Source: Clostridiaceae bacterium JG1575 (GTDB lineage: Bacteria; Bacillota; Clostridia; Clostridiales; Clostridiaceae). Taken from it: a stretch of 64,000 nt of DNA. The notes under the pieces are model-generated. The model saw nothing but the letters and a program-made list of their open reading frames with translations, was not told where the DNA came from and did no database searches. Both the position numbers and the translations under genes were made by a program. The DNA lies in contig LQGW01000031.1 in the NCBI GenBank assembly GCA_002838815.1, forward strand, positions 62,001 through 126,000, written 5' to 3'. Positions 1-64,000 of this stretch are shown here, one piece after another. Position 1 is the first letter of the stretch, and every line of letters starts with the position of its first letter.

Positions 1-212
1 TGAGCGATGAAGGGTTGCGTCGACAAACGCTGATGGAAGGGAAGCTGTGGGGCGAAAAGATGCAGCAGCGCCAAAACCGAAAGCACCGTCAACAAAACGG
101 CTAAAAAAGGCAAGATCCGGCCTCTTTTGGGCTTATCCTTTCGAGGGGGTCCCTCTTGGGGCCCTCCTTGAAGCAAACGGGGGGCTGATGGGGCGTCATT
201 CGCTCGTTTCAT
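1..212 (-). CDS. N-terminal part of a membrane-anchored protein (truncated by window edge)
   Basis: I do not recognise this protein. A minus-strand frame opens with ATG at 212-210 behind a good ribosome site (TAAGGAGAACCCC) and stays open to the window start, about 70 residues. The first 34 residues are polar and rich in Pro, Arg and Lys; a single hydrophobic stretch follows (starting ILPFLAVLLTVL), then a Pro/Gln-rich segment. This fits a cytoplasmic tail, one membrane anchor and an outside domain that lies beyond the window. It sits downstream of pyrD but is separated from it by a terminator, so it is probably not part of the pyr operon. Confidence 0.65.
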   Translation of the reverse strand, partial: MKRANDAPSAPRLLQGGPQEGPPRKDKPKRGRILPFLAVLLTVLSVLALLHLFAPQLPFHQRLSTQPFIA

Positions 213-256
213 GGGGTTCTCCTTATGACTTAGCTTTGAGGATGTCTTAAAAAGGA

Positions 257-291
257 AAAAGGAAGAGGGGGCTATGAAACCCTTCTTCCTT
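257..291 (-). terminator. Rho-independent terminator after pyrD
   Basis: On the minus strand a GGAAGAAGGG arm pairs, with one mismatch, with a CCCCTCTTCC arm and is followed by a T-rich tail (TTTTTCCTTTTT). It closes the pyr operon ahead of the gene at 212. Confidence 0.65.
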
Positions 292-357
292 TCATTATAG
301 GGAGCCTTTTTCGGAGCGTCCACCCGAAAAAGCCCAATCCCTTTTGAGGGCGCGTCT

Positions 358-2041
<1,684 letters not shown>

Positions 2042-2149
2042 CAAAAGCTCCTCCCATCGTGCCCTTTTTAAGGGGGGACGCCCCCTGGCGCATCCCCCAA
2101 TCCCCGTCAGCTCTTCTCTTCGTTCCTTCAACGCTTTTGGACCGGATCT

Positions 2150-3442
2150 TTATTCATTCCAGGGTTGAATGGAACCTTCTTGCATCAAAGGGATGCCGTC
2201 TTTAAAGACCCAGTCCACTCGCCCCTGAACCTCCCATCCGGCAAAGGGCGTGTTTTTCCCCATGCTTTGATGGTTCTTCGGATCGATGGTGTAGCGGGCG
2301 TTAAGATCGATTACGGCAAGATCGGCCTTGGCCCCCAGGCTAAGGCGCCCCCCCTCAAGAGAGAAAATTCGGGCGGGGGCGGTGCTCATGGCGTCCACCA
2401 AACGGCTGAGGGTAAGGTGCCCCGGCAGCACCAGGTGGGTATAAAGCAGGGGGAAGGATGTCTCCAGCCCAGTGATGCCAAAGGGAGAATCTTCAAGACC
2501 CCGGCTCTTTTCTTCTTCGGTGTGCGGTGCATGATCCGTGGCGATCGCTTCGATGATGCCTTCTTGAAGGCCCTCCAAGAGACGTTTTTGATCCTTCTTA
2601 CTCCGCAAGGGCGGATTCATCTTCCACCGCCCGTCTTCTCTTAAATCTTCGTCGCACAGCAGCAGATGATGGGGGGTTACCTCCCCCGACACCTTAGCGC
2701 CCCATTCTTTGGCAAGCTTCAAAAGATCCACGCCTCGGTGCGTGGACATGTGGCAGATGTGGTAGCGGGCCCCGGTTTCATGGGCCAGTAGAAGGTCTCT
2801 TGCAATCTGCTGATCCTCCACGGCGCGAAGAATGCCGCGATACCCCTTGGCCTGGGCGTAGTCCCCGGCGTGGATGCAGCCGCCAAACAGCAAGCGTTCC
2901 TCCTCACAGTGGGCGGCGAGGACTCCATCGAGGCGAGCGACTTCTTTCATGGCCTCATACATCATGGCGCTGTCTTGCACGCCTTTCCCATCATCGGAAA
3001 ACCCCACGGCTCCGGCTTCTTTTAGTTCGTCAAAATCCGTCAGCTCTTCGCCGCATTCGCCCTTAGTGATGGGGGCATAAAAGCCCACGGCGATGCCGGC
3101 TTCTTTTAAAGAGCGCTCCCTCATCTTGAGCATGCGCTGCGCCGTATCCGGGCATGGCGATACATTGGGCATGGCAAAAATCGTCGTGTATCCCCCAGCA
3201 ATAGCTGCGCGAGCTCCCGTGCGAATGGTTTCCTTATGCGTGAAGCCCGGCTCGCGAAGATGCACATGAGGATCAATGAACCCCGGGACCAGAAGGCGGC
3301 CCGCAAGATCAATGCATTGGGCATCCTCCTGGGAAAGCTCCGGTTTTATGCGCTGAATCACGCCCTCGTCCAAAAGAACGTCCATTTTTTGAGTTTCGTT
3401 GCCCGCCACCAAAAGCGCCGCATGTTTCAAAAGGATCTTCAT
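2150..3442 (-). CDS. pyrC: Dihydroorotase
   Basis: Closes carbamoyl-aspartate to dihydroorotate. At 430 residues it has the size of type I bacterial dihydroorotases. The zinc-binding motif DPHVHLREPG is near residue 60, and the conserved ATDHAPH motif with the catalytic Asp lies in the C-terminal half; the strand-end His ligands are seen in ICHMSTHRG and PHHLLLCDE. The start overlaps the last 4 bases of pyrB, the usual coupled arrangement. The amidohydrolase barrel is complete. Confidence 0.96.
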   Translation of the reverse strand: MKILLKHAALLVAGNETQKMDVLLDEGVIQRIKPELSQEDAQCIDLAGRLLVPGFIDPHVHLREPGFTHKETIRTGARAAIAGGYTTIFAMPNVSPCPDTAQRMLKMRERSLKEAGIAVGFYAPITKGECGEELTDFDELKEAGAVGFSDDGKGVQDSAMMYEAMKEVARLDGVLAAHCEEERLLFGGCIHAGDYAQAKGYRGILRAVEDQQIARDLLLAHETGARYHICHMSTHRGVDLLKLAKEWGAKVSGEVTPHHLLLCDEDLREDGRWKMNPPLRSKKDQKRLLEGLQEGIIEAIATDHAPHTEEEKSRGLEDSPFGITGLETSFPLLYTHLVLPGHLTLSRLVDAMSTAPARIFSLEGGRLSLGAKADLAVIDLNARYTIDPKNHQSMGKNTPFAGWEVQGRVDWVFKDGIPLMQEGSIQPWNE

Positions 3443-4311
3443 GCGTGATCCAACGCCCGCTCAATGACGGCCATGCGCACGTAAACTCCGTTTTCCATCT
3501 GCTTGAAGATGCGGGACTTGGGGCTTTCCACCAAATCCCCATCGATTTCCCAGCCACGGTTGAAGGGGGCGGGATGCATGATGATGGCGTGTTCTTGCAT
3601 TTCGGCGTAGCGGGTTTTATTCAATCCATACGAAGTCAGGTATTCTTCCTGAGTCATGTTCATCCGATGTTCGTGCCGCTCGTGTTGCACCCGAAGGAGC
3701 ATGGCGACATCCACCTTGGCAAAAGCCTCGTTGCAGTCGATGTAATCATAGGCCGGATCCTTTAAGGGCTCGGGGGCGCAGATGAAGACCTCCATGCCCA
3801 GGCGACGCATGACTTCAATGTTGGTTTTGGCCACTCGCGAGAAGCGGATGTCCCCTAAAATGAGGACCTTCAACCCTTCCAGGCGTCCAAACTCTTCCCG
3901 AATTGTCATCAGGTCCAACAGTGACTGGGTGGGGTGATCGCCGGCGCCATCGCCGCCGTTGAGCACGGGGATGTTGAGCTTACCCACCAGTTCTTCATAG
4001 TAGCGGACTTCTGAGGCACGGATCACCACCCCGCTAACGCCGATGGCTTCAAAAGTTTTGACCGTATCGTAGAGGGTTTCTCCTTTTTTGATGGAGGAGG
4101 CTTCAGGGTTCAAATTGATATCTTGAATCCCCAGCTTCTTCTGCGCCATGATGAAGGAGTTCTGGGTTCTTGTGGAGGGTTCAAAGAAGAGGTTGGCAAA
4201 GACGCAATTGGCGTAGCTTTTTTTCTCGCCCTGCTTAAAGGCTTCGGCGCGGTCCAGAAGGTGCGTAATTTCCTCAAGGTCCAGTTCTTTTAAGGTGGTT
4301 AGATTTTTCAA
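3439..4311 (-). CDS. pyrB: Aspartate carbamoyltransferase, catalytic chain
   Basis: Joins carbamoyl phosphate and aspartate, the committed step of pyrimidine synthesis. The 290-residue protein carries the carbamoyl-phosphate loop FFEPSTRTQNSF, NGGDGAGDHPTQSLLDL for substrate binding and HPAPFNRG near the end. No ATG fits: the frame reaches back to an ATG at 4443, but that would place the attenuator inside the coding region. A TTG at 4311 lies 6 bases after AGGGAGGAA and gives a product starting MKNLTTLKELDLEEI, matching the family N-terminus, so I take TTG as start. No regulatory chain PyrI is present, as in other Firmicutes of the PyrR type. Confidence 0.94.
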   Translation of the reverse strand: MKNLTTLKELDLEEITHLLDRAEAFKQGEKKSYANCVFANLFFEPSTRTQNSFIMAQKKLGIQDINLNPEASSIKKGETLYDTVKTFEAIGVSGVVIRASEVRYYEELVGKLNIPVLNGGDGAGDHPTQSLLDLMTIREEFGRLEGLKVLILGDIRFSRVAKTNIEVMRRLGMEVFICAPEPLKDPAYDYIDCNEAFAKVDVAMLLRVQHERHEHRMNMTQEEYLTSYGLNKTRYAEMQEHAIIMHPAPFNRGWEIDGDLVESPKSRIFKQMENGVYVRMAVIERALDHA

Positions 4312-4364
4312 GATTATTTCCTCCCTGTGAAATTTAAATTCTTGAAGGGGATGATCCCCGGGAT

Positions 4365-4398
4365 TAAAAAAACCTCTTATCCCGCAGGATAAGAGGTT
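4365..4398 (-). terminator. pyr leader attenuator (terminator hairpin)
   Basis: A perfect 12-bp stem (arms 4371-4382 and 4387-4398, loop CGCA) followed on the minus strand by a run of seven T. It lies between the promoter and pyrB, downstream of the PyrR-binding motif, so it should stop transcription when UMP is plentiful. Confidence 0.9.
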
Positions 4399-4451
4399 GG
4401 ATGGTTTGCACCCACTGAATAAGCCGCAGCATGGGCGGCCCATCGGTTTCT

Positions 4452-4475
4452 CTTCTCAGCCTCACGGGACTGAAT
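4452..4475 (-). promoter_or_regulatory. PyrR-binding element in the pyr leader
   Basis: The leader contains AGTCCCGTGAGGCT followed by GAGAAG, which agrees with the known PyrR binding-loop consensus ARUCCNGNGAGGYU. PyrR with UMP binds this RNA and favours the downstream terminator. The pyrR gene itself is not in the window. Confidence 0.88.
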
Positions 4476-4490
4476 TAAAGCTTTCGTATT

Positions 4491-4520
4491 ATTCTACCCT
4501 TGCCCCTTTTTTCATGTCAA
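4491..4520 (-). promoter_or_regulatory. Sigma-A promoter of the pyr operon
   Basis: Minus strand: TTGACA (4520-4515), 18-base spacer, TAGAAT (4496-4491). Transcription would start about 4484, just ahead of the PyrR motif. Confidence 0.82.
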
Positions 4521-4582
4521 GGTTGCTCAAAGGATTTATGGATTTGTCAATGGAACGCCGCGAAATCGCTAATTTTAGTGGG

Positions 4583-5764
4583 CTATTGAGCGAGCAACGC
4601 CTCTTGGATGCGCGCCAAGGCTTCCAGGATCTTCGCGGTGGGGCAGGCGAGGTTCATGCGTTCCCAAAGCGCGCCTTCTTCTCCAAAGAGAATTCCTTCG
4701 TCAAAAAAAACCTCAGCTTTTTTGTGAAGCCACGCTTCCAACTCTTGAGCGTTGAACCCCAGCGCGGAACAATCCATCCAAAGAAGATAGGTTCCTTCCA
4801 AGGGGGCGACGCGGATCATGGGCAGATGCTCCTTTACATACGCCCGGGCGGTCCGTTCATTTTCTTGCAACAGCTCAAGAAATCCTTCAAGCCAGTCCTC
4901 TGCCTCATTGTATGCGGCTTTTGCCGCCACATAACCTAGGGCATTGACCATCCCCACCCCGCTTAGCCTCGCTTCCTCCTGAAACGCCTGACGCTCCTGA
5001 GGATCCATAATAATGATGTTGGACGCAACGTATCCGGCGAGATTGAAGGTTTTTGAGGGGGCTGTAGCGGTCATCAGTCCCTTGGCTTCGGGTCCGATGA
5101 GGGACGCGAGGGGCCGGTGGCGGTGCCCTTTCAAAACGAGGTCGTGGTGGATTTCATCGCAGACCAAAAACACCCCATTTTCCCGGCAAATGCGATACAC
5201 CGCCAACAGTTCCTCCTCACTCCAGACTCGTCCCACGGGGTTATGGGGGGAACAAAGAATCATTAAGGTGTTGGCCGGATCCTTGGCCAATTCTTCCAGC
5301 TGCGACAAATTCATCCGATAGCTGGCGTCTTCCTCAAGGAGGGGATTGGCCACAACGCAACGTCCGCTGCCTTCAATGGCGGTTCGAAAGGGGTAATACA
5401 CCGGCGGTTGGATGATCACACCATCCCCAGGAGAAGAAAAGGCGCGCACGGCGTTGTAGAGCGCCGGGACGACTCCCGGGAAAGGGACGATGGCGTCTAA
5501 GGGCACCGTCCACTGGTGGCGCCGAGCCATCCAGGACGCCACGGCTTCTCGGTAGGCCTGGGTGGGTCCTGTATACCCTAAGACGTTTTCTTTCACGTAC
5601 GCCGCCACGGCCTCGCCGATGACGGGCGGGTTCATAAGCTCCATATCCGCAACGGAATAGGGGATGACGCCTTGCGCCACCTGCGGATTCCATTCATCCA
5701 TTTGATCCCATTTGTAGGCGCCGGTTCCTCGACGATTGGGGGCGGTTAAAAATGCTTGTTCCAT
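4583..5764 (-). CDS. PLP-dependent C-S beta-lyase / aminotransferase, MalY-PatB family
   Basis: Fold-type I PLP enzyme, 393 residues. Family marks: VADMELMNPPVI near the N-terminus, the PLP-lysine motif APSKTFNLAG, the ring-binding CDEIHHDLV with its Asp, and LCSPHNPVGRVW. MalY/PatB proteins cleave cystathionine or cysteine to a thiol or sulphide, pyruvate and ammonia; some also act as regulators. The exact substrate cannot be told from sequence. Start ATG 5764 follows AGGAGGTATAGG. It lies 29 bases after the charged hypothetical gene at 5794-6408, so the two are probably co-transcribed. It ends about 60 bases from the divergently useful pyr promoter region. Confidence 0.88.
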   Translation of the reverse strand: MEQAFLTAPNRRGTGAYKWDQMDEWNPQVAQGVIPYSVADMELMNPPVIGEAVAAYVKENVLGYTGPTQAYREAVASWMARRHQWTVPLDAIVPFPGVVPALYNAVRAFSSPGDGVIIQPPVYYPFRTAIEGSGRCVVANPLLEEDASYRMNLSQLEELAKDPANTLMILCSPHNPVGRVWSEEELLAVYRICRENGVFLVCDEIHHDLVLKGHRHRPLASLIGPEAKGLMTATAPSKTFNLAGYVASNIIIMDPQERQAFQEEARLSGVGMVNALGYVAAKAAYNEAEDWLEGFLELLQENERTARAYVKEHLPMIRVAPLEGTYLLWMDCSALGFNAQELEAWLHKKAEVFFDEGILFGEEGALWERMNLACPTAKILEALARIQEALLAQ

Positions 5765-5793
5765 CCTATACCTCCTGAGGAAGCGGATGCCTC

Positions 5794-6408
5794 CTAAGCT
5801 TCCTTTTCTTTCTTTTTTTTCGTGGAAATGAATCGCCCTTTTTCATCCCGAGCCAAAGAACGCTTGGGGGCATGGGCGGTGCTCGGGCGCTTGGGGGTAG
5901 CGTCTTGAGGCTTTTTCTTTGGGGCTTTTTTCGGACTGGTTTTTTCGCTGGTTTGATGTTCCGGATGTTCCCGGGCAAAGGATGCTAGGACGCCTTCCTC
6001 CAGCACGCATTCGGCCAGATTCTTCATCACTTGCCCCACCTTTAACTGCATGTAATCGCCTAAGGACCCTTCCGGCGGTGCGGCGCTCCTCCCTTCCCCC
6101 TCCCAAATGGGCTGAATCAGGGGATCGGATTCAGCTATTTTTTCCTTGGCGGCAAGGGCCGCCTCGTCTTCCCGGGCCATGCGCTCTCGAAGTTCTTCTT
6201 CCAGACGCATGCGCTGTTTTTCAAAGGCATCGGTGAGGGTGAAAAAGCCGGGAATGATGGGAATGGGCGGGTGGGAAATTCTTGGCCCGCGCAACACCTC
6301 CTGCTCATGCTCCCGCTCATCGATCTGGACGATTTCATCATCAAAGGTTTCATAAAATGTGATGGGACGCGACTCCATCTTTTTTTTGGCGTGAGGGTCA
6401 TCTTTCAT
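5794..6408 (-). CDS. Hypothetical charged protein
   Basis: I do not recognise this 204-residue protein. It starts at ATG 6408 behind AAAGGAG. Residues 1-60 contain mixed acidic text and a Pro/Ile-rich patch (ISHPPIPIIPGFF); about 60-100 is a charged, probably helical segment; about 110-140 is a short non-charged region; the last 60 residues are Lys/Pro-rich with AARDEKGRFIS-like text (LARDEKGRFISTKKKK) and a basic tail. There is no signal peptide or membrane segment. The tail suggests nucleic-acid or surface contact but this is a guess. It shares an operon with the PatB-like lyase, with no functional link evident. Confidence 0.7.
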   Translation of the reverse strand: MKDDPHAKKKMESRPITFYETFDDEIVQIDEREHEQEVLRGPRISHPPIPIIPGFFTLTDAFEKQRMRLEEELRERMAREDEAALAAKEKIAESDPLIQPIWEGEGRSAAPPEGSLGDYMQLKVGQVMKNLAECVLEEGVLASFAREHPEHQTSEKTSPKKAPKKKPQDATPKRPSTAHAPKRSLARDEKGRFISTKKKKEKEA

Positions 6409-6677
6409 GAAGTTCTCCTTTGCGCTTTGCTCTTCAGGCTGAAAAAGCCAAAATTGAATCCTAAAAGCCGTACGGGTTTATTGTAGACGGGAATCATGAA
6501 GAGACTATGAAAAGAACCCCTAAGCGAAGAGAAACGACTCCTTTTTAGGGGAAAAACCTCGCCCAAAAGCTCGGGGAGCGCCCTCGGATCGTGCTACACT
6601 AAAGATGCTCCTAGGTTCGGGCAGGCCTCATCCACCGAACCGCCCCCCCTATTCCCCTAAAGAAATCAGGTGATTCC

Positions 6678-7832
6678 ATGAATGATTCAGCTCCTTGCGT
6701 CGTTTCCTTATTAAAGGAACTCATCGCCATCAAAAGCATCAATCCCCCGGGCCTCGAGGAGGGCGTCCATGAGGTCTTGACCACGTTTTTTACTCGCTTT
6801 AAAATTCCCGTTCAAAGCCAAAGCATCGCGCCGGGCCGAAAAAATCTCATTGCGCATCTTCCCGGAAAAAATCCGCACCCTTTGGTGTTTACCGGTCACA
6901 TGGATGTGGTTCCCGTCAGTTCAAAGGAACGCCTGCGCTGGCTTAGCGATCCCTTTGTCCCCACGGTGCAAAACAATCGTTTGTATGGGCGGGGCGCGGC
7001 CGATATGAAGTCCGGTCTCGCCGCCGCTGCCTGCGCCATGGCACAGGTGAAGTACGAGGGCCTAACGTTGCCCCATGACCTTCTTTTTTGCGCCACGGTG
7101 GATGAGGAATTCACCATGCGGGGCTCACAAGCCTTGATGTCGGATCCTCTTTTAAAAGATGCCTTAGGCATCGTGGTCTGCGAGCCAACCTCTTTGGCGT
7201 TATGTACCAAGGGCAAGGGCCGTACCTTCGGCCGCATCACCTTCTATGGGAGCACCGGGCACGGCAGTTCCCCGGGAGGCTGTAATGCCATCGATGCGGC
7301 CGTGGATTTGATTCAGAGGATGAAGGCGGAGGATTTTTCCCGTTGTGGGGATCCCAGCGCAGGCGAAACCTTTTGGCGAGCGCTCTCCATTCACGCCGGT
7401 GTCGATCCCGATGTCGTGCCGGATGAATGCGTTCTGGGCATCGATGCCCGTTTGGCTTTGGATCACGACCCGAAAGATATTTGGCTGCGCATGGACCGAC
7501 TCTTGAGCCAGCAATCCCCGCCCCCTCGAGTGGTGGTTTTGGATGAGCGAGCTCCTTTTCGCACGCCGAAAGAGGATCCCTTGGTGCGCTTGGCCCAAAG
7601 GCTCCGCCATGAACTCCATCTCACAGCCCCAAACGACGTCTTCCCTGGAACCACCGACGGCACGAAGCTGCGCGCCCAAGGGGCTCCCTGCATCATCATA
7701 GGCCCCGGGGACCTCTCTTGTGTGCACCGAGAAAATGAATCCGTAGACCTTGAAGAAGTCCACCAGGCTTTTTTACTTTATCAGCGCCTGATGAAAGAAT
7801 TCACCATTGAGGACCCTCTCTTGCGCCCCTAA
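6678..7832 (+). CDS. M20 family metallohydrolase (ArgE/DapE-like)
   Basis: A 384-residue zinc hydrolase that should cleave an amide in an N-acyl amino acid or small peptide. Metal-site motifs of the family are present: FTGHMDVVP (His and Asp), GRGAADMKSGLAA (bridging Asp), ATVDEEFTMRGS (catalytic Glu and metal Glu), VVCEPTS, and a C-terminal His in GDLSCVHRENE. The dimerisation insert (about residues 180-290) opens with GSTGHGSSP. Substrate specificity (succinyl-diaminopimelate, acetylornithine or other) is open. It is a single gene on the plus strand, with ATG at 6678 behind AGGTGA; a TACACT -10-like box lies about 85 bases upstream. Confidence 0.88.
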   Translation: MNDSAPCVVSLLKELIAIKSINPPGLEEGVHEVLTTFFTRFKIPVQSQSIAPGRKNLIAHLPGKNPHPLVFTGHMDVVPVSSKERLRWLSDPFVPTVQNNRLYGRGAADMKSGLAAAACAMAQVKYEGLTLPHDLLFCATVDEEFTMRGSQALMSDPLLKDALGIVVCEPTSLALCTKGKGRTFGRITFYGSTGHGSSPGGCNAIDAAVDLIQRMKAEDFSRCGDPSAGETFWRALSIHAGVDPDVVPDECVLGIDARLALDHDPKDIWLRMDRLLSQQSPPPRVVVLDERAPFRTPKEDPLVRLAQRLRHELHLTAPNDVFPGTTDGTKLRAQGAPCIIIGPGDLSCVHRENESVDLEEVHQAFLLYQRLMKEFTIEDPLLRP

Positions 7833-8047
7833 AAGTCCCTTTGACGTGCATCAAAAGACCCCTCTTGTGCCGTTAAGTGATGACAACAACACGAAACCAA
7901 GAAGGGGATCCCCTTACAGGTCTCCTTTTACCCTTGAACTTGCGAACGCCTGATCCTGTGGTCCGCCTGGGACGTCAACCTCAAATAAGGACGATCCCCA
8001 AACGTCAGTCCCTTAAAAGAGCCGCCGACGCCCGCCGATCCTAGCGT

Positions 8048-8121
8048 AAAACAACCACAGCCCCTTCTTCACCTCAAGAGCCTAGCGCTCCAAAGGGCAA
8101 AGAGGGGGCTGTGGTTGTTTT
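8048..8121. terminator. Long hairpin between convergent genes
   Basis: Two perfectly complementary 17-base arms (8048-8064 and 8105-8121) with a 40-base loop and T-runs on both strands. It sits in the 337-bp gap between the convergent genes ending at 7832 and 8170, and can end both transcripts. I see nothing else in this gap. Confidence 0.75.
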
Positions 8122-8169
8122 GAGTTAAGAGGCGCTGCCGCTAAGGATCTTCATCGACTGCCCAACGCC

Positions 8170-9672
8170 CTACATTCCGTAAAAGAGTTTGTCTGTTGCA
8201 AAGGCATCATCTGAAGTATAGTCAATGCCCAAAGCCCGCAGGGTTTTCTCATCGTTGGTGGTGAGGATGGTGGTGGAATGAAGATTCACACCGTCCAGCG
8301 CCCCAATGCAGTCGAAGGCCGCCTGAGCCATGGGGTTTGTCGCCGCCGACATGGATAAGGCAATGAGGATTTCATTGAGATTCAACAAACTCTCCTGCAG
8401 ATGAGAGGTGTGCTGCTTGAGCTTCAAGATGGGCTGAAGCACCACCGGAGAGAGCAAATAAATGCCATCGTTGATGTTGGCCAAATACTTCAACGCGTTG
8501 AGCACTGCGGCAGCCGTGGCCTGCATCATATTTTTTCTTTTGCCCGTGATCAAGGTGCCGCAATTGAGCTCAAGAGCCACCACGCAGGCTGGTTCCAAAT
8601 CACTGGAGCTCATGGTGGCTGCGGTCTCGCGAGCCGCCAAAACAACCTTGCGGTTGCGCTCCGAGAGATTCATTTTCTCCATGAGCATTCGGCTGCGCTC
8701 AAAGGCTTCGGCATCGATGAGTCCTTTTTTATAATCCACCGACGCTTTGAAAAAGCGGCGGATGATTTCCTGCTTTGCCGCTTCTTGAACCGCAGCATCA
8801 TCAAAAATTCCAGAGCTGACGCAATTGACGCCCATATCCGTGGGGGATTTAAATTCCGATTCTTTCCCGGAAATTTTCTCTAAGATGCGTTTTAAAACCG
8901 GGAACGTCTCGATGTCCCGATTGTAGTTAACCGCGACCTTATCATACGCCTCTACGTGGTAGTCATCGATCATGTTGATGTCCTTCAAATCCACGGTAGC
9001 CGCTTCGTAGGCAACGTTGACGGGATGCTTTAGGGGCAGATCCCAAACTGGGAACGTCTCAAATTTGGAATACCCCGCAGAAACTCCGCGCTTGGCTTCA
9101 TGATAAAGCTGGGAGAGGCACGTGGCGAGTTTTCCGTTTCCTGGACCTGGAGCGGTCACGACCACAATGGGTTTTTCGGTGGGGATGTACGGGTTGCTTC
9201 CATATCCCGCATCGGATACGACTTTATCGATGTCTGTGGGGTATCCTTCAATGCTGCGATGCACAAAAACCCGAAAGCCTCTTCGCTCCAAACGATTCAT
9301 AAAGATCTTTGCCGAGGGCTGTTCGGCATAACGCGTCAAGACCACGCTGTTGACAGGAATGCCTTGAGCTCTCAGATCGTCAATAAGCTTCAAAACTTCC
9401 TGATCGTAGGTAATGCCCAAATTTTCATTGACCTTATTGCGTTCAATATCGCCGGCGTAAATGCAGATGATGACCTCAATTTGGTCCCGAAGCTTCTTTA
9501 AGAGTGCTACCTTTGCGTTGGGATCAAAACCGGGCAGCACGCGATGGGCATGCAAATCATTGAATAGTTTGCCTCCAAATTCCAAATACAGCTTGTCGTA
9601 GTGATGGACCCGCTCCAAAATATATTTGGACTGCTCCTTGAGATACTCTTCTGAATCAAAGCCTTTTTTCAT
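8170..9672 (-). CDS. DUF1846 family protein (UPF0371)
   Basis: A 500-residue protein that I place in the DUF1846/UPF0371 family from its length and the stretches [31 protein letters not shown] and [18 protein letters not shown]. The last of these resembles a phosphate-binding loop. The family is common in Firmicutes, has been crystallised and has no firmly assigned reaction. No signal peptide or membrane helix is seen. ATG 9672 follows TAAGGGGGGACAC. It stands alone between the terminator hairpin at 8048-8121 and the divergent Na/Pi cotransporter gene. Confidence 0.85.
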
Positions 9673-9938
9673 GTGTCCCCCCTTAAAATGAATGATCGCA
9701 TCCCAAATGAGGGATCGCCGTCAATAAATTCACCTTCTATCATAGCTATTCCGAGGGTGGGTTTCAATCTTTTCAAGGGAATAATCTTAGAGCCTAAAGC
9801 TCCCGATGAGAAAAACATTCGTTCCCCTTGTTATTTGAAGGTAACTTCACTATGATTGAATGGGATTGAATCGGGGATTATTGGGGCGTCCAATAATGTA
9901 AAAAAGCTTCAACCCAATACGATGCGTTACAAAGGGTG

Positions 9939-11549
9939 ATGATGGTGAATTTCAACATGTTGTTGTGGCTTTTAGGGGGAATGGGCCTCTTCCTTTATGG
10001 GATGAAGCTCATGGGCGATGGCTTGGAGTCTGCGGCTGGATCTCGGCTGAAATTTATCGTCGAGAAGGTGACGGCCAATCCATTGACCGCTGTTTTAGTA
10101 GGGGCCACGGTGACCGCGGTCATCCAGTCGAGTTCGGCAACCACCGTCATGGTGGTGGGCTTTGTCAACTCCGGCATTATGAACCTCACTCAAGCCACCG
10201 GCATCATTATGGGCGCCAACATCGGAACCACCGCCACGGCGTTTTTAGTGTCTCTTAAAATCGATACCATCATCCCACTGTTTCTCATCTTCGGCTCGGC
10301 CCTTTTGCTTTTCTCAAAGTCTCGCCGCCGCCGTGACGTAGCGATGATCCTTCTGGGCTTTGGCCTTTTGATGTACGGGATGGAGACCATGAAAACAGCC
10401 ATGGATCCTTTGGCCTCCTCTAATTCCTTCCGAGAATTTATCGCCACCATGCACAGCCATTGGTATTTGGACGTCCTCATCGGAATGGGCATGACCTTAA
10501 TCCTTCAGTCCAGCTCGGCCACCACCGGAATTTTAATCGCCCTCACCGCAACGGGCACCATTACGCTGTCCATCGCCTTTCCGTTTATTTTGGGCGCCAA
10601 CGTCGGGACCTGCATCACGGCCCTTTTATCGTCCATCACCGCCAATAAGACGGCAAGACGGGCTGCGGTGATTCACTTACTGTTCAACCTTTTGGGCGTA
10701 TTGATTATTTTGCCCTTCTCAGGACTGATCCTGGGCTTCGTGCCCAATTTGGCGCCAAACAACATGGCCCTGCAAATTGCATTTGTGCATCTGATCTTCA
10801 ACATCATCAACACCATGGTGTTGCTGCCCTTCTCCAACATCTTGATCCGCTTGTCGGGAGTGATCGTCGGTCAGGACCTTCATCCCAAAACTGTGGTCTT
10901 GGATCGCCGCCTTTTGCAAACCCCATCCATTGCTGAAGGCCAGGTCATTTTGGAGACCAGCAACATGGCCGAACTGGCTAAGAAAAATGTGGCCATGGCG
11001 GTGGAAGCCTTCGTCAACAACGATTTGACCAACATGGAGTTGATTTACGAAAATGAAGCTCGCATCAATGAATTAGCAGAGATCATCACCCGCTTCCTGG
11101 TGGATCTGTCCGGCTCGGACATCGATATTAAGGAATTCAATCAGATCGGCCACACCTACCACGTGATCAACGATATCGAGCGCATGGGGGATCATGCGGA
11201 AAACATCATTGAACTCGCGGAAGAGCGCAACACCAAGGGGGTGCTGATCTCCCCCGACGCTAAGGGCGAACTGGGCCTGATGTACACTCAAGTGATGGCC
11301 GCAATGGAAACGGCCATTGCCGCCTACCGGGAAAACAACCCCGAAAAAGCCCTGGCCATCCCTGAGATTGAACGAAACATCGACGATCTGCAGCGAGAAT
11401 ACCGCGATACCCATATTCAGCGCCTGAACGCTGGAAAGTGCACCCCTTTGGCTGGCATCATGTACCTAGACCTTTTGTCCAACCTGGAACGAATCGGGGA
11501 TCATTCCTTAAACATTGCAGAAACCATCACCGAAATTCCCCGCACGTAA
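9939..11549 (+). CDS. Na/phosphate cotransporter with PhoU-like C-terminal domain
   Basis: About 536 residues. The N-terminal 310 residues form a NptA/PNaS-type membrane domain with the inverted-repeat signature seen twice, VIQSSSATTVMVVG and ILQSSSATTGILIA, and GANIGTT / GANVGTC after each. The C-terminal 200 residues are helical with the PhoU features ERMGDHAENI and ERIGDHSLNI. The protein should move phosphate with sodium across the membrane; the PhoU part may tune activity. Candidate starts are GTG 9936, ATG 9939, ATG 9942 and GTG 9945 behind AAAGGGTGA; I cannot choose firmly. A terminator follows directly. Confidence 0.92.
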   Translation: MMVNFNMLLWLLGGMGLFLYGMKLMGDGLESAAGSRLKFIVEKVTANPLTAVLVGATVTAVIQSSSATTVMVVGFVNSGIMNLTQATGIIMGANIGTTATAFLVSLKIDTIIPLFLIFGSALLLFSKSRRRRDVAMILLGFGLLMYGMETMKTAMDPLASSNSFREFIATMHSHWYLDVLIGMGMTLILQSSSATTGILIALTATGTITLSIAFPFILGANVGTCITALLSSITANKTARRAAVIHLLFNLLGVLIILPFSGLILGFVPNLAPNNMALQIAFVHLIFNIINTMVLLPFSNILIRLSGVIVGQDLHPKTVVLDRRLLQTPSIAEGQVILETSNMAELAKKNVAMAVEAFVNNDLTNMELIYENEARINELAEIITRFLVDLSGSDIDIKEFNQIGHTYHVINDIERMGDHAENIIELAEERNTKGVLISPDAKGELGLMYTQVMAAMETAIAAYRENNPEKALAIPEIERNIDDLQREYRDTHIQRLNAGKCTPLAGIMYLDLLSNLERIGDHSLNIAETITEIPRT

Positions 11550-11584
11550 TCCTCATTTTTTACTGTGTTTCTTTACATTCTTCC

Positions 11585-11608
11585 ACGGAGCCATGGGCTC
11601 CGTTTTTT
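11585..11608 (+). terminator. Terminator of the Na/Pi cotransporter gene
   Basis: Eight-bp stem ACGGAGCC/GGCTCCGT with an ATG loop, followed by six T. Confidence 0.88.
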
Positions 11609-11760
11609 ATCCAATTTTAATGGGCCTCCTCTACCCTTAGAAAAGGCGCTGAAGCGTTCTCCAGGCCCCCTACGCCCTTCGAACATTGACTTCCCTTTGT
11701 CCTTTTTCGCTAAACATTTCGTGATATCCTAGGGCACCAATGCCCTTCAAGGAGGATTCA

Positions 11761-12342
11761 ATGTCCCTCAATACCAAACACGCCCTGGAAGAGGCGTTAA
11801 AAAAGCTTCTTTATCATAAGCCCATCGATAAAATAACCATTCAAGAGCTCACCGAAGCCTGCGGCATCAACCGCATGACCTTTTATTACCATTTCAAAGA
11901 CATCTATGATCTGGTGGAATGGTGTGCCGTAGAGGATGCCCGGGCGGCTTTGGAGCAAGAAATCACCTACGATACCTGGCAACAGGGGTTTTTGTTGATT
12001 TTCGACGCAGTGCGCACCAACAAACCTTTCATCATGAACGTCTACCATTCCGTGAGCCGAGAGCAGGTGGAGATCTATCTTTATAAACTCACGGGCCAGC
12101 TCGTGGAAAACGTCGTGGACGAGCGAGCGTGGGGCCTGAACGTTTCCCCCAACGACAAGCAATTTTTGGTGGATTTTTATAAGTTTGCCCTGGTGGGTCT
12201 GGTGCTGGACTGGATTCGTAAGGACATGAAGGAAGACCCCAAGGACATCGTGGACCGACTGGAGCGAGTCGTGCGGGGAAACCTCGCCCAAGCCTTGGAA
12301 AACCTGGCCAGCTCCCCTGCCTTCCCAACATCGACGCCTTAG
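11761..12342 (+). CDS. TetR/AcrR family regulator (DhaS-like type)
   Basis: A 193-residue DNA-binding protein. The helix-turn-helix spans about residues 20-50 with ITIQELTEACGINRMTFYYHF, typical of TetR proteins; the C-terminal ligand domain resembles the short DhaS-type regulators. I start at ATG 11761, which follows CAAGGAGGATTCA; a frame extension to 11740 lacks a ribosome site. Its own target is not visible: it is a single gene between two terminators. A TTGACT hexamer lies about 75 bases upstream but without a convincing -10 box. Confidence 0.87.
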   Translation: MSLNTKHALEEALKKLLYHKPIDKITIQELTEACGINRMTFYYHFKDIYDLVEWCAVEDARAALEQEITYDTWQQGFLLIFDAVRTNKPFIMNVYHSVSREQVEIYLYKLTGQLVENVVDERAWGLNVSPNDKQFLVDFYKFALVGLVLDWIRKDMKEDPKDIVDRLERVVRGNLAQALENLASSPAFPTSTP

Positions 12343-12366
12343 GGCCTAAGCGCGCTCTAACCTTAT

Positions 12367-12420
12367 AAAGACTCAGGGAGAATCTGACGCAAAGGCGCAG
12401 ATTCTCCCTGAGTCTTTTTT
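12367..12420 (+). terminator. Strong terminator after the TetR gene
   Basis: A perfect 20-bp stem (12367-12386 with 12398-12417) and an 11-base loop, ending in six T. The remaining bases to 12552 hold no gene that I can support. Confidence 0.93.
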
Positions 12421-12552
12421 ACATTTTTACATTTGACCTAAGCCCCTCACGAAGCCCCAAAAGACCCTCCACATCTTTGAAATCCGGCAAAGGGCGCTAC
12501 GAGCACCCTTGCATGCATAACCGCCTTGGCCGAGCAACCGCTTTTCAACGCC

Positions 12553-12750
12553 TTACGAATGGGGGTATTGAGGCCCAGGGTTTTTTGTCCCTCGGGGGGC
12601 CGCATAATGAGCCAGCAATTTGATCCTCCAGCGGTCCGCCGGTCTCATGAATGAGGGCCCAAAGGGTCCATAGGCGCGATAAATGTCTTCGTGAGGGTCT
12701 TTAAACCAGTCCAAGGGCTCTTTTTGACTTTTTGGAATCCCCCGGGTCAA
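12553..12750 (-). CDS. Possible small protein downstream of the MFS gene
   Basis: A 65-codon frame starting with TTG at 12750, only 21 bases after the stop of the MFS gene. The ribosome site GGGGGGAGGACC precedes the TTG at correct spacing, but part of it lies in a short hairpin (CCCCCCAAGGGGGG). The product is aromatic-rich and soluble-looking (EPLDWFKDPHEDIYRAYGPF, then RPADRWRIKLLAHY). I do not recognise it. It may be a real co-transcribed small gene or chance. Confidence 0.3.
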   Translation of the reverse strand: MTRGIPKSQKEPLDWFKDPHEDIYRAYGPFGPSFMRPADRWRIKLLAHYAAPRGTKNPGPQYPHS

Positions 12751-12771
12751 AGGTCCTCCCCCCTTGGGGGG

Positions 12772-14037
12772 TTATTTTGGGGGGGCGATTGATTCGCTTT
12801 GAGGATTGCCCAATCCATGGGTCACCTGAATAAAGCACCCCAGCGCAAGGGCAAAGGCGATGGGGGCATATAAAAACAAAGAACCAAAGGTTCCCGAGAG
12901 GTCTCGAATCAAGCCAAAGAGAATGGGGCTTGCAATGGAGGCGGAAAAGGAAAAGAAATAATAGTAGCCGGTGAAGGTTCCAAGTTCCGAAGGCCCCGCA
13001 AGCTCCAGTACCATAGGAAGGGAGTTGATGTTGATGAGGGCCCAGAAAAGCCCCCCCAAAAGCAGCAGGATGCGTATGGCCAGGAGGTTTTCAATAAATA
13101 GAATGGGTAAAAACACCAAAACCAGCCCCAACAGCCCCAGGATGATGGTCTTACGCCGACCGATCCTCTGCGCCAAAAATCCGGAAGGCACGGCAAAGAG
13201 CACAAAGGAAACTGAGAAGAATGCCAAAAGCATGGCCGCTTGACCATCGCTCATGCCCAACCGATTTGTGGCATAGCTGGTAAAGAAGGTTTCCACAGCG
13301 TTGTAGGCGCAAAACCAAAAGAAAATTGCCAAGAGCAAAAACAAGAGGCTTTTGCGTTCATTTTTGGGCAGCTTTTGAAAGGACTCCAACCCGAAGCGGC
13401 CACCGGCCATTGACTGCTCGCCTTCGAGAAGTTCAATGCGCCAAGGCCCCAAGGCAGGTTCCCGGACTCGCAAAAACAACACCCCCACAGCGAGAATCAT
13501 TACCGCTGCGCCCATGAGAAAAGTGGCCCCTCGGCCATAAGCATGGGCGATCTTCCCGCCCACTAAAAATGCGACGATGGACGCAATGCCCCCCATTAAA
13601 TTGATGATGCCGTTGGCCTTACTGCGTAAAGGATCCGGCGTTAAGTCGGGCATCAAAGCGATCATGGGCGAGCGCCAGATTGACATGATCAGGTTAAAGG
13701 TAATGATCAGGAGCATCAAGCTCCAAAGATGACCCATGCGTGGGATGAATACGAAGAGAATGCCGCAAATCGGGGCCCCCAGGATAATGTAGGGCATGCG
13801 CTTTCCTATGGGCGTTCTCGTGCGGTCGCTGATGGCGCCAAAGAGCGGCTGAAAAATGACGCCGAAGACGTTGTCGATGGTCATAATCAGTCCCACTGCC
13901 GTGGTGGATTTAATAAAATCCTGCAAAATCAGCGGTACAAAGCTGTTGTAGATGCTCCACAATAAGGAGCTTGCAAAAAAGCCCAGGCCAATGAATAACG
14001 TGGCCCCCACCTGAAGTTTCTCCTTGCGTTCCAACGC
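12772..14037 (-). CDS. MFS transporter, sugar-porter like (GPH/SLC45-like)
   Basis: A 12-helix major facilitator. The loop 2-3 motif reads GAISDRTRTPIGKRMPYIILG, a form seen in sucrose/glycoside porters of the GPH/SLC45 kind, and a large cytoplasmic loop follows helix 6. The frame extends to 14292, but the first 85 codons are polar and unlike transporters. A TTG at 14037 stands 8 bases after AAGGGAGGAG and starts the product just ahead of helix 1 (MERKEKLQVGATLFIG), so I prefer it (421 residues); ATG 14094 behind AAGGAG is the alternative. It follows the PfkB kinase gene, so a nucleoside or glycoside substrate is plausible. Confidence 0.85.
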   Translation of the reverse strand, partial: ALERKEKLQVGATLFIGLGFFASSLLWSIYNSFVPLILQDFIKSTTAVGLIMTIDNVFGVIFQPLFGAISDRTRTPIGKRMPYIILGAPICGILFVFIPRMGHLWSLMLLIITFNLIMSIWRSPMIALMPDLTPDPLRSKANGIINLMGGIASIVAFLVGGKIAHAYGRGATFLMGAAVMILAVGVLFLRVREPALGPWRIELLEGEQSMAGGRFGLESFQKLPKNERKSLLFLLLAIFFWFCAYNAVETFFTSYATNRLGMSDGQAAMLLAFFSVSFVLFAVPSGFLAQRIGRRKTIILGLLGLVLVFLPILFIENLLAIRILLLLGGLFWALININSLPMVLELAGPSELGTFTGYYYFFSFSASIASPILFGLIRDLSGTFGSLFLYAPIAFALALGCFIQVTHGLGNPQSESIAPPK

Positions 14038-14331
14038 GCCATCTCCTCCCTTTCCCCGCCCCATTGACGGTCTACCATTTTCTTCTTCCATCATACTGGG
14101 AGACGCTCCTTTTTGCACCCATCCCCCAAAGCACGTCGACATTCCCGTTGGGTCAAATCCAAAAAAACAGTTGCGGCGCCCTGGAGCAAAGGTCACTCCT
14201 ATTGGATCTTTGGACGGGACTCTCCCTTGGGAGTCCCCTGACGCAACCGCACGCCATGCCTCGTTTTTGCCTCTCCTTTTCCCTAAGGGCACCGATGTGC
14301 GAGGGCCGGCGCAGTATTTTTGCCAAGCCCT

Positions 14332-15237
14332 CTACCGCCTCCTTTGTTCTGTAAAAAATGCGTCCACTTCTGCCGCTCTTGGAATGGATCTTGCGGCGCC
14401 TGGCCGCATCACCGCCAACGCAGCGGCGTGAGCGCTTTGCTTTAGCGCCTCAGGCACGCAATCCCCTCGAGACACCGCCGCCAGAAAATACCCGGTGAAG
14501 GTATCGCCAGCCCCCGTCGTATCCACCGCTTGCACCGAAACCGCCCCTTGGGATAAGCGCTCCTTTTGATGAGCGTACAAGGCGCCCCGCTCACCTAAGG
14601 TCAAAACGATGTGTCCGTTGGGACAGCGCCCCGCCAAGGCTTCCAGGATCTCCTGAGGCTCTTGTTTTTTTGTCAGATGCGCTCCCTCTGCTTCATTGAG
14701 GATCAAATAGGCCAATCGCTCCAAGGGAAGGGCTTCAAGGGAAGAGGTCACGGGCGAGGGATTGAGGCAAACCCTTAAGCCGCGGCGAAAGCCTTCTTCT
14801 AAAAGCTCCTCCAGATCGTTGAGTTCATTTTGCAGCACAAGAAAATCTCCCGGCCTCCCTTGGGCCAACGCCCGTTGCCGATGCGCTTTGGAAATGGCGT
14901 GATTGGCCCCCGGATATAAAAGGATGCTGTTTTGACCGCTGGCATCGAGTTGGATGATGGCGTGTCCCGTAAGCGTGCCCGGGATCTTCTCCACGCCCTT
15001 TGTCTCAATTCCCTCGGAAGCCAAAAACGCCAACACGCTCTCGTCCTCCTCCTCTCCCAGAGCGCCGGCCAAGGAGACTTTAGCGCCGGCTCGGGCCAAA
15101 GCAATGGCCTGATTGAGTCCCTTTCCCCCCAAAAAGACTTGCCGGCGCGACGACAAGATCGTTTCCCCCGGCAGCACCATGTGGTCCACCGCATAGACGT
15201 AATCATGATTGATGGATCCAAAACACCATATTCTCAT
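14332..15237 (-). CDS. PfkB family sugar kinase (ribokinase-like)
   Basis: ATP-dependent kinase of 301 residues. Signature 1 is at about residue 35-45 (FLGGKGLNQAIALARAGAKV) and signature 2 with the catalytic Asp at DTTGAGDTFTGYFLAA; NPSPV and LNEAE are also typical of ribokinases. The substrate may be ribose, deoxyribose or another furanose; the neighbours (MFS porter, PTS, Rpe-like epimerase) do not fix it. Start ATG 15237 follows GAGGAGGG; an upstream in-frame extension to 15399 has no ribosome site. About 240 bases without a gene follow before the MFS gene. Confidence 0.88.
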   Translation of the reverse strand: MRIWCFGSINHDYVYAVDHMVLPGETILSSRRQVFLGGKGLNQAIALARAGAKVSLAGALGEEEDESVLAFLASEGIETKGVEKIPGTLTGHAIIQLDASGQNSILLYPGANHAISKAHRQRALAQGRPGDFLVLQNELNDLEELLEEGFRRGLRVCLNPSPVTSSLEALPLERLAYLILNEAEGAHLTKKQEPQEILEALAGRCPNGHIVLTLGERGALYAHQKERLSQGAVSVQAVDTTGAGDTFTGYFLAAVSRGDCVPEALKQSAHAAALAVMRPGAARSIPRAAEVDAFFTEQRRR

Positions 15238-15425
15238 CGAAACCCTCCTCGACCGAACCGAATCCGTAGTATTCCCGCTGCCCTTGGCATGGGTCCCTCT
15301 CATCATACCAAACCCCCTGCTCCTAGTTTGCTGTCCCAAGCCTTTTCCAGCCCCTAAATTTTCGGCGTGACAGTGCCAACAAGTTTTTTTATTAAACACT
15401 CCTGTGTTTCAAAAGGTATCTCGAC

Positions 15426-15477
15426 CAAAAAACAGCCCCGGATAGAAGCTAGATGCCTCCTTCGGAACTGTTTTTTT
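15426..15477. terminator. Likely bidirectional terminator after the PTS gene
   Basis: Arms 15432-15440 and 15463-15470 pair with some G-U pairs around a 22-base loop; six T follow on the minus strand and seven T on the plus strand. It lies just beyond the PTS stop codon. Confidence 0.5.
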
Positions 15478-15495
15478 GCTGGCCGATGCCATGCA

Positions 15496-17112
15496 TTATC
15501 TCTCCAATAGGTCGTTGATGCGGCTGAGGATTCCACCCACTCGAACGCCATAAATGATCTGTATGGCCGAATGATGACGAACTACACCTAACGCTTCCAA
15601 ATGCTTCATCCAAAGCTCATCGGAAGCGACTTTAGCTTCCTCCTTCACCCCCACCCGCAGGCGAGTGGCGCAAGAGGTGATGGATTCTATATTATCTTTG
15701 CCTCCTAAGGCTTCGATGATGCGCTCTTCCAAAGAGTCTCCCGTGTTCTGAGCCAGCAAAACGCCCCCGGTCTCTTTTTGCGCCTTTTGTTCGTGATACT
15801 CTTTTTTACTTGTTAGCTTCACAGGATCCTCAAGTTCCCCGCGACCCGGAGTTTTCAGGTTGAACTTCAATATGGCAATCTTGAAGAGGAAATAGTAAAT
15901 CGCAAAAGTTAAGGGCAACAACCACAATAAATGTAGGGCATGGACCTTATGCATCTGGAAAAGATTGGGAATCATGAAAAAGAGCGCATGACCATTGATG
16001 GAGATCTGGGCCATCTCCGTAGCCACATAGCAAAGGCCAGCTAAAGGAGCATACAATAGAAAGTACAGGGCTGGGGCCACAAATAAAAAGGTATATTCGA
16101 TGGGCTCTGAGATTCCAACCAACGCTAAGGTGAGCACCGCAGGAATTAAGATTGAGGCCACTTTTTTACGGTTTTCGGGTTTTGCAGTATGCCAAATTGC
16201 CAAGGCAGCGCCCGGAAGCCCCGCCAACTGAAAGAGCAGTCGGCCTGAGGTAAAGTTTCGCACCAAGTATCCTGTAGCGCCTGCAGACGCTGCCTGGCCA
16301 TTCATAATGTTGCGCACGCCTTCATAAAGCGTTCCATCAATCCACATGGATCCCCCCACATTGGAATATTCTATGGGGAAAGCAATCAAGTGATGGATGC
16401 CAAAAGGCAGCAGCAACTTATCCAAGGTCCCAAAAACAAAAGTACCCAAAAGGCCCGAGCGCCCAATGAAATGGGCAATGCCTTGAATACCTTGACCTAT
16501 GAGAGGCCAGATATAGTAAAGGGCGACGCCAACGGGTAAGGAGAATAGCGTGATTAAGATGACCACAAAACGCGTACCGCCAAAGAAGGCAAACATAGCA
16601 GGCAGCTCTTGATCCACCCACTTATTGTGGATAATGGATGCGATGAGCCCCGAAATGATCCCCGAAAAAATACCCATGTTATAGCCAAAAATACCTTGGG
16701 CATGTCCCCAAAGGGCATTGAAGTTTGCCGCGCGGGCCGCATCCCAACCATTGGCAGTCAACACGTCCACCGCCGTGGTTTTCTCCGTCCAGCCCTGAAC
16801 GCCTGCATAGGTTTGAATCACCGTCAATACGCAAAAATAGAAGACAAGGCCTGAGAATGCCCCCCACCCTTTTTCTTTTTTGGCCAAGGCAAAGGAAAGA
16901 CCCCCGGCAAACCAAACGGGGAGGTTATTCATAAACATGAAGCCTAAGCTGGAAATCAAGCGAAAAAACGTGTGAAAAAGGGTTCCCCTGGGCAAGATAT
17001 AATTGGTAAAAGCACTGCCGATCCCGACATAAAATCCCACCAAAACAAAGAGAATGATGGGCACCATCATGGCGCCGGCAAAGGTCTGAAGTCGTTCCTG
17101 ATACTTTTTCAT
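15496..17112 (-). CDS. PTS EIICB permease, glucose/alpha-glucoside family
   Basis: Membrane sugar phosphotransferase of 538 residues that imports and phosphorylates a sugar or glycoside. The first 420 residues are a Glc-family EIIC domain with about ten hydrophobic segments, including FGIHHLIAFPIEYSNVGG and ISEPIEYTFLFVAPALYF (the conserved sugar-site GISEPIEY). The last 75 residues are EIIB with the phospho-cysteine in ITSCATRLRVGV. No EIIA is attached or nearby, so a general EIIA-Glc must serve it. ATG 17112 follows GGGAGGG. It is 98 bases after the fusion hydrolase gene on the same strand. Family resemblance suggests glucose, glucosamine or an alpha-glucoside; I cannot name the substrate. 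Confidence 0.9.
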   Translation of the reverse strand: MKKYQERLQTFAGAMMVPIILFVLVGFYVGIGSAFTNYILPRGTLFHTFFRLISSLGFMFMNNLPVWFAGGLSFALAKKEKGWGAFSGLVFYFCVLTVIQTYAGVQGWTEKTTAVDVLTANGWDAARAANFNALWGHAQGIFGYNMGIFSGIISGLIASIIHNKWVDQELPAMFAFFGGTRFVVILITLFSLPVGVALYYIWPLIGQGIQGIAHFIGRSGLLGTFVFGTLDKLLLPFGIHHLIAFPIEYSNVGGSMWIDGTLYEGVRNIMNGQAASAGATGYLVRNFTSGRLLFQLAGLPGAALAIWHTAKPENRKKVASILIPAVLTLALVGISEPIEYTFLFVAPALYFLLYAPLAGLCYVATEMAQISINGHALFFMIPNLFQMHKVHALHLLWLLPLTFAIYYFLFKIAILKFNLKTPGRGELEDPVKLTSKKEYHEQKAQKETGGVLLAQNTGDSLEERIIEALGGKDNIESITSCATRLRVGVKEEAKVASDELWMKHLEALGVVRHHSAIQIIYGVRVGGILSRINDLLER

Positions 17113-17210
17113 AAGGGGTCCCTCCCGAGTTATTTTCCCCATTCTATCACAACGGTTACACTTGTCATTCACTCCATTCCGCAGGGATTATGGCACATCG
17201 ATCTGGCAAT

Positions 17211-18992
17211 TTATAGGTTTATGGGATCGGTGAGTTTCTCCAACGCCAAAGACCAAATGGCCATTGCTCGAGCAAGGGAAGAAATGCTTTGGCACTCGTT
17301 TGCTAAATGGGATCGGGGCACTTCTTTTGGAAAGGTCGGTCCAAACGCTACCCCGTGGGTCAACGCTCGGGCGTACGAAGCGCCCCCCTTGCAAAGAAGC
17401 TTTGCCGGCTCATGGGTTACGGCTTCATACGCTTCTTTGAGACAGCGAATCAATGGGTCATTTTCCGGGACATACAAAAGCGCTCGCTCTTTATGAGTCG
17501 TCCAAATCCCTCGCCAAGGAGCCAGCGCTTTTTCAATGATGGAGCACACCTTCACTTGGTCCAATGGATGTCCGAATCGAACGTCCAAGCCCACTGTGAG
17601 ATGTCCCTTCTCATACCAAATCTTAGTCAGCGCTGCCGTGTGCTGGGAGGCCACGGAATCCTTTGTCGCGCCAAAGAGCCTCTCAAGGGTTACGATGCAC
17701 TCCCCCACCTCTTGAAGAATCCGTTGACCTTCTGCTTTTAAGGTAGTCCCAAGGGCTCCATCCCGCCTTCTTTGGTCCAAAACCTGCCACGCGCTCTCCC
17801 CCCGCTCGGGATGACGAGAGAGCGCCCGCGTTCCCTTAAAGATCTCTTCTTGGCTCTCGCCTGTTGTCGCGTCGAAGCTTCGCAGCGTTAATTCTTCCAA
17901 AATGAAACCTTCCCGTCCCGCACCCTCTAGCCGGATGTCTTCTGAGAACCAGGGAAAGAAAAAATCCGCCTGCCCCTCGATCATTCCCTTTTCCTCTTGA
18001 ACAATGGGAAAATCCCCATCTGGCGAGAATCCCCAGCGTGGCTGAGGATTCTCCTTAAAGTACGCCGTGATGCCCTCCCAGCTCGTTTCCTCTGCACCAC
18101 CCACGATCAAGCGCACAGGCAATGCGCCTAAACGCTTTTCCCGCTTTAAGTACGCGAGGGTATGGAGAATGGCCAACAGTGGCCCCTTATTGTCATTGAC
18201 GCCTCGTCCGTAAAAAAAGCCATCTCGCCGATCTAGGAGATAAGGATCGCTCATCCAAAGGGCACGCTCGATTTCTTCCACCGTATCAATGTGGCAAAGC
18301 ACCCCTACATAGTCCTCCCCAGGCCCCGTGGAGATTTCTAAAACCTGATGGGCGACACTTCGAGTTGAAAAACCTAGGGCTTGGGACCGCTGCGACAAAT
18401 AGGCGAACGCTTGGGCGATGCCCTGCCCAAAGGGCGCCTCTGAAGTTTTGCTGGATTCATCCCGATGAGATGGAATGGCGATCAGCACCTGTAGATCCTC
18501 AGCCACCTCCAAAAGAAGCGGAATCATTTCTTCGATGCGCTCTTCCATCGACGATCCTTGGTTGATATCGCGAGCCGTTTTTGCCGCTTGCAGACAGGCA
18601 AGGGCCAGTTCATGATCTTCCTGTGGACTTCGCCCCGTAATGGAAATAGCTCCCAAAAGACCACCTTTTGGTTGAAATATAGGCACTCCCCCCGCCACTA
18701 AGGTCATCTCCCGCTGAGAACACCCATAGCGAGTTTCTAAAAGAGACCCATCCTGTTGAAGCTTCTCGCCAAGCGCTTGGGTGCTGAGTCCGAAATATAA
18801 AACGGTCCGACGTTTTCGAAGGAGCCAGTCTTCTTTGTCCTGTCCCAATTCATCCGGGAGATACCTTAGGGCACAGCGCCCGTTCAAAAAAAGATCCACA
18901 CCTACATCCGGAGCCTCCCGCTGAAGAAACGCCCAGATGTTTCGGACCTGTTCCGCTGCGAAGGATTCGCCAGCGATTTTTTGCTTTGCCAT
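17211..18992 (-). CDS. Fusion protein: HbpS/UPF0303-like domain plus M20 (PepV/Sapep-like) hydrolase
   Basis: Two domains in 593 residues. Residues about 1-145 resemble the HbpS/GlcG-like UPF0303 family (VDLFLNGRCALRYL, LLRKRRTVLYFG, VAGGVPIF, GGLLGAISITG). Residues about 150-593 are an M20 dipeptidase of the PepV/Sapep type, with metal ligands at H234 and D236 (LCHIDTV), D267 (GRGVNDNKGP), E301-E302 (GGAEETSWEG), D325 (SPDGDFP) and a late His in VPRSHLANE. The hydrolase part therefore looks active on an amide. The gene lies between the Rpe-like and PTS genes on the same strand. I know of no such fusion as a standard architecture. ATG 18992 follows TAGGAGGC. Confidence 0.85.
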   Translation of the reverse strand: MAKQKIAGESFAAEQVRNIWAFLQREAPDVGVDLFLNGRCALRYLPDELGQDKEDWLLRKRRTVLYFGLSTQALGEKLQQDGSLLETRYGCSQREMTLVAGGVPIFQPKGGLLGAISITGRSPQEDHELALACLQAAKTARDINQGSSMEERIEEMIPLLLEVAEDLQVLIAIPSHRDESSKTSEAPFGQGIAQAFAYLSQRSQALGFSTRSVAHQVLEISTGPGEDYVGVLCHIDTVEEIERALWMSDPYLLDRRDGFFYGRGVNDNKGPLLAILHTLAYLKREKRLGALPVRLIVGGAEETSWEGITAYFKENPQPRWGFSPDGDFPIVQEEKGMIEGQADFFFPWFSEDIRLEGAGREGFILEELTLRSFDATTGESQEEIFKGTRALSRHPERGESAWQVLDQRRRDGALGTTLKAEGQRILQEVGECIVTLERLFGATKDSVASQHTAALTKIWYEKGHLTVGLDVRFGHPLDQVKVCSIIEKALAPWRGIWTTHKERALLYVPENDPLIRCLKEAYEAVTHEPAKLLCKGGASYARALTHGVAFGPTFPKEVPRSHLANECQSISSLARAMAIWSLALEKLTDPINL

Positions 18993-19080
18993 GACTTTCT
19001 GCCTCCTAAATCATATATCGTCTTTTTTCATTGAATGCCAAAAGGATCCCTAGCACGCTAGAGATCCTTTGTTAGCTCGT

Positions 19081-19797
19081 TTAATCCAACCCGCAGCGGG
19101 CCGCCGCCTGGTCGATAGCCTTGCGACACTTGGCCACGCTTGCTGTGATGCCGCTAGGATCCTTGAACAAAGCAGAAGAAAGCACGATGACGTCGGGATT
19201 ACAGGCGATGAGAGGCTCCATGTTGTCCGAACGCAACCCGCCGTCAATTGCCAGTTCACAGGAGGGGTTCTTCTTATCAATGAGATTGCGAGCACGTCGC
19301 AACAAATCAGGTACGCTCTTGCGCCAGCCCCAATTATCCTTTCCGTCGGTTTCATCCACTCCATGCGTGACGATATGAAGTCGGTCGATGTCGTAGATGG
19401 ACTCCTCCACAAATGAAAGAGGTGTATAGCAGCCCAGCGCAAGCCCCACCTTCATCTGGCGCTCCCGGCACCAATTGATGATGTAAGCAAGCTGCGCCCC
19501 AAGAAAATGCTCCGCCGGCAAAATCAAAAGATTGGCACCGGCCGCTGCAATTTGCTCGATGTATAAAAGATCCATGCTGACAGTATATATGTGGTTTTCA
19601 ATGGGGAGATCCGTATAGGGGCGGATCGCTGATATGATCTGGTGGCCGCCCATGAGCTTCATATTTTGAAGGTCATGCATGTCCGCCGCATCCGAATGGA
19701 TGATGTCGGCCCCGGCCTTAGAGACTTCCGCTACTAGATCCGCAATGTGTCCATAATTTACATGGGCTAAGCCCGCGGCAATTTTAATGTGCTTCAT
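19081..19797 (-). CDS. Ribulose-phosphate 3-epimerase-like protein (divergent)
   Basis: TIM-barrel protein of 238 residues. The metal ligands of the family can be matched: His and Asp in ADIIHSDAADM, His in PIENHIYT, Asp in LAIDGGLRSDN. The usual MDGHFVPN text is replaced by DMHDLQNM, so this is not the housekeeping Rpe but a divergent member, perhaps acting on a hexulose- or other ketose-phosphate as AlsE-type enzymes do. Start ATG 19797 follows GGGGAGGAGC; the frame extends to 19974 without a ribosome site. It lies 88 bases before the fusion hydrolase and 210 bases after the PRD regulator. Confidence 0.83.
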   Translation of the reverse strand: MKHIKIAAGLAHVNYGHIADLVAEVSKAGADIIHSDAADMHDLQNMKLMGGHQIISAIRPYTDLPIENHIYTVSMDLLYIEQIAAAGANLLILPAEHFLGAQLAYIINWCRERQMKVGLALGCYTPLSFVEESIYDIDRLHIVTHGVDETDGKDNWGWRKSVPDLLRRARNLIDKKNPSCELAIDGGLRSDNMEPLIACNPDVIVLSSALFKDPSGITASVAKCRKAIDQAAARCGLD

Positions 19798-20006
19798 TGA
19801 TTTTGCTCCTCCCCACGATGCCTTTTGGCTCCTAAGAGCTGCAAAAAGATTCCTTGGTGTTTGTCTTTGGGTCGGAGGATCCTTGGATTGGGATCGCACA
19901 GGATGCCTCGTCTCTTTTATTCTAGGGGAGGATCCTCCTCCCATCAACCAAAAGAACCTTAGAATCCCTGCCAAATCGATGTGGCAACTATTTCCTAATG
20001 CGCTGC

Positions 20007-21548
20007 TTACGGCTGAATCCTTTGATTTTTTTGAACCAGAACCTGCGAGAGCCGTTTTTTAATTTCCTCAAGAGCGGCGGGTGTCAAAATGCGCCCGATG
20101 GGCACCACCTTGCCGCCTCGACAAAGGGTCCAAGAAAGCGTTGTTAAGATGACATCGGCCCGCGCCGCCATTTCCTCTTGAAAGGTCAGCGGATTTTGAA
20201 TGGCTAGCACCTCCATGCGAGGGAATGTCTCCAAAAGCTGCTCTTTTAAAAGATTGCAACCACCCGGCCCCATATCGCAGATCAAAAGGGCTTGTAGCGG
20301 CACCTGACGGTCAGCCAGCATTCGGACCAAATGAAGGGTCAGATAGCCGATCTCTTCTTCACTGGGCAGTGTATGGTAGCGCGCTTCGATAAAGTGACGT
20401 CCCTCGTAAACGATGCGGTACGCCCTTCGGTATTTCGCGCGGATTTCTCCAAGAAGTGGATTTTCCAAATAAATGCCGTGACGAAAGCGAGTGAGTGAGG
20501 GTAACAAGTGGTCCAATAGAGCGGTTCGGGCGGCAGTGCTCGGTGAAAGATCCTCGCCCAAGGCTAAGGACCAGGCGCCAATCAAAGCATCCGCTAAGTC
20601 TTGTGCCTCTTTTTCCTCTTCTTTTTTTTGCTCGGAGCCCTTTCTTTGGCTGATGCAATACACCTGAATGAAGCGCAGTTCCACTGCAGGCAGCCGTACC
20701 CCGTAATCGTGCTCGATGGCTTTGGCTAAATGAGTTACTTCCTCATAATAGGGCTCCTGCTGCACCCAATGAATAAATTCTTCTGAAAGGGTTACTTCGT
20801 GCCCTTCCCGGAACCTTGAAAAGCTTACGTAACTCAAAATAAGAAGGCTCATAAAGGATTGCACGGACAAATCCTTTAAAAAAGGCTTAGAGGCGCTGCG
20901 CCAAGTCTTGCCAAAGCGAACGACATCTTCCGCCCGAAGAGACAGGCCTGGCACTAATGGCTCTTTCAAGGGAAGGGTTTTATTGCCCAATACCATTTGC
21001 GTTAGCTCCTGCATACGCTGGCTGTTAACGATGAGATCCGTCAAACAATGACGAATGCGCCGCTCCCGGCCCTCAACGCGGATGCCATGATTTTTGGCCC
21101 GATGCACGGAAATCCGGTAACGGCTCAGAAGTGTTTGCACCCCCTCCAAATCCTTTTGAATGGTGGCCGTGCTGACATAGAGTTCTTGGGCTAGGGTATA
21201 CAGTCGAACCTCTTCAGAACTCGATAGGAGCCTTAGGGCCAGCGCCCGTTCCCGCCCCTGGGGGCTTGTATCCCATAGCGAAGAACCTGGATCACCCAGA
21301 GCCTCATGCCTCAAGTGATCCAAAAGTGTTTGCAAATTCACAGAACTTCCAATGAGGCGTACGCCCTGCCCTGTTTTTTTCTCCAAGCAAAGACCAGCCT
21401 CTTGAAGAGCACCCTCCAGAGCCTTTAGATCGTTGCGTAGCGTCTTCTCCGAGACGTCGCAGTGAAAAGCAAGTAGGCGCACTGGAACATAACTGTCTTT
21501 TTTACGCTCCAAGAGATCCAGCAGCGTAGTGAGCCGATTCGTTTTCAA
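20007..21548 (-). CDS. PRD-containing transcriptional regulator (MtlR/LicR/BglG type)
   Basis: A 513-residue regulator: N-terminal winged helices (RLTTLLDLLERKKDSYVPV and VSEKTLRNDLKALE), a second helix-turn-helix (YVSTATIQKDL), two PTS-regulation domains (about 170-400) and a C-terminal EIIB-like domain starting LLICDMGPGGCNLL. Such proteins activate sugar operons when phosphorylated or dephosphorylated by PTS components. No RNA-binding CAT domain is seen, so it is a DNA-binding activator rather than an antiterminator. Start is TTG 21548, 6 bases after GGAGGG; it overlaps the lacZ stop (TTGA), so translation is coupled to lacZ. It likely controls the PTS genes below it. Confidence 0.88.
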   Translation of the reverse strand: MKTNRLTTLLDLLERKKDSYVPVRLLAFHCDVSEKTLRNDLKALEGALQEAGLCLEKKTGQGVRLIGSSVNLQTLLDHLRHEALGDPGSSLWDTSPQGRERALALRLLSSSEEVRLYTLAQELYVSTATIQKDLEGVQTLLSRYRISVHRAKNHGIRVEGRERRIRHCLTDLIVNSQRMQELTQMVLGNKTLPLKEPLVPGLSLRAEDVVRFGKTWRSASKPFLKDLSVQSFMSLLILSYVSFSRFREGHEVTLSEEFIHWVQQEPYYEEVTHLAKAIEHDYGVRLPAVELRFIQVYCISQRKGSEQKKEEEKEAQDLADALIGAWSLALGEDLSPSTAARTALLDHLLPSLTRFRHGIYLENPLLGEIRAKYRRAYRIVYEGRHFIEARYHTLPSEEEIGYLTLHLVRMLADRQVPLQALLICDMGPGGCNLLKEQLLETFPRMEVLAIQNPLTFQEEMAARADVILTTLSWTLCRGGKVVPIGRILTPAALEEIKKRLSQVLVQKNQRIQP

Positions 21549-24520
21549 GACACTCCCTCCTTTGAGAAAGCATGCGCGGGCTGATTTAAAGCAACCGGTC
21601 GTCGCTCCAGACGAAATTGTCCTTGCAAGGCTTCCCCATTGTAGCAAAGCTTTTGAGGAATGGGTGGGCCGCAGGCCGCAGACCCTACTGCGCTCATCCA
21701 AAGATCCAGGTGAAGGAACCACAGGTCCTGCGCTTTCAAGGCCTCTTGTCGCTGAAAGTCGTAGGAAAGCGCCGCCAGGGCTTCGGGCCGCAGAGGTTGC
21801 ACGCAAAAGGAAAACGGGGTGGGTGAGTGCACCAACAGTTCTTCCTCCGGGCTCTTGAGGAGGAGTTCATAGCAGCCTCCCCGACTGCCGCTTTCCTGAG
21901 GCCGAATGTAGGGATGGGGAATCTCACGGATGGCTCGCTCGTGCCAGTCGAACCAAGCGGCTTCTTTTTTATCGGGGTAATTCTCATAGGGCCCTTGGCC
22001 CAGCCAGCGAATCTTTGTAAAGCTCTTTGGGATGGGCACCAAAAGCCCTACCCGCGGAAAATCCAAGCTGGACTCCTCGGGCCCAATCGAAACGGACACC
22101 GCCCAAACCCCGGGGCTCATCGTTGCCTTTAGCTCGCCCGAGAGTAAGTGAACGACTCCTTCCAAATCAAAGCACGCTTGCAAGAAATCCGTCGATTCCC
22201 CTTGGGCCACTTGGACGTTCTTGAGTTTACAGCGAGCCTTATCAAGACCCAAGCGCTCCCAATGGCCCTTTCGGTGAAGGTCATTGTCTGTGGGAGCGCG
22301 ATAGACACAAAACTCCGGCCAAAGGGGCCTTCCCTCTTGGAAAAAGCCCAGGGACTTTTCAGAGAGCCGCCCCCAATCCAAGGGGAGGTTTTTGGCCTCA
22401 AAGAATCCCAGCGTGGGTTGAGGGGCTTCAAAAGCCGGAGCGCTGTAAGCCTCGCGAAATGCCGCCCCGCCGCCCAAGGATTCTTCAAACGTCAGGCGCT
22501 CCTCCCCGTCATAAACCTCTGCCAAAACGTCCATGCCCTGGATCTTGGGCAAGGGGATCCACTGATCGTCCCTTGCCTTGAGCGGCAAAAGGATCTGTTG
22601 CTTTTCCCAAAGAAGGGTGCCTCGAAGGCGGGCCGCGAGACGCAGCGTCAGATTATTTAGGGTTTTAAAGTCCAACCGGCTGGTTGCTCGAAGCCCGCCC
22701 TCCTCAAACGTCAGGGTCACGGGTTCATATACTTTTTGCATTTCATAATAGGCCGGGTGAGGCACACGATCGGGATCCACCAGCCCATCAATGCAGAAAT
22801 TGCCATCGTGGAGGCCCCCGCCAAAGCCTCCACCATAGACGTAATCGCGCCCGTGAGTTTTCGATCTTGGGATCCCGTGATCGGCAAACTCCCAAATAAA
22901 CCCACCGCAAAAGGAATCGTTGGCCCAGCAAAGATCCATGTAGGCGCGCAGATCTCCGGGACCATTGCCCATGGCGTGGCTGTACTCACACAAAATCAAT
23001 GGGCGTGTATTGGTCTCATCCGTAAGATAGACCTTCTCAATCCACTCCGGCGACGGGTACATCCTAGAGTAAAAATCGATGTAGGATAAATCCAGCTCCT
23101 TATGATCCATTCGGCCTTCTTGGGCATTGGGAAAAAAGATCCGCTCGTAGTGGATCAATTCCTTCGTCCTCTCGCGAAGCCATCGGCCCGCCCGGTCGAA
23201 ATTTTGACCGTGCCCTGCCTCATTGCCCAGCGACCAGATGATGACGCAGCTGGCGTTTTTATCTCGCTCATAGAGCCGCTGGATGCGGTCCATAAACGCA
23301 AGAGCAAAGCGGTCGTCCGTTGCGAGAACGTGTCCATCCCCTGTCCCTTCCCAAATCGTTCCGTGGGTCTCGATGTCGGCTTCATTCATCACGTAAAAGC
23401 CCATTTGAGTGGCCAGATCGTACATTCTGGGATCGTTTGGATAATGCGCGGTGCGTAGGGCATTCACGTGGGCTTTTTTCAAAAGGGCAAAGTCCTTTTG
23501 GGTTTGGGCCAAAGAGACACAAGGTCCCCGCGTGGGCCAAAATTCATGACGATTGACGCCTTTGAGCTTGATCGGCCGCCCATTGAGGCAAAGGGTTCGA
23601 TCCCGAATCGCTACGCTACGAAATCCCAAGGTAAACCCAATGTATTCATCCTGAACGCGAAGGACCAGGCGATACCAAACAGGGTCCTCCGCCGACCAAA
23701 GGTTTGCTTGAGCCAGCGTAAAAACCCCTTGCGCCGCCGATGCCATCAAAGGCACCTCTTGCGTCCCTTCACGATAAAGAGCGACCTCTTTGAACTCCGA
23801 AAGGTTTGAAGCCTTAATATGAAGCTCGGCGTTTTTGCCCTCCGCGGGGCAAACGGTCTTTAGGGCGACGTCATGGGGGGCCAAGGGGTGGCGGGTGAGA
23901 AGATAGACGGATCGGAAAAGACCCGACATGCGCCACTTATCCTGGTCCTCCAAATACGTGCCATCGCACCATTTTAATACGGCGAGGCAAATCGTATTCT
24001 CGCCCGGATGCAGAACGTCCGTGACGTCAAATTCGGCCGTCATGTGGCTGCCCTTGGTCATCCCCATCCATCGATCATTGACGTAGACGTAAGCACAGGA
24101 ATCCGCTCCTTCGAGCACCAAAACAACGCGCCGAAGAAGATCCTCGGTGGTGAGGGCCACCCGCCGTTGATAGACTCCTGTGGGATTCTTAATGGGAACG
24201 CGCGGCGGGACAAACGGAATGGGATAGCGTTGATTGAGATAGACCGGAGGATCCGTATCTTTCGCCTCGATCTGCCACGCCCCGGGAACGGAAATAACTT
24301 GATCAAAAATCAGTTGCGAAGGCTGAAGCGTCACTAGATCCTCCGGGGATTCAAAAAATGCAAAATCCCAAGGGCCGTTGAGATCCTTAAAATAAGCAGA
24401 TGCTTCTCTAGGGGCGTGGATGGCTTTGTCAAGACACTCATAAGGAACGTAGTAAGCTCTGGGGGCCATACGGCCGCAGTGCTGAATGTTGGGATCTTCC
24501 CAAAGCTTTGGGGTAAGCAT
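21545..24520 (-). CDS. lacZ: Beta-galactosidase, GH2 family (LacZ-like)
   Basis: Large cytoplasmic glycosidase of 991 residues that splits lactose or other beta-galactosides. Domains follow LacZ: jelly-roll (PVYLNQRYPIPF, DKWRMSGLFRSVYLL), immunoglobulin-like linker, TIM barrel with VNRHEFWP, acid/base Glu in IWSLGNEAGHG and nucleophile Glu in LCEYSHAMGNGPG, and a C-terminal Bgal_small domain (YRAPTDNDL, GQGPYENYPDKK). No signal peptide. I start at ATG 24520 behind GGAAAGGAG; ATG 24568 is an alternative. It is divergent from mglB, which imports galactose. Its coupling to the PRD regulator gene suggests that it belongs to the PTS block as well. Confidence 0.95.
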   Translation of the reverse strand: MLTPKLWEDPNIQHCGRMAPRAYYVPYECLDKAIHAPREASAYFKDLNGPWDFAFFESPEDLVTLQPSQLIFDQVISVPGAWQIEAKDTDPPVYLNQRYPIPFVPPRVPIKNPTGVYQRRVALTTEDLLRRVVLVLEGADSCAYVYVNDRWMGMTKGSHMTAEFDVTDVLHPGENTICLAVLKWCDGTYLEDQDKWRMSGLFRSVYLLTRHPLAPHDVALKTVCPAEGKNAELHIKASNLSEFKEVALYREGTQEVPLMASAAQGVFTLAQANLWSAEDPVWYRLVLRVQDEYIGFTLGFRSVAIRDRTLCLNGRPIKLKGVNRHEFWPTRGPCVSLAQTQKDFALLKKAHVNALRTAHYPNDPRMYDLATQMGFYVMNEADIETHGTIWEGTGDGHVLATDDRFALAFMDRIQRLYERDKNASCVIIWSLGNEAGHGQNFDRAGRWLRERTKELIHYERIFFPNAQEGRMDHKELDLSYIDFYSRMYPSPEWIEKVYLTDETNTRPLILCEYSHAMGNGPGDLRAYMDLCWANDSFCGGFIWEFADHGIPRSKTHGRDYVYGGGFGGGLHDGNFCIDGLVDPDRVPHPAYYEMQKVYEPVTLTFEEGGLRATSRLDFKTLNNLTLRLAARLRGTLLWEKQQILLPLKARDDQWIPLPKIQGMDVLAEVYDGEERLTFEESLGGGAAFREAYSAPAFEAPQPTLGFFEAKNLPLDWGRLSEKSLGFFQEGRPLWPEFCVYRAPTDNDLHRKGHWERLGLDKARCKLKNVQVAQGESTDFLQACFDLEGVVHLLSGELKATMSPGVWAVSVSIGPEESSLDFPRVGLLVPIPKSFTKIRWLGQGPYENYPDKKEAAWFDWHERAIREIPHPYIRPQESGSRGGCYELLLKSPEEELLVHSPTPFSFCVQPLRPEALAALSYDFQRQEALKAQDLWFLHLDLWMSAVGSAACGPPIPQKLCYNGEALQGQFRLERRPVALNQPAHAFSKEGVS

Positions 24521-24709
24521 CGGCATCTCCTTTCCGGCATGGGGGGCGTTTAGTAAATTGGATGGCATTTTCCCGGCAATTTCCCGGCTGTTTTCTTCAT
24601 TTTACGCTCATCGCGCTCCTTGTGCGAAGCCGAACCCCCCCTCTTGTTGAAATATAGCAAATAGGCAACGGATTCCATTGAAAATTCTTCCTGCATTATG
24701 GATTTTAAC

Positions 24710-24719
24710 GAATCGATTC
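24710..24719. promoter_or_regulatory. Candidate LacI-family operator in the lacZ-mglB divergent region
   Basis: GAATCGATTC is a perfect palindrome with a central CG, the shape common in LacI/GalR operators. It sits midway in the 304-bp region between lacZ and mglB; the LacI-family regulator at 33204 is the natural candidate to bind. Confidence 0.4.
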
Positions 24720-24758
24720 CATAAATTGATAAAAGTACAAAAATCTCCTTTTTCCACT

Positions 24759-24794
24759 GAAACCGTTGCGTTTTCCAAATTCAAGGGGTAAACT
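24759..24794 (+). promoter_or_regulatory. Promoter of the mgl-gal operon with overlapping dyad
   Basis: TTGCGT (24766-24771), 17-base spacer, TAAACT (24789-24794). An imperfect dyad GAAACCGTTGCGTTTTC (24759-24775) covers the -35 box, as expected for a repressor site. The mglB start is about 30 bases after the -10 box. Confidence 0.5.
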
Positions 24795-24824
24795 TTTAGT
24801 AAAATAAACCCTTGGAGGGATTCC

Positions 24825-25859
24825 ATGAACAAGAAAATCATTTCCAGTGTACTCGTTGCGGCCATGGCTGTCACCATGGTGGGCTGCCAGCAGAACAAAC
24901 CCGGCAGCGGGGATGCAAAGCTCCCCGCCGTAGGCGCAACCATCTACAAGTATGACGACAACTTCATGTCCTTTGTCCGCACACAGATGGCTAAAAAAGC
25001 AGAAAAGAAACTCGCTTTGACCATCAGTGATGCGCAAAACGACCAAGCCAAGCTCAACGAATTGGTGGACGGCTACATCTCCAAAGGCGTAAAGGCTTTG
25101 GACATCAACCTCGTAACCCCCCAGGCTGCTTCCGCCATCATCGACAAAGCCAAGCCCAAGAACCTTCCCGTCATTTTCTTCAATAAGGAACCCGATGAAG
25201 CAGCATTAAATTCCTACGACAAAGCATATTATGTAGGAACGCGCTCTTCAGAGTCGGGAGAACTGCAAGGAAAACTCGTAGCGGAACAGTGGAAGAAGCA
25301 CCCTGAGTGGGACCGCAACAAGGATGGCATCATGCAATACGTCATGCTTAAAGGTGAGCCCGGACATCCCGATGCCGAAGCCCGCACCAAGTTCTCCGTA
25401 GAGAGCATCACCAAGGACGGCATCAAGGTCCAGCAGATGGAACTTCAAGCCGCCAACTGGGATACCGCAAAGGCAAAGGATATCGTAGATGCCTGGATCT
25501 CCAAGCACGGCAACAAGATTGAATTCGTCATCGCCAACAACGACGCCATGGCTCTTGGCGCTTTGGCCGCTTTGGAAGCTGCCGGCTTCAAAGGCGAAAA
25601 AGCCATCCCCATCGTCGGCGTGGACGCCATCCCCGATGCGTTAACGAAGATTGAAAACGGCGAAATGGTCGGAACCGTCCTTAATGATGCCGGAAACCAA
25701 GCGCAAGCCGTCATTGATCTGACCCTCAACCTCATTAACGGAAAAGCCCCCACGGATGGCACCAACTGGAAGCTCGAAGGCAAGGCGGTTCGTGTTCCCT
25801 ACAAAGCCATTACCAAGGACAACTTGAAAGAAGCTAAGGATTCCTACGGAATCAAATAG
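24825..25859 (+). CDS. mglB: Galactose/glucose ABC transporter, substrate-binding lipoprotein
   Basis: Periplasmic-binding-protein-like lipoprotein, 344 residues. The signal peptide ends in the lipobox VTMVGC with lipid Cys21. The family's calcium-binding loop is visible as DRNKDGIMQY, and sugar-site regions match MglB (NNDAMALGALAAL, PIVGVDAIPDAL). It captures galactose or glucose outside the cell and hands it to MglA/MglC. ATG 24825 follows TTGGAGGGA. It is the first gene of a plus-strand operon reaching galM; a hairpin after it probably raises its mRNA level above the membrane components. Confidence 0.94.
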   Translation: MNKKIISSVLVAAMAVTMVGCQQNKPGSGDAKLPAVGATIYKYDDNFMSFVRTQMAKKAEKKLALTISDAQNDQAKLNELVDGYISKGVKALDINLVTPQAASAIIDKAKPKNLPVIFFNKEPDEAALNSYDKAYYVGTRSSESGELQGKLVAEQWKKHPEWDRNKDGIMQYVMLKGEPGHPDAEARTKFSVESITKDGIKVQQMELQAANWDTAKAKDIVDAWISKHGNKIEFVIANNDAMALGALAALEAAGFKGEKAIPIVGVDAIPDALTKIENGEMVGTVLNDAGNQAQAVIDLTLNLINGKAPTDGTNWKLEGKAVRVPYKAITKDNLKEAKDSYGIK

Positions 25860-25894
25860 CCCTTCTGGGACGATTACAACCATTCGAACGCAGC

Positions 25895-25924
25895 AAAGAG
25901 TGCATAGTTTCTATGCACTCTTTT
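25895..25924 (+). terminator. Intercistronic hairpin between mglB and mglA
   Basis: A perfect 13-bp stem with a TTT loop (25895-25907 with 25911-25923) and a short T tail. It lies just before the mglA ribosome site and may act as a partial terminator or an mRNA stabiliser for mglB. Confidence 0.7.
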
Positions 25925-25942
25925 CAAAAGAAAGGAATCACT

Positions 25943-27439
25943 ATGGCAGAAAACTACATTCTGGAAATGCTGGGCGTTGAGAAGACCTTCCCGGGCGTAC
26001 GCGCCTTGGATGGGGTTAATCTGCGGATCCGCCCAGGCACCGTCCATGCCCTCATGGGTGAAAATGGCGCCGGAAAATCGACCCTGATGAAGTGCCTATT
26101 TGGAATCTACAAGATGGATCAAGGCAGCATCCGCTTTGATGGGAAGGATGTCACCATCAAAAATTCCCTCGACGCCCTCAATCAAGGCATCTCCATGGTG
26201 CATCAGGAATTAAACCAGGTTCGCAGCACCCGGATTTTAGACAATATTTGGCTGGGACGATTTCCGAAAAAGGGACTGTTCGTGGATGAGCAAAAAATGC
26301 TCAAAGACACTCAAGAAATCTTCTCGAACCTTGGCATTTCCCTAGATCCCCGGCAAAAAACCAAAACGTTGCCGGTCTCCCAAGCGCAAATGGTGGAAAT
26401 CGCCAAAGCTGTCTCCTATCATTCCAAGCTGATCGTCATGGACGAACCCACTTCTTCCTTGACCCAGCGGGAAGTAGACCAGCTCTTTCGCATCATCCGG
26501 GAACTCAAAAAACAAAACGTCGCCATCATCTATATTTCCCACAAAATGGATGAAATCCGTGAAATCTCCGATGAAGTGACCATCATGCGTGACGGCCACT
26601 GGATCTGCACGCAACCCATTGAAAAACTCTCCACCAACGACATCGTCCGCCTCATGGTGGGACGCTCCTTGGATAACCGCTTTCCGGAAGTGGCTTATGA
26701 ACGGGGCGAAAAAATCCTTGAAGTCGAGCATTTGACCGCTGTAGCGCCCGATTCCATCAAGGATGTTACCTTCGATCTTTATCGCGGCGAAATTCTCGGG
26801 GTCGCAGGTCTTGTGGGCAGCAAGCGCACCGACCTTTTGGAGTGCCTCTTCGGCGATCGGCGCATCGCATCGGGCACATTGAAAAAAGATGGAACCATCA
26901 TTACGAACAAAAACCCCCGCCAGGCCAAGGGGCATGGTTTTGCCATGGTCACCGAGGAACGCAGGGCCACCGGCATTTTCGGAGAAATGAGCGTTGGCTT
27001 CAACTCCGTGATCGCCAACATCCGTAAGTACAAAAAAGGACCCTTCGTGTTTGACGGTCCCATGGATGAAGATACCAAGCGCGTCATCACCTCCATGAAA
27101 GTGAAAACCCCCTCCAAAAATACCAAGATTCGTTCCCTCTCGGGGGGCAATCAGCAAAAGGTCATCATCGGCCGCTGGCTGCTCACGGACCCTGATATTC
27201 TCCTCATGGATGAACCCACCCGGGGCATCGATGTGGGGGCGAAATATGAAATTTATCAGATCATGCAAGAAATGGCCCGAGAAGGCAAATCCGTCGTGAT
27301 GGTCTCCTCGGAGATGCCCGAAATCCTTGGGGTTTCCGACCGCATCCTCGTCATGAGCAACGGTCGTTTGGCCGGCATTTTGAATAAAAAAGACGCAACG
27401 CAGGAACAGATCATGGAACTGTCTGCGAAATATCTGTAG
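25943..27439 (+). CDS. mglA: Galactose ABC transporter, ATP-binding protein
   Basis: Double ATPase of 498 residues, typical of MglA/RbsA. The first half carries Walker A GENGAGKST, signature LPVSQAQMVEIAKA (degenerate) and Walker B LIVMDEPTSSL; the second half has a degenerate Walker A (GLVGSKRTDLLE), signature SLSGGNQQKVIIGRWL and DILLMDEPTRGID. It drives uptake through MglC. Start is ATG 25943 behind AAAGGAATC; an upstream in-frame ATG at 25913 lies within the hairpin and has no ribosome site. Confidence 0.94.
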   Translation: MAENYILEMLGVEKTFPGVRALDGVNLRIRPGTVHALMGENGAGKSTLMKCLFGIYKMDQGSIRFDGKDVTIKNSLDALNQGISMVHQELNQVRSTRILDNIWLGRFPKKGLFVDEQKMLKDTQEIFSNLGISLDPRQKTKTLPVSQAQMVEIAKAVSYHSKLIVMDEPTSSLTQREVDQLFRIIRELKKQNVAIIYISHKMDEIREISDEVTIMRDGHWICTQPIEKLSTNDIVRLMVGRSLDNRFPEVAYERGEKILEVEHLTAVAPDSIKDVTFDLYRGEILGVAGLVGSKRTDLLECLFGDRRIASGTLKKDGTIITNKNPRQAKGHGFAMVTEERRATGIFGEMSVGFNSVIANIRKYKKGPFVFDGPMDEDTKRVITSMKVKTPSKNTKIRSLSGGNQQKVIIGRWLLTDPDILLMDEPTRGIDVGAKYEIYQIMQEMAREGKSVVMVSSEMPEILGVSDRILVMSNGRLAGILNKKDATQEQIMELSAKYL

Positions 27440-27456
27440 TGAGTTAGGAGAAAACG

Positions 27457-28629
27457 ATGAAAGACAATCATAGCAAAAACACCCAAGAACCCGGGCTCGA
27501 CCATTCGCCCAAGGACAAAGGGGAGCTCCTGGGGCATGCCCCCGACCCCACCGAAAAGGCTGCTGTGGCCAAAGGAGAGATCGTGGAGAGCACCGTCGCC
27601 CCCGTGGTGGAGGACACGCCCACTAAGAAGAATCGCCTAAAAGAACTGCTCATGGACAACATCATTTATATGGTGCTCTTGGTCCTTTTCATCGCCATCA
27701 TTGCGGCGGATCCTTCCTTCTTATCCGTTCAAAACTTTTCCAACATCCTGCAGCAGTCCTCCACCCGAATCATCATGGCGCTGGGCATCGGCACCATCTT
27801 GGTCACCAAGGGCACGGACCTTTCTTTGGGCCGTCAGATCGGGCTGGCCGCGGTCGTATCCGCCTCGCTTTTGCAAGATCCTTCCTACGCCAACCGGATG
27901 TATCCAAACCTGCCGGTGCTGCCGGTCATTGTGCCCATCCTTTTGGTCATGATCATCACTATGGTCATTTCCTCCCTCAACGGCTTTGTCGTCGCAAAGC
28001 TCAAGGTGGATCCCTTTATTGCAACCCTTGGCGCCATGATCATCGTCTATGGCATCAATTCCATTTACTTCGAATCCCAGCCCATGGGAGCAACGCCCAT
28101 CGGTTCGTTGGATACCCGCTTCACAAACCTGGCCACGGGCAGCTTGAATCTTGGAATCATTAGGGTTCCCTATCTGATCTTGTTTGCCTTGGCTTGCATC
28201 CTAGTAATGTGGGTGCTTTGGAATAAAACCACCTTTGGCAAAAACATTTTTGCCGTAGGCGGAAACATCGAAGCCGCCAAAGTTTCGGGCATTAACACCA
28301 CCTTCATCATCATCGCAGCTTTTGCCGTGGCGGGTCTTTTGTATGGCTTAGGCGGCGCATTGGAAGCGGCGCGGGTCTCCTCCGCCACCAGCAACACCGG
28401 CAACATGTATGAGCTCGACGCCATCGCTGCGTGTATCGTGGGCGGCCTCTCCTTTGACGGAGGCATCGGCTCCATTTCAGGCATCATCATCGGCGTATTG
28501 ATCTTCCAGGTCATCGCCTACGGCTTGAACTTCATCTCCATCACTCCCTACGTCCAAAACATCATCAAGGGCCTCATCATCATCGGCGCCGTGGCTTTGG
28601 ATTCCCGGAAAAACGCCGTTCGAAAGTAG
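27457..28629 (+). CDS. mglC: Galactose ABC transporter, permease
   Basis: Membrane component of 390 residues in the RbsC/MglC family, with GTDLSLGRQIGLAAV, GFVVAKLKVDPFIATLGAM and GKNIFAVGGNIEAAKVSGI as family marks. About ten hydrophobic segments follow residue 65. The first 60 residues form a hydrophilic, acidic and Pro-rich cytoplasmic extension that is longer than in E. coli MglC; similar extensions occur in Gram-positive members. It is 17 bases after mglA and 7 bases before galK. Confidence 0.93.
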   Translation: MKDNHSKNTQEPGLDHSPKDKGELLGHAPDPTEKAAVAKGEIVESTVAPVVEDTPTKKNRLKELLMDNIIYMVLLVLFIAIIAADPSFLSVQNFSNILQQSSTRIIMALGIGTILVTKGTDLSLGRQIGLAAVVSASLLQDPSYANRMYPNLPVLPVIVPILLVMIITMVISSLNGFVVAKLKVDPFIATLGAMIIVYGINSIYFESQPMGATPIGSLDTRFTNLATGSLNLGIIRVPYLILFALACILVMWVLWNKTTFGKNIFAVGGNIEAAKVSGINTTFIIIAAFAVAGLLYGLGGALEAARVSSATSNTGNMYELDAIAACIVGGLSFDGGIGSISGIIIGVLIFQVIAYGLNFISITPYVQNIIKGLIIIGAVALDSRKNAVRK

Positions 28630-28636
28630 GTCTTCT

Positions 28637-29791
28637 ATGAATACACCCGCAATGCAACCCTTGGAAACCCCCGCCTCGCTTGATGCCAAAGCGCAAGGCT
28701 TGTTTGGTCCTAGCGCATCCCCCTTCTCCTTCTTTTTTTCTCCGGGCCGGGTCAACCTCATCGGAGAGCACTTGGACTACAACGGCGGGCACGTTTTGCC
28801 CTGCGCCATCAATCGGGGCAACTACCTTGCCCTTCGTCCCCGCGCCGACCGCACCATCCGGGCCTTTTCGGAAAACTTCCCGCAAAGCGGTGTTTGGGCG
28901 GGGGATTTGGATCAAGAGCAGTGCGCCAACGGCTGGTTTCAGTTTTTATATGGCGCCCTGCGTGTTCTGCCCCACTCCCTGCCCATGGGCTTTGATCTTT
29001 TCCTCACGGGAAATCTGCCCAACGGCGCCGGCCTTTCCTCCTCCGCCTCCGTGTCCACTGGAATTCTCTATGCTTTAAACCAAGTGTTTCATCTAGGCCA
29101 CAGCCGGGTGGAGCTTGCGCTTTTAGCACAGCAGGTGGAGAACCGCTACATCGGCGTACAGTGTGGCATCATGGACCAATACGCCATTTTGATGGGGGAA
29201 GCCGATGCCGCCATCTACCTTAACACCCAAAAGCTCTCGCACGAAACCGTGCCCTTTGTCTTGAAGGATTTGGCTTTAGTCATCAGCAACACCAATAAAA
29301 AACGCACCCTGGCTGGATCCGCCTACAACGATCGCCGCAGAGCTTGTGAGCTGGCCGCAAAGGCTCTGGGCCGCCCCATCGCAGGGGTTCGCCCTGAAGA
29401 AATCCTCGCCCTGGCTTTGCCCGAGGACGTCCGTCAGAAAGCCCTTTATGTGGCGCAAGAAGAGGAACGCAGCCTCGCCGCCGCCAAAGCCCTGAAAGCG
29501 CAGGATCTGTCGGCCTTTGCTTCATTGATGAATGCGAGCCACGCCGGTCTGCGTGATTTGTTCCAAGTCACCGGACCCGAGCTGGATGCGCTTTCTTGGG
29601 CCTTGCGCCAAGAAGGAGCTCCCGGGGCCCGCATGACGGGCGCCGGCTTCGGCGGCTGTACGGTCGCCCTCGTTCCCAAAGAGGATCTCTCGGGGCGGCT
29701 CGAACGTGCCGCAGCGCGCTACCAGGCTGCAACCGGTCTTCAGGCCGACCACTACCTCGTGGTTCCCTCAAAGGGGACGGGAGAACTTTAA
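28637..29791 (+). CDS. galK: Galactokinase
   Basis: Phosphorylates galactose to galactose-1-phosphate, first Leloir step. The 384-residue protein has the galactokinase signature GRVNLIGEHLDYNGG, the GHMP ATP loop LPNGAGLSSSASV and the C-terminal GARMTGAGFGGC. The catalytic Asp is in QCGIMDQYA. It begins 7 bases after mglC with a weak ribosome site (AGTAGG), which suggests coupled translation. Confidence 0.95.
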   Translation: MNTPAMQPLETPASLDAKAQGLFGPSASPFSFFFSPGRVNLIGEHLDYNGGHVLPCAINRGNYLALRPRADRTIRAFSENFPQSGVWAGDLDQEQCANGWFQFLYGALRVLPHSLPMGFDLFLTGNLPNGAGLSSSASVSTGILYALNQVFHLGHSRVELALLAQQVENRYIGVQCGIMDQYAILMGEADAAIYLNTQKLSHETVPFVLKDLALVISNTNKKRTLAGSAYNDRRRACELAAKALGRPIAGVRPEEILALALPEDVRQKALYVAQEEERSLAAAKALKAQDLSAFASLMNASHAGLRDLFQVTGPELDALSWALRQEGAPGARMTGAGFGGCTVALVPKEDLSGRLERAAARYQAATGLQADHYLVVPSKGTGEL

Positions 29792-29792
29792 C

Positions 29793-30779
29793 ATGTCTAT
29801 ATTAGTTTGCGGCGGAGCCGGCTACATCGGCTCCCACTTTGTTCGAATGCTCTGCGACCAAGGGGATGACGTCGTCGTCGCCGATGCCCTATTTACGGGG
29901 CATCGCGAGGCTGTGGATCCCCGCGCCACCTTCTACCCCATCAACATTGCCGATGAAGTGGCCCTAAGGGAACTCTTCGAGGCGCACGACCTCCAAGCCG
30001 TCGTGCATTTTGCCGCCTATTCTCAGGTGGGGGAATCCATGAAAAAGCCCCTGGACTATTTTGAAAACAACGTGGCGGCTACGCTGACGCTGTTACAAGT
30101 CATGCGGGACTTTCAAATCCCCCACTTGGTTTTCTCTTCCACCGCTGCGGTATATGGCGATCCGGGCAACGAAGACCTCACGGAAAAGACGCCCCCTCGC
30201 CCGATGAACCCCTACGGCGAATCGAAACTCGCCATGGAGCGCATGATCCACTGGATGGCCGAGGCCACCGGAATGACCTACATGTCCATGCGCTACTTCA
30301 ATGTCGCCGGCGCTTGGCCCGATGGAACCTTGGGCGAGGATCACCGTCCGGAGACCCACATCATTCCCATCGCGGTCAACGCCTCCCTCAAAAGCCGACC
30401 CTTCACCATTTTCGGCAGCGACTACCCCACCCCCGACGGCACGTGCGTGCGCGATTACGTGCATGTGATGGATTTGGTTGCGGCGCATCTTTTAGCCTTG
30501 TCCGCCCTGCAAAAAGGGGCGGCCAGCTCCATCTACAACCTAGGCTCTGGATCGGGCTACTCCAATGGAGCCATCGTTCGTGCCGTGGAAGAAGTCACCG
30601 GGGTGCCCTTCCCCGTCACCTACGGCCCGAGACGTCCCGGCGACCCGGCGCGCCTGGTTGCCGTATCTCAAAAGATTCGCCAAGAGCTGGGCTGGACCCC
30701 CCAATATGAATCCTTGAGAGCCATCATTGAGTCCGCCGTGCGCTGGCACCGCGCTCATCCTGAGGGGTATTCCGATTGA
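29793..30779 (+). CDS. galE: UDP-glucose 4-epimerase
   Basis: Short-chain dehydrogenase-type epimerase of 328 residues that interconverts UDP-galactose and UDP-glucose. NAD loop GGAGYIGSHF at the N-terminus, catalytic Ser in FSSTAAVYG and Tyr-Lys in NPYGESKLAME, RYFNVAGA and CVRDYVHVMDLV as in GalE. ATG 29793 begins one base after the galK stop, behind GGGAG. A longer frame to 29706 lies within galK and is not used. Confidence 0.95.
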   Translation: MSILVCGGAGYIGSHFVRMLCDQGDDVVVADALFTGHREAVDPRATFYPINIADEVALRELFEAHDLQAVVHFAAYSQVGESMKKPLDYFENNVAATLTLLQVMRDFQIPHLVFSSTAAVYGDPGNEDLTEKTPPRPMNPYGESKLAMERMIHWMAEATGMTYMSMRYFNVAGAWPDGTLGEDHRPETHIIPIAVNASLKSRPFTIFGSDYPTPDGTCVRDYVHVMDLVAAHLLALSALQKGAASSIYNLGSGSGYSNGAIVRAVEEVTGVPFPVTYGPRRPGDPARLVAVSQKIRQELGWTPQYESLRAIIESAVRWHRAHPEGYSD

Positions 30780-32236
30780 TGCGCCGCGCCTTGGATCATT
30801 TGGTGTCGGTATTTCTTCGAAAAGGGTATTTAGCCGAAGAAAACCTACATTATGCAAGAAACGGCCTCTTTGATCTTTTGGGCGTCGAGGGATGGCCCTA
30901 TGTCCCTCCCCAGGATCCGCAGGCAGCAAACGAAGAACAAACGACGCAGGAGGCCCTCTCCATTCTTTTGGCCTTTGCCCGGGACACCAATAAGCTTCCC
31001 CAGGGGCTCGCCCATGAGGATGATTGGACGGCTCGCATCACGGATTTGCTGATTCCCGACCCCCGCACCGTGCAAGAACGCTTCACCCACCTGCAAGAAA
31101 CCGAAGGCATCGCCGCTGCCCTCCAGTGGTTTTACGGCATGAACGTCACCGATCAATACATCAAGACGCAGCGGATCGCCCAAAACAAAACCTGGACGCA
31201 TCCCACAGCCTTTGGCGATTTGCAAGTGACCTTGAACCGATCCAAACCGGAAAAAACTCCAGAGGAAATCAAGGCGGCGGCCAAAGCTTCTTCAGACTAC
31301 CCCGCCTGCATGCTCTGCGAAGAGAACGTCGGTCTTTGCGGCGAGGGACATGCGCCCCGCCGCCACCATCGCATCCTCCGGCAATCCCTTGCTGGTGAAC
31401 CGTGGTTTTTTCAGTATTCCCCTTATGCCTATTTCCCGGAGCACTGCATCGTCTTTTCCAAAACGCATCGCCCCATGAAAATCACGGCCCATACCTTGGC
31501 GGTCCTTTTGGCGTTCACCGATGCCATGCCCGACTACTTCATCGCAAGCAATGCCGATCTGCCCATTGTGGGCGGCTCCATATTATCCCACGACCATTTT
31601 CAGGGCGGACGCACGGTCTTCCCCGTGGAACATGCCCAAAAAGAAGCGCTCTTCCAGGAACCGGACGGGCGGATCAGCCTCGTGAACTGGCCCGTAACCA
31701 CCCTTTGCCTCGAAGGCAGCCGCTCCTTCATCGAGCACTATGCCTCAAAGATCTTAGGGTGCTGGCGCGGCTATTCCGATCCCTCCCAAGGCGTGCTTGC
31801 CCAAACCATGGACACGCCCCACAACACCGTAAATTTTCACGTCCGAAAAAAAGGCGAGTCCTATCAAGTCCTGATCCTGCTGCGCAACAATCGCACCGAT
31901 GCCGAACACCCCAGTGGAATTTTCCACACTCGGGCACGGCATCAAGTCATCAAAAAAGAAAACATCGGCATCATTGAAGCCTTGGGTCTGGCCATCTTTC
32001 CAGGCCGCTTGATGCAGCAAATGGAGCACTTTGCCGAGGATCCTCAGTTTGCCGCCTGGCACACAAGCTTTCCCAAGCAGCGCCTCGACGACCCTCAATG
32101 GCTCATCGGCGAAACATTCCTTGAAATCCTCCAGGATGTGGGCGTCTTTGCCCTAGACGAGTCGGGACGGGCGGCCCTTTTAACCTTTCTCACTCCGATT
32201 CTTCTTGAGGCCCAAAAGGAAAGGACGCGCTCATGA
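30779..32236 (+). CDS. galT: UDP-glucose-hexose-1-phosphate uridylyltransferase (class II)
   Basis: Exchanges UMP between UDP-glucose and galactose-1-phosphate. At 485 residues it is the long Gram-positive GalT2 form, not the short HPHPQ form; its marks are MLCEENVGLCGEGHAP, YFPEHCIVFSKTHRPM and the active-site SHDHFQGGRTVFP. The ATG overlaps the galE stop by one base (TGATG), and the gene overlaps galM by four, so the operon is tightly packed. Confidence 0.95.
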   Translation: MRRALDHLVSVFLRKGYLAEENLHYARNGLFDLLGVEGWPYVPPQDPQAANEEQTTQEALSILLAFARDTNKLPQGLAHEDDWTARITDLLIPDPRTVQERFTHLQETEGIAAALQWFYGMNVTDQYIKTQRIAQNKTWTHPTAFGDLQVTLNRSKPEKTPEEIKAAAKASSDYPACMLCEENVGLCGEGHAPRRHHRILRQSLAGEPWFFQYSPYAYFPEHCIVFSKTHRPMKITAHTLAVLLAFTDAMPDYFIASNADLPIVGGSILSHDHFQGGRTVFPVEHAQKEALFQEPDGRISLVNWPVTTLCLEGSRSFIEHYASKILGCWRGYSDPSQGVLAQTMDTPHNTVNFHVRKKGESYQVLILLRNNRTDAEHPSGIFHTRARHQVIKKENIGIIEALGLAIFPGRLMQQMEHFAEDPQFAAWHTSFPKQRLDDPQWLIGETFLEILQDVGVFALDESGRAALLTFLTPILLEAQKERTRS

Positions 32237-33123
32237 GTCCCTCATTTTCGAACATGCCCGAAGTCCTCGCTTATGAAAAGGGGCCCCTGCGAATCCTCGT
32301 GCACCCCCTAGGCGCCCGATTGCTCTCTTTTCAATGGTTCAACGGAGCGAGCTGGGTCGAACTTTTGTCCCAAGAGGAATCCTTAGACCCTTCGAACAAT
32401 GCAGATTACCAAGGGGTCATCATCGCCCCCCGAGCCGGCCGGTACCTAATGGGTACCGCACGGGGCGGCAGCGAAATCCAGTTGCACTCGGGGCCCAAAA
32501 GCTCCGCCCATGCGCTCTTTTCCCTGACGCTGAGCTCGGAAGGACTGCGTGCGCTGTGGGAAGGCCCCGATGAAACCGTGGACGTGCTCTACCGCCTCCA
32601 GGGGCAAAGCTTACTGCTGGAAATCGCCCTTTTCGCCAAACGTTCAATGCTCGTAAATCCCACAAGCCATCTCTATTTTAGTTTGGATGGAGCCCCTTGC
32701 CGAGAACACCGCCTAACCTTTTCCCCAGAAAAGATCCTAAAAAAGGGCGGTCACCCGTTGGATGATGACGGGGTTCTTGGAACGACACTGGCCCCCTGCC
32801 CCCCTGAGTGGGTCGCGCTCTTTGAGGGATGCAATCCGTTGGGGGATGCCCTCCTTGACGATTGGTTTTCCCTCTCCGAGGCCGGATGCACCCTTTCGGC
32901 TCGCGGCATTGAACTACACGTCTCCAGCGACGCCACCGGCGCCGTGATTTATACCTATGACTTTCCTTTTGATCCCAAAAACAAGAGAAAAGCCTTGGCT
33001 CTGGAGCTCCAAGATGCGCCACAGATTCAAGGGCAGTGGCTGGACCCCGAGCTCGGTCGGACCACCCACCGGCGATGGATTCGTTACCATCTTCAATCCA
33101 TCCCTGAGGCCCCACTGACTTAA
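32233..33123 (+). CDS. galM: Aldose 1-epimerase (galactose mutarotase) family protein
   Basis: Beta-sandwich epimerase of 296 residues converting beta- to alpha-galactose, the form used by GalK. Conserved residues line up: Arg in IIAPRAGRY, His in QLHSGPKS, catalytic His in NPTSHLYFSLDG and catalytic Glu in ALELQDAP. The family also includes members with other sugar substrates, but the position at the end of the gal operon supports mutarotase. ATG 32233 overlaps the galT stop (ATGA). Confidence 0.9.
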   Translation: MSPSFSNMPEVLAYEKGPLRILVHPLGARLLSFQWFNGASWVELLSQEESLDPSNNADYQGVIIAPRAGRYLMGTARGGSEIQLHSGPKSSAHALFSLTLSSEGLRALWEGPDETVDVLYRLQGQSLLLEIALFAKRSMLVNPTSHLYFSLDGAPCREHRLTFSPEKILKKGGHPLDDDGVLGTTLAPCPPEWVALFEGCNPLGDALLDDWFSLSEAGCTLSARGIELHVSSDATGAVIYTYDFPFDPKNKRKALALELQDAPQIQGQWLDPELGRTTHRRWIRYHLQSIPEAPLT

Positions 33124-33203
33124 CCCTTCTTGCCGCTTCTCAAAAATCGCCCCGCGGAACCCAAGCCCGCAATCAAAAGAATCCCCCTACAAGGAGTGAT
33201 GAC

Positions 33204-34205
33204 ATGGCCATCCGAATTAAAGACATCGCAGAGAAAGCGGGCGTTTCCTCTGCCACCGTTTCCCGGGTTCTCAACCAGGACGAAACCTTAAAGGTTTCCC
33301 CGGAAACACGTGCCCGCATCCAGGACATCGCTCAGGAGATGAACTATCAAAAAACCACCCCCCGACGCAAACGTCGCCTCGATATCGGCATCATTACCTG
33401 GCACAATCATTTGGAAGAATCTGAAGACAATTATTATCAAGGCATCCGCAAAGGGGTTGAAAATGCCTTGAATAAGGAGGGCATCGATCCCAAGCTTTTC
33501 TATAAAACCGCAGGATTCATGGCGGATGTGGCCAACAAGCACTTGGACGGCCTCATCGCCATTGGCAAATTTTCCCACGAGGAACTGCGTCAATTTCAGG
33601 AAGCCGCCGACCATGTGGTGCTGGCCGACTCCACCACCTCCTTAAAAGGTATGGATTCGGTGAGCGTCGATCTCTATGAGATGACCCAGGAGGTGCTCGC
33701 CCATATGGAAAAGGAAGGCGCCCGGCGCATCGGCCTTTTGTGTGGCCGGGAAACCATAGGTCTTGATCACCAGGAATTCATCGACCCCAGGGAAACGGCC
33801 TTTCGCGACTATTTTAAGGATTCAGCAGCCCCTTTACCCATTGAGGTGGGCACCTACGGCATGAAATCCGGCTACGAGCTCATGAAAAAAGCGCTTGAGG
33901 AGCCCGAGCGTCCCGATGCCTTCTTTGTCGCCTCGGATTATCTGGCCATGGGCGCTCTACGCGCCATCGCAGAAGCCGGTTTGGACTGCCCCCGGGATGT
34001 GCGCCTGGTCAGCGTGGACAACTTGGAGTTTACTCAATACTCCAAGCCCCGCCTCACCTCTGTGGAAATTCCGCGCCACTTTCTTGGCAAAACCGCCGTT
34101 CAACTGTTGCTAGAGCGTCTCGCCGGCCGCAGCATTTCCAAACGAGTCTTCATCCAATACGACATCGTCTGGCGGGATTCCTTCCCCAAACGATTGAAAA
34201 AATAA
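33204..34205 (+). CDS. LacI/GalR family transcriptional regulator
   Basis: A 333-residue repressor with the classic N-terminal helix-turn-helix and hinge (IKDIAEKAGVSSATVSRVLN) and a periplasmic-binding-type effector domain (VASDYLAMGALRAIAEAGL, VSVDNLEFTQYSKPRLTSVE). It follows galM by 80 bases and ends in a terminator, so it probably senses galactose or an intermediate and represses the mgl-gal operon and perhaps lacZ through the dyads in the 24521-24824 region. ATG follows CAAGGAGTGATGAC. Confidence 0.92.
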   Translation: MAIRIKDIAEKAGVSSATVSRVLNQDETLKVSPETRARIQDIAQEMNYQKTTPRRKRRLDIGIITWHNHLEESEDNYYQGIRKGVENALNKEGIDPKLFYKTAGFMADVANKHLDGLIAIGKFSHEELRQFQEAADHVVLADSTTSLKGMDSVSVDLYEMTQEVLAHMEKEGARRIGLLCGRETIGLDHQEFIDPRETAFRDYFKDSAAPLPIEVGTYGMKSGYELMKKALEEPERPDAFFVASDYLAMGALRAIAEAGLDCPRDVRLVSVDNLEFTQYSKPRLTSVEIPRHFLGKTAVQLLLERLAGRSISKRVFIQYDIVWRDSFPKRLKK

Positions 34206-34218
34206 AAAGCCCCCCCTC

Positions 34219-34279
34219 AAAACGCCAGCGCTATGGGCCCTTCTCTTGGAGAAATGGACCCATAACCCTGGCGTTTTTT
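34219..34279. terminator. Terminator closing the gal operon
   Basis: AAAACGCCAG pairs with CTGGCGTTTT around an inner stem (TATGGG/CCCATA); six T follow on the plus strand. Confidence 0.85.
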
Positions 34280-34324
34280 CTTTGCAGACTTTTTAAACAA
34301 GGAGGCTCTGAGATTCTTTTTACG

Positions 34325-34365
34325 GAGCTCCTTGGGCGCCCAACGCGCCCAAGAGAAAAGAGCTC
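34325..34365. repeat. Nested palindrome
   Basis: Inner 9-bp arms CTTGGGCGC/GCGCCCAAG with a 5-base loop, flanked by GAGCTC on each side as an outer arm. No T-run follows on either strand. It lies between the convergent gal and DUF3343 operons. Confidence 0.7.
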
Positions 34366-34379
34366 AGGAGCCCCTGAAG

Positions 34380-34634
34380 CTATAAAAACCGATCCCTTTG
34401 CGGATTTCGATCCACCGGTTGCTCATAGATTCGCTCGTAGGAAAAACCTTCGGATTGCGCAATGGCCACCGCCCGATCTAAGGCCTGCTTTTTTTGAAAT
34501 CGCAGGCTGATGCCGCAACAGGGGTCCGCAAGCCGAGGGGTGGGGGCGATGGTCATGACCAGCCCTTCTTCCTTGAGGCGCTGATACAGTTTCAGCCCCT
34601 CTTTGCTGTCGCTGAAGAGGAGGTAGAACTCCAT
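34380..34634 (-). CDS. DUF3343 family protein
   Basis: Small 84-residue protein that I assign to DUF3343 from its size, the opening FYLLFSDSKEGLKLYQRLKEEG and PTPRLADPCCGISLRF with a Cys pair. DUF3343 proteins have been suggested to carry sulphur or selenium and often sit with redox or selenium genes; the role here is unknown. Its ATG overlaps the stop of the dehydratase-like gene by one base (TAATG), a strong sign of a shared operon with the activase. Confidence 0.82.
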   Translation of the reverse strand: MEFYLLFSDSKEGLKLYQRLKEEGLVMTIAPTPRLADPCCGISLRFQKKQALDRAVAIAQSEGFSYERIYEQPVDRNPQRDRFL

Positions 34635-35905
34635 TAAATCATCTCCAAGAAGGCCTCAATGCGGGTTCTTAATTGGCCGGCATCCTCATCGGTATAGTCG
34701 GTCTCAAGGCCCAGGACTGGAATCCCCTGCTCGCGCAGCGCTTTTTCTACGCTATACCCTTCGGAATCATAAATGGTGCAGAATTTAAGACTTAAATCGA
34801 TGACGCCATCGGCCTGATAGTCCCGGGCCAAGCGGACGATGTCGTCAATGCGTTCGGTATTGGGCGTAAAGCAGGCGCAGTGGATGCCGCCCAAATAACG
34901 CTCGACCAAATGATCCACTTGCTCGTCCAAGGTGTTCGCCCCTTCTTCTACGAGGCCTTCAAAATAGCGGGAGCCTGTGCACATCTCCTCCCCCACCACG
35001 GCGCCGCCGGAGGTCTCAATGAGGTGATGGATTTTCCAGTTCGGAATGGATAAGGGCGTTCCACTCAAGAGGATGCGTTTGGTTCCCGCCGGGAAGACGC
35101 TGACGCCCTCTTGAACCCGCTGATCCAACTCATCGCACAGCGCATGGGTCATTTGAGCAAAGCGCTGCGGATCATCATAAAAGGCAATCTGCGTGGCCAA
35201 AAGAACATCCTTGCCGGAAATGGGCAACCGTTCATGGCGACGCATTCCATGCAGTCGCGCTAAGGCCTTGCGCTTCTCGTTGGCGATGGCAATGGCCTTT
35301 TCCATGGATTCTTTGGTGATTTTATGGCTCGTCAGCTCTTCCATGAGCTTCATGTAATCCAAAATTTCTTCTTTCCAGTGGGCATAATCCCGCTCGCGTT
35401 TCATTTGGGGAATGTCCATGATGTGCATGGGCGCGTCGTCTTTGAGGATTTCCCAAGCCTTCTTCTTCCCATCGCAGGTGGTTTCTCCTACGAACAGATC
35501 GGCAATCCGAAAGAAAGGACAGGTGCGGTCTAACCGAGCCCCAATGGACGCTTTGATGAGTGGGCAGGTGGCCGTGGGAAGCACTTTCTCCCCGCCGGGA
35601 ACCCAAAACTGGGACCCTGAGCAAAGGCCTGTGGCGATCGCCCCTGCGCTCATGGGCACCTCATCAGGGACGTGGATGCAAAAGGACCCCACCACCTTTC
35701 CCCCCTTTTTTTGATGCTCAATGAGCTCTGAGGGGCGAAGTCCGTGAATTTCCGATACCACCAGGTTGAAATAGTCCATCCCTTGGGGCCGATTTTCCTG
35801 GGAGAGATAAATATCCCCGAACGCCATGGGTAAGACCTCACACAGTTGATCGTGTGCCTCCACGTCCATGTTGAGGTCTTGCCACATTTTTTGATAATCT
35901 GCCAT
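34634..35905 (-). CDS. 2-hydroxyacyl-CoA dehydratase D-component-like protein (YjiM / double-cubane type)
   Basis: A 423-residue member of the HgdB/FldC family. Cys residues suited to iron-sulphur binding are in GLCSGSQFWV, TATCPLIKAS, LDRTCPFF, GETTCDGKKKAWE and GEEMCTGSRYF; TTCDGKKK is the family motif. Proteins like YjiM bind a double-cubane iron-sulphur cluster that an ATP-driven activase reduces to very low potential. The substrate is unknown; some members reduce small molecules such as acetylene rather than dehydrate acyl-CoA. It lies 58 bases after the partner subunit gene. ATG 35905 follows GGGGAAACAAAC, a weak ribosome site. Confidence 0.87.
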   Translation of the reverse strand: MADYQKMWQDLNMDVEAHDQLCEVLPMAFGDIYLSQENRPQGMDYFNLVVSEIHGLRPSELIEHQKKGGKVVGSFCIHVPDEVPMSAGAIATGLCSGSQFWVPGGEKVLPTATCPLIKASIGARLDRTCPFFRIADLFVGETTCDGKKKAWEILKDDAPMHIMDIPQMKRERDYAHWKEEILDYMKLMEELTSHKITKESMEKAIAIANEKRKALARLHGMRRHERLPISGKDVLLATQIAFYDDPQRFAQMTHALCDELDQRVQEGVSVFPAGTKRILLSGTPLSIPNWKIHHLIETSGGAVVGEEMCTGSRYFEGLVEEGANTLDEQVDHLVERYLGGIHCACFTPNTERIDDIVRLARDYQADGVIDLSLKFCTIYDSEGYSVEKALREQGIPVLGLETDYTDEDAGQLRTRIEAFLEMI

Positions 35906-35963
35906 TGTTTGTTTCCCCTTTCCCCGTTTTTTTTATTTTGAGGATCTCAAAGTGCGACCCGTC

Positions 35964-36905
35964 TTAGGATTTGTGCGAATAGCAGAGCACTCCTTCTCCC
36001 GAATAAATCGGGCACCCATCGAAAATGGGCATCTCCCATGCGCTGAAGCTTCCGCGGTTTCCTCGATATTTTTGTTGCAGTCCCCCAAGATCCAGGGAGC
36101 CTACTTTTTGCCAGGTTTCTCCGTCGCAGGCTGGATCCGGCGGCAAGAACATGGCTTCTTGGTTTGGTATGATCTTGCGATAAAAGGCTTCTGAAGCCTG
36201 CGGGCAGCCAAAGTCAAAGGTGGCGTTCACCGCTTGATGGCTCTTTTTTACAGGCCGCAGGGGAAGAAGCTGAATTTCTTCCAAGGCCCGCTGGATCCAT
36301 TGCTTTTTTGCGGCGAAGGTCAGCTGATATTCCAGCCCAAACTGCACCAGATGCATCTGCTGATAAGTGCACGCTCGAAGATGCATCTGCTGAAGGAGGG
36401 CTTGATGGTCTTCGCAGGCCTCGTTGTATTCCGTTAAAAAAGCGCGGAGTTTTTGATCGTCATAGTGCACGCCATAGCCTTCTTGCAAAAACTCGATCAA
36501 GTCTTCGTAAGGCCTCTCTTGGGCGGATGCGCTTTGTTTCTTGACTTCAAAAATCGGCCGAAGATGCGAGAGCTCCTTGAGCCAGCGGCTGCGCCCGGGA
36601 CAAAGATCATCGGTGATGAGGCTTGCGCTGCTGTGCAACAGTGGGCACTGATCCGATCGCAGGTACCCTTCCGTAGCCCGCATCAAATCACACTGAGCGG
36701 CGCTTTTTTTCAGGGCATGCGCCATGGCGTAGCCGTCCGTAGCCGCCACGGTGAGGGGAATGATCCCCATGGCATAGAAAAGCTCCCGTGGGATTCGTTT
36801 GCCCATGACCCCAGCAATGGGCTGCCCCTGCATCAGCGCAACGACGGACGTGACGTAGGCTTTCCGTCGCGCTTCTTTCGCCTCTTCCAGGAATTCATCC
36901 CACAT
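35964..36905 (-). CDS. Divergent 2-hydroxyacyl-CoA dehydratase-like subunit
   Basis: A 313-residue protein placed between the activase and the D-component. Its first 130 residues resemble HgdA/HgdB (MGKRIPRELFYAMGIIPLTV, then Cys in AAQCDLMRA, SDQCPLLH, DDLCPGRS), but the TTCDGKKK motif is missing and the last 100 residues are unusual (VNATFDFGCPQASEAFY, PDPACDGETWQ, FDGCPIYSGEG). It is shorter than the usual 370-430 residues. ATG 36905 overlaps the activase stop by one base and follows AAAGGAG. I read it as a partner or accessory of the D-component; a distinct role is possible. Confidence 0.7.
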   Translation of the reverse strand: MWDEFLEEAKEARRKAYVTSVVALMQGQPIAGVMGKRIPRELFYAMGIIPLTVAATDGYAMAHALKKSAAQCDLMRATEGYLRSDQCPLLHSSASLITDDLCPGRSRWLKELSHLRPIFEVKKQSASAQERPYEDLIEFLQEGYGVHYDDQKLRAFLTEYNEACEDHQALLQQMHLRACTYQQMHLVQFGLEYQLTFAAKKQWIQRALEEIQLLPLRPVKKSHQAVNATFDFGCPQASEAFYRKIIPNQEAMFLPPDPACDGETWQKVGSLDLGGLQQKYRGNRGSFSAWEMPIFDGCPIYSGEGVLCYSHKS

Positions 36906-37669
36906 TAGTTCAGCTCCTTTGCAAAAACAGCTGCGCCCAAAGCGCCAGCATAACGCCCCAAGGGATGGGAGCCCACGGGAGCGCGCAGCTCCTTGGCCAA
37001 AAGCTCGCACATGTAAGCATTATCCGAGAAGCCGCCCGTTAAGAGGTATTGGCCCCTGGCCTGACCCTGTTTTTTCGCAAGGGTTGCGACTTTTTGAACG
37101 ATGGAGCCCAAGACTCCTGCGGCAATATCCGAAAGGTCCGCACCTTTGCCGATGAGGCCGATGATCTCGGACTGCGCAAACACGGTGCATAAGGAAGAAA
37201 TGGGAATCCCTCGGCCCTTTTGGGCCAAATCAAACAGCTCCTCCAAGGACAACCCCATGGAATCGGCCATGACCTCCAAGAATCGCCCCGTCCCCGCCGA
37301 ACATTTATCATTCATGGCAAAGTGCGAGACCGTTCCCTCCCGAAGATGGATCACCTTAGTGTCCTGACCGCCGATGTCCAAAACCGTAGCCTCCACGCCG
37401 GGGAACAAATAATCCACCCCCTTGGCATGACAGGAGATTTCTGTGATCCGCTGCTGGGCGAAGGGCACGGACACCCGACCGTAGCCCGTACTGACAATGG
37501 CCCCCTGATCCAAAAAAGAACGCGCCCGTAATTCAGTTTCGATGCGCTGGGCCGTATCCCTGGCGTTCCACCCTGTGGGCAAAAGCATGCGATCCAAAAG
37601 GGCTCCATCGTCGCCCAAGACCGCCACCTTTGCCGCCGTAGACCCAAGGTCCACCCCGATTCCTATCAT
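36905..37669 (-). CDS. Acyl-CoA dehydratase activase (HgdC/YjiL, BadF-BcrA ATPase family)
   Basis: ASKHA-fold ATPase of 254 residues. Phosphate loop GVDLGSTAAKVAV, second motif LDIGGQDTKVI, and the two Cys that hold a [4Fe-4S] cluster between two monomers: MNDKCSAGTGRF and SSLCTVFAQSE. Such proteins use ATP to push one electron at very low potential onto the dehydratase component. It is the first gene of a four-gene operon with its own promoter. ATG 37669 follows AAGGGGAC. Confidence 0.93.
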   Translation of the reverse strand: MIGIGVDLGSTAAKVAVLGDDGALLDRMLLPTGWNARDTAQRIETELRARSFLDQGAIVSTGYGRVSVPFAQQRITEISCHAKGVDYLFPGVEATVLDIGGQDTKVIHLREGTVSHFAMNDKCSAGTGRFLEVMADSMGLSLEELFDLAQKGRGIPISSLCTVFAQSEIIGLIGKGADLSDIAAGVLGSIVQKVATLAKKQGQARGQYLLTGGFSDNAYMCELLAKELRAPVGSHPLGRYAGALGAAVFAKELN

Positions 37670-37712
37670 AATGTCCCCTTCCTTTCGAAATCCCCATCAA
37701 TACAACGTCTTC

Positions 37713-37740
37713 ATTATAACAAGCTTTGCGCAAGAAACAA
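37713..37740 (-). promoter_or_regulatory. Promoter of the activase operon
   Basis: Minus strand: TTGTTT (37740-37735), 16-base spacer, TATAAT (37718-37713), with TG one base before the -10 box (extended -10). The AT-rich gap from here to about 37970 holds no gene that I can support. Confidence 0.78.
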
Positions 37741-37975
37741 CAATCTTTCTTTTTATTGCAATATTCTGAATCGTCTCCTAAAAAGAATCATTTTAAGGAA
37801 TTTGATTTTTTCTCCGCATTTCTCCCTTTTGTTTGAATGATTTACCCCCCATATGCTTGATTTTTTTAAGTCGGGGTAAAAGTAATTCTCTGCACCTTTG
37901 TTTTTTTCCATGAATGATTTGGGACGACACGACCCCTTTTGAGAAAATAATCGATTTTTCTGCCTCCCATCTAAA

Positions 37976-38013
37976 ACGACCCAGCCGAACTCCAAAGGGT
38001 TCGGCTGGGTCGT
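37976..38013 (-). terminator. Terminator after the ABC pair
   Basis: A perfect 15-bp stem (37976-37990 with 37999-38013), 8-base loop, and TTTT after it on the minus strand. It ends the TetR-ABC-ABC operon. Confidence 0.85.
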
Positions 38014-38050
38014 TAAAGGTTTTTTCTGTTGCGCAAGACCTCTCAAATCA

Positions 38051-39784
38051 CTAAACAAGGCTCCAGTTTTGGCTCTCATTTTGTACTTGACACATATGCT
38101 GATAAAGGCCCTTTCGCTGCGCCAATTCCTTCGGGGAGCCCTCTTGGGCCACCCGACCTTGGGCAAGCACCACCACGTGGTCCGCCCCAGAGACCGTCCG
38201 CAGACGATGGGCGATGACGAGGACGGTTTTATCCTGAATGAGTCTTGAGAGCGCCTCTTGGATGATGGTCTCATTGTCCACATCCAAAGAAGCCGTAGCT
38301 TCATCCAAAAGGAGGATGGGCGCATCTTTTAAGAAAGCCCGAGCAATGGAGATTCGTTGGCGTTCGCCCCCGGAGAGTCGGGCGCCGTTTTCACCGATTT
38401 CTGAATCATAGCCCTTGGGGAGCTTTTGAGCGAATTCATCGCAGTTGGCTCGGCGTGCCGCCGCCAACACCTCTTCATCCGTGGCATCTTTTTTCCCGAT
38501 GCGGATGTTTTCCATAACGGTGTTGTTAAAGAGCGTCACATCCTGAAAGACGATGGCGTAGTAGGATAAAAGAGTTTCAGGATCGATGGTTTTAATGTCC
38601 ACCCCCCCCACCAGAATGGTCCCACCGTCGGGATCCCAAAATCTTGCCGCCAGGCGAGACACCGTCGTTTTGCCGCCCCCGGAGGGACCGACCAAGGCAG
38701 TAACCTCCCCTTGACGTGCGCAAAAGGATACGTCCTTTAGGACCTCTTCCCCTTCATTGTAGGAGAAGCCCACCCCCTCAAACACCACATCAAAGCCCTG
38801 AGGATTCATGACGTCTCGTCCGCTTTGAATGGGATAGTCCATCAGTTCCTTCATCCGGTCAATGTGTGAGCGACTGATTAATATGGCCGTAAAGTTTTGC
38901 AGCCCAAGGGATACGGGATCGTAAAGTCGCGACACCACTAAAAGAAAGAGGAAAAAGGAGAGGATGCTGAGCTTGCCTTGGACGAAGCGGTAGGATCCCG
39001 TCAAAGCCACGGTGACCATTCCGAGCTTCAGCACCAGTTGTGCGCAGGTCATAAAGCTCGAGGTCGCCAGTTCATTGCGAATCAAGCGCCGCTCCACCGA
39101 CCGAATGGATTCATCCACCGATTGAAGGACCCGCTCTTGAGCGTTGTTTGCCTTAATGTCCCGTACCGTTTCAATGCATTCTTGGATGGAATCGGCACAG
39201 GCCATCTTAACGGCTACGTCCTTTCGCCCCAAAGAATATTGCACTCGGGCCGACGAAAAGATGATGAGGTAGGCGACAGGAATCACCCAAATGGCGGCCA
39301 GGGCCATGGTTGCATCAAAGAAGAAGAGCGATAAGGCGATCAGTAGTGTTGCAATCATGGACCCAAAGAGCTGCGGGACAAAATGAGAAAACACTGTTTC
39401 TAAAAAAGCGCTGTCCGCCATGATGGTGCTCGTTAAATCCGCCAAATCCCGCTGACCAAAATAGGCAAGGGGCAGCTTTCTAATATGTTCCGCCAAGGAA
39501 ATTCTACGCACCTTGGATTCCAAGTAGGTGGCGAAAAAGGCCGTGGTATACTGCAGAAAACTGGTGAGGAAAATCAGCAAAAGGCAAAGCACGCTGCCAC
39601 CGATCAACAGGATCCGGTGATTTTCAGGGATTCCCCCATTTAATAGATCTTCGCTCAATAAAAACAAAAGGGAGACCGGGAGCATCAACGCCATGCTCTG
39701 CAGGCTCACACTGAGCACCGCTTTGACCAGATCCTTGGCTCCTTGCTCGGATAAAGCAAATCTTTTTTGAATTTTAGCAATCAT
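38051..39784 (-). CDS. ABC exporter-fold half-transporter, second of a pair
   Basis: A 577-residue protein: six membrane helices (about residues 20-310) and one ATPase domain with Walker A GPSGGGKTT, signature LSGGERQRISIARAF, Walker B ILLLDEATASLD and H-loop VIAHRL. It overlaps the preceding half-transporter by four bases, so the two most likely form a heterodimer. The pair resembles IrtAB/YbtPQ-type systems, some of which import siderophores despite their exporter fold; drug or peptide export is equally possible. ATG 39784 follows GGGAGGAAG. Confidence 0.88.
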   Translation of the reverse strand: MIAKIQKRFALSEQGAKDLVKAVLSVSLQSMALMLPVSLLFLLSEDLLNGGIPENHRILLIGGSVLCLLLIFLTSFLQYTTAFFATYLESKVRRISLAEHIRKLPLAYFGQRDLADLTSTIMADSAFLETVFSHFVPQLFGSMIATLLIALSLFFFDATMALAAIWVIPVAYLIIFSSARVQYSLGRKDVAVKMACADSIQECIETVRDIKANNAQERVLQSVDESIRSVERRLIRNELATSSFMTCAQLVLKLGMVTVALTGSYRFVQGKLSILSFFLFLLVVSRLYDPVSLGLQNFTAILISRSHIDRMKELMDYPIQSGRDVMNPQGFDVVFEGVGFSYNEGEEVLKDVSFCARQGEVTALVGPSGGGKTTVSRLAARFWDPDGGTILVGGVDIKTIDPETLLSYYAIVFQDVTLFNNTVMENIRIGKKDATDEEVLAAARRANCDEFAQKLPKGYDSEIGENGARLSGGERQRISIARAFLKDAPILLLDEATASLDVDNETIIQEALSRLIQDKTVLVIAHRLRTVSGADHVVVLAQGRVAQEGSPKELAQRKGLYQHMCQVQNESQNWSLV

Positions 39785-41556
39785 TGGACTTCCTCCCGTT
39801 CTACTTTCCATTCCACGGCCTCTTCGTACTGCTGCCACATCGCTGCGAATACGCCGCCCTTTTCCATGAGGGTGGGGACGGATCCTTCTTCCACGATGCG
39901 CCCTTCGCGCACTACGAAAACCCGATCCACGTGAGCAATAGTGGTCAAACGATGAGCGATCATCAGGACGGTACGGTTCGCCGCCAAGACTTTGAAAGCT
40001 TCTTGAACCTTGTGTTCGTTGTCGGGATCGGCAAAGGCCGTCGCCTCATCCAAGAGAACAATGGGCGAATTTTTCAAAAGGGTCCGTGCAATGGCGACCC
40101 GCTGCTCTTCGCCTCCCGATAAAAAGGCGCCTTTGGTGCCCAAGAGCGTGTGAATCCCCTGGGGCAGCTTTTCGACAATGTCCATGCATTGAGCCTCAGC
40201 CAATGCCGCGAGCACGTCCTCTTGCGTAGCCTCGGGGCGCCCCAGACGTACGTTCTCCAACAGCGTGCCTTTTAGAAGTCGGCTGTTTTGAAAAACAAAG
40301 GAAACTTGGTTCATCAGATCTTGACTTGAGACTTTTCGAACATCTATACCCCCTACACGCACCGAGCCCGACTGCGGATCGTAAAATCGGCACAATAGAT
40401 GCGCTAAGGTCGTTTTGCCACCACCCGAAGGGCCAACAAGAGCAACGGTTTCTCCACTCTTAACAAAGAGTGAGACATCCTTTAGCGCCTCATTGGTCCC
40501 ATCGTAGCTGAAGGTAACATGATCCAGTTCGAGGCTTGAATCCTGGAACGATTCAGGCGTCTGCCCCTCTTCCAAGAGCGGCAAATGGAGGATGCTGTCC
40601 ATGCGCTCTAGAGCATCCTTCACGATGAGGGCGTCATGGCTTTGGAAGATGACCTTTTCAAGGGTCAACGAAATCACCGGCGTGATGAGAATGTAGAAGA
40701 ACAGATTCAAAACAAATCCCAGTGTGGTTCCTTGCCGCGAAAAATAGATGCCGGCAAAAATCAACAGCGCGAAAATGCCATGGATGGCCGTCATGAATCC
40801 CACCATGGGCAAGCGGCTCATCTTGGTGTAGCTCATAACATAATCGCCGTAACGATCAATGGCTCCCTTCAGTCGCCGGAAGGAAAAAACGGTCTGCCCA
40901 AAGGTCTTTACCACGGGAACTCCCCGGACAAATTCCACGGCCTCGTTGGACATATCCTCCAAGGTATTCGTGTAGAGGGTCATTCGTTCTGCCTTGTCCG
41001 GTCCCATCATGCGATACAGGAAAATCATCCCCAAAACAACGGGCACGAGCGATAGAAGCCCCAAGCGCCAATCGAAGGCCAAAAGCAGGACCAAAAGCCC
41101 CAAAGGCGTTGCAATGGCCACCGAGCGGTCGGGCAACTGATGGGCCAAGTAATTTTCCGTAGCCGCCGTGGATTCATTGACAATGCTCCTCATGCGACCC
41201 GAGCCGAAACGATCCACCGTCCCCAACGGCAGGGCCACGATATGGTGCATCAGGGCACTACGCATGTTGGACGCGATGCGAAACGCAGAAAAATGGGAAC
41301 ATAAAAGAGCTGCCAGGTAGACAAAAATGGTCAACACGGCGAATAAAAAGGCCATCCACCCGTATTGGGGAATCACGGCAAGAGCTTCGGCGGAGTCCCC
41401 GGCCTCGAGGATCGCGCGAAGAATCCGCCAAAGATAAAGATAAGGAACAAGAGCGAACAAAGCGCTGGATGCTGCCAGGATCCAGGAGGCATAGGTGAGG
41501 TAACGGTGCTTGCCGGCAAAGGCCATGAGCCGGGCTCGATTGGATTGTTGTTTCAA
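39781..41556 (-). CDS. ABC exporter-fold half-transporter, first of a pair
   Basis: A 591-residue membrane ATPase: six helices (about 20-300), Walker A GPSGGGKTT, signature LSGGEEQRVAIARTL, and Walker B text LLDEATAFADPDNE. The ATAFADP form is, to my knowledge, common in the IrtA/YbtP group rather than in standard multidrug pumps, which hints at metal-chelate or siderophore handling (inference). Start: no ATG fits; TTG 41556 lies 8 bases after AAGGAG and gives MKQQSNRARLMAF. The frame extending to 41772 would run through the end of the TetR gene. Confidence 0.87.
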   Translation of the reverse strand: MKQQSNRARLMAFAGKHRYLTYASWILAASSALFALVPYLYLWRILRAILEAGDSAEALAVIPQYGWMAFLFAVLTIFVYLAALLCSHFSAFRIASNMRSALMHHIVALPLGTVDRFGSGRMRSIVNESTAATENYLAHQLPDRSVAIATPLGLLVLLLAFDWRLGLLSLVPVVLGMIFLYRMMGPDKAERMTLYTNTLEDMSNEAVEFVRGVPVVKTFGQTVFSFRRLKGAIDRYGDYVMSYTKMSRLPMVGFMTAIHGIFALLIFAGIYFSRQGTTLGFVLNLFFYILITPVISLTLEKVIFQSHDALIVKDALERMDSILHLPLLEEGQTPESFQDSSLELDHVTFSYDGTNEALKDVSLFVKSGETVALVGPSGGGKTTLAHLLCRFYDPQSGSVRVGGIDVRKVSSQDLMNQVSFVFQNSRLLKGTLLENVRLGRPEATQEDVLAALAEAQCMDIVEKLPQGIHTLLGTKGAFLSGGEEQRVAIARTLLKNSPIVLLDEATAFADPDNEHKVQEAFKVLAANRTVLMIAHRLTTIAHVDRVFVVREGRIVEEGSVPTLMEKGGVFAAMWQQYEEAVEWKVEREEVQ

Positions 41557-41647
41557 TAAAATCACTCCTTCGTGCCAATAGATGGGCTGCTTGCTGTGAC
41601 TGCTCTCAGTGTTAGCCGAAGCTAACCCAAGAGGAAAGAAAAAGGGA

Positions 41648-42259
41648 TTAAATCCCAAAGAGTTTACGCCATCCCGCTTTTTGAAACTCAACAAGATCCT
41701 GCACATACCCCAGAGCTTTTTCTTGAGGCATGTCGTGGATGATGATCTCAAAGAATGCGGTGACCATTCCACTAATTAAGATGTGCATCAGTTCGGGAGA
41801 GACCGAATGAACCGTGACCCCTACCTGGCGCAGCGCTTCTTCAAAGGTGCGCGTCGCAGCCATTTCATGAGAAACCAGGCGGTGGACAAAATCCTCATGG
41901 CGGGTTCCCTCGCTGTGCAGTAAAATCAGCCGAAAGGCGTTTTGATGCTGATAGAGGTAATGGATGGTCCGCTCCATCCACTCCGTGGACATCGTGCCCA
42001 TTTCCTCCAACTGCTGCTTGCCGGGTTTTTTTTCAAATTCCCGGGTTATTTCAAGGTAGTTCTCCAAAAACGTTTGGGCACTTTCCCGAACCAAGGCATC
42101 AAAGAGTTCTTCCTTCGTTTTAAAATAGCCGTAAAAAGCACCGGTCGTGACCCCGGCCTTGCGCACAATCATCCGAAGGGAAGCGTGGCGGAACCCATGG
42201 AGCAAAAACTCCGCTTCCCCCGCTTCTAAAATTCGCTCTTTTGTGGATTTTTCGATGAT
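41648..42259 (-). CDS. TetR/AcrR family regulator of the ABC pair (start codon unclear)
   Basis: Helix-turn-helix regulator with a normal TetR body (SLRMIVRKAGVTTGAFYGYF). The conserved N-terminal helix is encoded upstream of the first TTG (42205): the frame reads EKSTKERILEAGEAEFLLHG, as in intact TetR proteins. Yet between the in-frame stop and this helix no ATG, GTG or TTG occurs; only ATC at 42259 or 42256, just after GAGGGGGTGAG, or ATT at 42232. Either a rare start codon is used, or the start was lost by mutation and a shortened protein begins at 42205. I give the full conserved frame. It precedes the ABC genes and has an operator at its own promoter. Confidence 0.75.
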   Translation of the reverse strand: MIEKSTKERILEAGEAEFLLHGFRHASLRMIVRKAGVTTGAFYGYFKTKEELFDALVRESAQTFLENYLEITREFEKKPGKQQLEEMGTMSTEWMERTIHYLYQHQNAFRLILLHSEGTRHEDFVHRLVSHEMAATRTFEEALRQVGVTVHSVSPELMHILISGMVTAFFEIIIHDMPQEKALGYVQDLVEFQKAGWRKLFGI

Positions 42260-42295
42260 CTCACCCCCTCACCCCTTTAGAAAGGCCCTACGTAA

Positions 42296-42313
42296 CATTG
42301 TTATATAACACTG
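42296..42313. promoter_or_regulatory. TetR-type operator
   Basis: Palindrome TGTTATATAACA (42299-42310), extended by CA/TG with one mismatch on each side. It lies directly downstream of the minus-strand -10 box and overlaps the -35 of a possible plus-strand promoter, the position expected for autoregulation by the adjacent TetR protein. Confidence 0.75.
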
Positions 42314-42327
42314 CTACATTCTATCAT
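42298..42327 (+). promoter_or_regulatory. Possible divergent promoter over the same operator
   Basis: Plus strand: TTGTTA (42298-42303), 18-base spacer, TATCAT (42322-42327). Together with the terminator at 42515 it would give a short transcript without a convincing reading frame. Confidence 0.35.
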
Positions 42328-42347
42328 GGCTTTTAAAATTTCGTCAA
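42318..42347 (-). promoter_or_regulatory. Promoter of the TetR-ABC-ABC operon
   Basis: Minus strand: TTGACG (42347-42342), 18-base spacer, TAGAAT (42323-42318). Confidence 0.75.
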
Positions 42348-42514
42348 GAAGGCGCCATTGGGACCACTAATCGTGAAAAAAGCAGCAACCCCAATATTTT
42401 CCCTTACTCCTGGGACCCCCAAAGCAATGCGCGCTGCTTAAAAAAAATAATAATAAAAAATTCGAAAAGCGAGCTGCCTGCACCACATCCCTCAGCGACA
42501 ACCTTTGTATGATC

Positions 42515-42569
42515 CGCTCTTCCCCTTTTGATCAAGATCCTGTAAAAAGGAAAGGAGAAGAGCGTTTTT
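42515..42569 (+). terminator. Plus-strand terminator without an upstream gene
   Basis: CGCTCTTCC (42515-42523) pairs with a GAAGAGCG arm (42557-42564), with further pairing inside, and five T follow on the plus strand only. No plus-strand gene is seen between the TetR promoter and this site. Confidence 0.6.
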
Positions 42570-42602
42570 GAGCCTCTTTCCGGCAAAAGAACCCTCATTT
42601 CA

Positions 42603-42657
42603 CCCTCTGCCAGAGCAACAAGCGCTGATTTTTACCAAAAATGGCCCTCTGCCAGAG
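42603..42657. repeat. Two identical short dyads upstream of the XRE gene
   Basis: CCCTCTGCCAGAG occurs at 42603-42615 and 42645-42657, start to start 42 bases apart. Each contains the inverted repeat CTCTG-C-CAGAG. This looks like a pair of operator sites on one face of the helix. Confidence 0.6.
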
Positions 42658-42716
42658 ACTCCGTCTTGAGTCTTTAACCGGCCGCCTGCAAAATATTTAT
42701 TAGAAGGAGTACCCTC

Positions 42717-43187
42717 ATGCAGTTTGCAGAACAAATCCGTGAGATCCGAAAAACCCATCAATTAACCCAAGAGCAACTCGCATCCAAACTCAATGTTTCG
42801 CGTCAGACCATCTCCAGTTGGGAGAACAACCGAAACCTCCCCGACCTAGAAATGGTGGTCTTCATCGCTAAAACCTTTGACCTTTCCTTGGATGTGCTCA
42901 TTCTAGGAGGCAGTGAAATGAAAGATAAACTCATTCAAGACGGCAAAGAAACCAAAAAAGCCCGCTTCAACACCATCACCACCGCCATCGGCGGCGGCCT
43001 TATGGCCTTAGCCATCGTTCTTTTCATCACCAAGGAAGTCCTCGGCGACTCCATCGACGACCAAGGAATTCTCCACGAAAAATTCTACCTCATCCCCATC
43101 GGCCTGCTTTTATTCTTCTTAGGCGCCCTCATCGTCGGCGTGATGCTCACGAAAAACTTTAGAGCCAAACACCAAAAGAACGCATAG
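42717..43187 (+). CDS. XRE family regulator with membrane segments
   Basis: A 156-residue protein: residues 1-65 are a Cro/CI-type helix-turn-helix (LTQEQLASKLNVSRQTISSWE), followed by a short linker and two hydrophobic segments (about 80-103 and 122-146), resembling DUF3955-type tails. It should be a membrane-attached transcription factor. ATG 42717 follows AGAAGGAG. The repeated dyads 60-115 bases upstream are likely its own binding sites. It stands alone, closed by a terminator. Confidence 0.85.
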   Translation: MQFAEQIREIRKTHQLTQEQLASKLNVSRQTISSWENNRNLPDLEMVVFIAKTFDLSLDVLILGGSEMKDKLIQDGKETKKARFNTITTAIGGGLMALAIVLFITKEVLGDSIDDQGILHEKFYLIPIGLLLFFLGALIVGVMLTKNFRAKHQKNA

Positions 43188-43233
43188 AAAAAGGAATATC
43201 CCGCCACTTTGACTGGACATTCCTTTTTCTATG
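43183..43233 (+). terminator. Terminator overlapping the XRE stop codon
   Basis: A perfect 15-bp stem (43183-43197 with 43219-43233) that includes the TAG stop; the second arm carries a run of five T. Confidence 0.75.
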
Positions 43234-43832
43234 CTCTTAATTCTTGAGGCTCTGGTGAAGCCTCGCCATCTAAACCTTCCTCTTCTGCTTTTTCCATTTC
43301 CTCAGCCCAACGGATCCTTCTTATCATCGGCTCCAGAATCTGCGTAGGGGGACCCATCGAACCATCGCTTGGTTCAATGGAACCGACATCCCTGGCTTCA
43401 TCTCATTTGGCGCTTCGCTTCGTGCACCGCAGACTTCCTTAGTAGTGCATTGACTTTCGATGGGCATTGAGTGAATTGGGATCCAGCAAGGTTGTTTCAA
43501 GAATAGAGACGATCCTAGTCGTCCCCCATTCTTTGTACCAATCGTTTAAAGTAATAAAGCCCATTCGTTGGCCCCCACATTCCTTTTTAGGCTTGGCCAT
43601 ATCAGAACACTGGATGGACATCCAACACGTTTGTGGACTCGCAATTAGGTTGCGGTTTCTCTAAGCAACCGACGTTCGTACTGATTTGGCGCCATTCCTC
43701 CCCTTTTGTGGATTCAGTCATTAAAGAAAAAACACGACATTGAATACGACAAAGAGAAGATCGAAGAACATATCCGTGAAGCAATGAACCTCGGATCCGA
43801 ACCCTATTCGGTAAGGCCTAAAATAAACAACT
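43234..43832. other. Gene-poor stretch with possible decayed coding remnants
   Basis: About 600 bases without a convincing complete gene. On the minus strand 43439-43621 a 60-codon frame reads coherently (GQRMGFITLNDWYKEWGTT), ending LDPNSLNAHRKSMHY. On the plus strand about 43713-43833 a frame ends KIEEHIREAMNLGSEPYSVR. Neither has a ribosome site, and I do not recognise either; they may be the tails of lost genes. A 11-bp imperfect hairpin (CCATCGAACCA / TGGTTCAATGG) is at 43354-43380. Confidence 0.3.
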
Positions 43833-43879
43833 GAAAAAGAAAGTAGCTGAAACCAATAACTTTTGATTTCAGCCACTTT
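43833..43879 (-). terminator. Terminator after tRNA-fMet
   Basis: TTTCAGC-type arms (43840-43852 with 43867-43879, one mismatch) and a T-rich tail on the minus strand, immediately after the tRNA. Confidence 0.7.
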
Positions 43880-43881
43880 TA

Positions 43882-43957
<76 letters not shown>

Positions 43958-43997
43958 ATATGGTCCCAAACCATTGCTGTATTTGGGGTACTCATTT

Positions 43998-44026
43998 ATG
44001 ATAACACTCCATCCTTGCCACGTCAA
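43998..44026 (-). promoter_or_regulatory. Promoter of tRNA-fMet
   Basis: Minus strand: TTGACG (44026-44021), 17-base spacer, TATCAT (44003-43998), about 45 bases ahead of the tRNA. Confidence 0.75.
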
Positions 44027-44145
44027 CCCAATTGAGCGCAATCAAAGGAAATTAGCGCATTTTTTTGATTTCTGGAGCATCCGAGCGCTCAGCACTGCTT
44101 TTGCGCCTGAAAGCCCCCGCACTTGCACCTTGGTTGAGCGGCAGA

Positions 44146-44183
44146 CAAAGGGAGCAGCCTCCGATCGGGTGCTGCTCCCTTTG
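44146..44183 (-). terminator. Hairpin after tRNA-Leu
   Basis: A perfect 13-bp stem (44146-44158 with 44171-44183), 12-base loop; the T tail on the minus strand is short. Confidence 0.65.
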
Positions 44184-44192
44184 CTGTGGAAG

Positions 44193-44281
44193 TGGTGCTG
44201 AAGACCGGGATCGAACCGGTACGGTGTGTTAGCACCGCAGGATTTTAAGTCCTGTGCGTCTGCCAGTTTCGCCACTCCAGC
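44193..44281 (-). tRNA. tRNA-Leu (TAA)
   Basis: An 89-base class II tRNA with a long variable arm and encoded CCA. Acceptor GCTGGAG/CTTCAGC, anticodon loop CTTAAAA giving TAA, T arm GGTTCGATCCC. Confidence 0.94.
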
Positions 44282-44286
44282 GGATT

Positions 44287-44363
44287 TGGTAGCGGAAATA
44301 GGACTTGAACCTACGACCCTTCGGGTATGAACCGAATGCTCTAGCCAGCTGAGCTATTCCGCC
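44287..44363 (-). tRNA. Elongator tRNA-Met (CAT)
   Basis: A 77-base cloverleaf with encoded CCA. Acceptor GGCGGAA/TTCCGCT has a full set of pairs (G1-T72 wobble), unlike the initiator; anticodon loop TTCATAC gives CAT. tRNA-Ile2 with a modified CAT is an alternative, but the text agrees better with elongator Met. It lies 5 bases upstream of tRNA-Leu on the same transcript. Confidence 0.88.
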
Positions 44364-44396
44364 AAATTGTGTCTGTTCGCAATAGCGACATTTATT

Positions 44397-44426
44397 ATTA
44401 TAGGGGAGGGCAAATAGCTTTGTCAA
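44397..44426 (-). promoter_or_regulatory. Promoter of the tRNA-Met/tRNA-Leu pair
   Basis: Minus strand: consensus TTGACA (44426-44421), 18-base spacer, consensus TATAAT (44402-44397). Confidence 0.88.
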
Positions 44427-44581
44427 TGAGCTTTTTGAAAAAATACAAAAAGAATGGGGAAGACCTTTAGGATCGTGATGAATCCACTTTTCAAAAGTAT
44501 GAAGCCATTTGTTTATATAGAATACGAATAATGATATAATAAGCTACACAAACAACTCAACCAGGCAAGGAGGGATACCCC

Positions 44582-45133
44582 GTGGCGGATGCCCATACAA
44601 CAAAGCAGATTCTGGCTGATGAAATGAAGTCACTTATGGCAAGGAAATCCTTCGCGAAGATCACGGTGGGTGAACTTTGCGAGGCGTGCGGCATGAATCG
44701 AAAAAGCTTTTATTACCACTTTTTGGATAAATACGACTGCGTCAACTGGATCTTCCAAAATGAGTTTTTGGATCGCATTTCCCCCAAAGAATATGCGGAT
44801 CGCTGGGATCTGATGGTGGATCTTTGCACTTACTTGGATTCTGAGCGCAGCTTTTATCGGGAGGCCTTGACGGTGACCGGTCAAAATTCCCTGCGAGAAT
44901 ATCTCGCGCAAAACCTTCAGCCCCGTTTGGTGGTCTCTTTGTCCGGGGTGTTAAAAGAAGAAGAAAATAAGGCCTTTTATTCCTCATTCTTGGCGGATGC
45001 CTTTGTTGCTGCCGTCATCCGCTGGATTGCCGAAGACCATTTGCCCTTGCCTGATTTTTTAGCAAACATGCGCTCTATTTTATTGAAATGGGCCCATGAG
45101 GTCATTACGGATCTCGAAGAGGACCCCACCTAA
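44582..45133 (+). CDS. TetR/AcrR family regulator (DhaS-like type)
   Basis: A 183-residue regulator with helix-turn-helix ITVGELCEACGMNRKSFYYHF and a short ligand domain. It resembles the TetR at 11761 in layout and motif, so the two are probably related copies with different ligands. Start is GTG 44582 behind CAAGGAGGGATACCCC. A TATAAT box is about 45 bases upstream with a weak -35. Its target is not evident: neighbours are tRNAs and a convergent S1-domain gene. Confidence 0.85.
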   Translation: MADAHTTKQILADEMKSLMARKSFAKITVGELCEACGMNRKSFYYHFLDKYDCVNWIFQNEFLDRISPKEYADRWDLMVDLCTYLDSERSFYREALTVTGQNSLREYLAQNLQPRLVVSLSGVLKEEENKAFYSSFLADAFVAAVIRWIAEDHLPLPDFLANMRSILLKWAHEVITDLEEDPT

Positions 45134-45245
45134 GCTCTTTCCATCAAATGCGGACACATTGCTTCAGTTGTCCCTAGCCCCTGCCTTCCGCCTTTGATAG
45201 AATCAAGCTTGTGAAGCATTAAAACAATACTCTATCTCCTTTTTT

Positions 45246-45273
45246 CCGCCTTTATCAAAAGGCGGCTTTTTTT
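45246..45273 (+). terminator. Terminator after the TetR gene
   Basis: CCGCCTTT pairs with AAAGGCGG around a short loop, followed by C and seven T. Confidence 0.85.
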
Positions 45274-45327
45274 CGCCCAATGTCAAAGGACTCAAAGATC
45301 ATCCTTTGAGTCCTTTGACATTGGGCG
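45274..45327. repeat. 24-bp perfect inverted repeat
   Basis: Arms 45274-45297 and 45304-45327 match perfectly over 24 bases with a 6-base loop (ATCATC). No T-run follows on either strand. It lies directly downstream of the S1-domain gene (minus) and of the TetR terminator (plus). Confidence 0.85.
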
Positions 45328-45345
45328 ACCCTCCTGAGGGAGGCA

Positions 45346-45855
45346 TCAACCTCTTCTGCGCTTGACGTTGCCGCCGGTGTCTTGGCGGCGTTTGTATTCG
45401 GCCATCTTCTCTTCAGATTCCTTAGAGAAGCGGTTCATCATATCTTCAAAAGACTGCGGGCCTTTTTCCTGAGGCCGAGGGCGCCGCTCAAAAGAGCCCT
45501 CTTCACGGGGCCTAGCGTAGGGTCGCTTCTCAGAACCTCTTGAGTCTGCTGAACGGTCTATTCCCCGCATCTCTCGAGAGGGACGAGCCTCCCGAGAAGG
45601 CGTTCCTTCCCTGGCTTTGAGATCGGGATTGGCTTGCTTGATGGACAAACTGATCTTGCCGTTGGGTTCAATTCGTAGGACCTTGACCTTGATCTTGTCC
45701 CCTTCCTTGAGAAAATCCTTAATGTCTTTGACGTAGCTGTCTGCGATCTCAGAGATATGAACCAAGCCGGTTTCGCCATCCACCTCAATGAATGCGCCGA
45801 ATGTGGTGATGTTTACGATGGTTCCTTCCAGAATGGCTCCTTGTTCCATTGCCAT
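45346..45855 (-). CDS. S1 RNA-binding domain protein (YabR-like)
   Basis: A 169-residue protein: residues about 5-75 are an S1 domain (GAILEGTIVNITTFGAFIEV, GLVHISEIA, KVKVLRIEPNGKISLSIK), followed by a long, Arg/Glu-rich, probably disordered tail. The domain and position after divIC match B. subtilis YabR, a general RNA-binding protein whose precise role is unclear. ATG 45855 lies 14 bases after AAGGAGG, a long gap; ATG 45849 is the other choice. Confidence 0.88.
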   Translation of the reverse strand: MAMEQGAILEGTIVNITTFGAFIEVDGETGLVHISEIADSYVKDIKDFLKEGDKIKVKVLRIEPNGKISLSIKQANPDLKAREGTPSREARPSREMRGIDRSADSRGSEKRPYARPREEGSFERRPRPQEKGPQSFEDMMNRFSKESEEKMAEYKRRQDTGGNVKRRRG

Positions 45856-45951
45856 GGTGTTGAACGATTCCTCCTTGAATCTTTGGGTGATCGGGAAAGG
45901 GCTGCAGGGCAGTCGAGAGTGAGGGCTCATAGGATCGGCTGTAGTGGAGGG

Positions 45952-46269
45952 CTAGGGCTTAGTTTTTTGCGGCGGAGCGGGCTGGCTGGAGGGCTTCGAG
46001 GCGCTTCCGGGTGCCTCGATGGGCACCTCTCCGGGCTTGATCATTTTCAAGCGTTCCCGGGCCTGTTTTTCCAGGTATTCGGGCGAGTGGAGCTCCTGAA
46101 CCTTATGCTGCAGTCGAGTGTTTTCTTTCTTTAGTTCCTGCAAACGCGCCTCTTGCTCCTTGGTTTCCCGAAGAATGCGGTCCATACGAACCCGTTGGTT
46201 GGCAAACTGTACCAGGGCTGCAATGAGGAGCACCGCCACGAGCAGAAGCGTCCAGGGTTTGTTCTTCAT
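45952..46269 (-). CDS. Septum formation initiator (DivIC/FtsB-like)
   Basis: A 105-residue bitopic membrane protein: short inside tail, one membrane segment (about 6-22), then a coiled coil (MDRILRETKEQEARLQELKK) and a conserved end (PEYLEKQARERLKMIKPGEV). It should join FtsL and FtsQ/DivIB in the division complex. The last 25 residues are Pro/Ser-rich. The place between rqcP and yabR matches divIC of Bacillus. ATG 46269 follows AAAGGAGG. Confidence 0.9.
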   Translation of the reverse strand: MKNKPWTLLLVAVLLIAALVQFANQRVRMDRILRETKEQEARLQELKKENTRLQHKVQELHSPEYLEKQARERLKMIKPGEVPIEAPGSASKPSSQPAPPQKTKP

Positions 46270-46302
46270 AGCACGTCATTGCCTCCTTTGGGCAGTCGGG
46301 GG

Positions 46303-46560
46303 TTACTCGATGGCCTCTCCGGCCAAGAGCTCATAAAGCTCTGCGGCCTCGTCTTTGCGCACGGTTTCCTGAATGCGCAGCACCCGGGCCTTCACCGTTT
46401 TGGATGCATAAGTGATTTCAAGGATGTCGTCCACGGCGACCAAGGATCCGGCTTTGGCGGTTTTACCGTTGATAAAGACGCGCCCGGCATCGCAGGCTTC
46501 TTTGGCCACCGGACGCCGTTTGATGAGGCGAGACACTTTTAAAAACTTATCAAGACGCAT
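46303..46560 (-). CDS. rqcP: S4-domain RNA-binding protein, RqcP
   Basis: An 85-residue S4 domain (MRLDKFLKVSRLIKRRPVAK, GRVFINGKTAKAG, VDDILEI). RqcP (YabO) works with RqcH in ribosome quality control, aiding poly-alanine tailing on stalled large subunits. Position after mazG and hup and before divIC fits. It is the first gene of a three-gene operon with its own extended -10 promoter. Confidence 0.9.
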   Translation of the reverse strand: MRLDKFLKVSRLIKRRPVAKEACDAGRVFINGKTAKAGSLVAVDDILEITYASKTVKARVLRIQETVRKDEAAELYELLAGEAIE

Positions 46561-46645
46561 GAATAATTCCTTTTTCTCCTATAGGATGTACTGGTGGAGC
46601 AAAAAGCGGCAGCCGCTTTTTTTAACCTCCCCCTCTTCTATCCGA

Positions 46646-46654
46646 ATTATAACA
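46646..46654 (-). promoter_or_regulatory. Extended -10 promoter before rqcP
   Basis: Minus strand: TGTTATAAT (TG, one base, then TATAAT), about 90 bases upstream of rqcP; no good -35 box. Confidence 0.6.
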
Positions 46655-46673
46655 TTAAATATTCGCAAGTGCC

Positions 46674-46707
46674 CAAAAAACAAGCGGCTTCCCAGAAACA
46701 GGAAGCC
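46674..46707 (-). terminator. Terminator after the HU gene
   Basis: GGCTTCC pairs with GGAAGCC (46686-46692 with 46701-46707); after four unpaired bases a run of six T follows on the minus strand. Confidence 0.7.
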
Positions 46708-46732
46708 TCAAGTCGTACAACGAGCAATGGAT

Positions 46733-47041
46733 TTATTTCTTGGCGCGAGCCTTCTTCTTCGGAGCGGGCTTATTGACCATTCCTTTGAAGTCTTTTCCTG
46801 GCTTAAACACGGGGACCTTGGAAGCGGGGATCCGGATGGTTTCCTTGGTTCTGGGGTTTCTGCCTTCTCTTGCGGCACGTTCTCTAACCTCAAAGGTTCC
46901 GAATCCAACCAGCTGAACTTTCTCACCAGCTTCGAGAGCACCCATAACGGCATCCTTAAAAGCGTTGAGAGCCACTTCGGCTTCCTTTTTGGTCATGTTC
47001 CCGGATTCAGCAATTTTTGTGATCAATTCTGCTTTGTTCAT
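46733..47041 (-). CDS. hup: DNA-binding protein HU
   Basis: Nucleoid protein of 102 residues. Family marks: MNKAELITKIAE at the start, VQLVGFGTFEVRERAAREGRNP and ETIRIPASKVPVFKPGK with the DNA-bending Pro in the beta arm. The last ten residues are a basic Lys/Ala tail beyond the usual 90. ATG follows TAAGGAGG. It lies between mazG and rqcP, as in several Clostridia. Confidence 0.97.
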   Translation of the reverse strand: MNKAELITKIAESGNMTKKEAEVALNAFKDAVMGALEAGEKVQLVGFGTFEVRERAAREGRNPRTKETIRIPASKVPVFKPGKDFKGMVNKPAPKKKARAKK

Positions 47042-47254
47042 AGAACAATCCTCCTTAAAATGAGATGTACAAAGGCCTTAGACCTTTACATATCTCCATA
47101 ATGAATTAAAAATGGGATGAATACTAGATGCCGCCTTACTTTTAACACTAAATTTACATTCTAAGTGGTTTTATAGGCCGATTGAGCGCTTTTTTTTGCT
47201 TTTTTTGCACTTACGAGGCGGCGCTCCTCATAAAGGCGGTGCACCGTTTGGCGT

Positions 47255-48565
47255 TTATTCTGCATTTGCGCCCGTTGGAATTTTGGACCCTTGCGCCAAA
47301 TCTCGTATTTTTTGCTCAATCGCCTCTGAAAGCAAAAGCTCCGGCTGTTCCCCCAAGGCGTCCAAATACAGCGCCAATTCAAACGCCAAGCCTCCAAGGT
47401 CCCGCCGGGAGACTTTGGACTCTTGCACAAGCGTTAGGATGCGTGCTCGATGAACGTCGGGCGATTCTTTGGGCATGCCGAAATGTTTGGCCTTTTTTTG
47501 TAGCTCCACCGCCCGCATCAATGAAGGCATGGAGCGAGGAATGGCCTCCAAGGTCTCTTGAGCGCTCTTTGAGCCCTTCTCCACTCGTTTGATCTCTTCC
47601 CAGCGGTCCAAAACCTCCTGAGTATTTTTCGCGGGAGCGGACGAAAAGACATGGGGATGGCGTTGGATCATTTTGCTGTTCACGGTGCGCAGGACATCCC
47701 AGATGGAGAAGGCCCCTGCTTCCTGGGCGATGCGCGAATGAAGGAACACTTGCAGCAGGACATCCCCCAGTTCCTCGACCATCTCGTCCTGTTGCCCCAG
47801 CGCCAAGGCGTCGCTGGCTTCATAGGCTTCTTCGATGAGATAGCGGCGCAACGACTCATGGGTCTGCTCCCGATCCCAAGGACAGCCGCCCGGGCGGCGC
47901 AAGGTCGCAACGGTCTCATAAAAGTCCATAAAGCCCGGCAAGAGATCCTCTTTCTTAAGCCAAAGGCAAGCCCCCGGCTGCAAAAGATCGCTCTTTGCTC
48001 CATCTAGGCACCATTGCTCCAAGGGTTTTGACACAAAGGGCTCCTCTTGCTGTGGGAAAAAGCCCGTCAAAAGGGTTGAGGCCGGCAGCTGAGTGCCCAG
48101 GCGCTCCAACACCTCCTGAATCCGCGCCTCGGATTGAAGCTGTGTGATCCACAGATCCGCATGGGTGCTTCCTTCCAAAAAGCGAAGATCCTCGGCGCGA
48201 ACCTCCGTGTAATTCCTTGATACGGCCGCATCGGACAGACGCTGCGCCATGTGTTGCACCGAGGGTGCGGGGATTAAGGTGAAGGGGATGCCTTCTTTTA
48301 AAAGGTCCTGCGCCATGAAGCGAGCCTCTTCTTCCTTGCCGCAGGGCACCGCTAGGCACCAGGGACCCGCTTCTTTTTGAAGCGTTGCCAAAACGTCTTG
48401 TGCGTTTTTAGGGAGCACGTCAAAAAACAGCCCCCACTCTTGCAAAAACGCCTGCGCTTTGGTGTCTTCGCTCAAGAGAAACCCCTTGGTTTCCCTCATA
48501 ATGCTAAAGGCCTCAATGCTTAAAAACCGAAAATCCGAAAGGCCTAGCTCCACTAGATAATTCAT
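47255..48565 (-). CDS. mazG: MazG nucleotide pyrophosphohydrolase with divergent N-terminal domain
   Basis: A 436-residue protein. Residues about 205-420 contain the MazG domains: CPWDREQTHESLRRYLIEEAYEA and EELGDVLLQVFLHS with the metal-binding Glu/Asp set, then IQRHPHVF and the second, weaker repeat. The N-terminal 200 residues take the place of the SAM-dependent methylase domain of YabN, but its GPG-type signatures are not seen, so it looks degenerate. I start at ATG 48565, 10 bases after AAGGAG; a frame to 48679 exists. The enzyme hydrolyses noncanonical or excess NTPs. Confidence 0.9.
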   Translation of the reverse strand: MNYLVELGLSDFRFLSIEAFSIMRETKGFLLSEDTKAQAFLQEWGLFFDVLPKNAQDVLATLQKEAGPWCLAVPCGKEEEARFMAQDLLKEGIPFTLIPAPSVQHMAQRLSDAAVSRNYTEVRAEDLRFLEGSTHADLWITQLQSEARIQEVLERLGTQLPASTLLTGFFPQQEEPFVSKPLEQWCLDGAKSDLLQPGACLWLKKEDLLPGFMDFYETVATLRRPGGCPWDREQTHESLRRYLIEEAYEASDALALGQQDEMVEELGDVLLQVFLHSRIAQEAGAFSIWDVLRTVNSKMIQRHPHVFSSAPAKNTQEVLDRWEEIKRVEKGSKSAQETLEAIPRSMPSLMRAVELQKKAKHFGMPKESPDVHRARILTLVQESKVSRRDLGGLAFELALYLDALGEQPELLLSEAIEQKIRDLAQGSKIPTGANAE

Positions 48566-48760
48566 TTGCTCATCGCTCCTTGATGCTGCCACAAGGGTGC
48601 CCTTTGACTCCTTACCCTTGGGCTCCGGAAGGCGTTTTGCGGCGGATACTTTCATTGTACCAAAGATCCCCAAGAGCAAAATAAAAACCGGAACGAACCG
48701 CCCACTTGCTGGGCAATTCCTTCCGGGTGACTTTTTATGCTGCGCCTTCTATGGGAGCGC

Positions 48761-49981
48761 TTAAGGCTTGGACGTTTTTTCAGGGGCTTTCGTGTCCGAA
48801 GAAGTTCCCGTCGTTCCCTTCTGATTGGGAACGCTGAGCGCAGGCTTCTTCTCCACAGGGGCCATGTAAATTTTTTCAGGATACTTTTTCACATCGTATT
48901 CCTTATTCCAATCGGCAATGCTCGTGCGGATCGCTTCATCCTTCTTGGCGAGCATCAGCTGTTCTTTGACGATGTCCTTGACTTTGCGATACTCTCCCGT
49001 GGCATCCTGACGGATTTCATCCTCGAGGCCTCGGGTGATGGGCGCCGTACGCACCCGCTCCACCTTGATCAGGTGCCACCCAAACGTGGTTTTCACAGGA
49101 GCCGAGATTTCCTTGTCCTTTAATTGGCTGGCGGCCTTCATGAAGTCTGGGGCAAATTTCGTCGTCTCCCAGGGGACGTCGGAGAGGAAGCCTCCGGTCT
49201 TCACCGTTCCATCTTTACCGTATTCCTTGGCAATATCACTGAACTTAGCGCCCTGATCCAGCTTTTCCTTAGCTTCTTTGGCCTTTTTCTCAGCATCGGG
49301 AACCTCGGCTCCCCCAAAGAAAATATGGAATACTTCCGCCCCCGGGCCTACTCGGAACTGGTTTTCCTTCACTTCATTGTATTTTTTTTGAATCTCTTCG
49401 TCACTGACGGGGAGCTTTTCGCTGATTTTGTTGAGCAGCGCATCAAAACGCAGAGAGGTTATCACCTCTTCTTTGAAGCTTGCTTCTGTGTAGCCCGACT
49501 GCTTAAGGCCCGCTAAAAACTTCTCCTTGGAGCCGTACTGCTTTTCGTAGTCTGCGATGACTTTTTGGTATTCCTTCTCCATCTCCGGGCTGCTTTCTGG
49601 AATATTCATCTGTTTGGCTTTACGAAGCAGGACTTGGCTGTTGACTTTTTGGTCCAAAATCTTCGCCTTATCCTTTTGCAGGGCCGCCATGTTTTGTTGG
49701 ATCGCCGCTTCGCCGTATTGGGCGGTATAGCCTTTCAAAAGGCGCTGGAACTGATCCTCCACGTCCCCTTGCAGGACCTTGATGCCGTCCTTTCCTTGGG
49801 CCAAAACCACGTTGCGATCCAAGGTGGTGGGATGATTGGCTTGATCGGTGCCCGTGGCCACGGGCGCCGAGGAAGAATTACTCCCCGGCTTTGAGGGGTC
49901 TTGGGTTGATTTTTGGGGAGCGCAAGCGGCAAGAGACGCGGCCACAAGACAAGCCCCGAGAATTTTTTGATAAGTTTTCAT
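48761..49981 (-). CDS. PrsA/SurA-like peptidyl-prolyl isomerase lipoprotein
   Basis: Surface foldase of 406 residues. Lipobox SLAAC with Cys at about 20, a Ser/Pro-rich linker, an N-terminal SurA-like helical part (60-215), a parvulin domain (EVFHIFFGGAEVPDAEKKAKE, FSDIAKEYGKDG, TFGWHLIKVERV) and a long C-terminal helix plus Thr/Ser/Pro tail. It should help secreted proteins to fold. ATG 49981 follows CAAGGAGAAAATC. It lies directly downstream of a close paralogue (50134-51279), with a hairpin between them. Confidence 0.9.
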   Translation of the reverse strand: MKTYQKILGACLVAASLAACAPQKSTQDPSKPGSNSSSAPVATGTDQANHPTTLDRNVVLAQGKDGIKVLQGDVEDQFQRLLKGYTAQYGEAAIQQNMAALQKDKAKILDQKVNSQVLLRKAKQMNIPESSPEMEKEYQKVIADYEKQYGSKEKFLAGLKQSGYTEASFKEEVITSLRFDALLNKISEKLPVSDEEIQKKYNEVKENQFRVGPGAEVFHIFFGGAEVPDAEKKAKEAKEKLDQGAKFSDIAKEYGKDGTVKTGGFLSDVPWETTKFAPDFMKAASQLKDKEISAPVKTTFGWHLIKVERVRTAPITRGLEDEIRQDATGEYRKVKDIVKEQLMLAKKDEAIRTSIADWNKEYDVKKYPEKIYMAPVEKKPALSVPNQKGTTGTSSDTKAPEKTSKP

Positions 49982-50041
49982 CGTACGATTTTCTCCTTGT
50001 TTCACACCATGAAGTGCGATCGTTCTTTTGGCAATTCCGGT

Positions 50042-50081
50042 TCAAAGAAATACCACCTGTCGAACCGTGACAAGTGGTATT
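50042..50081 (-). terminator. Hairpin between the two PrsA-like genes
   Basis: AATACCAC/GTGGTATT plus TGTC/GACA arms with one mismatch; TTTCTTTG follows on the minus strand, so it may end or attenuate the upstream transcript. Confidence 0.6.
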
Positions 50082-50133
50082 ATACCGAAACGGCCTGGGA
50101 AATAGGTTACAATTCGGGGTTCCTTGACTTATG

Positions 50134-51279
50134 TTAGGGTTTGGGAACGCTGGTATTGGGAACGCTGGTATTTTGAGGCTTGGTCGTTTCTTCTTTCTTC
50201 GGGGGGTTCTTCATGGGGATTCGTTCGGGATGGCGCACCACATGATATTCCCTCTCCCACTCATCCAGCTTCTCGGCCATGCGCTTGGTGCGAAGATCCG
50301 AGAGCACCTTTTGCTGAATGTCGTCTTTCACGGTGATGGCTTTGCCGTCTTGGTTGCGGATCTCCGCCGTGAGCGGAAGAACGGTTTCTTTATCGATGAT
50401 ATGATCCACCATGATGATGTGCCAGCCAAAGGAGGTGAGCACCGGGGCTGAAATCTCTTTGTTCTTTAGCTTTTGAGCTTCCTTGACGAAATCTGCCCCA
50501 TAGTTTTTGCTGTCCCATTCAATGAAATCCAGGAACCCGCCCTTTTGAGCGGAAGTGTCTTTGCCGTATTCTTTGGCAATATCGGCAAAAGCTGCGCCCT
50601 TATCGAGCTTCGCCTTGGCTTCCTCTGCCTTTTTCTTGGCGTCGGGCACCTCCTTCTTGCCGAAGAAAATATGATAAACGTCCGCTCCGGGCTTATGCCG
50701 GTAGCTGGTGAGCTTATTTTTAGCATAGTAGGCGTTGATGTCCGTTTCCGTGGCTTTTAAATCCTTGGTAACTTCTTCCACCAGCTGATCTTGAACCATG
50801 TTCTCCAAAACCTCCGCCCGGTAGGATTCCTCCGTGTAGCCTGCCGCGATCAAGGCTTCTTTATAGCCCGCTTCACCTCGAGTTTTTTTGAAGTTTGCAA
50901 TCACTTCATCGGCCTTCTTTTTGATGGCGTCCGAATCCTTGGAGATTTTAAGGTCCTGAGCCTTCAAATTGAGAATTTGTTTTCTGAGGCTTTCATCCAT
51001 GATGCGGATTTTCTGCTGCTCTAGGGAATCCGCCATGGATTTTAAGGCTTCTTCGCCAAATTGAGCTTTGTAGGTGATGAGCATCTTTTCATAGCCATCG
51101 AGAACGTCTCCCATGGTGACTTTGATGCCGCGATCGCCCTCGGCCACCACAACGCCCCGCTCCTTAGCCTTGTCTCTGGCCTTGGCTTCATCGGTTTTCA
51201 CGACCAGTCCGCAGCCTGAGAGCACGGTGAGGGAAAGACCTAAAAGCAATGCCTGTACGAGTTTCTTTGATTTTTTCAA
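50134..51279 (-). CDS. PrsA/SurA-like peptidyl-prolyl isomerase lipoprotein (paralogue)
   Basis: A 381-residue lipoprotein foldase. Signal peptide with lipobox LSGC (Cys at about 23), SurA-like N-terminal helices, parvulin domain (DVYHIFFGKKEVPDAKKKAEE, FADIAKEYGKDT, SFGWHIIMVDHI) and a Pro/Thr tail with the repeat NTSVP-NTSVP, encoded by a 15-base tandem duplication at 50142-50171. Start: TTG 51279, 8 bases after CAGGAG, beginning MKKSKKLVQALLLG; GTG 51288 is too close to the ribosome site. It lies after mfd, where B. subtilis has spoVT. Confidence 0.9.
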   Translation of the reverse strand: MKKSKKLVQALLLGLSLTVLSGCGLVVKTDEAKARDKAKERGVVVAEGDRGIKVTMGDVLDGYEKMLITYKAQFGEEALKSMADSLEQQKIRIMDESLRKQILNLKAQDLKISKDSDAIKKKADEVIANFKKTRGEAGYKEALIAAGYTEESYRAEVLENMVQDQLVEEVTKDLKATETDINAYYAKNKLTSYRHKPGADVYHIFFGKKEVPDAKKKAEEAKAKLDKGAAFADIAKEYGKDTSAQKGGFLDFIEWDSKNYGADFVKEAQKLKNKEISAPVLTSFGWHIIMVDHIIDKETVLPLTAEIRNQDGKAITVKDDIQQKVLSDLRTKRMAEKLDEWEREYHVVRHPERIPMKNPPKKEETTKPQNTSVPNTSVPKP

Positions 51280-51471
51280 TGCAAACACTCCTGTTTTTCG
51301 GGGGACTCATGATGTGGATCCTGGGCCGCACTCCGTTTCATCACTCCGCAACCATTCACGGAGCATAACATGGTTCATTATAAAGGGTTTCGTTGACGCA
51401 TGCAACGATGGGACCGCGAGCTCATGTCCTGGCAGCGCCGGGCCGTCCCTTGGGGAACCCCCTTTGTGCCT

Positions 51472-54400
51472 TTAGGCGTCTTTATCCGAGGAGTTTTTCT
51501 CTTGGCTTGCCGTCAAGGCGTCCATAAAGCGGTTTAAATCGCGAATCAGCCGCTCCCGGTCCCCGCTGTGGTGGTAGAGAAATTGTGGGCGATCGGAATC
51601 CGTTCCGATTTGTACGCTGCGGGCGAAGTCTTGGATCACGGTTTCCACAAAGCACTGGGGCATCGATCGCTGGGAATCAAACGCAATGACGGCCGCGGTG
51701 CCCCGATCCCTAATCTCACTGACCCCCAGAGCCTTGGCCTTGGCGCGCAGCAAAGCCACATCCATCAAATGATAGGTTGGGTCTGGAATATCCGAGAACC
51801 GATCTTCCAGTTCCTCCTTGACGCTGAAGTAATCTTCCTTGGTTTCGATGGCGGCAATCTTTTTATAGACTTGGATCTTCAGTACCTCATCGGCAATGTA
51901 ATCCCTTGGGATGTATGCGTCGATGCGGATGTCCACCACCGTGTCGGGCGCATCAAGCGTTGCTTTGCCCGTGAGTTTTTTCACCGCCTCATCCAGCATA
52001 CGGATGTAGAGGTCATAGCCCACCGCCGCCATGTGGCCGTGTTGGGCTTTGCCCATCATGTTGCCCGCGCCCCGAATCTCAAGATCCCGCAGGGCGATGC
52101 GAAAGCCCGAGCCCAGTTCCGTAAAGTCCTTCAAGGCCCTCAGGCGCTTCTCAGCGACCTCTGTCAGCACCTTGTCGCGACGATAGGTCAGATAAGCGTA
52201 GGCGATACGGTTGGTGCGCCCCACCCGCCCCCGTAGCTGATACAGCTGGGAGAGTCCTAGTTTATCGGCATCGTGGATGAGAATGGTGTTGACGTTTGAA
52301 ATGTCCAGGCCGGTCTCCACAATGGTGGAGGAAACGAGCACGTCAAAGCGCCCTTCCATGAAGTCCACCATCACCGATTCCAGTTCCCGCTCACTGAGCT
52401 GTCCGTGGGCCACGCCAAAGGTCACCTCCGGGACCAGCTGCTGCAGGCGGGCCGCCATGGCATCGATCTCTTTGACGCGGTTGTAGACGTAATAGCACTG
52501 CCCGCTGCGGGCCTTCTCCCGCAAGATGGCATCGCGGATCAGCTGTTCATTGTACTCCACCACGTAGGTTTGAATGGGAAAGCGGTCCTCCGGCGGCGTC
52601 TCAATCAAGGAAATATCCCGGATGCCCGTCATGCTCATATTGAGCGTTCGGGGAATGGGCGTGGCCGAAAGGGTCAATACGTCGACGTTGTTCTTAAGTT
52701 CCTTCAATCGCTCTTTATGCCGCACGCCAAAGCGCTGCTCTTCGTCCACGATCAAAAGGCCCAAGTCCTTGAACTTCACGCCGCTGCCCAACAGCTTATG
52801 CGTGCCCACCAGGATGTCCAAATTGTCTTCTTTTAAGCGCTGGAGGCTCTCTTTGACCTGCTTGGCGGTGCGAAAACGCGAGATCATATCCACATTGACG
52901 GCGAATCCATCAAACCGGCGGCGGAAATTCTTATAATGCTGCTCGGCGAGAATGGTCGTGGGCACTAGCACCGCCACCTGTTTTCCGTCCATAACCGCCT
53001 TAAACGCGGCCCGCATGGCCACCTCCGTTTTTCCAAAGCCCACATCCCCGCACAACAGACGGTCCATGGCCCGAGGCGCCTGCATGTCTTTTTTAATCTC
53101 GGCCACCGAGGAGAGCTGATCCGGCGTCTCTTCGTGAGGAAACTCCTCTTCAAAAGCCCGCTGCCAGGGAGTGTCCGGACTGAATTCATACCCCTTCATT
53201 TGGCTGCGCTGAGCATAAAGGGCGACGATTTCCTGCGCCACCTGGTCCACATTTTGTCGGACTCGAGCCTTGGCCTTGGTCCATTCCTGCGTTCCCAGGC
53301 GTGAAACCTTGGGCGCGGCTCCTTCGTTCCCGATGTATTTTTGGATCAAATCCAGCTGGTCCACCGGGATGAACAGCCGATCGTTTTGGTCGTAGCTGAT
53401 TTCCAGATAATCCTTCAGAGCGCCTTGGCTCTCCATCTGCTTCATGCCACGGTAGATGCCGATGCCGTGATTTACATGGACGACGTACTGCCCATATTTG
53501 AGCTCATCAAAGGAACGGATCTTCTCAATTCCTTTTCCCTTAAAGCTTCGGCGCGGCTTTTTATTCTGGCTGCCTTCCCCAAACACTTCGGAATCCGAAA
53601 TGATCGCAAGGCGTGAGTCCCGAAACTCCACGCCACTTTTTTGACTGCCTTTGGTGATGAGGATGCGCCCAGGGGGCAGGTCCTTGATTTCTTCCTGATA
53701 CGCCACTTCAAGCCCCTCTTCGCGCAGCGCCTTCTCAAGACGCTCGCCCCGCTGACGGGTGCCCGACAAAACCACGGTGCGATAACCGTTTTTTTGCCGA
53801 TGCAAAAGGTCCTCCGTCAAAAGGGTCAACTGCCCATGGGCGTGGGGCACGGCGTGGCTTTCAAAATGAGCGAGGCTTTTGGGCGGCAGGTAAAAATCCG
53901 TCTTCAATAGATCCGACATGTTGATGGTGGTCAAGCCCCGCAGGCGGTGCAAAAGATCCGCGGGGGGAATCAGTAGGTCCTTTTGTCCCGCGAGGATTTC
54001 GCCCCGGGCCAAAAACGTCTCATACTGCTCATTAAATTCCAGCGCCGCGGATTCAAGCTTGCCCATGGTGCGCACCGAATCATCCAAAACCACAATCCCT
54101 TGGCCCAAATAATCCAGCATGGATTCAGGCTCATCGTAGAAATAGGGAAGATAAGAATCGATGGTTTCAAAGCTCCAGGTTTCATGGAGCGAGGTGAGGT
54201 TTTTCGCCACAATGCTCTTGATCTTTTCGAAGGCTTCTTCGCCCAAAAGCTTGCGAGTCTTCTTGTCACGCACCAAATCCTCCAGCTCCGACTCCATCCG
54301 GTCGCGTCCTTTTAAAAGACTGGCCTTGTCGATGATGATCTCCTTGCTGGGAAAAAGCGTGCATTCTTGGATGCGCTCCAGGGAGCGTTGGCTTTCGGGA

Positions 54401-55023
54401 TCAAAGGTGCGGATGGTTTCAATCTCATCTGCGAAGAGCTCGATGCGGATGGGGTCCTTTGCCACGGGTGAAAAGGCATCCAAAATACCCCCCCGCAAGG
54501 AGAACTGACCCGGGCCTTCGGTGACTTCACTGCGCTCATAACCCGCCTCGATCAGGCGCCGGGCGAGGTCCTCCAAATGCACCTGCTGGCCCACGGCCAA
54601 GGAAAACTGATAGGTCTTATAAAGCTTCAGGGGCATCCAACGCGACAGTAGATTCTCGATGGACGCAACGATGATGCGCCGCCCGGGCAACGTCATTTCC
54701 CGCAGCACCTTCAGCCGCTCCCAGCGAAGATCCCCTGAGACCGCATCCGCGTCGTAAAAGACCAGATCCCGGCTGGGAAAGAAGAAGGCCTCCTCCTCAA
54801 AGAGCAATAGATCCTCGTAAATGGACCGGGCCTCCAGGGCCGAAGAACAAAAGACAAACAGCGGACGGTTTGTCTTCCACGATAGGGTGGACAGCAATAG
54901 GGCGCGGGCGGAAGGGGCTACCCCGTAGGCGCTCACCGGCACTTTTTGCGCGGATAAGCCTTTTAAGAGATCCCCAAACGCTTGCTCCTTTGCGACGATC
55001 CGGCGAAGCTCTTCTAATCTCAT
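51472..55023 (-). CDS. mfd: Transcription-repair coupling factor
   Basis: Large DNA translocase (1183 residues) that removes stalled RNA polymerase and recruits UvrA. Domains in order: UvrB-like N-terminal part, CarD-like RNA polymerase interaction domain (GQYVVHVNHGIGIYRGM), RecG-like ATPase with Walker A CGDVGFGKTEVAMRAA and DEEQ box IVDEEQRFGV, the helicase second lobe (TNRIAYAYLTYRRDK, QLRGRVGR) and a C-terminal TRCF domain. ATG 55023 overlaps the pth stop (ATGA) behind GGGGAGGAG. Confidence 0.96.
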   Translation of the reverse strand: MRLEELRRIVAKEQAFGDLLKGLSAQKVPVSAYGVAPSARALLLSTLSWKTNRPLFVFCSSALEARSIYEDLLLFEEEAFFFPSRDLVFYDADAVSGDLRWERLKVLREMTLPGRRIIVASIENLLSRWMPLKLYKTYQFSLAVGQQVHLEDLARRLIEAGYERSEVTEGPGQFSLRGGILDAFSPVAKDPIRIELFADEIETIRTFDPESQRSLERIQECTLFPSKEIIIDKASLLKGRDRMESELEDLVRDKKTRKLLGEEAFEKIKSIVAKNLTSLHETWSFETIDSYLPYFYDEPESMLDYLGQGIVVLDDSVRTMGKLESAALEFNEQYETFLARGEILAGQKDLLIPPADLLHRLRGLTTINMSDLLKTDFYLPPKSLAHFESHAVPHAHGQLTLLTEDLLHRQKNGYRTVVLSGTRQRGERLEKALREEGLEVAYQEEIKDLPPGRILITKGSQKSGVEFRDSRLAIISDSEVFGEGSQNKKPRRSFKGKGIEKIRSFDELKYGQYVVHVNHGIGIYRGMKQMESQGALKDYLEISYDQNDRLFIPVDQLDLIQKYIGNEGAAPKVSRLGTQEWTKAKARVRQNVDQVAQEIVALYAQRSQMKGYEFSPDTPWQRAFEEEFPHEETPDQLSSVAEIKKDMQAPRAMDRLLCGDVGFGKTEVAMRAAFKAVMDGKQVAVLVPTTILAEQHYKNFRRRFDGFAVNVDMISRFRTAKQVKESLQRLKEDNLDILVGTHKLLGSGVKFKDLGLLIVDEEQRFGVRHKERLKELKNNVDVLTLSATPIPRTLNMSMTGIRDISLIETPPEDRFPIQTYVVEYNEQLIRDAILREKARSGQCYYVYNRVKEIDAMAARLQQLVPEVTFGVAHGQLSERELESVMVDFMEGRFDVLVSSTIVETGLDISNVNTILIHDADKLGLSQLYQLRGRVGRTNRIAYAYLTYRRDKVLTEVAEKRLRALKDFTELGSGFRIALRDLEIRGAGNMMGKAQHGHMAAVGYDLYIRMLDEAVKKLTGKATLDAPDTVVDIRIDAYIPRDYIADEVLKIQVYKKIAAIETKEDYFSVKEELEDRFSDIPDPTYHLMDVALLRAKAKALGVSEIRDRGTAAVIAFDSQRSMPQCFVETVIQDFARSVQIGTDSDRPQFLYHHSGDRERLIRDLNRFMDALTASQEKNSSDKDA

Positions 55024-55679
55024 GGAGTCTCCTCCCCGCACGGCTCCCCTTGGGCTCCTTTGGCGGCCTTTGAGGCGCCGGACGCCTCCGTTGCCGTTGG
55101 CTCTTTTTGCTTCGGGGGTTTCCCCGAGGCATTGACGCGGCTCATGGCAAGGGAAATGTCCTCGCTCAAGAGGGTATCCAAGGCCAAGAGCGCCAGCGCC
55201 ATGGCCTCATCATAAGCCTTGACGTCTTCTGGATTGAGCTTGCCCAAAACGTGGGAGACGAGGCTCCCTCTGGCGCCGCCCACCCCAATGCGCAACCGTG
55301 GAAAATCTTGGGTGCCAAGACAAGCGATGATGCTCTTCATTCCGTTGTGGCCTCCGGCGGAGCCTCGCTCTCGAAGGCGCACGGCGCCCGGCCTTAGGGC
55401 CACATCATCGTAAACCACCAAAAAATCTTCTGGATCGGGCTTATAAAACTGGAGAAGCTCCGCGGCGCTCTCTCCGGAGCGATTCATATAGGTTTGGGGT
55501 TTGACCAAGATCAGCTTCTCCCCCCGATAAAAGCCCTCGCCAAAGAGGCCTTTGAACTTTTTTTTGCTCACCTCAATGCCGGTTTTCCGGGCCAGACGAT
55601 CCACGAAATCAAACCCGGCGTTGTGCCGGGTTCCTTGATATTCTGCCCCGGGGTTGCCAAGGCCGATGACAATGAACAT
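55020..55679 (-). CDS. pth: Peptidyl-tRNA hydrolase
   Basis: Frees tRNA from prematurely released peptidyl-tRNA. The 219-residue protein has all family marks: VIGLGNPGAEYQGTRHNAGF with catalytic His, PQTYMNRSGES, YDDVALRPGAVRLRERGSAGGHNGMKS and FPRLRIGVG. The last 30 residues form a Lys/Ala/Glu-rich extension not needed for activity. ATG 55679 follows CAGGAGGATTTT; the frame extends upstream to 55838 without support. Confidence 0.96.
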   Translation of the reverse strand: MFIVIGLGNPGAEYQGTRHNAGFDFVDRLARKTGIEVSKKKFKGLFGEGFYRGEKLILVKPQTYMNRSGESAAELLQFYKPDPEDFLVVYDDVALRPGAVRLRERGSAGGHNGMKSIIACLGTQDFPRLRIGVGGARGSLVSHVLGKLNPEDVKAYDEAMALALLALDTLLSEDISLAMSRVNASGKPPKQKEPTATEASGASKAAKGAQGEPCGEETP

Positions 55680-55696
55680 AAAATCCTCCTGACGAG

Positions 55697-55729
55697 CCAA
55701 AAGCCAAGGAAGCGATTCCTTGGTTTTGG
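55697..55729 (-). other. Hairpin just upstream of the pth ribosome site
   Basis: Arms 55697-55711 and 55716-55729 pair over 14 bases with a one-base bulge. The T tail is poor, so it may be an mRNA-processing or attenuation hairpin rather than a full terminator. Confidence 0.5.
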
Positions 55730-55773
55730 GCCCGTATTGTTTCTTGCAAAAGATGTCTTTTTCACCGGTTCGC

Positions 55774-56922
55774 TCAATAGAGCCGAACGCGCAGGGTGAT
55801 CTCTTTTCTGCCGCGCAGGATGATGCATTGAAACTCATCGCCGGAGCGATGTCCGGCTAGGGCCCGCTCCAGGCTCTGGGTTTCTTTGATGCGCGTTTGG
55901 TCGATCTGCAAAATAATGTCTGTGGGCCGGATGCCTGCCCTCTGGGCGGCAGATCCCGGCGTTACCTCGAGAACATAAAACCCTTTTTCTTTGCGGGGGC
56001 CATAGGCCGCAAGATCCCCCTTCACCCCGAACGCCAAGGGCGAGAAGCCCTCGGTGCGCAATATGCGGGAAATCACCGTGAGCACCTCGGTGCTCGGCAC
56101 CACAGCGCCTTGGTTGCCAAGGCCCAGCCGCTGGCTGAGCGCTCGGGAGACCAGGCCCAAAACCGAGCCGTCCATCCCCAAAACGAGCCCTCCGTCGTTG
56201 CCGTCGTACGGTTCTAAATTAAGGACAAAGGCATGGACTTGAAAGCCCCCTTGCTCTTTGGAGAGCGCATAAAGGCGCGGCAGGGAATGCACAATGGCTT
56301 GGGATACATTGCCTTGATCCCGATCCCCTGTGGGCGAGGCCATCACCGCCACAGTCTGGGCGAGGGCCACATCGTTTTTCAACCACTGCACGCCCTTTTG
56401 CCCCGTAAGTTCTGGGACCTGAAGCAAGGACAGCCCCGTGACCTCATCGTGGCCCACGACATCGCCCAGATAGACCTTGGGGCCCGTAGCGCTCTCAACG
56501 CGCACGAAGGCGGCACTTTGCCCCTCCACACGGCGGGTGGGCACCAAAAGGTGCCCCGAGGCATCGCAAAGAACCGCATTGGAAAGGTCCAGCATGGAGC
56601 CCCGGCTAAAGGCCGTGCGGTTTACGGCAACCCCCGCAAGCTTGGGCGACACCGCATCGTAAATCCGACGAAAAGGCAGACGCTCATAGATCCTTCGCTC
56701 CAGATCCTTATATTCCTTGGATTCGGAATTCATGATTTGATTGGCCTCTTGAATGCGGTGGTCCGTGTAATTTTTCATGACGAGGACCACGGTCAGCAAG
56801 GACAGAAGAAACAGGAGGGCCAAAATCCACGGCTGAGCGCTGCGCAATAGTTTCCCGCGGCGTTTATGGTTGTTGTAGTGAATGCGCTCTTGCGCTACGT
56901 GATGCTCTTCATGGGAATCCAT
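55774..56922 (-). CDS. HtrA-fold membrane protein with PDZ domain, catalytic triad missing
   Basis: A 382-residue protein: cytoplasmic tail (1-30), one membrane helix (about 31-49), a trypsin-like HtrA fold (about 85-285) and a PDZ domain (about 296-380, GFYVLEVTPGSAAQRAGIRP, DIILQIDQTRI). In active HtrA the sites read TNxHV, TDLAV and GNSGGPL; here they are PTRRV (130-131), TGLSL (G163) and GNDGGLV (D243). So His, Asp and Ser are all replaced, and it cannot be a serine protease of the usual kind. It is 11 bases after the sensor kinase gene, suggesting a binding or sensing role on the outer face. Confidence 0.82.
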   Translation of the reverse strand: MDSHEEHHVAQERIHYNNHKRRGKLLRSAQPWILALLFLLSLLTVVLVMKNYTDHRIQEANQIMNSESKEYKDLERRIYERLPFRRIYDAVSPKLAGVAVNRTAFSRGSMLDLSNAVLCDASGHLLVPTRRVEGQSAAFVRVESATGPKVYLGDVVGHDEVTGLSLLQVPELTGQKGVQWLKNDVALAQTVAVMASPTGDRDQGNVSQAIVHSLPRLYALSKEQGGFQVHAFVLNLEPYDGNDGGLVLGMDGSVLGLVSRALSQRLGLGNQGAVVPSTEVLTVISRILRTEGFSPLAFGVKGDLAAYGPRKEKGFYVLEVTPGSAAQRAGIRPTDIILQIDQTRIKETQSLERALAGHRSGDEFQCIILRGRKEITLRVRLY

Positions 56923-56933
56923 GCGCCCCTCCT

Positions 56934-58346
56934 TTAGGTCTTACTGAGCGTAAAGGCAAAGAGGACCCCGGTTTCCCGGTTTTCCACCCAAACGCTCTCT
57001 CCCCACTGGGAGAGGATGTTGCGGGCAATGGGCAGCCCAAGTCCCGTGGACTCCTTATGGGTCCGGGAACGGTCTCCCTTATAGAACCGGTGCCAAATGT
57101 TCTTGATGTCTTCCTCAGCAATGGGCAGGCCGTCGTTGTAGATCTGCACCTGTACCTTTTTGCCCTTGATCTTCGTCGTCACCTTGACGTTTCCCTCCGG
57201 CGGACAATGCTTGATGGCGTTGTCCAAAAGGTTCGTCAATACCTGCGTCAGCCGGTCACGGTCCGCCGCCACATAGACGGACTCAGAATCTAAAGTCACC
57301 AATACCTTCAACGCTTTGTCGTTGATTTTGGTCTCAAAGCGGATGATGGACAGGCGAATCAGCTCGTTGAGTTCCACCTCGGAGATGTTCATGGAGAACT
57401 GCCCCGACTCCATGGCCGAAAGATCCAATAGGTCATTGACCAGGCGGGCCAGGCGATTGATCTCCTCATAGACCAATTTTAGGTAGTAATTTTCTTTGTC
57501 CTTAGGCACCATGCCGTCCAGCACCGCGGCGATGAAGCCCCGGATGGACGTGATGGGGGAGCGTAGCTCATGGGAGATGTTGCTGATGAAATCACGGCGA
57601 TTTTGATCCGTTTGCTCCATGGATTCCGCCATGGTGTTGAAGGAATTGGCCAATTGACCGATTTCATCCTCGGTGGTGATCAAAGCCCGCTGTCCAAAAT
57701 CGCCCTTGGCAATTTTCCCCGCGGCTTCATTGAGCTGATACAGCGGACGGATGATGATGCGCTGGGAAAAAAAGTAAATGATGAAAGCCGAGAGAATCAG
57801 CGCGCCGATGGCGCCCGTCCAAATAATGAGGTACATGACCCGAATCTGGGTGCGTACCGCTTCCTCAGGCGTCATAATGACCACGGCCCGCTGATAGACC
57901 CCATCCTTCATCTTGGGCTTAATGTAGACAAAATATTCACTTTTACCGTCGGGCCCGCCCACCCGGGAAATCTCCTGATCCTCCCCCAAGCGAAGCTTTT
58001 CCAAGTTTTCCGCCGGAAAGGTCTTAAGCACCCAATCGGAGAGCTTGGGATCAGACACCAAAAACACCATATTGCGATCATCGAGTACCAGAATCTCCGA
58101 TTGGTTGATTCCTTGCCCGAGATACTGCAGCGTGGTGGTCAAGGTCGATTTTTTGATTTCATTTTCCACGAATCGATCCACATTGTATTCGATGAACTGC
58201 GCCGATTCCTGGAGGCGGTTTCGCCGCTCCTCGATGTAGTTTTTTTGTGCCCACACCGAGAGGACGGTAGCAATAATAGCATAGCTGATGGCTAAAATCA
58301 CAAGGAATGTAGCCACCAGCTTATAGACTAGGCTGTCTTTTTTCAT
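56934..58346 (-). CDS. Sensor histidine kinase (PhoR/WalK-like)
   Basis: A 470-residue membrane kinase: helix 1 (about 8-33), extracytoplasmic sensor domain (34-168), helix 2 (171-194), HAMP (195-247), HisKA with phospho-His259 in ISNISHELRSPITS, and HATPase with N box LTNLLDNAIKHCP and G box STGLGLPIARNI. It pairs with the response regulator just upstream (21-base gap). The signal is unknown; the text resembles PhoR and related kinases but also other envelope sensors. Confidence 0.92.
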   Translation of the reverse strand: MKKDSLVYKLVATFLVILAISYAIIATVLSVWAQKNYIEERRNRLQESAQFIEYNVDRFVENEIKKSTLTTTLQYLGQGINQSEILVLDDRNMVFLVSDPKLSDWVLKTFPAENLEKLRLGEDQEISRVGGPDGKSEYFVYIKPKMKDGVYQRAVVIMTPEEAVRTQIRVMYLIIWTGAIGALILSAFIIYFFSQRIIIRPLYQLNEAAGKIAKGDFGQRALITTEDEIGQLANSFNTMAESMEQTDQNRRDFISNISHELRSPITSIRGFIAAVLDGMVPKDKENYYLKLVYEEINRLARLVNDLLDLSAMESGQFSMNISEVELNELIRLSIIRFETKINDKALKVLVTLDSESVYVAADRDRLTQVLTNLLDNAIKHCPPEGNVKVTTKIKGKKVQVQIYNDGLPIAEEDIKNIWHRFYKGDRSRTHKESTGLGLPIARNILSQWGESVWVENRETGVLFAFTLSKT

Positions 58347-58367
58347 CGGTAGGCCTCTATCGACGCG

Positions 58368-59045
58368 CTACTTGACTTCGAACTTATACCCGACGCCCCA
58401 GACGGTTTCCAGCTGCCAGTTGGGGCCCCCATGGAGCTTTTCCCGCAGCCTTTTGATGTGAACATCCACCGTGCGGGAATCCCCGGGATAATCGTAGCCC
58501 CATACCTCACAAAGAAGCTGTTCTCTTGTGAAGACACGGTTCTTGTTGGAGGCCAGGTGATACAGCAGTTCAAATTCCTTGGGCGGCATTTTTACGTTCT
58601 GCCCCTGATAGGTCACGTTGTAGGAATTGACGTCCACCGTGAGCTCCGGGAAACTGACGACTTTTCCCGCGCCGTCCCCATTGATGCGGCGCAACTGGCT
58701 TTTGATGCGGGCGATCAGTTCTTTGGGCTCAAAGGGCTTGACCATGTAGTCGTCGGCCCCAAGTTCCAAGGCGAGGACGATGTCAAAGGTTTCGCCCTTG
58801 GCCGAAAGCATAATGACGCGCGTGTCATGCTCTTTGCGGATCCATTTTAAAACGTCGATGCCATCCACCGAAGGAAGCATAATGTCTAAGAGCACAAGAT
58901 CCGGCTTATAATCCAGGAAAACGTCCTGCGCTGCTTTGCCATCGTGGCTCATGCGAATGTCGTAGCCTGAATCCTGAAGGTACAGCTTCAGGACTTCACA
59001 GATGTTCTCGTCATCGTCCACGATCAGTATTTTTTTCTTCTCCAT
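58368..59045 (-). CDS. Response regulator, OmpR/PhoB family
   Basis: A 225-residue regulator: receiver domain with acidic pair D10-D11 (ILIVDDDEN), phospho-Asp54 in DLVLLDIMLP and Lys in DYMVKPFEPKEL; winged-helix DNA-binding domain from about 125 (MPPKEFELLYHLASNKNRVF, RTVDVHIKRLREKL). ATG 59045 follows GAGGAGGACC. It leads a transcript with the kinase and the HtrA-like gene, starting from a TATAAT box at 59107-59102. Confidence 0.94.
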   Translation of the reverse strand: MEKKKILIVDDDENICEVLKLYLQDSGYDIRMSHDGKAAQDVFLDYKPDLVLLDIMLPSVDGIDVLKWIRKEHDTRVIMLSAKGETFDIVLALELGADDYMVKPFEPKELIARIKSQLRRINGDGAGKVVSFPELTVDVNSYNVTYQGQNVKMPPKEFELLYHLASNKNRVFTREQLLCEVWGYDYPGDSRTVDVHIKRLREKLHGGPNWQLETVWGVGYKFEVK

Positions 59046-59101
59046 GGAGGTCCTCCTCTTCCTGGTCATCCCCGCAAGGATGGGTTGATGGTATTTTCTT
59101 C

Positions 59102-59107
59102 ATTATA
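59102..59107 (-). promoter_or_regulatory. -10 box of the two-component operon
   Basis: TATAAT on the minus strand, about 57 bases before the regulator start; no convincing -35 box, so an activator may be needed. Confidence 0.45.
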
Positions 59108-59130
59108 GCCGCTGCCCTTGATGAATGCAC

Positions 59131-59172
59131 GAAAAAGAGAGAACCGGCGAGGGGGGATCCCTTCGCCTCGCC
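59131..59172 (-). terminator. Terminator after prs
   Basis: GGCGAGG/CCTCGCC arms (59166-59172 with 59146-59152) followed on the minus strand by a T-rich tail (TTCTCTCTTTTTC). It separates prs from the two-component operon. Confidence 0.65.
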
Positions 59173-59221
59173 CCTGGGGGCAACGGTCCTTTTCTCCCAA
59201 TGCCCTCCCCTTTTGAGGCGC

Positions 59222-60175
59222 CTACTCAAACAGCACGGCCAGGGGGCGGTCCTCATGAACGCGCAAAATCGCATCGGCCAAAAGATCCGCCGTGGAGAGC
59301 ACCGTGGGCGCCAAGGAGCGGATTTCGTCATTGAGCAAAATCGTATCTAGGACCACCATCTCTTCGATGGGGGCCTGCTGCAAAAGCTGGGCGGACCCCT
59401 TGGAGAACACGCCATGGGTGGCGGCCACACGGACGGTGGCCGCACCTAATTCCTTCAAAGAATGAGCGGCCGACGAGAGGGTGCCTCCCGTATCAATGAT
59501 GTCGTCCACCACGATGCAGTTGCGACCTTCCACCGCCCCGATCACCTGAACGACCTCGGATTCGTTGGGCCGCGGCCGACGCTTATCGATGACGACCAGC
59601 GGAGCGCCCAGCTCTTGGGCAAATCGCCGCGAGCGTTTTACGGCGCCAAGATCCGGCGCAACCACCACGGGATCGTTCCATGCCCCGTTGTCTCGAAAAT
59701 GCCGGGCCAAAAGCGCCGCCCCAAACAAGTGATCGCAGGGAATGTCAAAATAACCTTGGATTTGCTCGGCGTGCAAATCCATGATGAGGATCCGGTCGGC
59801 TCCGGCGCAGGCAATGAGATTCGCCACCATCTTTGCGGTGATGGGATCCCGAGCCCGAGCCTTACGGTCCTGTCGGGCGTAGCCAAAATAAGGCACCACT
59901 AAATTGATGCGCCGGGCGGAAGCCCGCCGAAACGCATCCGTCATGATGAGCAGCTCCATGAGCCGATGATCCACGGGAGGGCAGGTGGGCTGAATCAGAA
60001 AAATATCGCAGCCGCGCACCGACTCATCAATACTGACGGAGATTTCCCCATCAGCAAAGCGACGCACCCGGGCCGCCCCAAGGCCCATCCCCAGTTTGGC
60101 CGCTATGGCCCGTGCCAGCTCCGGCTGTGCGTTGCCGGCAAATAATTTTAATACTCCATTTGCGGTGCCATCCAT
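59222..60175 (-). CDS. prs: Ribose-phosphate pyrophosphokinase
   Basis: Makes PRPP from ribose-5-phosphate and ATP for purines, pyrimidines, His and Trp. The 317-residue protein has the ATP/regulatory motif RRFADGEISVSI, NLVVPYFGYARQDRKARAR, MDLHAEQIQGYF and the PRPP loop CIVVDDIIDTGGTL. It follows glmU closely (15-base gap), as in Bacillus. ATG 60175 follows TAGGAGGC. Confidence 0.96.
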   Translation of the reverse strand: MDGTANGVLKLFAGNAQPELARAIAAKLGMGLGAARVRRFADGEISVSIDESVRGCDIFLIQPTCPPVDHRLMELLIMTDAFRRASARRINLVVPYFGYARQDRKARARDPITAKMVANLIACAGADRILIMDLHAEQIQGYFDIPCDHLFGAALLARHFRDNGAWNDPVVVAPDLGAVKRSRRFAQELGAPLVVIDKRRPRPNESEVVQVIGAVEGRNCIVVDDIIDTGGTLSSAAHSLKELGAATVRVAATHGVFSKGSAQLLQQAPIEEMVVLDTILLNDEIRSLAPTVLSTADLLADAILRVHEDRPLAVLFE

Positions 60176-60189
60176 TGAAGACGCGCCTC

Positions 60190-60912
60190 CTATCGTTTGA
60201 GTCCTTTTTTTTCAACCCAACCGGGTTTGATCTGCTGCCTCGCCCGGCCAATCGCCAAAGCATTGTCCGGCACGTCCTCCGTAACCGTGGTGCCTGCTGC
60301 GGTGTAGGCGTTCTTGCCCACCCGCACCGGGGCGATGAGGTTCGTGTTGCAGCCGATGAAGGAATAATCGCCCACATGGGTTTGGGTTTTGCATTTCCCA
60401 TCGTAGTTCACGACCACGGTTCCACAGCCAAAATTCACGCCCTCCCCCACCACGGCATCTCCAAGGTAGGTTAAGTGACTGACCTTCGTTCCGTGGCCAA
60501 TCCTCGTCTTTTTAATTTCCACAAAATCCCCGATGCGCACGCCATCGCCGATGATCGAGTCCGGTCGAATGTAGGCAAAGGGACCCACTTGGCACTCCTG
60601 CCCAATGGAGGAATCCAGGATCACGGCATGGGCCGCTTCCGTGCCACGGCCCAACGAAGAATTTTCAATCCGGCAGCCCGGATAAAGAATGACGCCTTCC
60701 CCAATAACGCAGGCCCCTTGCAAAATGACGTCGGGATAAATCACGGCATCTCGTCCGATGACGGCTTCTTGAGAAATGAGGACGCGGTCTGGATCCACAA
60801 AAAACACCCCGTTTTTCATATGACGCTCAAGCGTTGCCTTGTGTCCATCCTGCAAGGCCTCAATTTCCTTGCGTATTGCCAATGCTTTTTCATAACCACT
60901 TATTTTTTTCAT
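60190..60912 (-). CDS. GlmU-type acetyltransferase domain protein, without uridylyltransferase domain
   Basis: A 240-residue left-handed beta-helix protein equal to the C-terminal half of GlmU. It begins in the linker (RHMKNGVFFVDP) and keeps the acetyltransferase residues: R116 (YIRPDS), K134 (EIKKTRIG), H146 and Y149 (KVSHLTYLGDA), and GCGTVVVNYDG with N169 and Y170. So it should acetylate glucosamine-1-phosphate, while UDP-GlcNAc formation needs another protein. The ATG lies behind AGGGGGAATC and homologous text begins right at the start, so this is not a clipped gene model. The place before prs is that of glmU in Bacillus. Confidence 0.87.
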   Translation of the reverse strand: MKKISGYEKALAIRKEIEALQDGHKATLERHMKNGVFFVDPDRVLISQEAVIGRDAVIYPDVILQGACVIGEGVILYPGCRIENSSLGRGTEAAHAVILDSSIGQECQVGPFAYIRPDSIIGDGVRIGDFVEIKKTRIGHGTKVSHLTYLGDAVVGEGVNFGCGTVVVNYDGKCKTQTHVGDYSFIGCNTNLIAPVRVGKNAYTAAGTTVTEDVPDNALAIGRARQQIKPGWVEKKGLKR

Positions 60913-60951
60913 TGATTCCCCCTGATTGTACGCGATGCGCTCCCTTTGGAC

Positions 60952-61560
60952 CTAGGATGGGCCAGCCGTTAAATGCACCATGGAATTGATGTAGGTGATG
61001 CCGCGGCCGCCGCTGATGGCCACCCATTCATGGATGCCCGTATCTCCTGTGGCGAGCCAAGCATTCATGTCCATAGGCAGCTTCAAAAAGGCCCGAAACA
61101 GCTGATTGATCATGGCCCCGTGACTGACCAAACAGATGACGTCACTCTCTTGGCACTCGCTGTAGAGCCGGGCCATGACGCGTTCGGCCCGCATACGAAA
61201 ATGAATGCGAGATTCCTGACCATAAATGGATTCATGCGGTCCCAAAGTCGCGCGCATGGGAAATTTGGCATCCACCTCGGCAAAAGGAACCCCGGCGAGT
61301 TCGCCGTTGTCAAACTCCATCAGATCATCCCAATAGATCACCGGCAGGCCGCTTGGCCCGCTGATGGCTTCTGCCGTCTGACGAGCACGCCGCAACGGAG
61401 AGGCAAAAATTCGGGTCAGATCATACTGCTCATAGATCCACTGCCCCGCCCGCTTGGCCTGAAGCAGTCCTTTTTCCGTCAAGGAAAAATCCGCTCGCCC
61501 TTCACAGACCCTCAGGACATCCGCCTGGGACTCTCCGTGACGAACCACAATGAGTTTCAT
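60952..61560 (-). CDS. Histidine phosphatase superfamily protein (phosphoglycerate mutase-like)
   Basis: A 202-residue phosphatase with the catalytic RHGE near the start (MKLIVVRHGESQADVL), SPLRRARQTAEAI, acid-base Glu in LMEFDNGELAG and the second His in VSHGAMINQLFRAF. Specificity is unknown; the group includes sugar-phosphate and cobalamin-pathway phosphatases. ATG 61560 follows AAGGGAGGGG. It lies 39 bases ahead of the GlmU-type gene and may be co-transcribed with it. Confidence 0.86.
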   Translation of the reverse strand: MKLIVVRHGESQADVLRVCEGRADFSLTEKGLLQAKRAGQWIYEQYDLTRIFASPLRRARQTAEAISGPSGLPVIYWDDLMEFDNGELAGVPFAEVDAKFPMRATLGPHESIYGQESRIHFRMRAERVMARLYSECQESDVICLVSHGAMINQLFRAFLKLPMDMNAWLATGDTGIHEWVAISGGRGITYINSMVHLTAGPS

Positions 61561-61663
61561 TTGAACCCCTCCCTTATGAAATGCTGGATTTTGTCGCATC
61601 TCCCACCAAAGCCGATGCTTTTTAGGGGCCAAGCGACGTCCCCATGGGCGCTCCATTTGACTT

Positions 61664-61669
61664 ATTATA
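61664..61669 (-). promoter_or_regulatory. -10 box before the phosphatase gene
   Basis: TATAAT on the minus strand with TG directly before it, about 100 bases upstream of the start; -35 not clear. Confidence 0.5.
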
Positions 61670-62155
61670 CACCAGGAAGAATTATGGCGAGAAGATCCAC
61701 AGCATGCCTTGCACTCCTTCTTTTCATTTGAAAAAATGCTGGACTCCAGGAAGCGACTTCCTGAGGTTTCTTCTTCATTTTTTGTTCATTAAGGTGGGAA
61801 TCGTCCTTCGTCCCTCCAAAAAATCACGGCATAGATCAAGGTTTTTTCCGAGAATTCCATAAAAAAACACCAAAACATCGCCCGGTGCCCCAGGCCGCCG
61901 CCATGCGTATAAGCATTTGTTTGGTTTTTTATTTTCTCTTTGAACCAGTCCCTTCATTGCGGGTTTTTCATCGTCCAAAGGACTTAAGGGCCGCAGCACC
62001 TTTAGACCAGCCCAATTAAAAACCCTCATGCATACTTCGAAGGCGAAGCATCCATGGGGGTTTTTAATTGGAGGGTCTTTGTCCTTGGCCCAAGATGTCG
62101 ACGGCATGGGCAACTGGCTGCCGAAGACCAGGGATCCTATCCTAAAGTGACGCGC
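61670..62155. other. Gene-poor gap with hairpins
   Basis: About 490 bases with no gene that I can support. It holds a small hairpin CAGGAAG-CGA-CTTCCTG at 61747-61763 and the large inverted repeat at 62012-62071. Confidence 0.5.
62012..62071. repeat. Large inverted repeat downstream of spoVG
   Basis: Arms 62012-62030 and 62053-62071 pair over 19 bases with one wobble; an inner CTTCG/CGAAG stem with AAGG loop (62035-62048) continues the hairpin. It probably ends the spoVG transcript, though no classic T tail follows. Confidence 0.75.
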
Positions 62156-62503
62156 TTAGGGAAAAGCGGGCTCTGACGCAAGAGCCATCAAAGGCTCTGG
62201 CGAAGGGGCCGCAAGGATCGAAGGGAACACGTCTTCTTCATGAGATTCTCGCACGACTTTTTCATACTCACCAAGTATGGCGCTTTGCAAGACTTCACGG
62301 GCCGCTGAGGTGATGGGGTGAGCAATGTCTTTAAACTCCCCGTCCGGTGTTTTGCGCGACGGCATGGCGATGAATAGTCCGCTTTGGCCTTCGATGACTT
62401 TGATGTCATGAACGACAAATTCGCCATCAAAGGTCACTGAGACAATGGCCTTCATTTTACCATCCGCAGCAATCTTTCTGATCCGTACGTCTGTAATGTT
62501 CAT
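62156..62503 (-). CDS. spoVG: SpoVG family regulator
   Basis: A 115-residue nucleic-acid-binding regulator. Family marks are [33 protein letters not shown] and [23 protein letters not shown]. SpoVG occurs in sporulating and non-sporulating Firmicutes and affects gene expression at the RNA level. The last 25 residues differ from homologues and are Pro/Ala-rich. ATG 62503 follows GAGGAGGAAC; it lies downstream of purR as in Bacillus, but has its own promoter. Confidence 0.95.
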
Positions 62504-62584
62504 GGTTGTTCCTCCTCGTTGCAGGATTTTCTGATGTCGATATAATCATCCGCGGCCGACGGATCCAAGCCCACCGGGATACTA

Positions 62585-62640
62585 ATTATAGTTTAACACG
62601 GTAAACGATTTGATTATAGACATCACACACAAGTTTACAA
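62585..62640 (-). promoter_or_regulatory. spoVG promoter region with two TATAAT boxes
   Basis: Minus strand: TTGTAA (62640-62635), 16-base spacer, TATAAT (62618-62613); a second TATAAT lies at 62590-62585 with no clear -35. Confidence 0.65.
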
Positions 62641-62645
62641 CTTTG

Positions 62646-63485
62646 TTAAATTTTTTCCCCACAGAGACCTTGAACTATCGATTTAGAGGGTTTTATGTTG
62701 ATTTTCCCACTTTCTTCTATTCCGTAATAATCACAGAAGTTGATCAACGGGACCCCAATCTCTTTTTCTATTTCCTTGTTGTCCACCATGACCCCCACCC
62801 CTAAAAGGGTGGATTCAAACTCCGAGAGCAGATCCTTGATGCCCCGCACCGTGCCGCCCCCGCGCAAAAAGTCGTCGATGAATAAGAGACGGGCATTGGG
62901 CCGGATGCTCCGTTTTGAGAGGCTCATCACAGAAAGCATTCCCTGATTGCCGGTGAGGTAATTGATGGACACCGCGGTGCCCTCGGTGATCTTGGTGTTC
63001 CGGCGCACCACGATGAGGCCCACCCCCAGACAGCGAGCCACCTCATAGGCCAGCGGAATCCCCTTGGTTTCCACCGTGATGATGTAGTCGGGCGCCAGGG
63101 ACTGAAAACAGGCGCTTAAAATTGCGCCGGCCTTGGCCATGATGCGGGGATTCTGCATGAGGTCCGTCACGTATAAAAAGTTCCCGGGAACAATTCGCGA
63201 CGGATCCTTCAAATACATTAAAAAATCCGCCAAAAACCGATCTCGATCGCTATTGGGGACCTCCACCAAGTACTTTACGCCGCCACTGGCTCCGGCCATG
63301 GTTTCCACTCGGCCTTCATGAAAATGCTCCAACGCATCCCGCACCAGAACAAGATCCTCGGAAATGGTGGATTTGGCCGCCCCAAAACGCTCGGCAAAGG
63401 AATTCAGTGAAATGATGCGGTTGGGGTGATCCAACAGCGTCTTGGTAATGATGGAAATTCGGGTATTTCGGGAAATTTTATCCAA
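62646..63485 (-). CDS. purR: Purine operon repressor PurR (Bacillus type)
   Basis: A 279-residue repressor with an N-terminal winged helix (ISLNSFAERFGAAKSTISEDL) and a phosphoribosyltransferase-like domain whose PRPP loop reads LLFIDDFLRGGGTVRG. PRPP binding releases it from DNA. The frame runs to 63551, but TTG 63485, 7 bases after AAGAGGA, gives MDKISRNTRISIITK, matching PurR N-termini, so I use it. The longer version would run past the -10 box. Confidence 0.93.
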   Translation of the reverse strand: MDKISRNTRISIITKTLLDHPNRIISLNSFAERFGAAKSTISEDLVLVRDALEHFHEGRVETMAGASGGVKYLVEVPNSDRDRFLADFLMYLKDPSRIVPGNFLYVTDLMQNPRIMAKAGAILSACFQSLAPDYIITVETKGIPLAYEVARCLGVGLIVVRRNTKITEGTAVSINYLTGNQGMLSVMSLSKRSIRPNARLLFIDDFLRGGGTVRGIKDLLSEFESTLLGVGVMVDNKEIEKEIGVPLINFCDYYGIEESGKINIKPSKSIVQGLCGEKI

Positions 63486-63517
63486 TATATCGTCCTCTTT
63501 TGCGTCTAATTTCCCTG

Positions 63518-63546
63518 ATTGTATCGAAACCTCGTACAATAAGCAA
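63518..63546 (-). promoter_or_regulatory. purR promoter
   Basis: Minus strand: TTGCTT (63546-63541), 17-base spacer, TACAAT (63523-63518). It gives a transcript starting about 25 bases before the TTG start codon. Confidence 0.7.
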
Positions 63547-63581
63547 GACAAGGACTCCGAACGTTCGGAATCCTTGTCTTG
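63544..63581. terminator. Hairpin between the aminotransferase gene and purR
   Basis: Two 18-base arms (63544-63561 with 63564-63581) that pair with one mismatch and a 2-base loop. It probably ends the aminotransferase transcript; its foot overlaps the purR -35 box by three bases. The T tail is weak. Confidence 0.65.
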
Positions 63582-63645
63582 AAATCATCTGCTGATGCGG
63601 TGGCCCAGGGCCCCGCGTCCATAGCTCCTAGGGGTTTGGCGATGT

Positions 63646-64000
63646 TTAGTCCAGCGGAACCTCGACGACCCAGCCTTCAGGTCCTTGGATGTCTCCAAAC
63701 TGAATGCCCAGCATGGTGTCGTAGAGCTTTCTTGTGATGGGCCCCACTTCCGTCTCCGAGAAGAATACGTGGTGATCCCCGCGATAATCAATGGCGCCGA
63801 TGGGGCTGATGACGGCTGCGGTTCCGCAAGCTCCTGCTTCCGCAAATTCATCCAACCGATCGATAAAGCAGTCTCTTTCCGACGCCTTTAGCCCAAGGTA
63901 TTCCTTCGCCAAATGAAGCAGCGAATATTTCGTGATGGACGGTAGGATGGATGGGGAGATGGGGGTTACAAATTCATTGTTCTTCGTGATGCCAAAGAAG
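63646..64000 (-). CDS. ilvE: Branched-chain amino acid aminotransferase, C-terminal part
   Basis: Fold-type IV PLP enzyme that makes Val, Leu and Ile from their keto acids or degrades them. Only the last 117 residues are in the window; the frame is open to the edge. Family marks are FFGITKNNEFVTP, SPSILPSITK, DEFAEAGACGTAAVISP (the EAGACGTAAVI phosphate-binding motif) and YDTMLGIQFGDI near the end. It reads into a hairpin ahead of purR. Confidence 0.93.
   Translation of the reverse strand, partial: FFGITKNNEFVTPISPSILPSITKYSLLHLAKEYLGLKASERDCFIDRLDEFAEAGACGTAAVISPIGAIDYRGDHHVFFSETEVGPITRKLYDTMLGIQFGDIQGPEGWVVEVPLD

Follow-up and report, generated by a model that had tools for sequence, protein, structure and literature searches.

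An HbpS-like domain fused to an M20 hydrolase in Clostridiaceae bacterium JG1575 and its relation to a PTS-linked M20 subfamily of Bacillota

PTS transporters of unknown substrate are frequent in gut and environmental Bacillota, and peptidases found next to them are usually set aside as out of place. A locus in Clostridiaceae bacterium JG1575 raises the question of what such a peptidase-family protein does beside a PTS importer, and why it carries an HbpS-like domain at its N-terminus. In the stretch of DNA that we analyzed (the window, 64,000 nt), a single open frame of 593 residues (17211–18992; this and all other features described below lie on the minus strand) is preceded by the ribosome-binding site AGGAGG (19002–19007). 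Its HbpS-like/UPF0303 domain (residues 1–145; 18558–18992) matched Pfam PF03928 at residues 32–134 (1.3e-16), with 61.3 bits against a curated cut-off of 25 bits. Its Sapep/PepV-like hydrolase domain (residues 149–593; 17211–18548) matched the Peptidase_M20 family PF01546 at residues 233–585 (5.6e-20) and, from residue 163 onward, the NCBIfam model TIGR01887 for Sapep-family dipeptidases (1.1e-72; 245.7 bits, above the curated cut-off of 207.95 bits). The cut-offs of the PepV equivalog models were missed by far (241.3 vs 435 and 172.7 vs 632 bits). AlphaFold2, run with an alignment made from 42 cluster proteins, modeled the fusion with a mean pLDDT of 92 and a pTM of 0.78, placing both domains at high confidence on either side of a flexible hinge at residues 141–150 (pLDDT 61), of which residues 141–148 correspond to 18549–18572. 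When the N-terminal domain was modeled in isolation (pLDDT 90), the first 23 PDB matches all had the HbpS/DUF336 fold at a Foldseek probability of 1.00, among them Ybr137w, EfgA, OrfY, HbpS, NahX, PduOC and 4nkp. The whole model matched Sapep and PepV first, through its M20 part. The preliminary description of this DNA had assigned the two halves to the UPF0303/HbpS-like and the PepV/Sapep-like M20 families; both assignments hold, and the HbpS-like + M20 architecture is confirmed as real.

The gene order around the fusion is lacZ, regulator, epimerase, fusion, EIICB, kinase and MFS. Profile matches identified a GH2 beta-galactosidase upstream (21545–24568), an RPE-type epimerase (19081–19797), a PfkB/ribokinase-like sugar kinase (14332–15399) and an MFS transporter (12772–14292). 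The PTS EIICB (15496–17112) belongs to the glucose/maltose superfamily and scored below all equivalog cut-offs. For the PRD/Mga-type regulator (20007–21548), the start was re-assigned by eye; the listed frame overlaps the end of lacZ (21545–21806), and the start probably lies near 21548. The epimerase retains the RPE metal ligands H34, D36, H69 and D185. Its phosphate-binding NPGFGGQ loop is replaced by HGVDETDGKDNWGW, and its substrate may therefore differ from the normal pentulose phosphate. Between the epimerase and the fusion gene lies a strong hairpin of 12 pairs followed by a short U run (19040–19070; MFE -25.5, z -2.76), which was missing from a separate pattern-scan list. The hairpin is terminator- or attenuator-like and may uncouple the expression of the two genes.

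Is the fusion itself genuine? No second HbpS-M20 fusion was found in the phylum (399), order (227) and class (391) samples searched with the HbpS domain, which partly overlap and comprise about 940 genomes in total. It was likewise absent from all 59 related loci, which were recovered by a contig search with an alignment of the neighboring epimerase. A contig search with the fusion alone as the query returned no loci, and none of nine further HbpS neighborhoods from the class sample (L100–L108) had an M20 gene adjoining HbpS. The recurrence beside PTS genes that would have supported the earlier reading thus failed to appear, with no other genome among about 940 and 0/59 related loci. Two relatives keep HbpS and M20 as adjoining, unfused genes with an 8-bp overlap: Proteiniclasticum aestuarii (L032/L037) is one, a MAG of the Peptoniphilaceae (L051) the other. 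Inside the fusion frame, the M20 domain opens with an ATG (Met149; 18546–18548) that is a possible second translation start, with AAGGA, a possible Shine-Dalgarno sequence, 6 nt ahead of it (18555–18559). Given the overlapping pair and the retained start, a small insertion or deletion is the simplest origin of the fusion. The same evidence makes a sequencing or assembly frameshift conceivable from sequence alone, in which case the two genes would actually be separate and overlapping, as in the relatives. Restriction to the JG1575 genome fits this artefact, as do the relative frame of the relatives' overlapping genes, which differs from that of the fusion, the retained M20 ATG with its AAGGA box, a five-A run about 30 nt upstream and a stop at codon 155 in the +1 frame. 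However, both halves are intact and share one frame across the hinge with no stop, conserved residues are retained in both, the HbpS part remains in frame to the point where it normally ends (about residue 145), and the shifted frame would give an overlap longer than the 8 bp of the relatives. We consider a frameshift rather unlikely; the fusion, though observed once, is probably genuine.

Phylogenetic trees place both halves with proteins of the related loci. The fused HbpS domain groups with the 12 HbpS genes of these loci in a single clade that excludes generic HbpS proteins (96/95, a rough bootstrap support). Which member of this clade is closest to the fused domain is uncertain, as the tree pairs it with the long-branch L052 whereas the L032 HbpS is nearest to it by identity (42%) and by path. 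The fusion M20, itself a long branch, is sister to the unfused Proteiniclasticum M20 (100/99), and the cluster-specific M20 subfamily is supported at 100/100. Compared with the Proteiniclasticum copies, the epimerase of the window is 81% and its EIICB 72% identical, and its M20 and HbpS parts are near 40%.

The related loci contain a recurrent PTS gene cluster of Bacillota, comprising EIICB, M20, an RPE-type epimerase, a PRD regulator, an Fe-alcohol dehydrogenase, an HAD protein, an FSA/transaldolase, YitT and sometimes HbpS. M20 and EIICB co-occur in 27/59 loci, and 27 of the 28 M20 genes directly adjoin EIICB on the same strand, which substantiates the proposed PTS link of the fusion M20. 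Alongside the 27 M20+EIICB loci, we found the regulator in 25, the Fe-alcohol dehydrogenase in 22, YitT in 19, HAD, FSA/transaldolase and EIIA in 17 each, HbpS in 8 and a tryptophanase-like lyase in 4. The locus in the window has no EIIA, no aldolase and no dehydrogenase of the cluster type, and the pathway in JG1575 may therefore not be the same; elsewhere in this genome the cluster dehydrogenase had no close match, the best being 28–30%. No description of the PTS-M20-epimerase operon was found in the open-access literature. The cluster is widespread and apparently unstudied. Clostridioides difficile strains 173070 and CD160 (L055, L057) also have it. Additionally, a gene resembling tryptophanase/tyrosine phenol-lyase lies near the epimerase in L056, L058, L065, L070, L076 and L091. 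A second variant without a PTS, present in thirteen loci, combines the same epimerase type with M3/M29 peptidases, amidohydrolases, a dehydrogenase and a candidate solute-binding protein with ABC partners, the last two named from sequence by eye. The amidohydrolases of this variant are Xaa-Pro-dipeptidase-like, and an Fe-alcohol dehydrogenase is usual in the non-PTS loci (L060, L064, L067–L069, L071, L073, L075, L077–L081 and L095).

The active sites were compared between the 28 cluster M20s and 18 PepV-type controls from related genomes. The metal ligands named earlier for the fusion form a complete set (H234, catalytic D236, D267, catalytic E301, E302, D325 and H562). The metal ligands are retained in 28/28 cluster M20s, and one of the 28 has Asp in place of the catalytic Glu301. 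The lid His of PepV/Sapep is present in 18/18 controls and in 0/28 cluster M20s, which have L, M, P, Q or R at this position. In the fusion the residue is Leu391, a substitution that the preliminary description had passed over, and it lies in the lid motif GTRALSRHPERGES (residues 387–400; 17793–17834). The subfamily alignment showed two further changes: Arg393 of the same motif is found in 28/28 cluster M20s (Ser in 18/18 controls), and Lys535 of the loop C-K-G-G-A-S-Y-A-R-A (residues 534–543; 17364–17393) is likewise found in 28/28 (Ile in 17/18 controls). The cluster M20s also have Ser539 where the controls have Thr, and they retain Arg472.

In PepV, His269 and Arg350 bind the C terminus of the substrate, and an Asp at the position equivalent to D325 goes with dipeptidase/aminopeptidase, not acylase, specificity (PMC6271292). 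The corresponding lid His is dispensable in Vibrio PepD (PMC6271292); taken by itself, the loss therefore says little about a new substrate. Stronger evidence is the appearance of two invariant basic residues, and their conservation and charge suggest a putative phosphate-binding role for Arg393 and Lys535. A free amino group would still be required on one side of the bond, and the other side would present a group that is no carboxylate, plausibly the phosphate from the PTS. The lid and loop changes, invariant in the 28 cluster M20s, thus back the earlier proposal of a non-dipeptide, probably phosphorylated substrate. Instead of a "new type of amide hydrolase", as suggested earlier, the cluster M20s are better described as a separate subfamily within the Sapep/PepV branch of the M20 family.

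The M20 domain might still be an ordinary PepV dipeptidase that lies near PTS genes by chance. The TIGR01887 score and the dipeptidase-like Asp ligand and Arg472 would agree with such an enzyme, and in a glyco-amino-acid cluster of Lactobacillus casei PepV is dispensable (PMC6960285). However, an ordinary dipeptidase would hardly be expected to adjoin EIICB directly in 27/28 close relatives, to fall in a separate clade at 100/100 and to have lost the lid His in 28/28. Moreover, the same genome also encodes a canonical PepV-like paralogue with the lid His (L035). We regard an ordinary dipeptidase as improbable, and the fusion M20 is best read as a putative hydrolase that cuts the amide bond of an aminoacyl-sugar conjugate phosphorylated by the PTS.

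What the HbpS domain contributes was approached through its pocket and its gene neighbors. The formaldehyde-site residues of EfgA, K57, S114 and D121 (PMC8153426), align with K60, T119 (Ser to Thr) and D126 of the fusion, and the ligand-pocket residues are conserved throughout the operon HbpS clade. T119 and D126 occur widely across DUF336 proteins and hence do not point to an aldehyde in particular. A separate HbpS gene occurs in 12 related loci, where it adjoins the alcohol dehydrogenase in five and M20 in two. M20 is absent from four of these 12 loci, and HbpS is absent from 20/28 M20-bearing loci; an obligate partnership of HbpS with M20 was rejected on these counts. The preliminary description had suggested that the first domain may bind or present the PTS-imported substrate, which would here mean passing the PTS product to the M20 site. 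The fusion itself and the HbpS/M20 adjacency in two relatives speak for such a hand-over. However, neither protein depends on the other in the loci just counted, and where HbpS is separate its neighbor is the dehydrogenase oftener than M20, so we now hold substrate presentation to be very improbable. For the same reason we favor the view that the HbpS domain senses or binds a small molecule of the pathway, an aldehyde being the likeliest candidate.

Alternatively, the domain could be chiefly an oligomerization scaffold or a haem/redox module that senses no intermediate. HbpS, OrfY and PduOC assemble as octamers, Ybr137w as a decamer (PMC4923194), whereas PepV is a monomer (PMC6271292); the fusion would therefore alter assembly, and a DUF336 domain joined to an enzyme is already known from PduO. 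Conservation of the pocket residues in the operon clade argues against a scaffold. As for haem, the ligand of PduOC is His18 in helix 1 (PMC4923194), and the fusion has no His in this helix, H127 being the sole His of its N-terminal domain; bis-His binding of the PduOC type was rejected on this ground. We consider a scaffold or haem/redox role unlikely and prefer a sensing or binding role. Elsewhere, in L100, an HbpS gene adjoins a regulator of the PRD type and PTS components of another kind, hinting at a wider link between HbpS and PTS operons. Its product is 48% identical to a protein of the related loci and groups with generic HbpS on the tree.

Taken together, we propose a putative mechanism for this locus. 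EIICB would import and phosphorylate a conjugate whose parts are joined by an amide bond and whose acyl side has a free amino group, and the di-metal M20 site would cleave this bond, with Arg472, Arg393 and Lys535 gripping the phosphorylated leaving part in place of a C-terminal carboxylate. The released moiety would pass to the epimerase and, in relatives, also to the aldolase, the HAD protein and the Fe-alcohol dehydrogenase. The HbpS domain may bind a small compound of the pathway, an aldehyde most likely, in an EfgA-like pocket of K60, T119 and D126, and either report on it or regulate; the fusion would put this domain at the first hydrolytic step. As a whole, this account of a lineage-specific fusion drawn from a PTS catabolic cluster, with an M20 that cleaves a PTS-imported conjugate and an HbpS domain that senses, has in our estimate a little less than an even chance of being right. 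More tentatively, we speculate that a pathway of this kind may extend across Bacillota, with the M20 subfamily cleaving a PTS-phosphorylated aminoacyl-sugar or similar amide and a protein of the DUF336 family acting as sensor of some reactive intermediate; in JG1575 these two would be joined in a single protein. The same tentative reading includes a sister pathway, which in place of the PTS and M20 would use a peptide-type solute-binding protein, M3/M29 peptidases and amidohydrolases, alongside a dehydrogenase and an epimerase of the type seen here.

The PTS-linked M20 subfamily, with its clear signature, is a wider and more durable result than the single fusion. With the loss of the lid His and the gain of Arg393 and Lys535 (28/28 vs 0/18), the class of substrate can be tested directly, and annotators would have a criterion for telling the subfamily apart from PepV. 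The fusion bears on the role of DUF336 proteins in catabolic operons, as it suggests that the DUF336 protein works in the same pathway as M20.

Among known systems, PepV and Sapep (1lfw, 3ki9) share with the fusion M20 the fold, all metal ligands, the catalytic Asp and Glu, the Asp at the dipeptidase-linked ligand position and the equivalent of Arg350. In contrast to them, the fusion subfamily lacks the lid His and has invariant Arg393 and Lys535, and the fusion M20 belongs to a separate, PTS-linked clade and bears an N-terminal HbpS domain. That domain resembles EfgA, Ybr137w (UPF0303), HbpS and the PduO C-domain in fold and pocket residues, and PduO also in being joined to an enzyme. Unlike other DUF336/HbpS members, it lies N-terminal to an M20 hydrolase, belongs to an operon-specific clade and lacks the haem-ligating His in helix 1. 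Of the characterized systems, the one nearest to the locus is alf-2 from L. casei, a cluster for fucosyl-GlcNAc-Asn catabolism in which a glycosylasparaginase does the cleavage and PepV can be dispensed with (PMC6960285). Besides its PepV-type M20, alf-2 encodes a sugar kinase and an MFS permease, and the window locus likewise has a kinase and an MFS transporter; however, alf-2 has neither a PTS importer nor an RPE-type epimerase. The sgc operon of E. coli pairs the metallopeptidase-like SgcX (M42) with the RPE-type epimerase SgcE. Like the cluster described here, sgcXBCQAER is a PTS operon for an unknown sugar (PMC5797941), although its peptidase family and PTS class are different.
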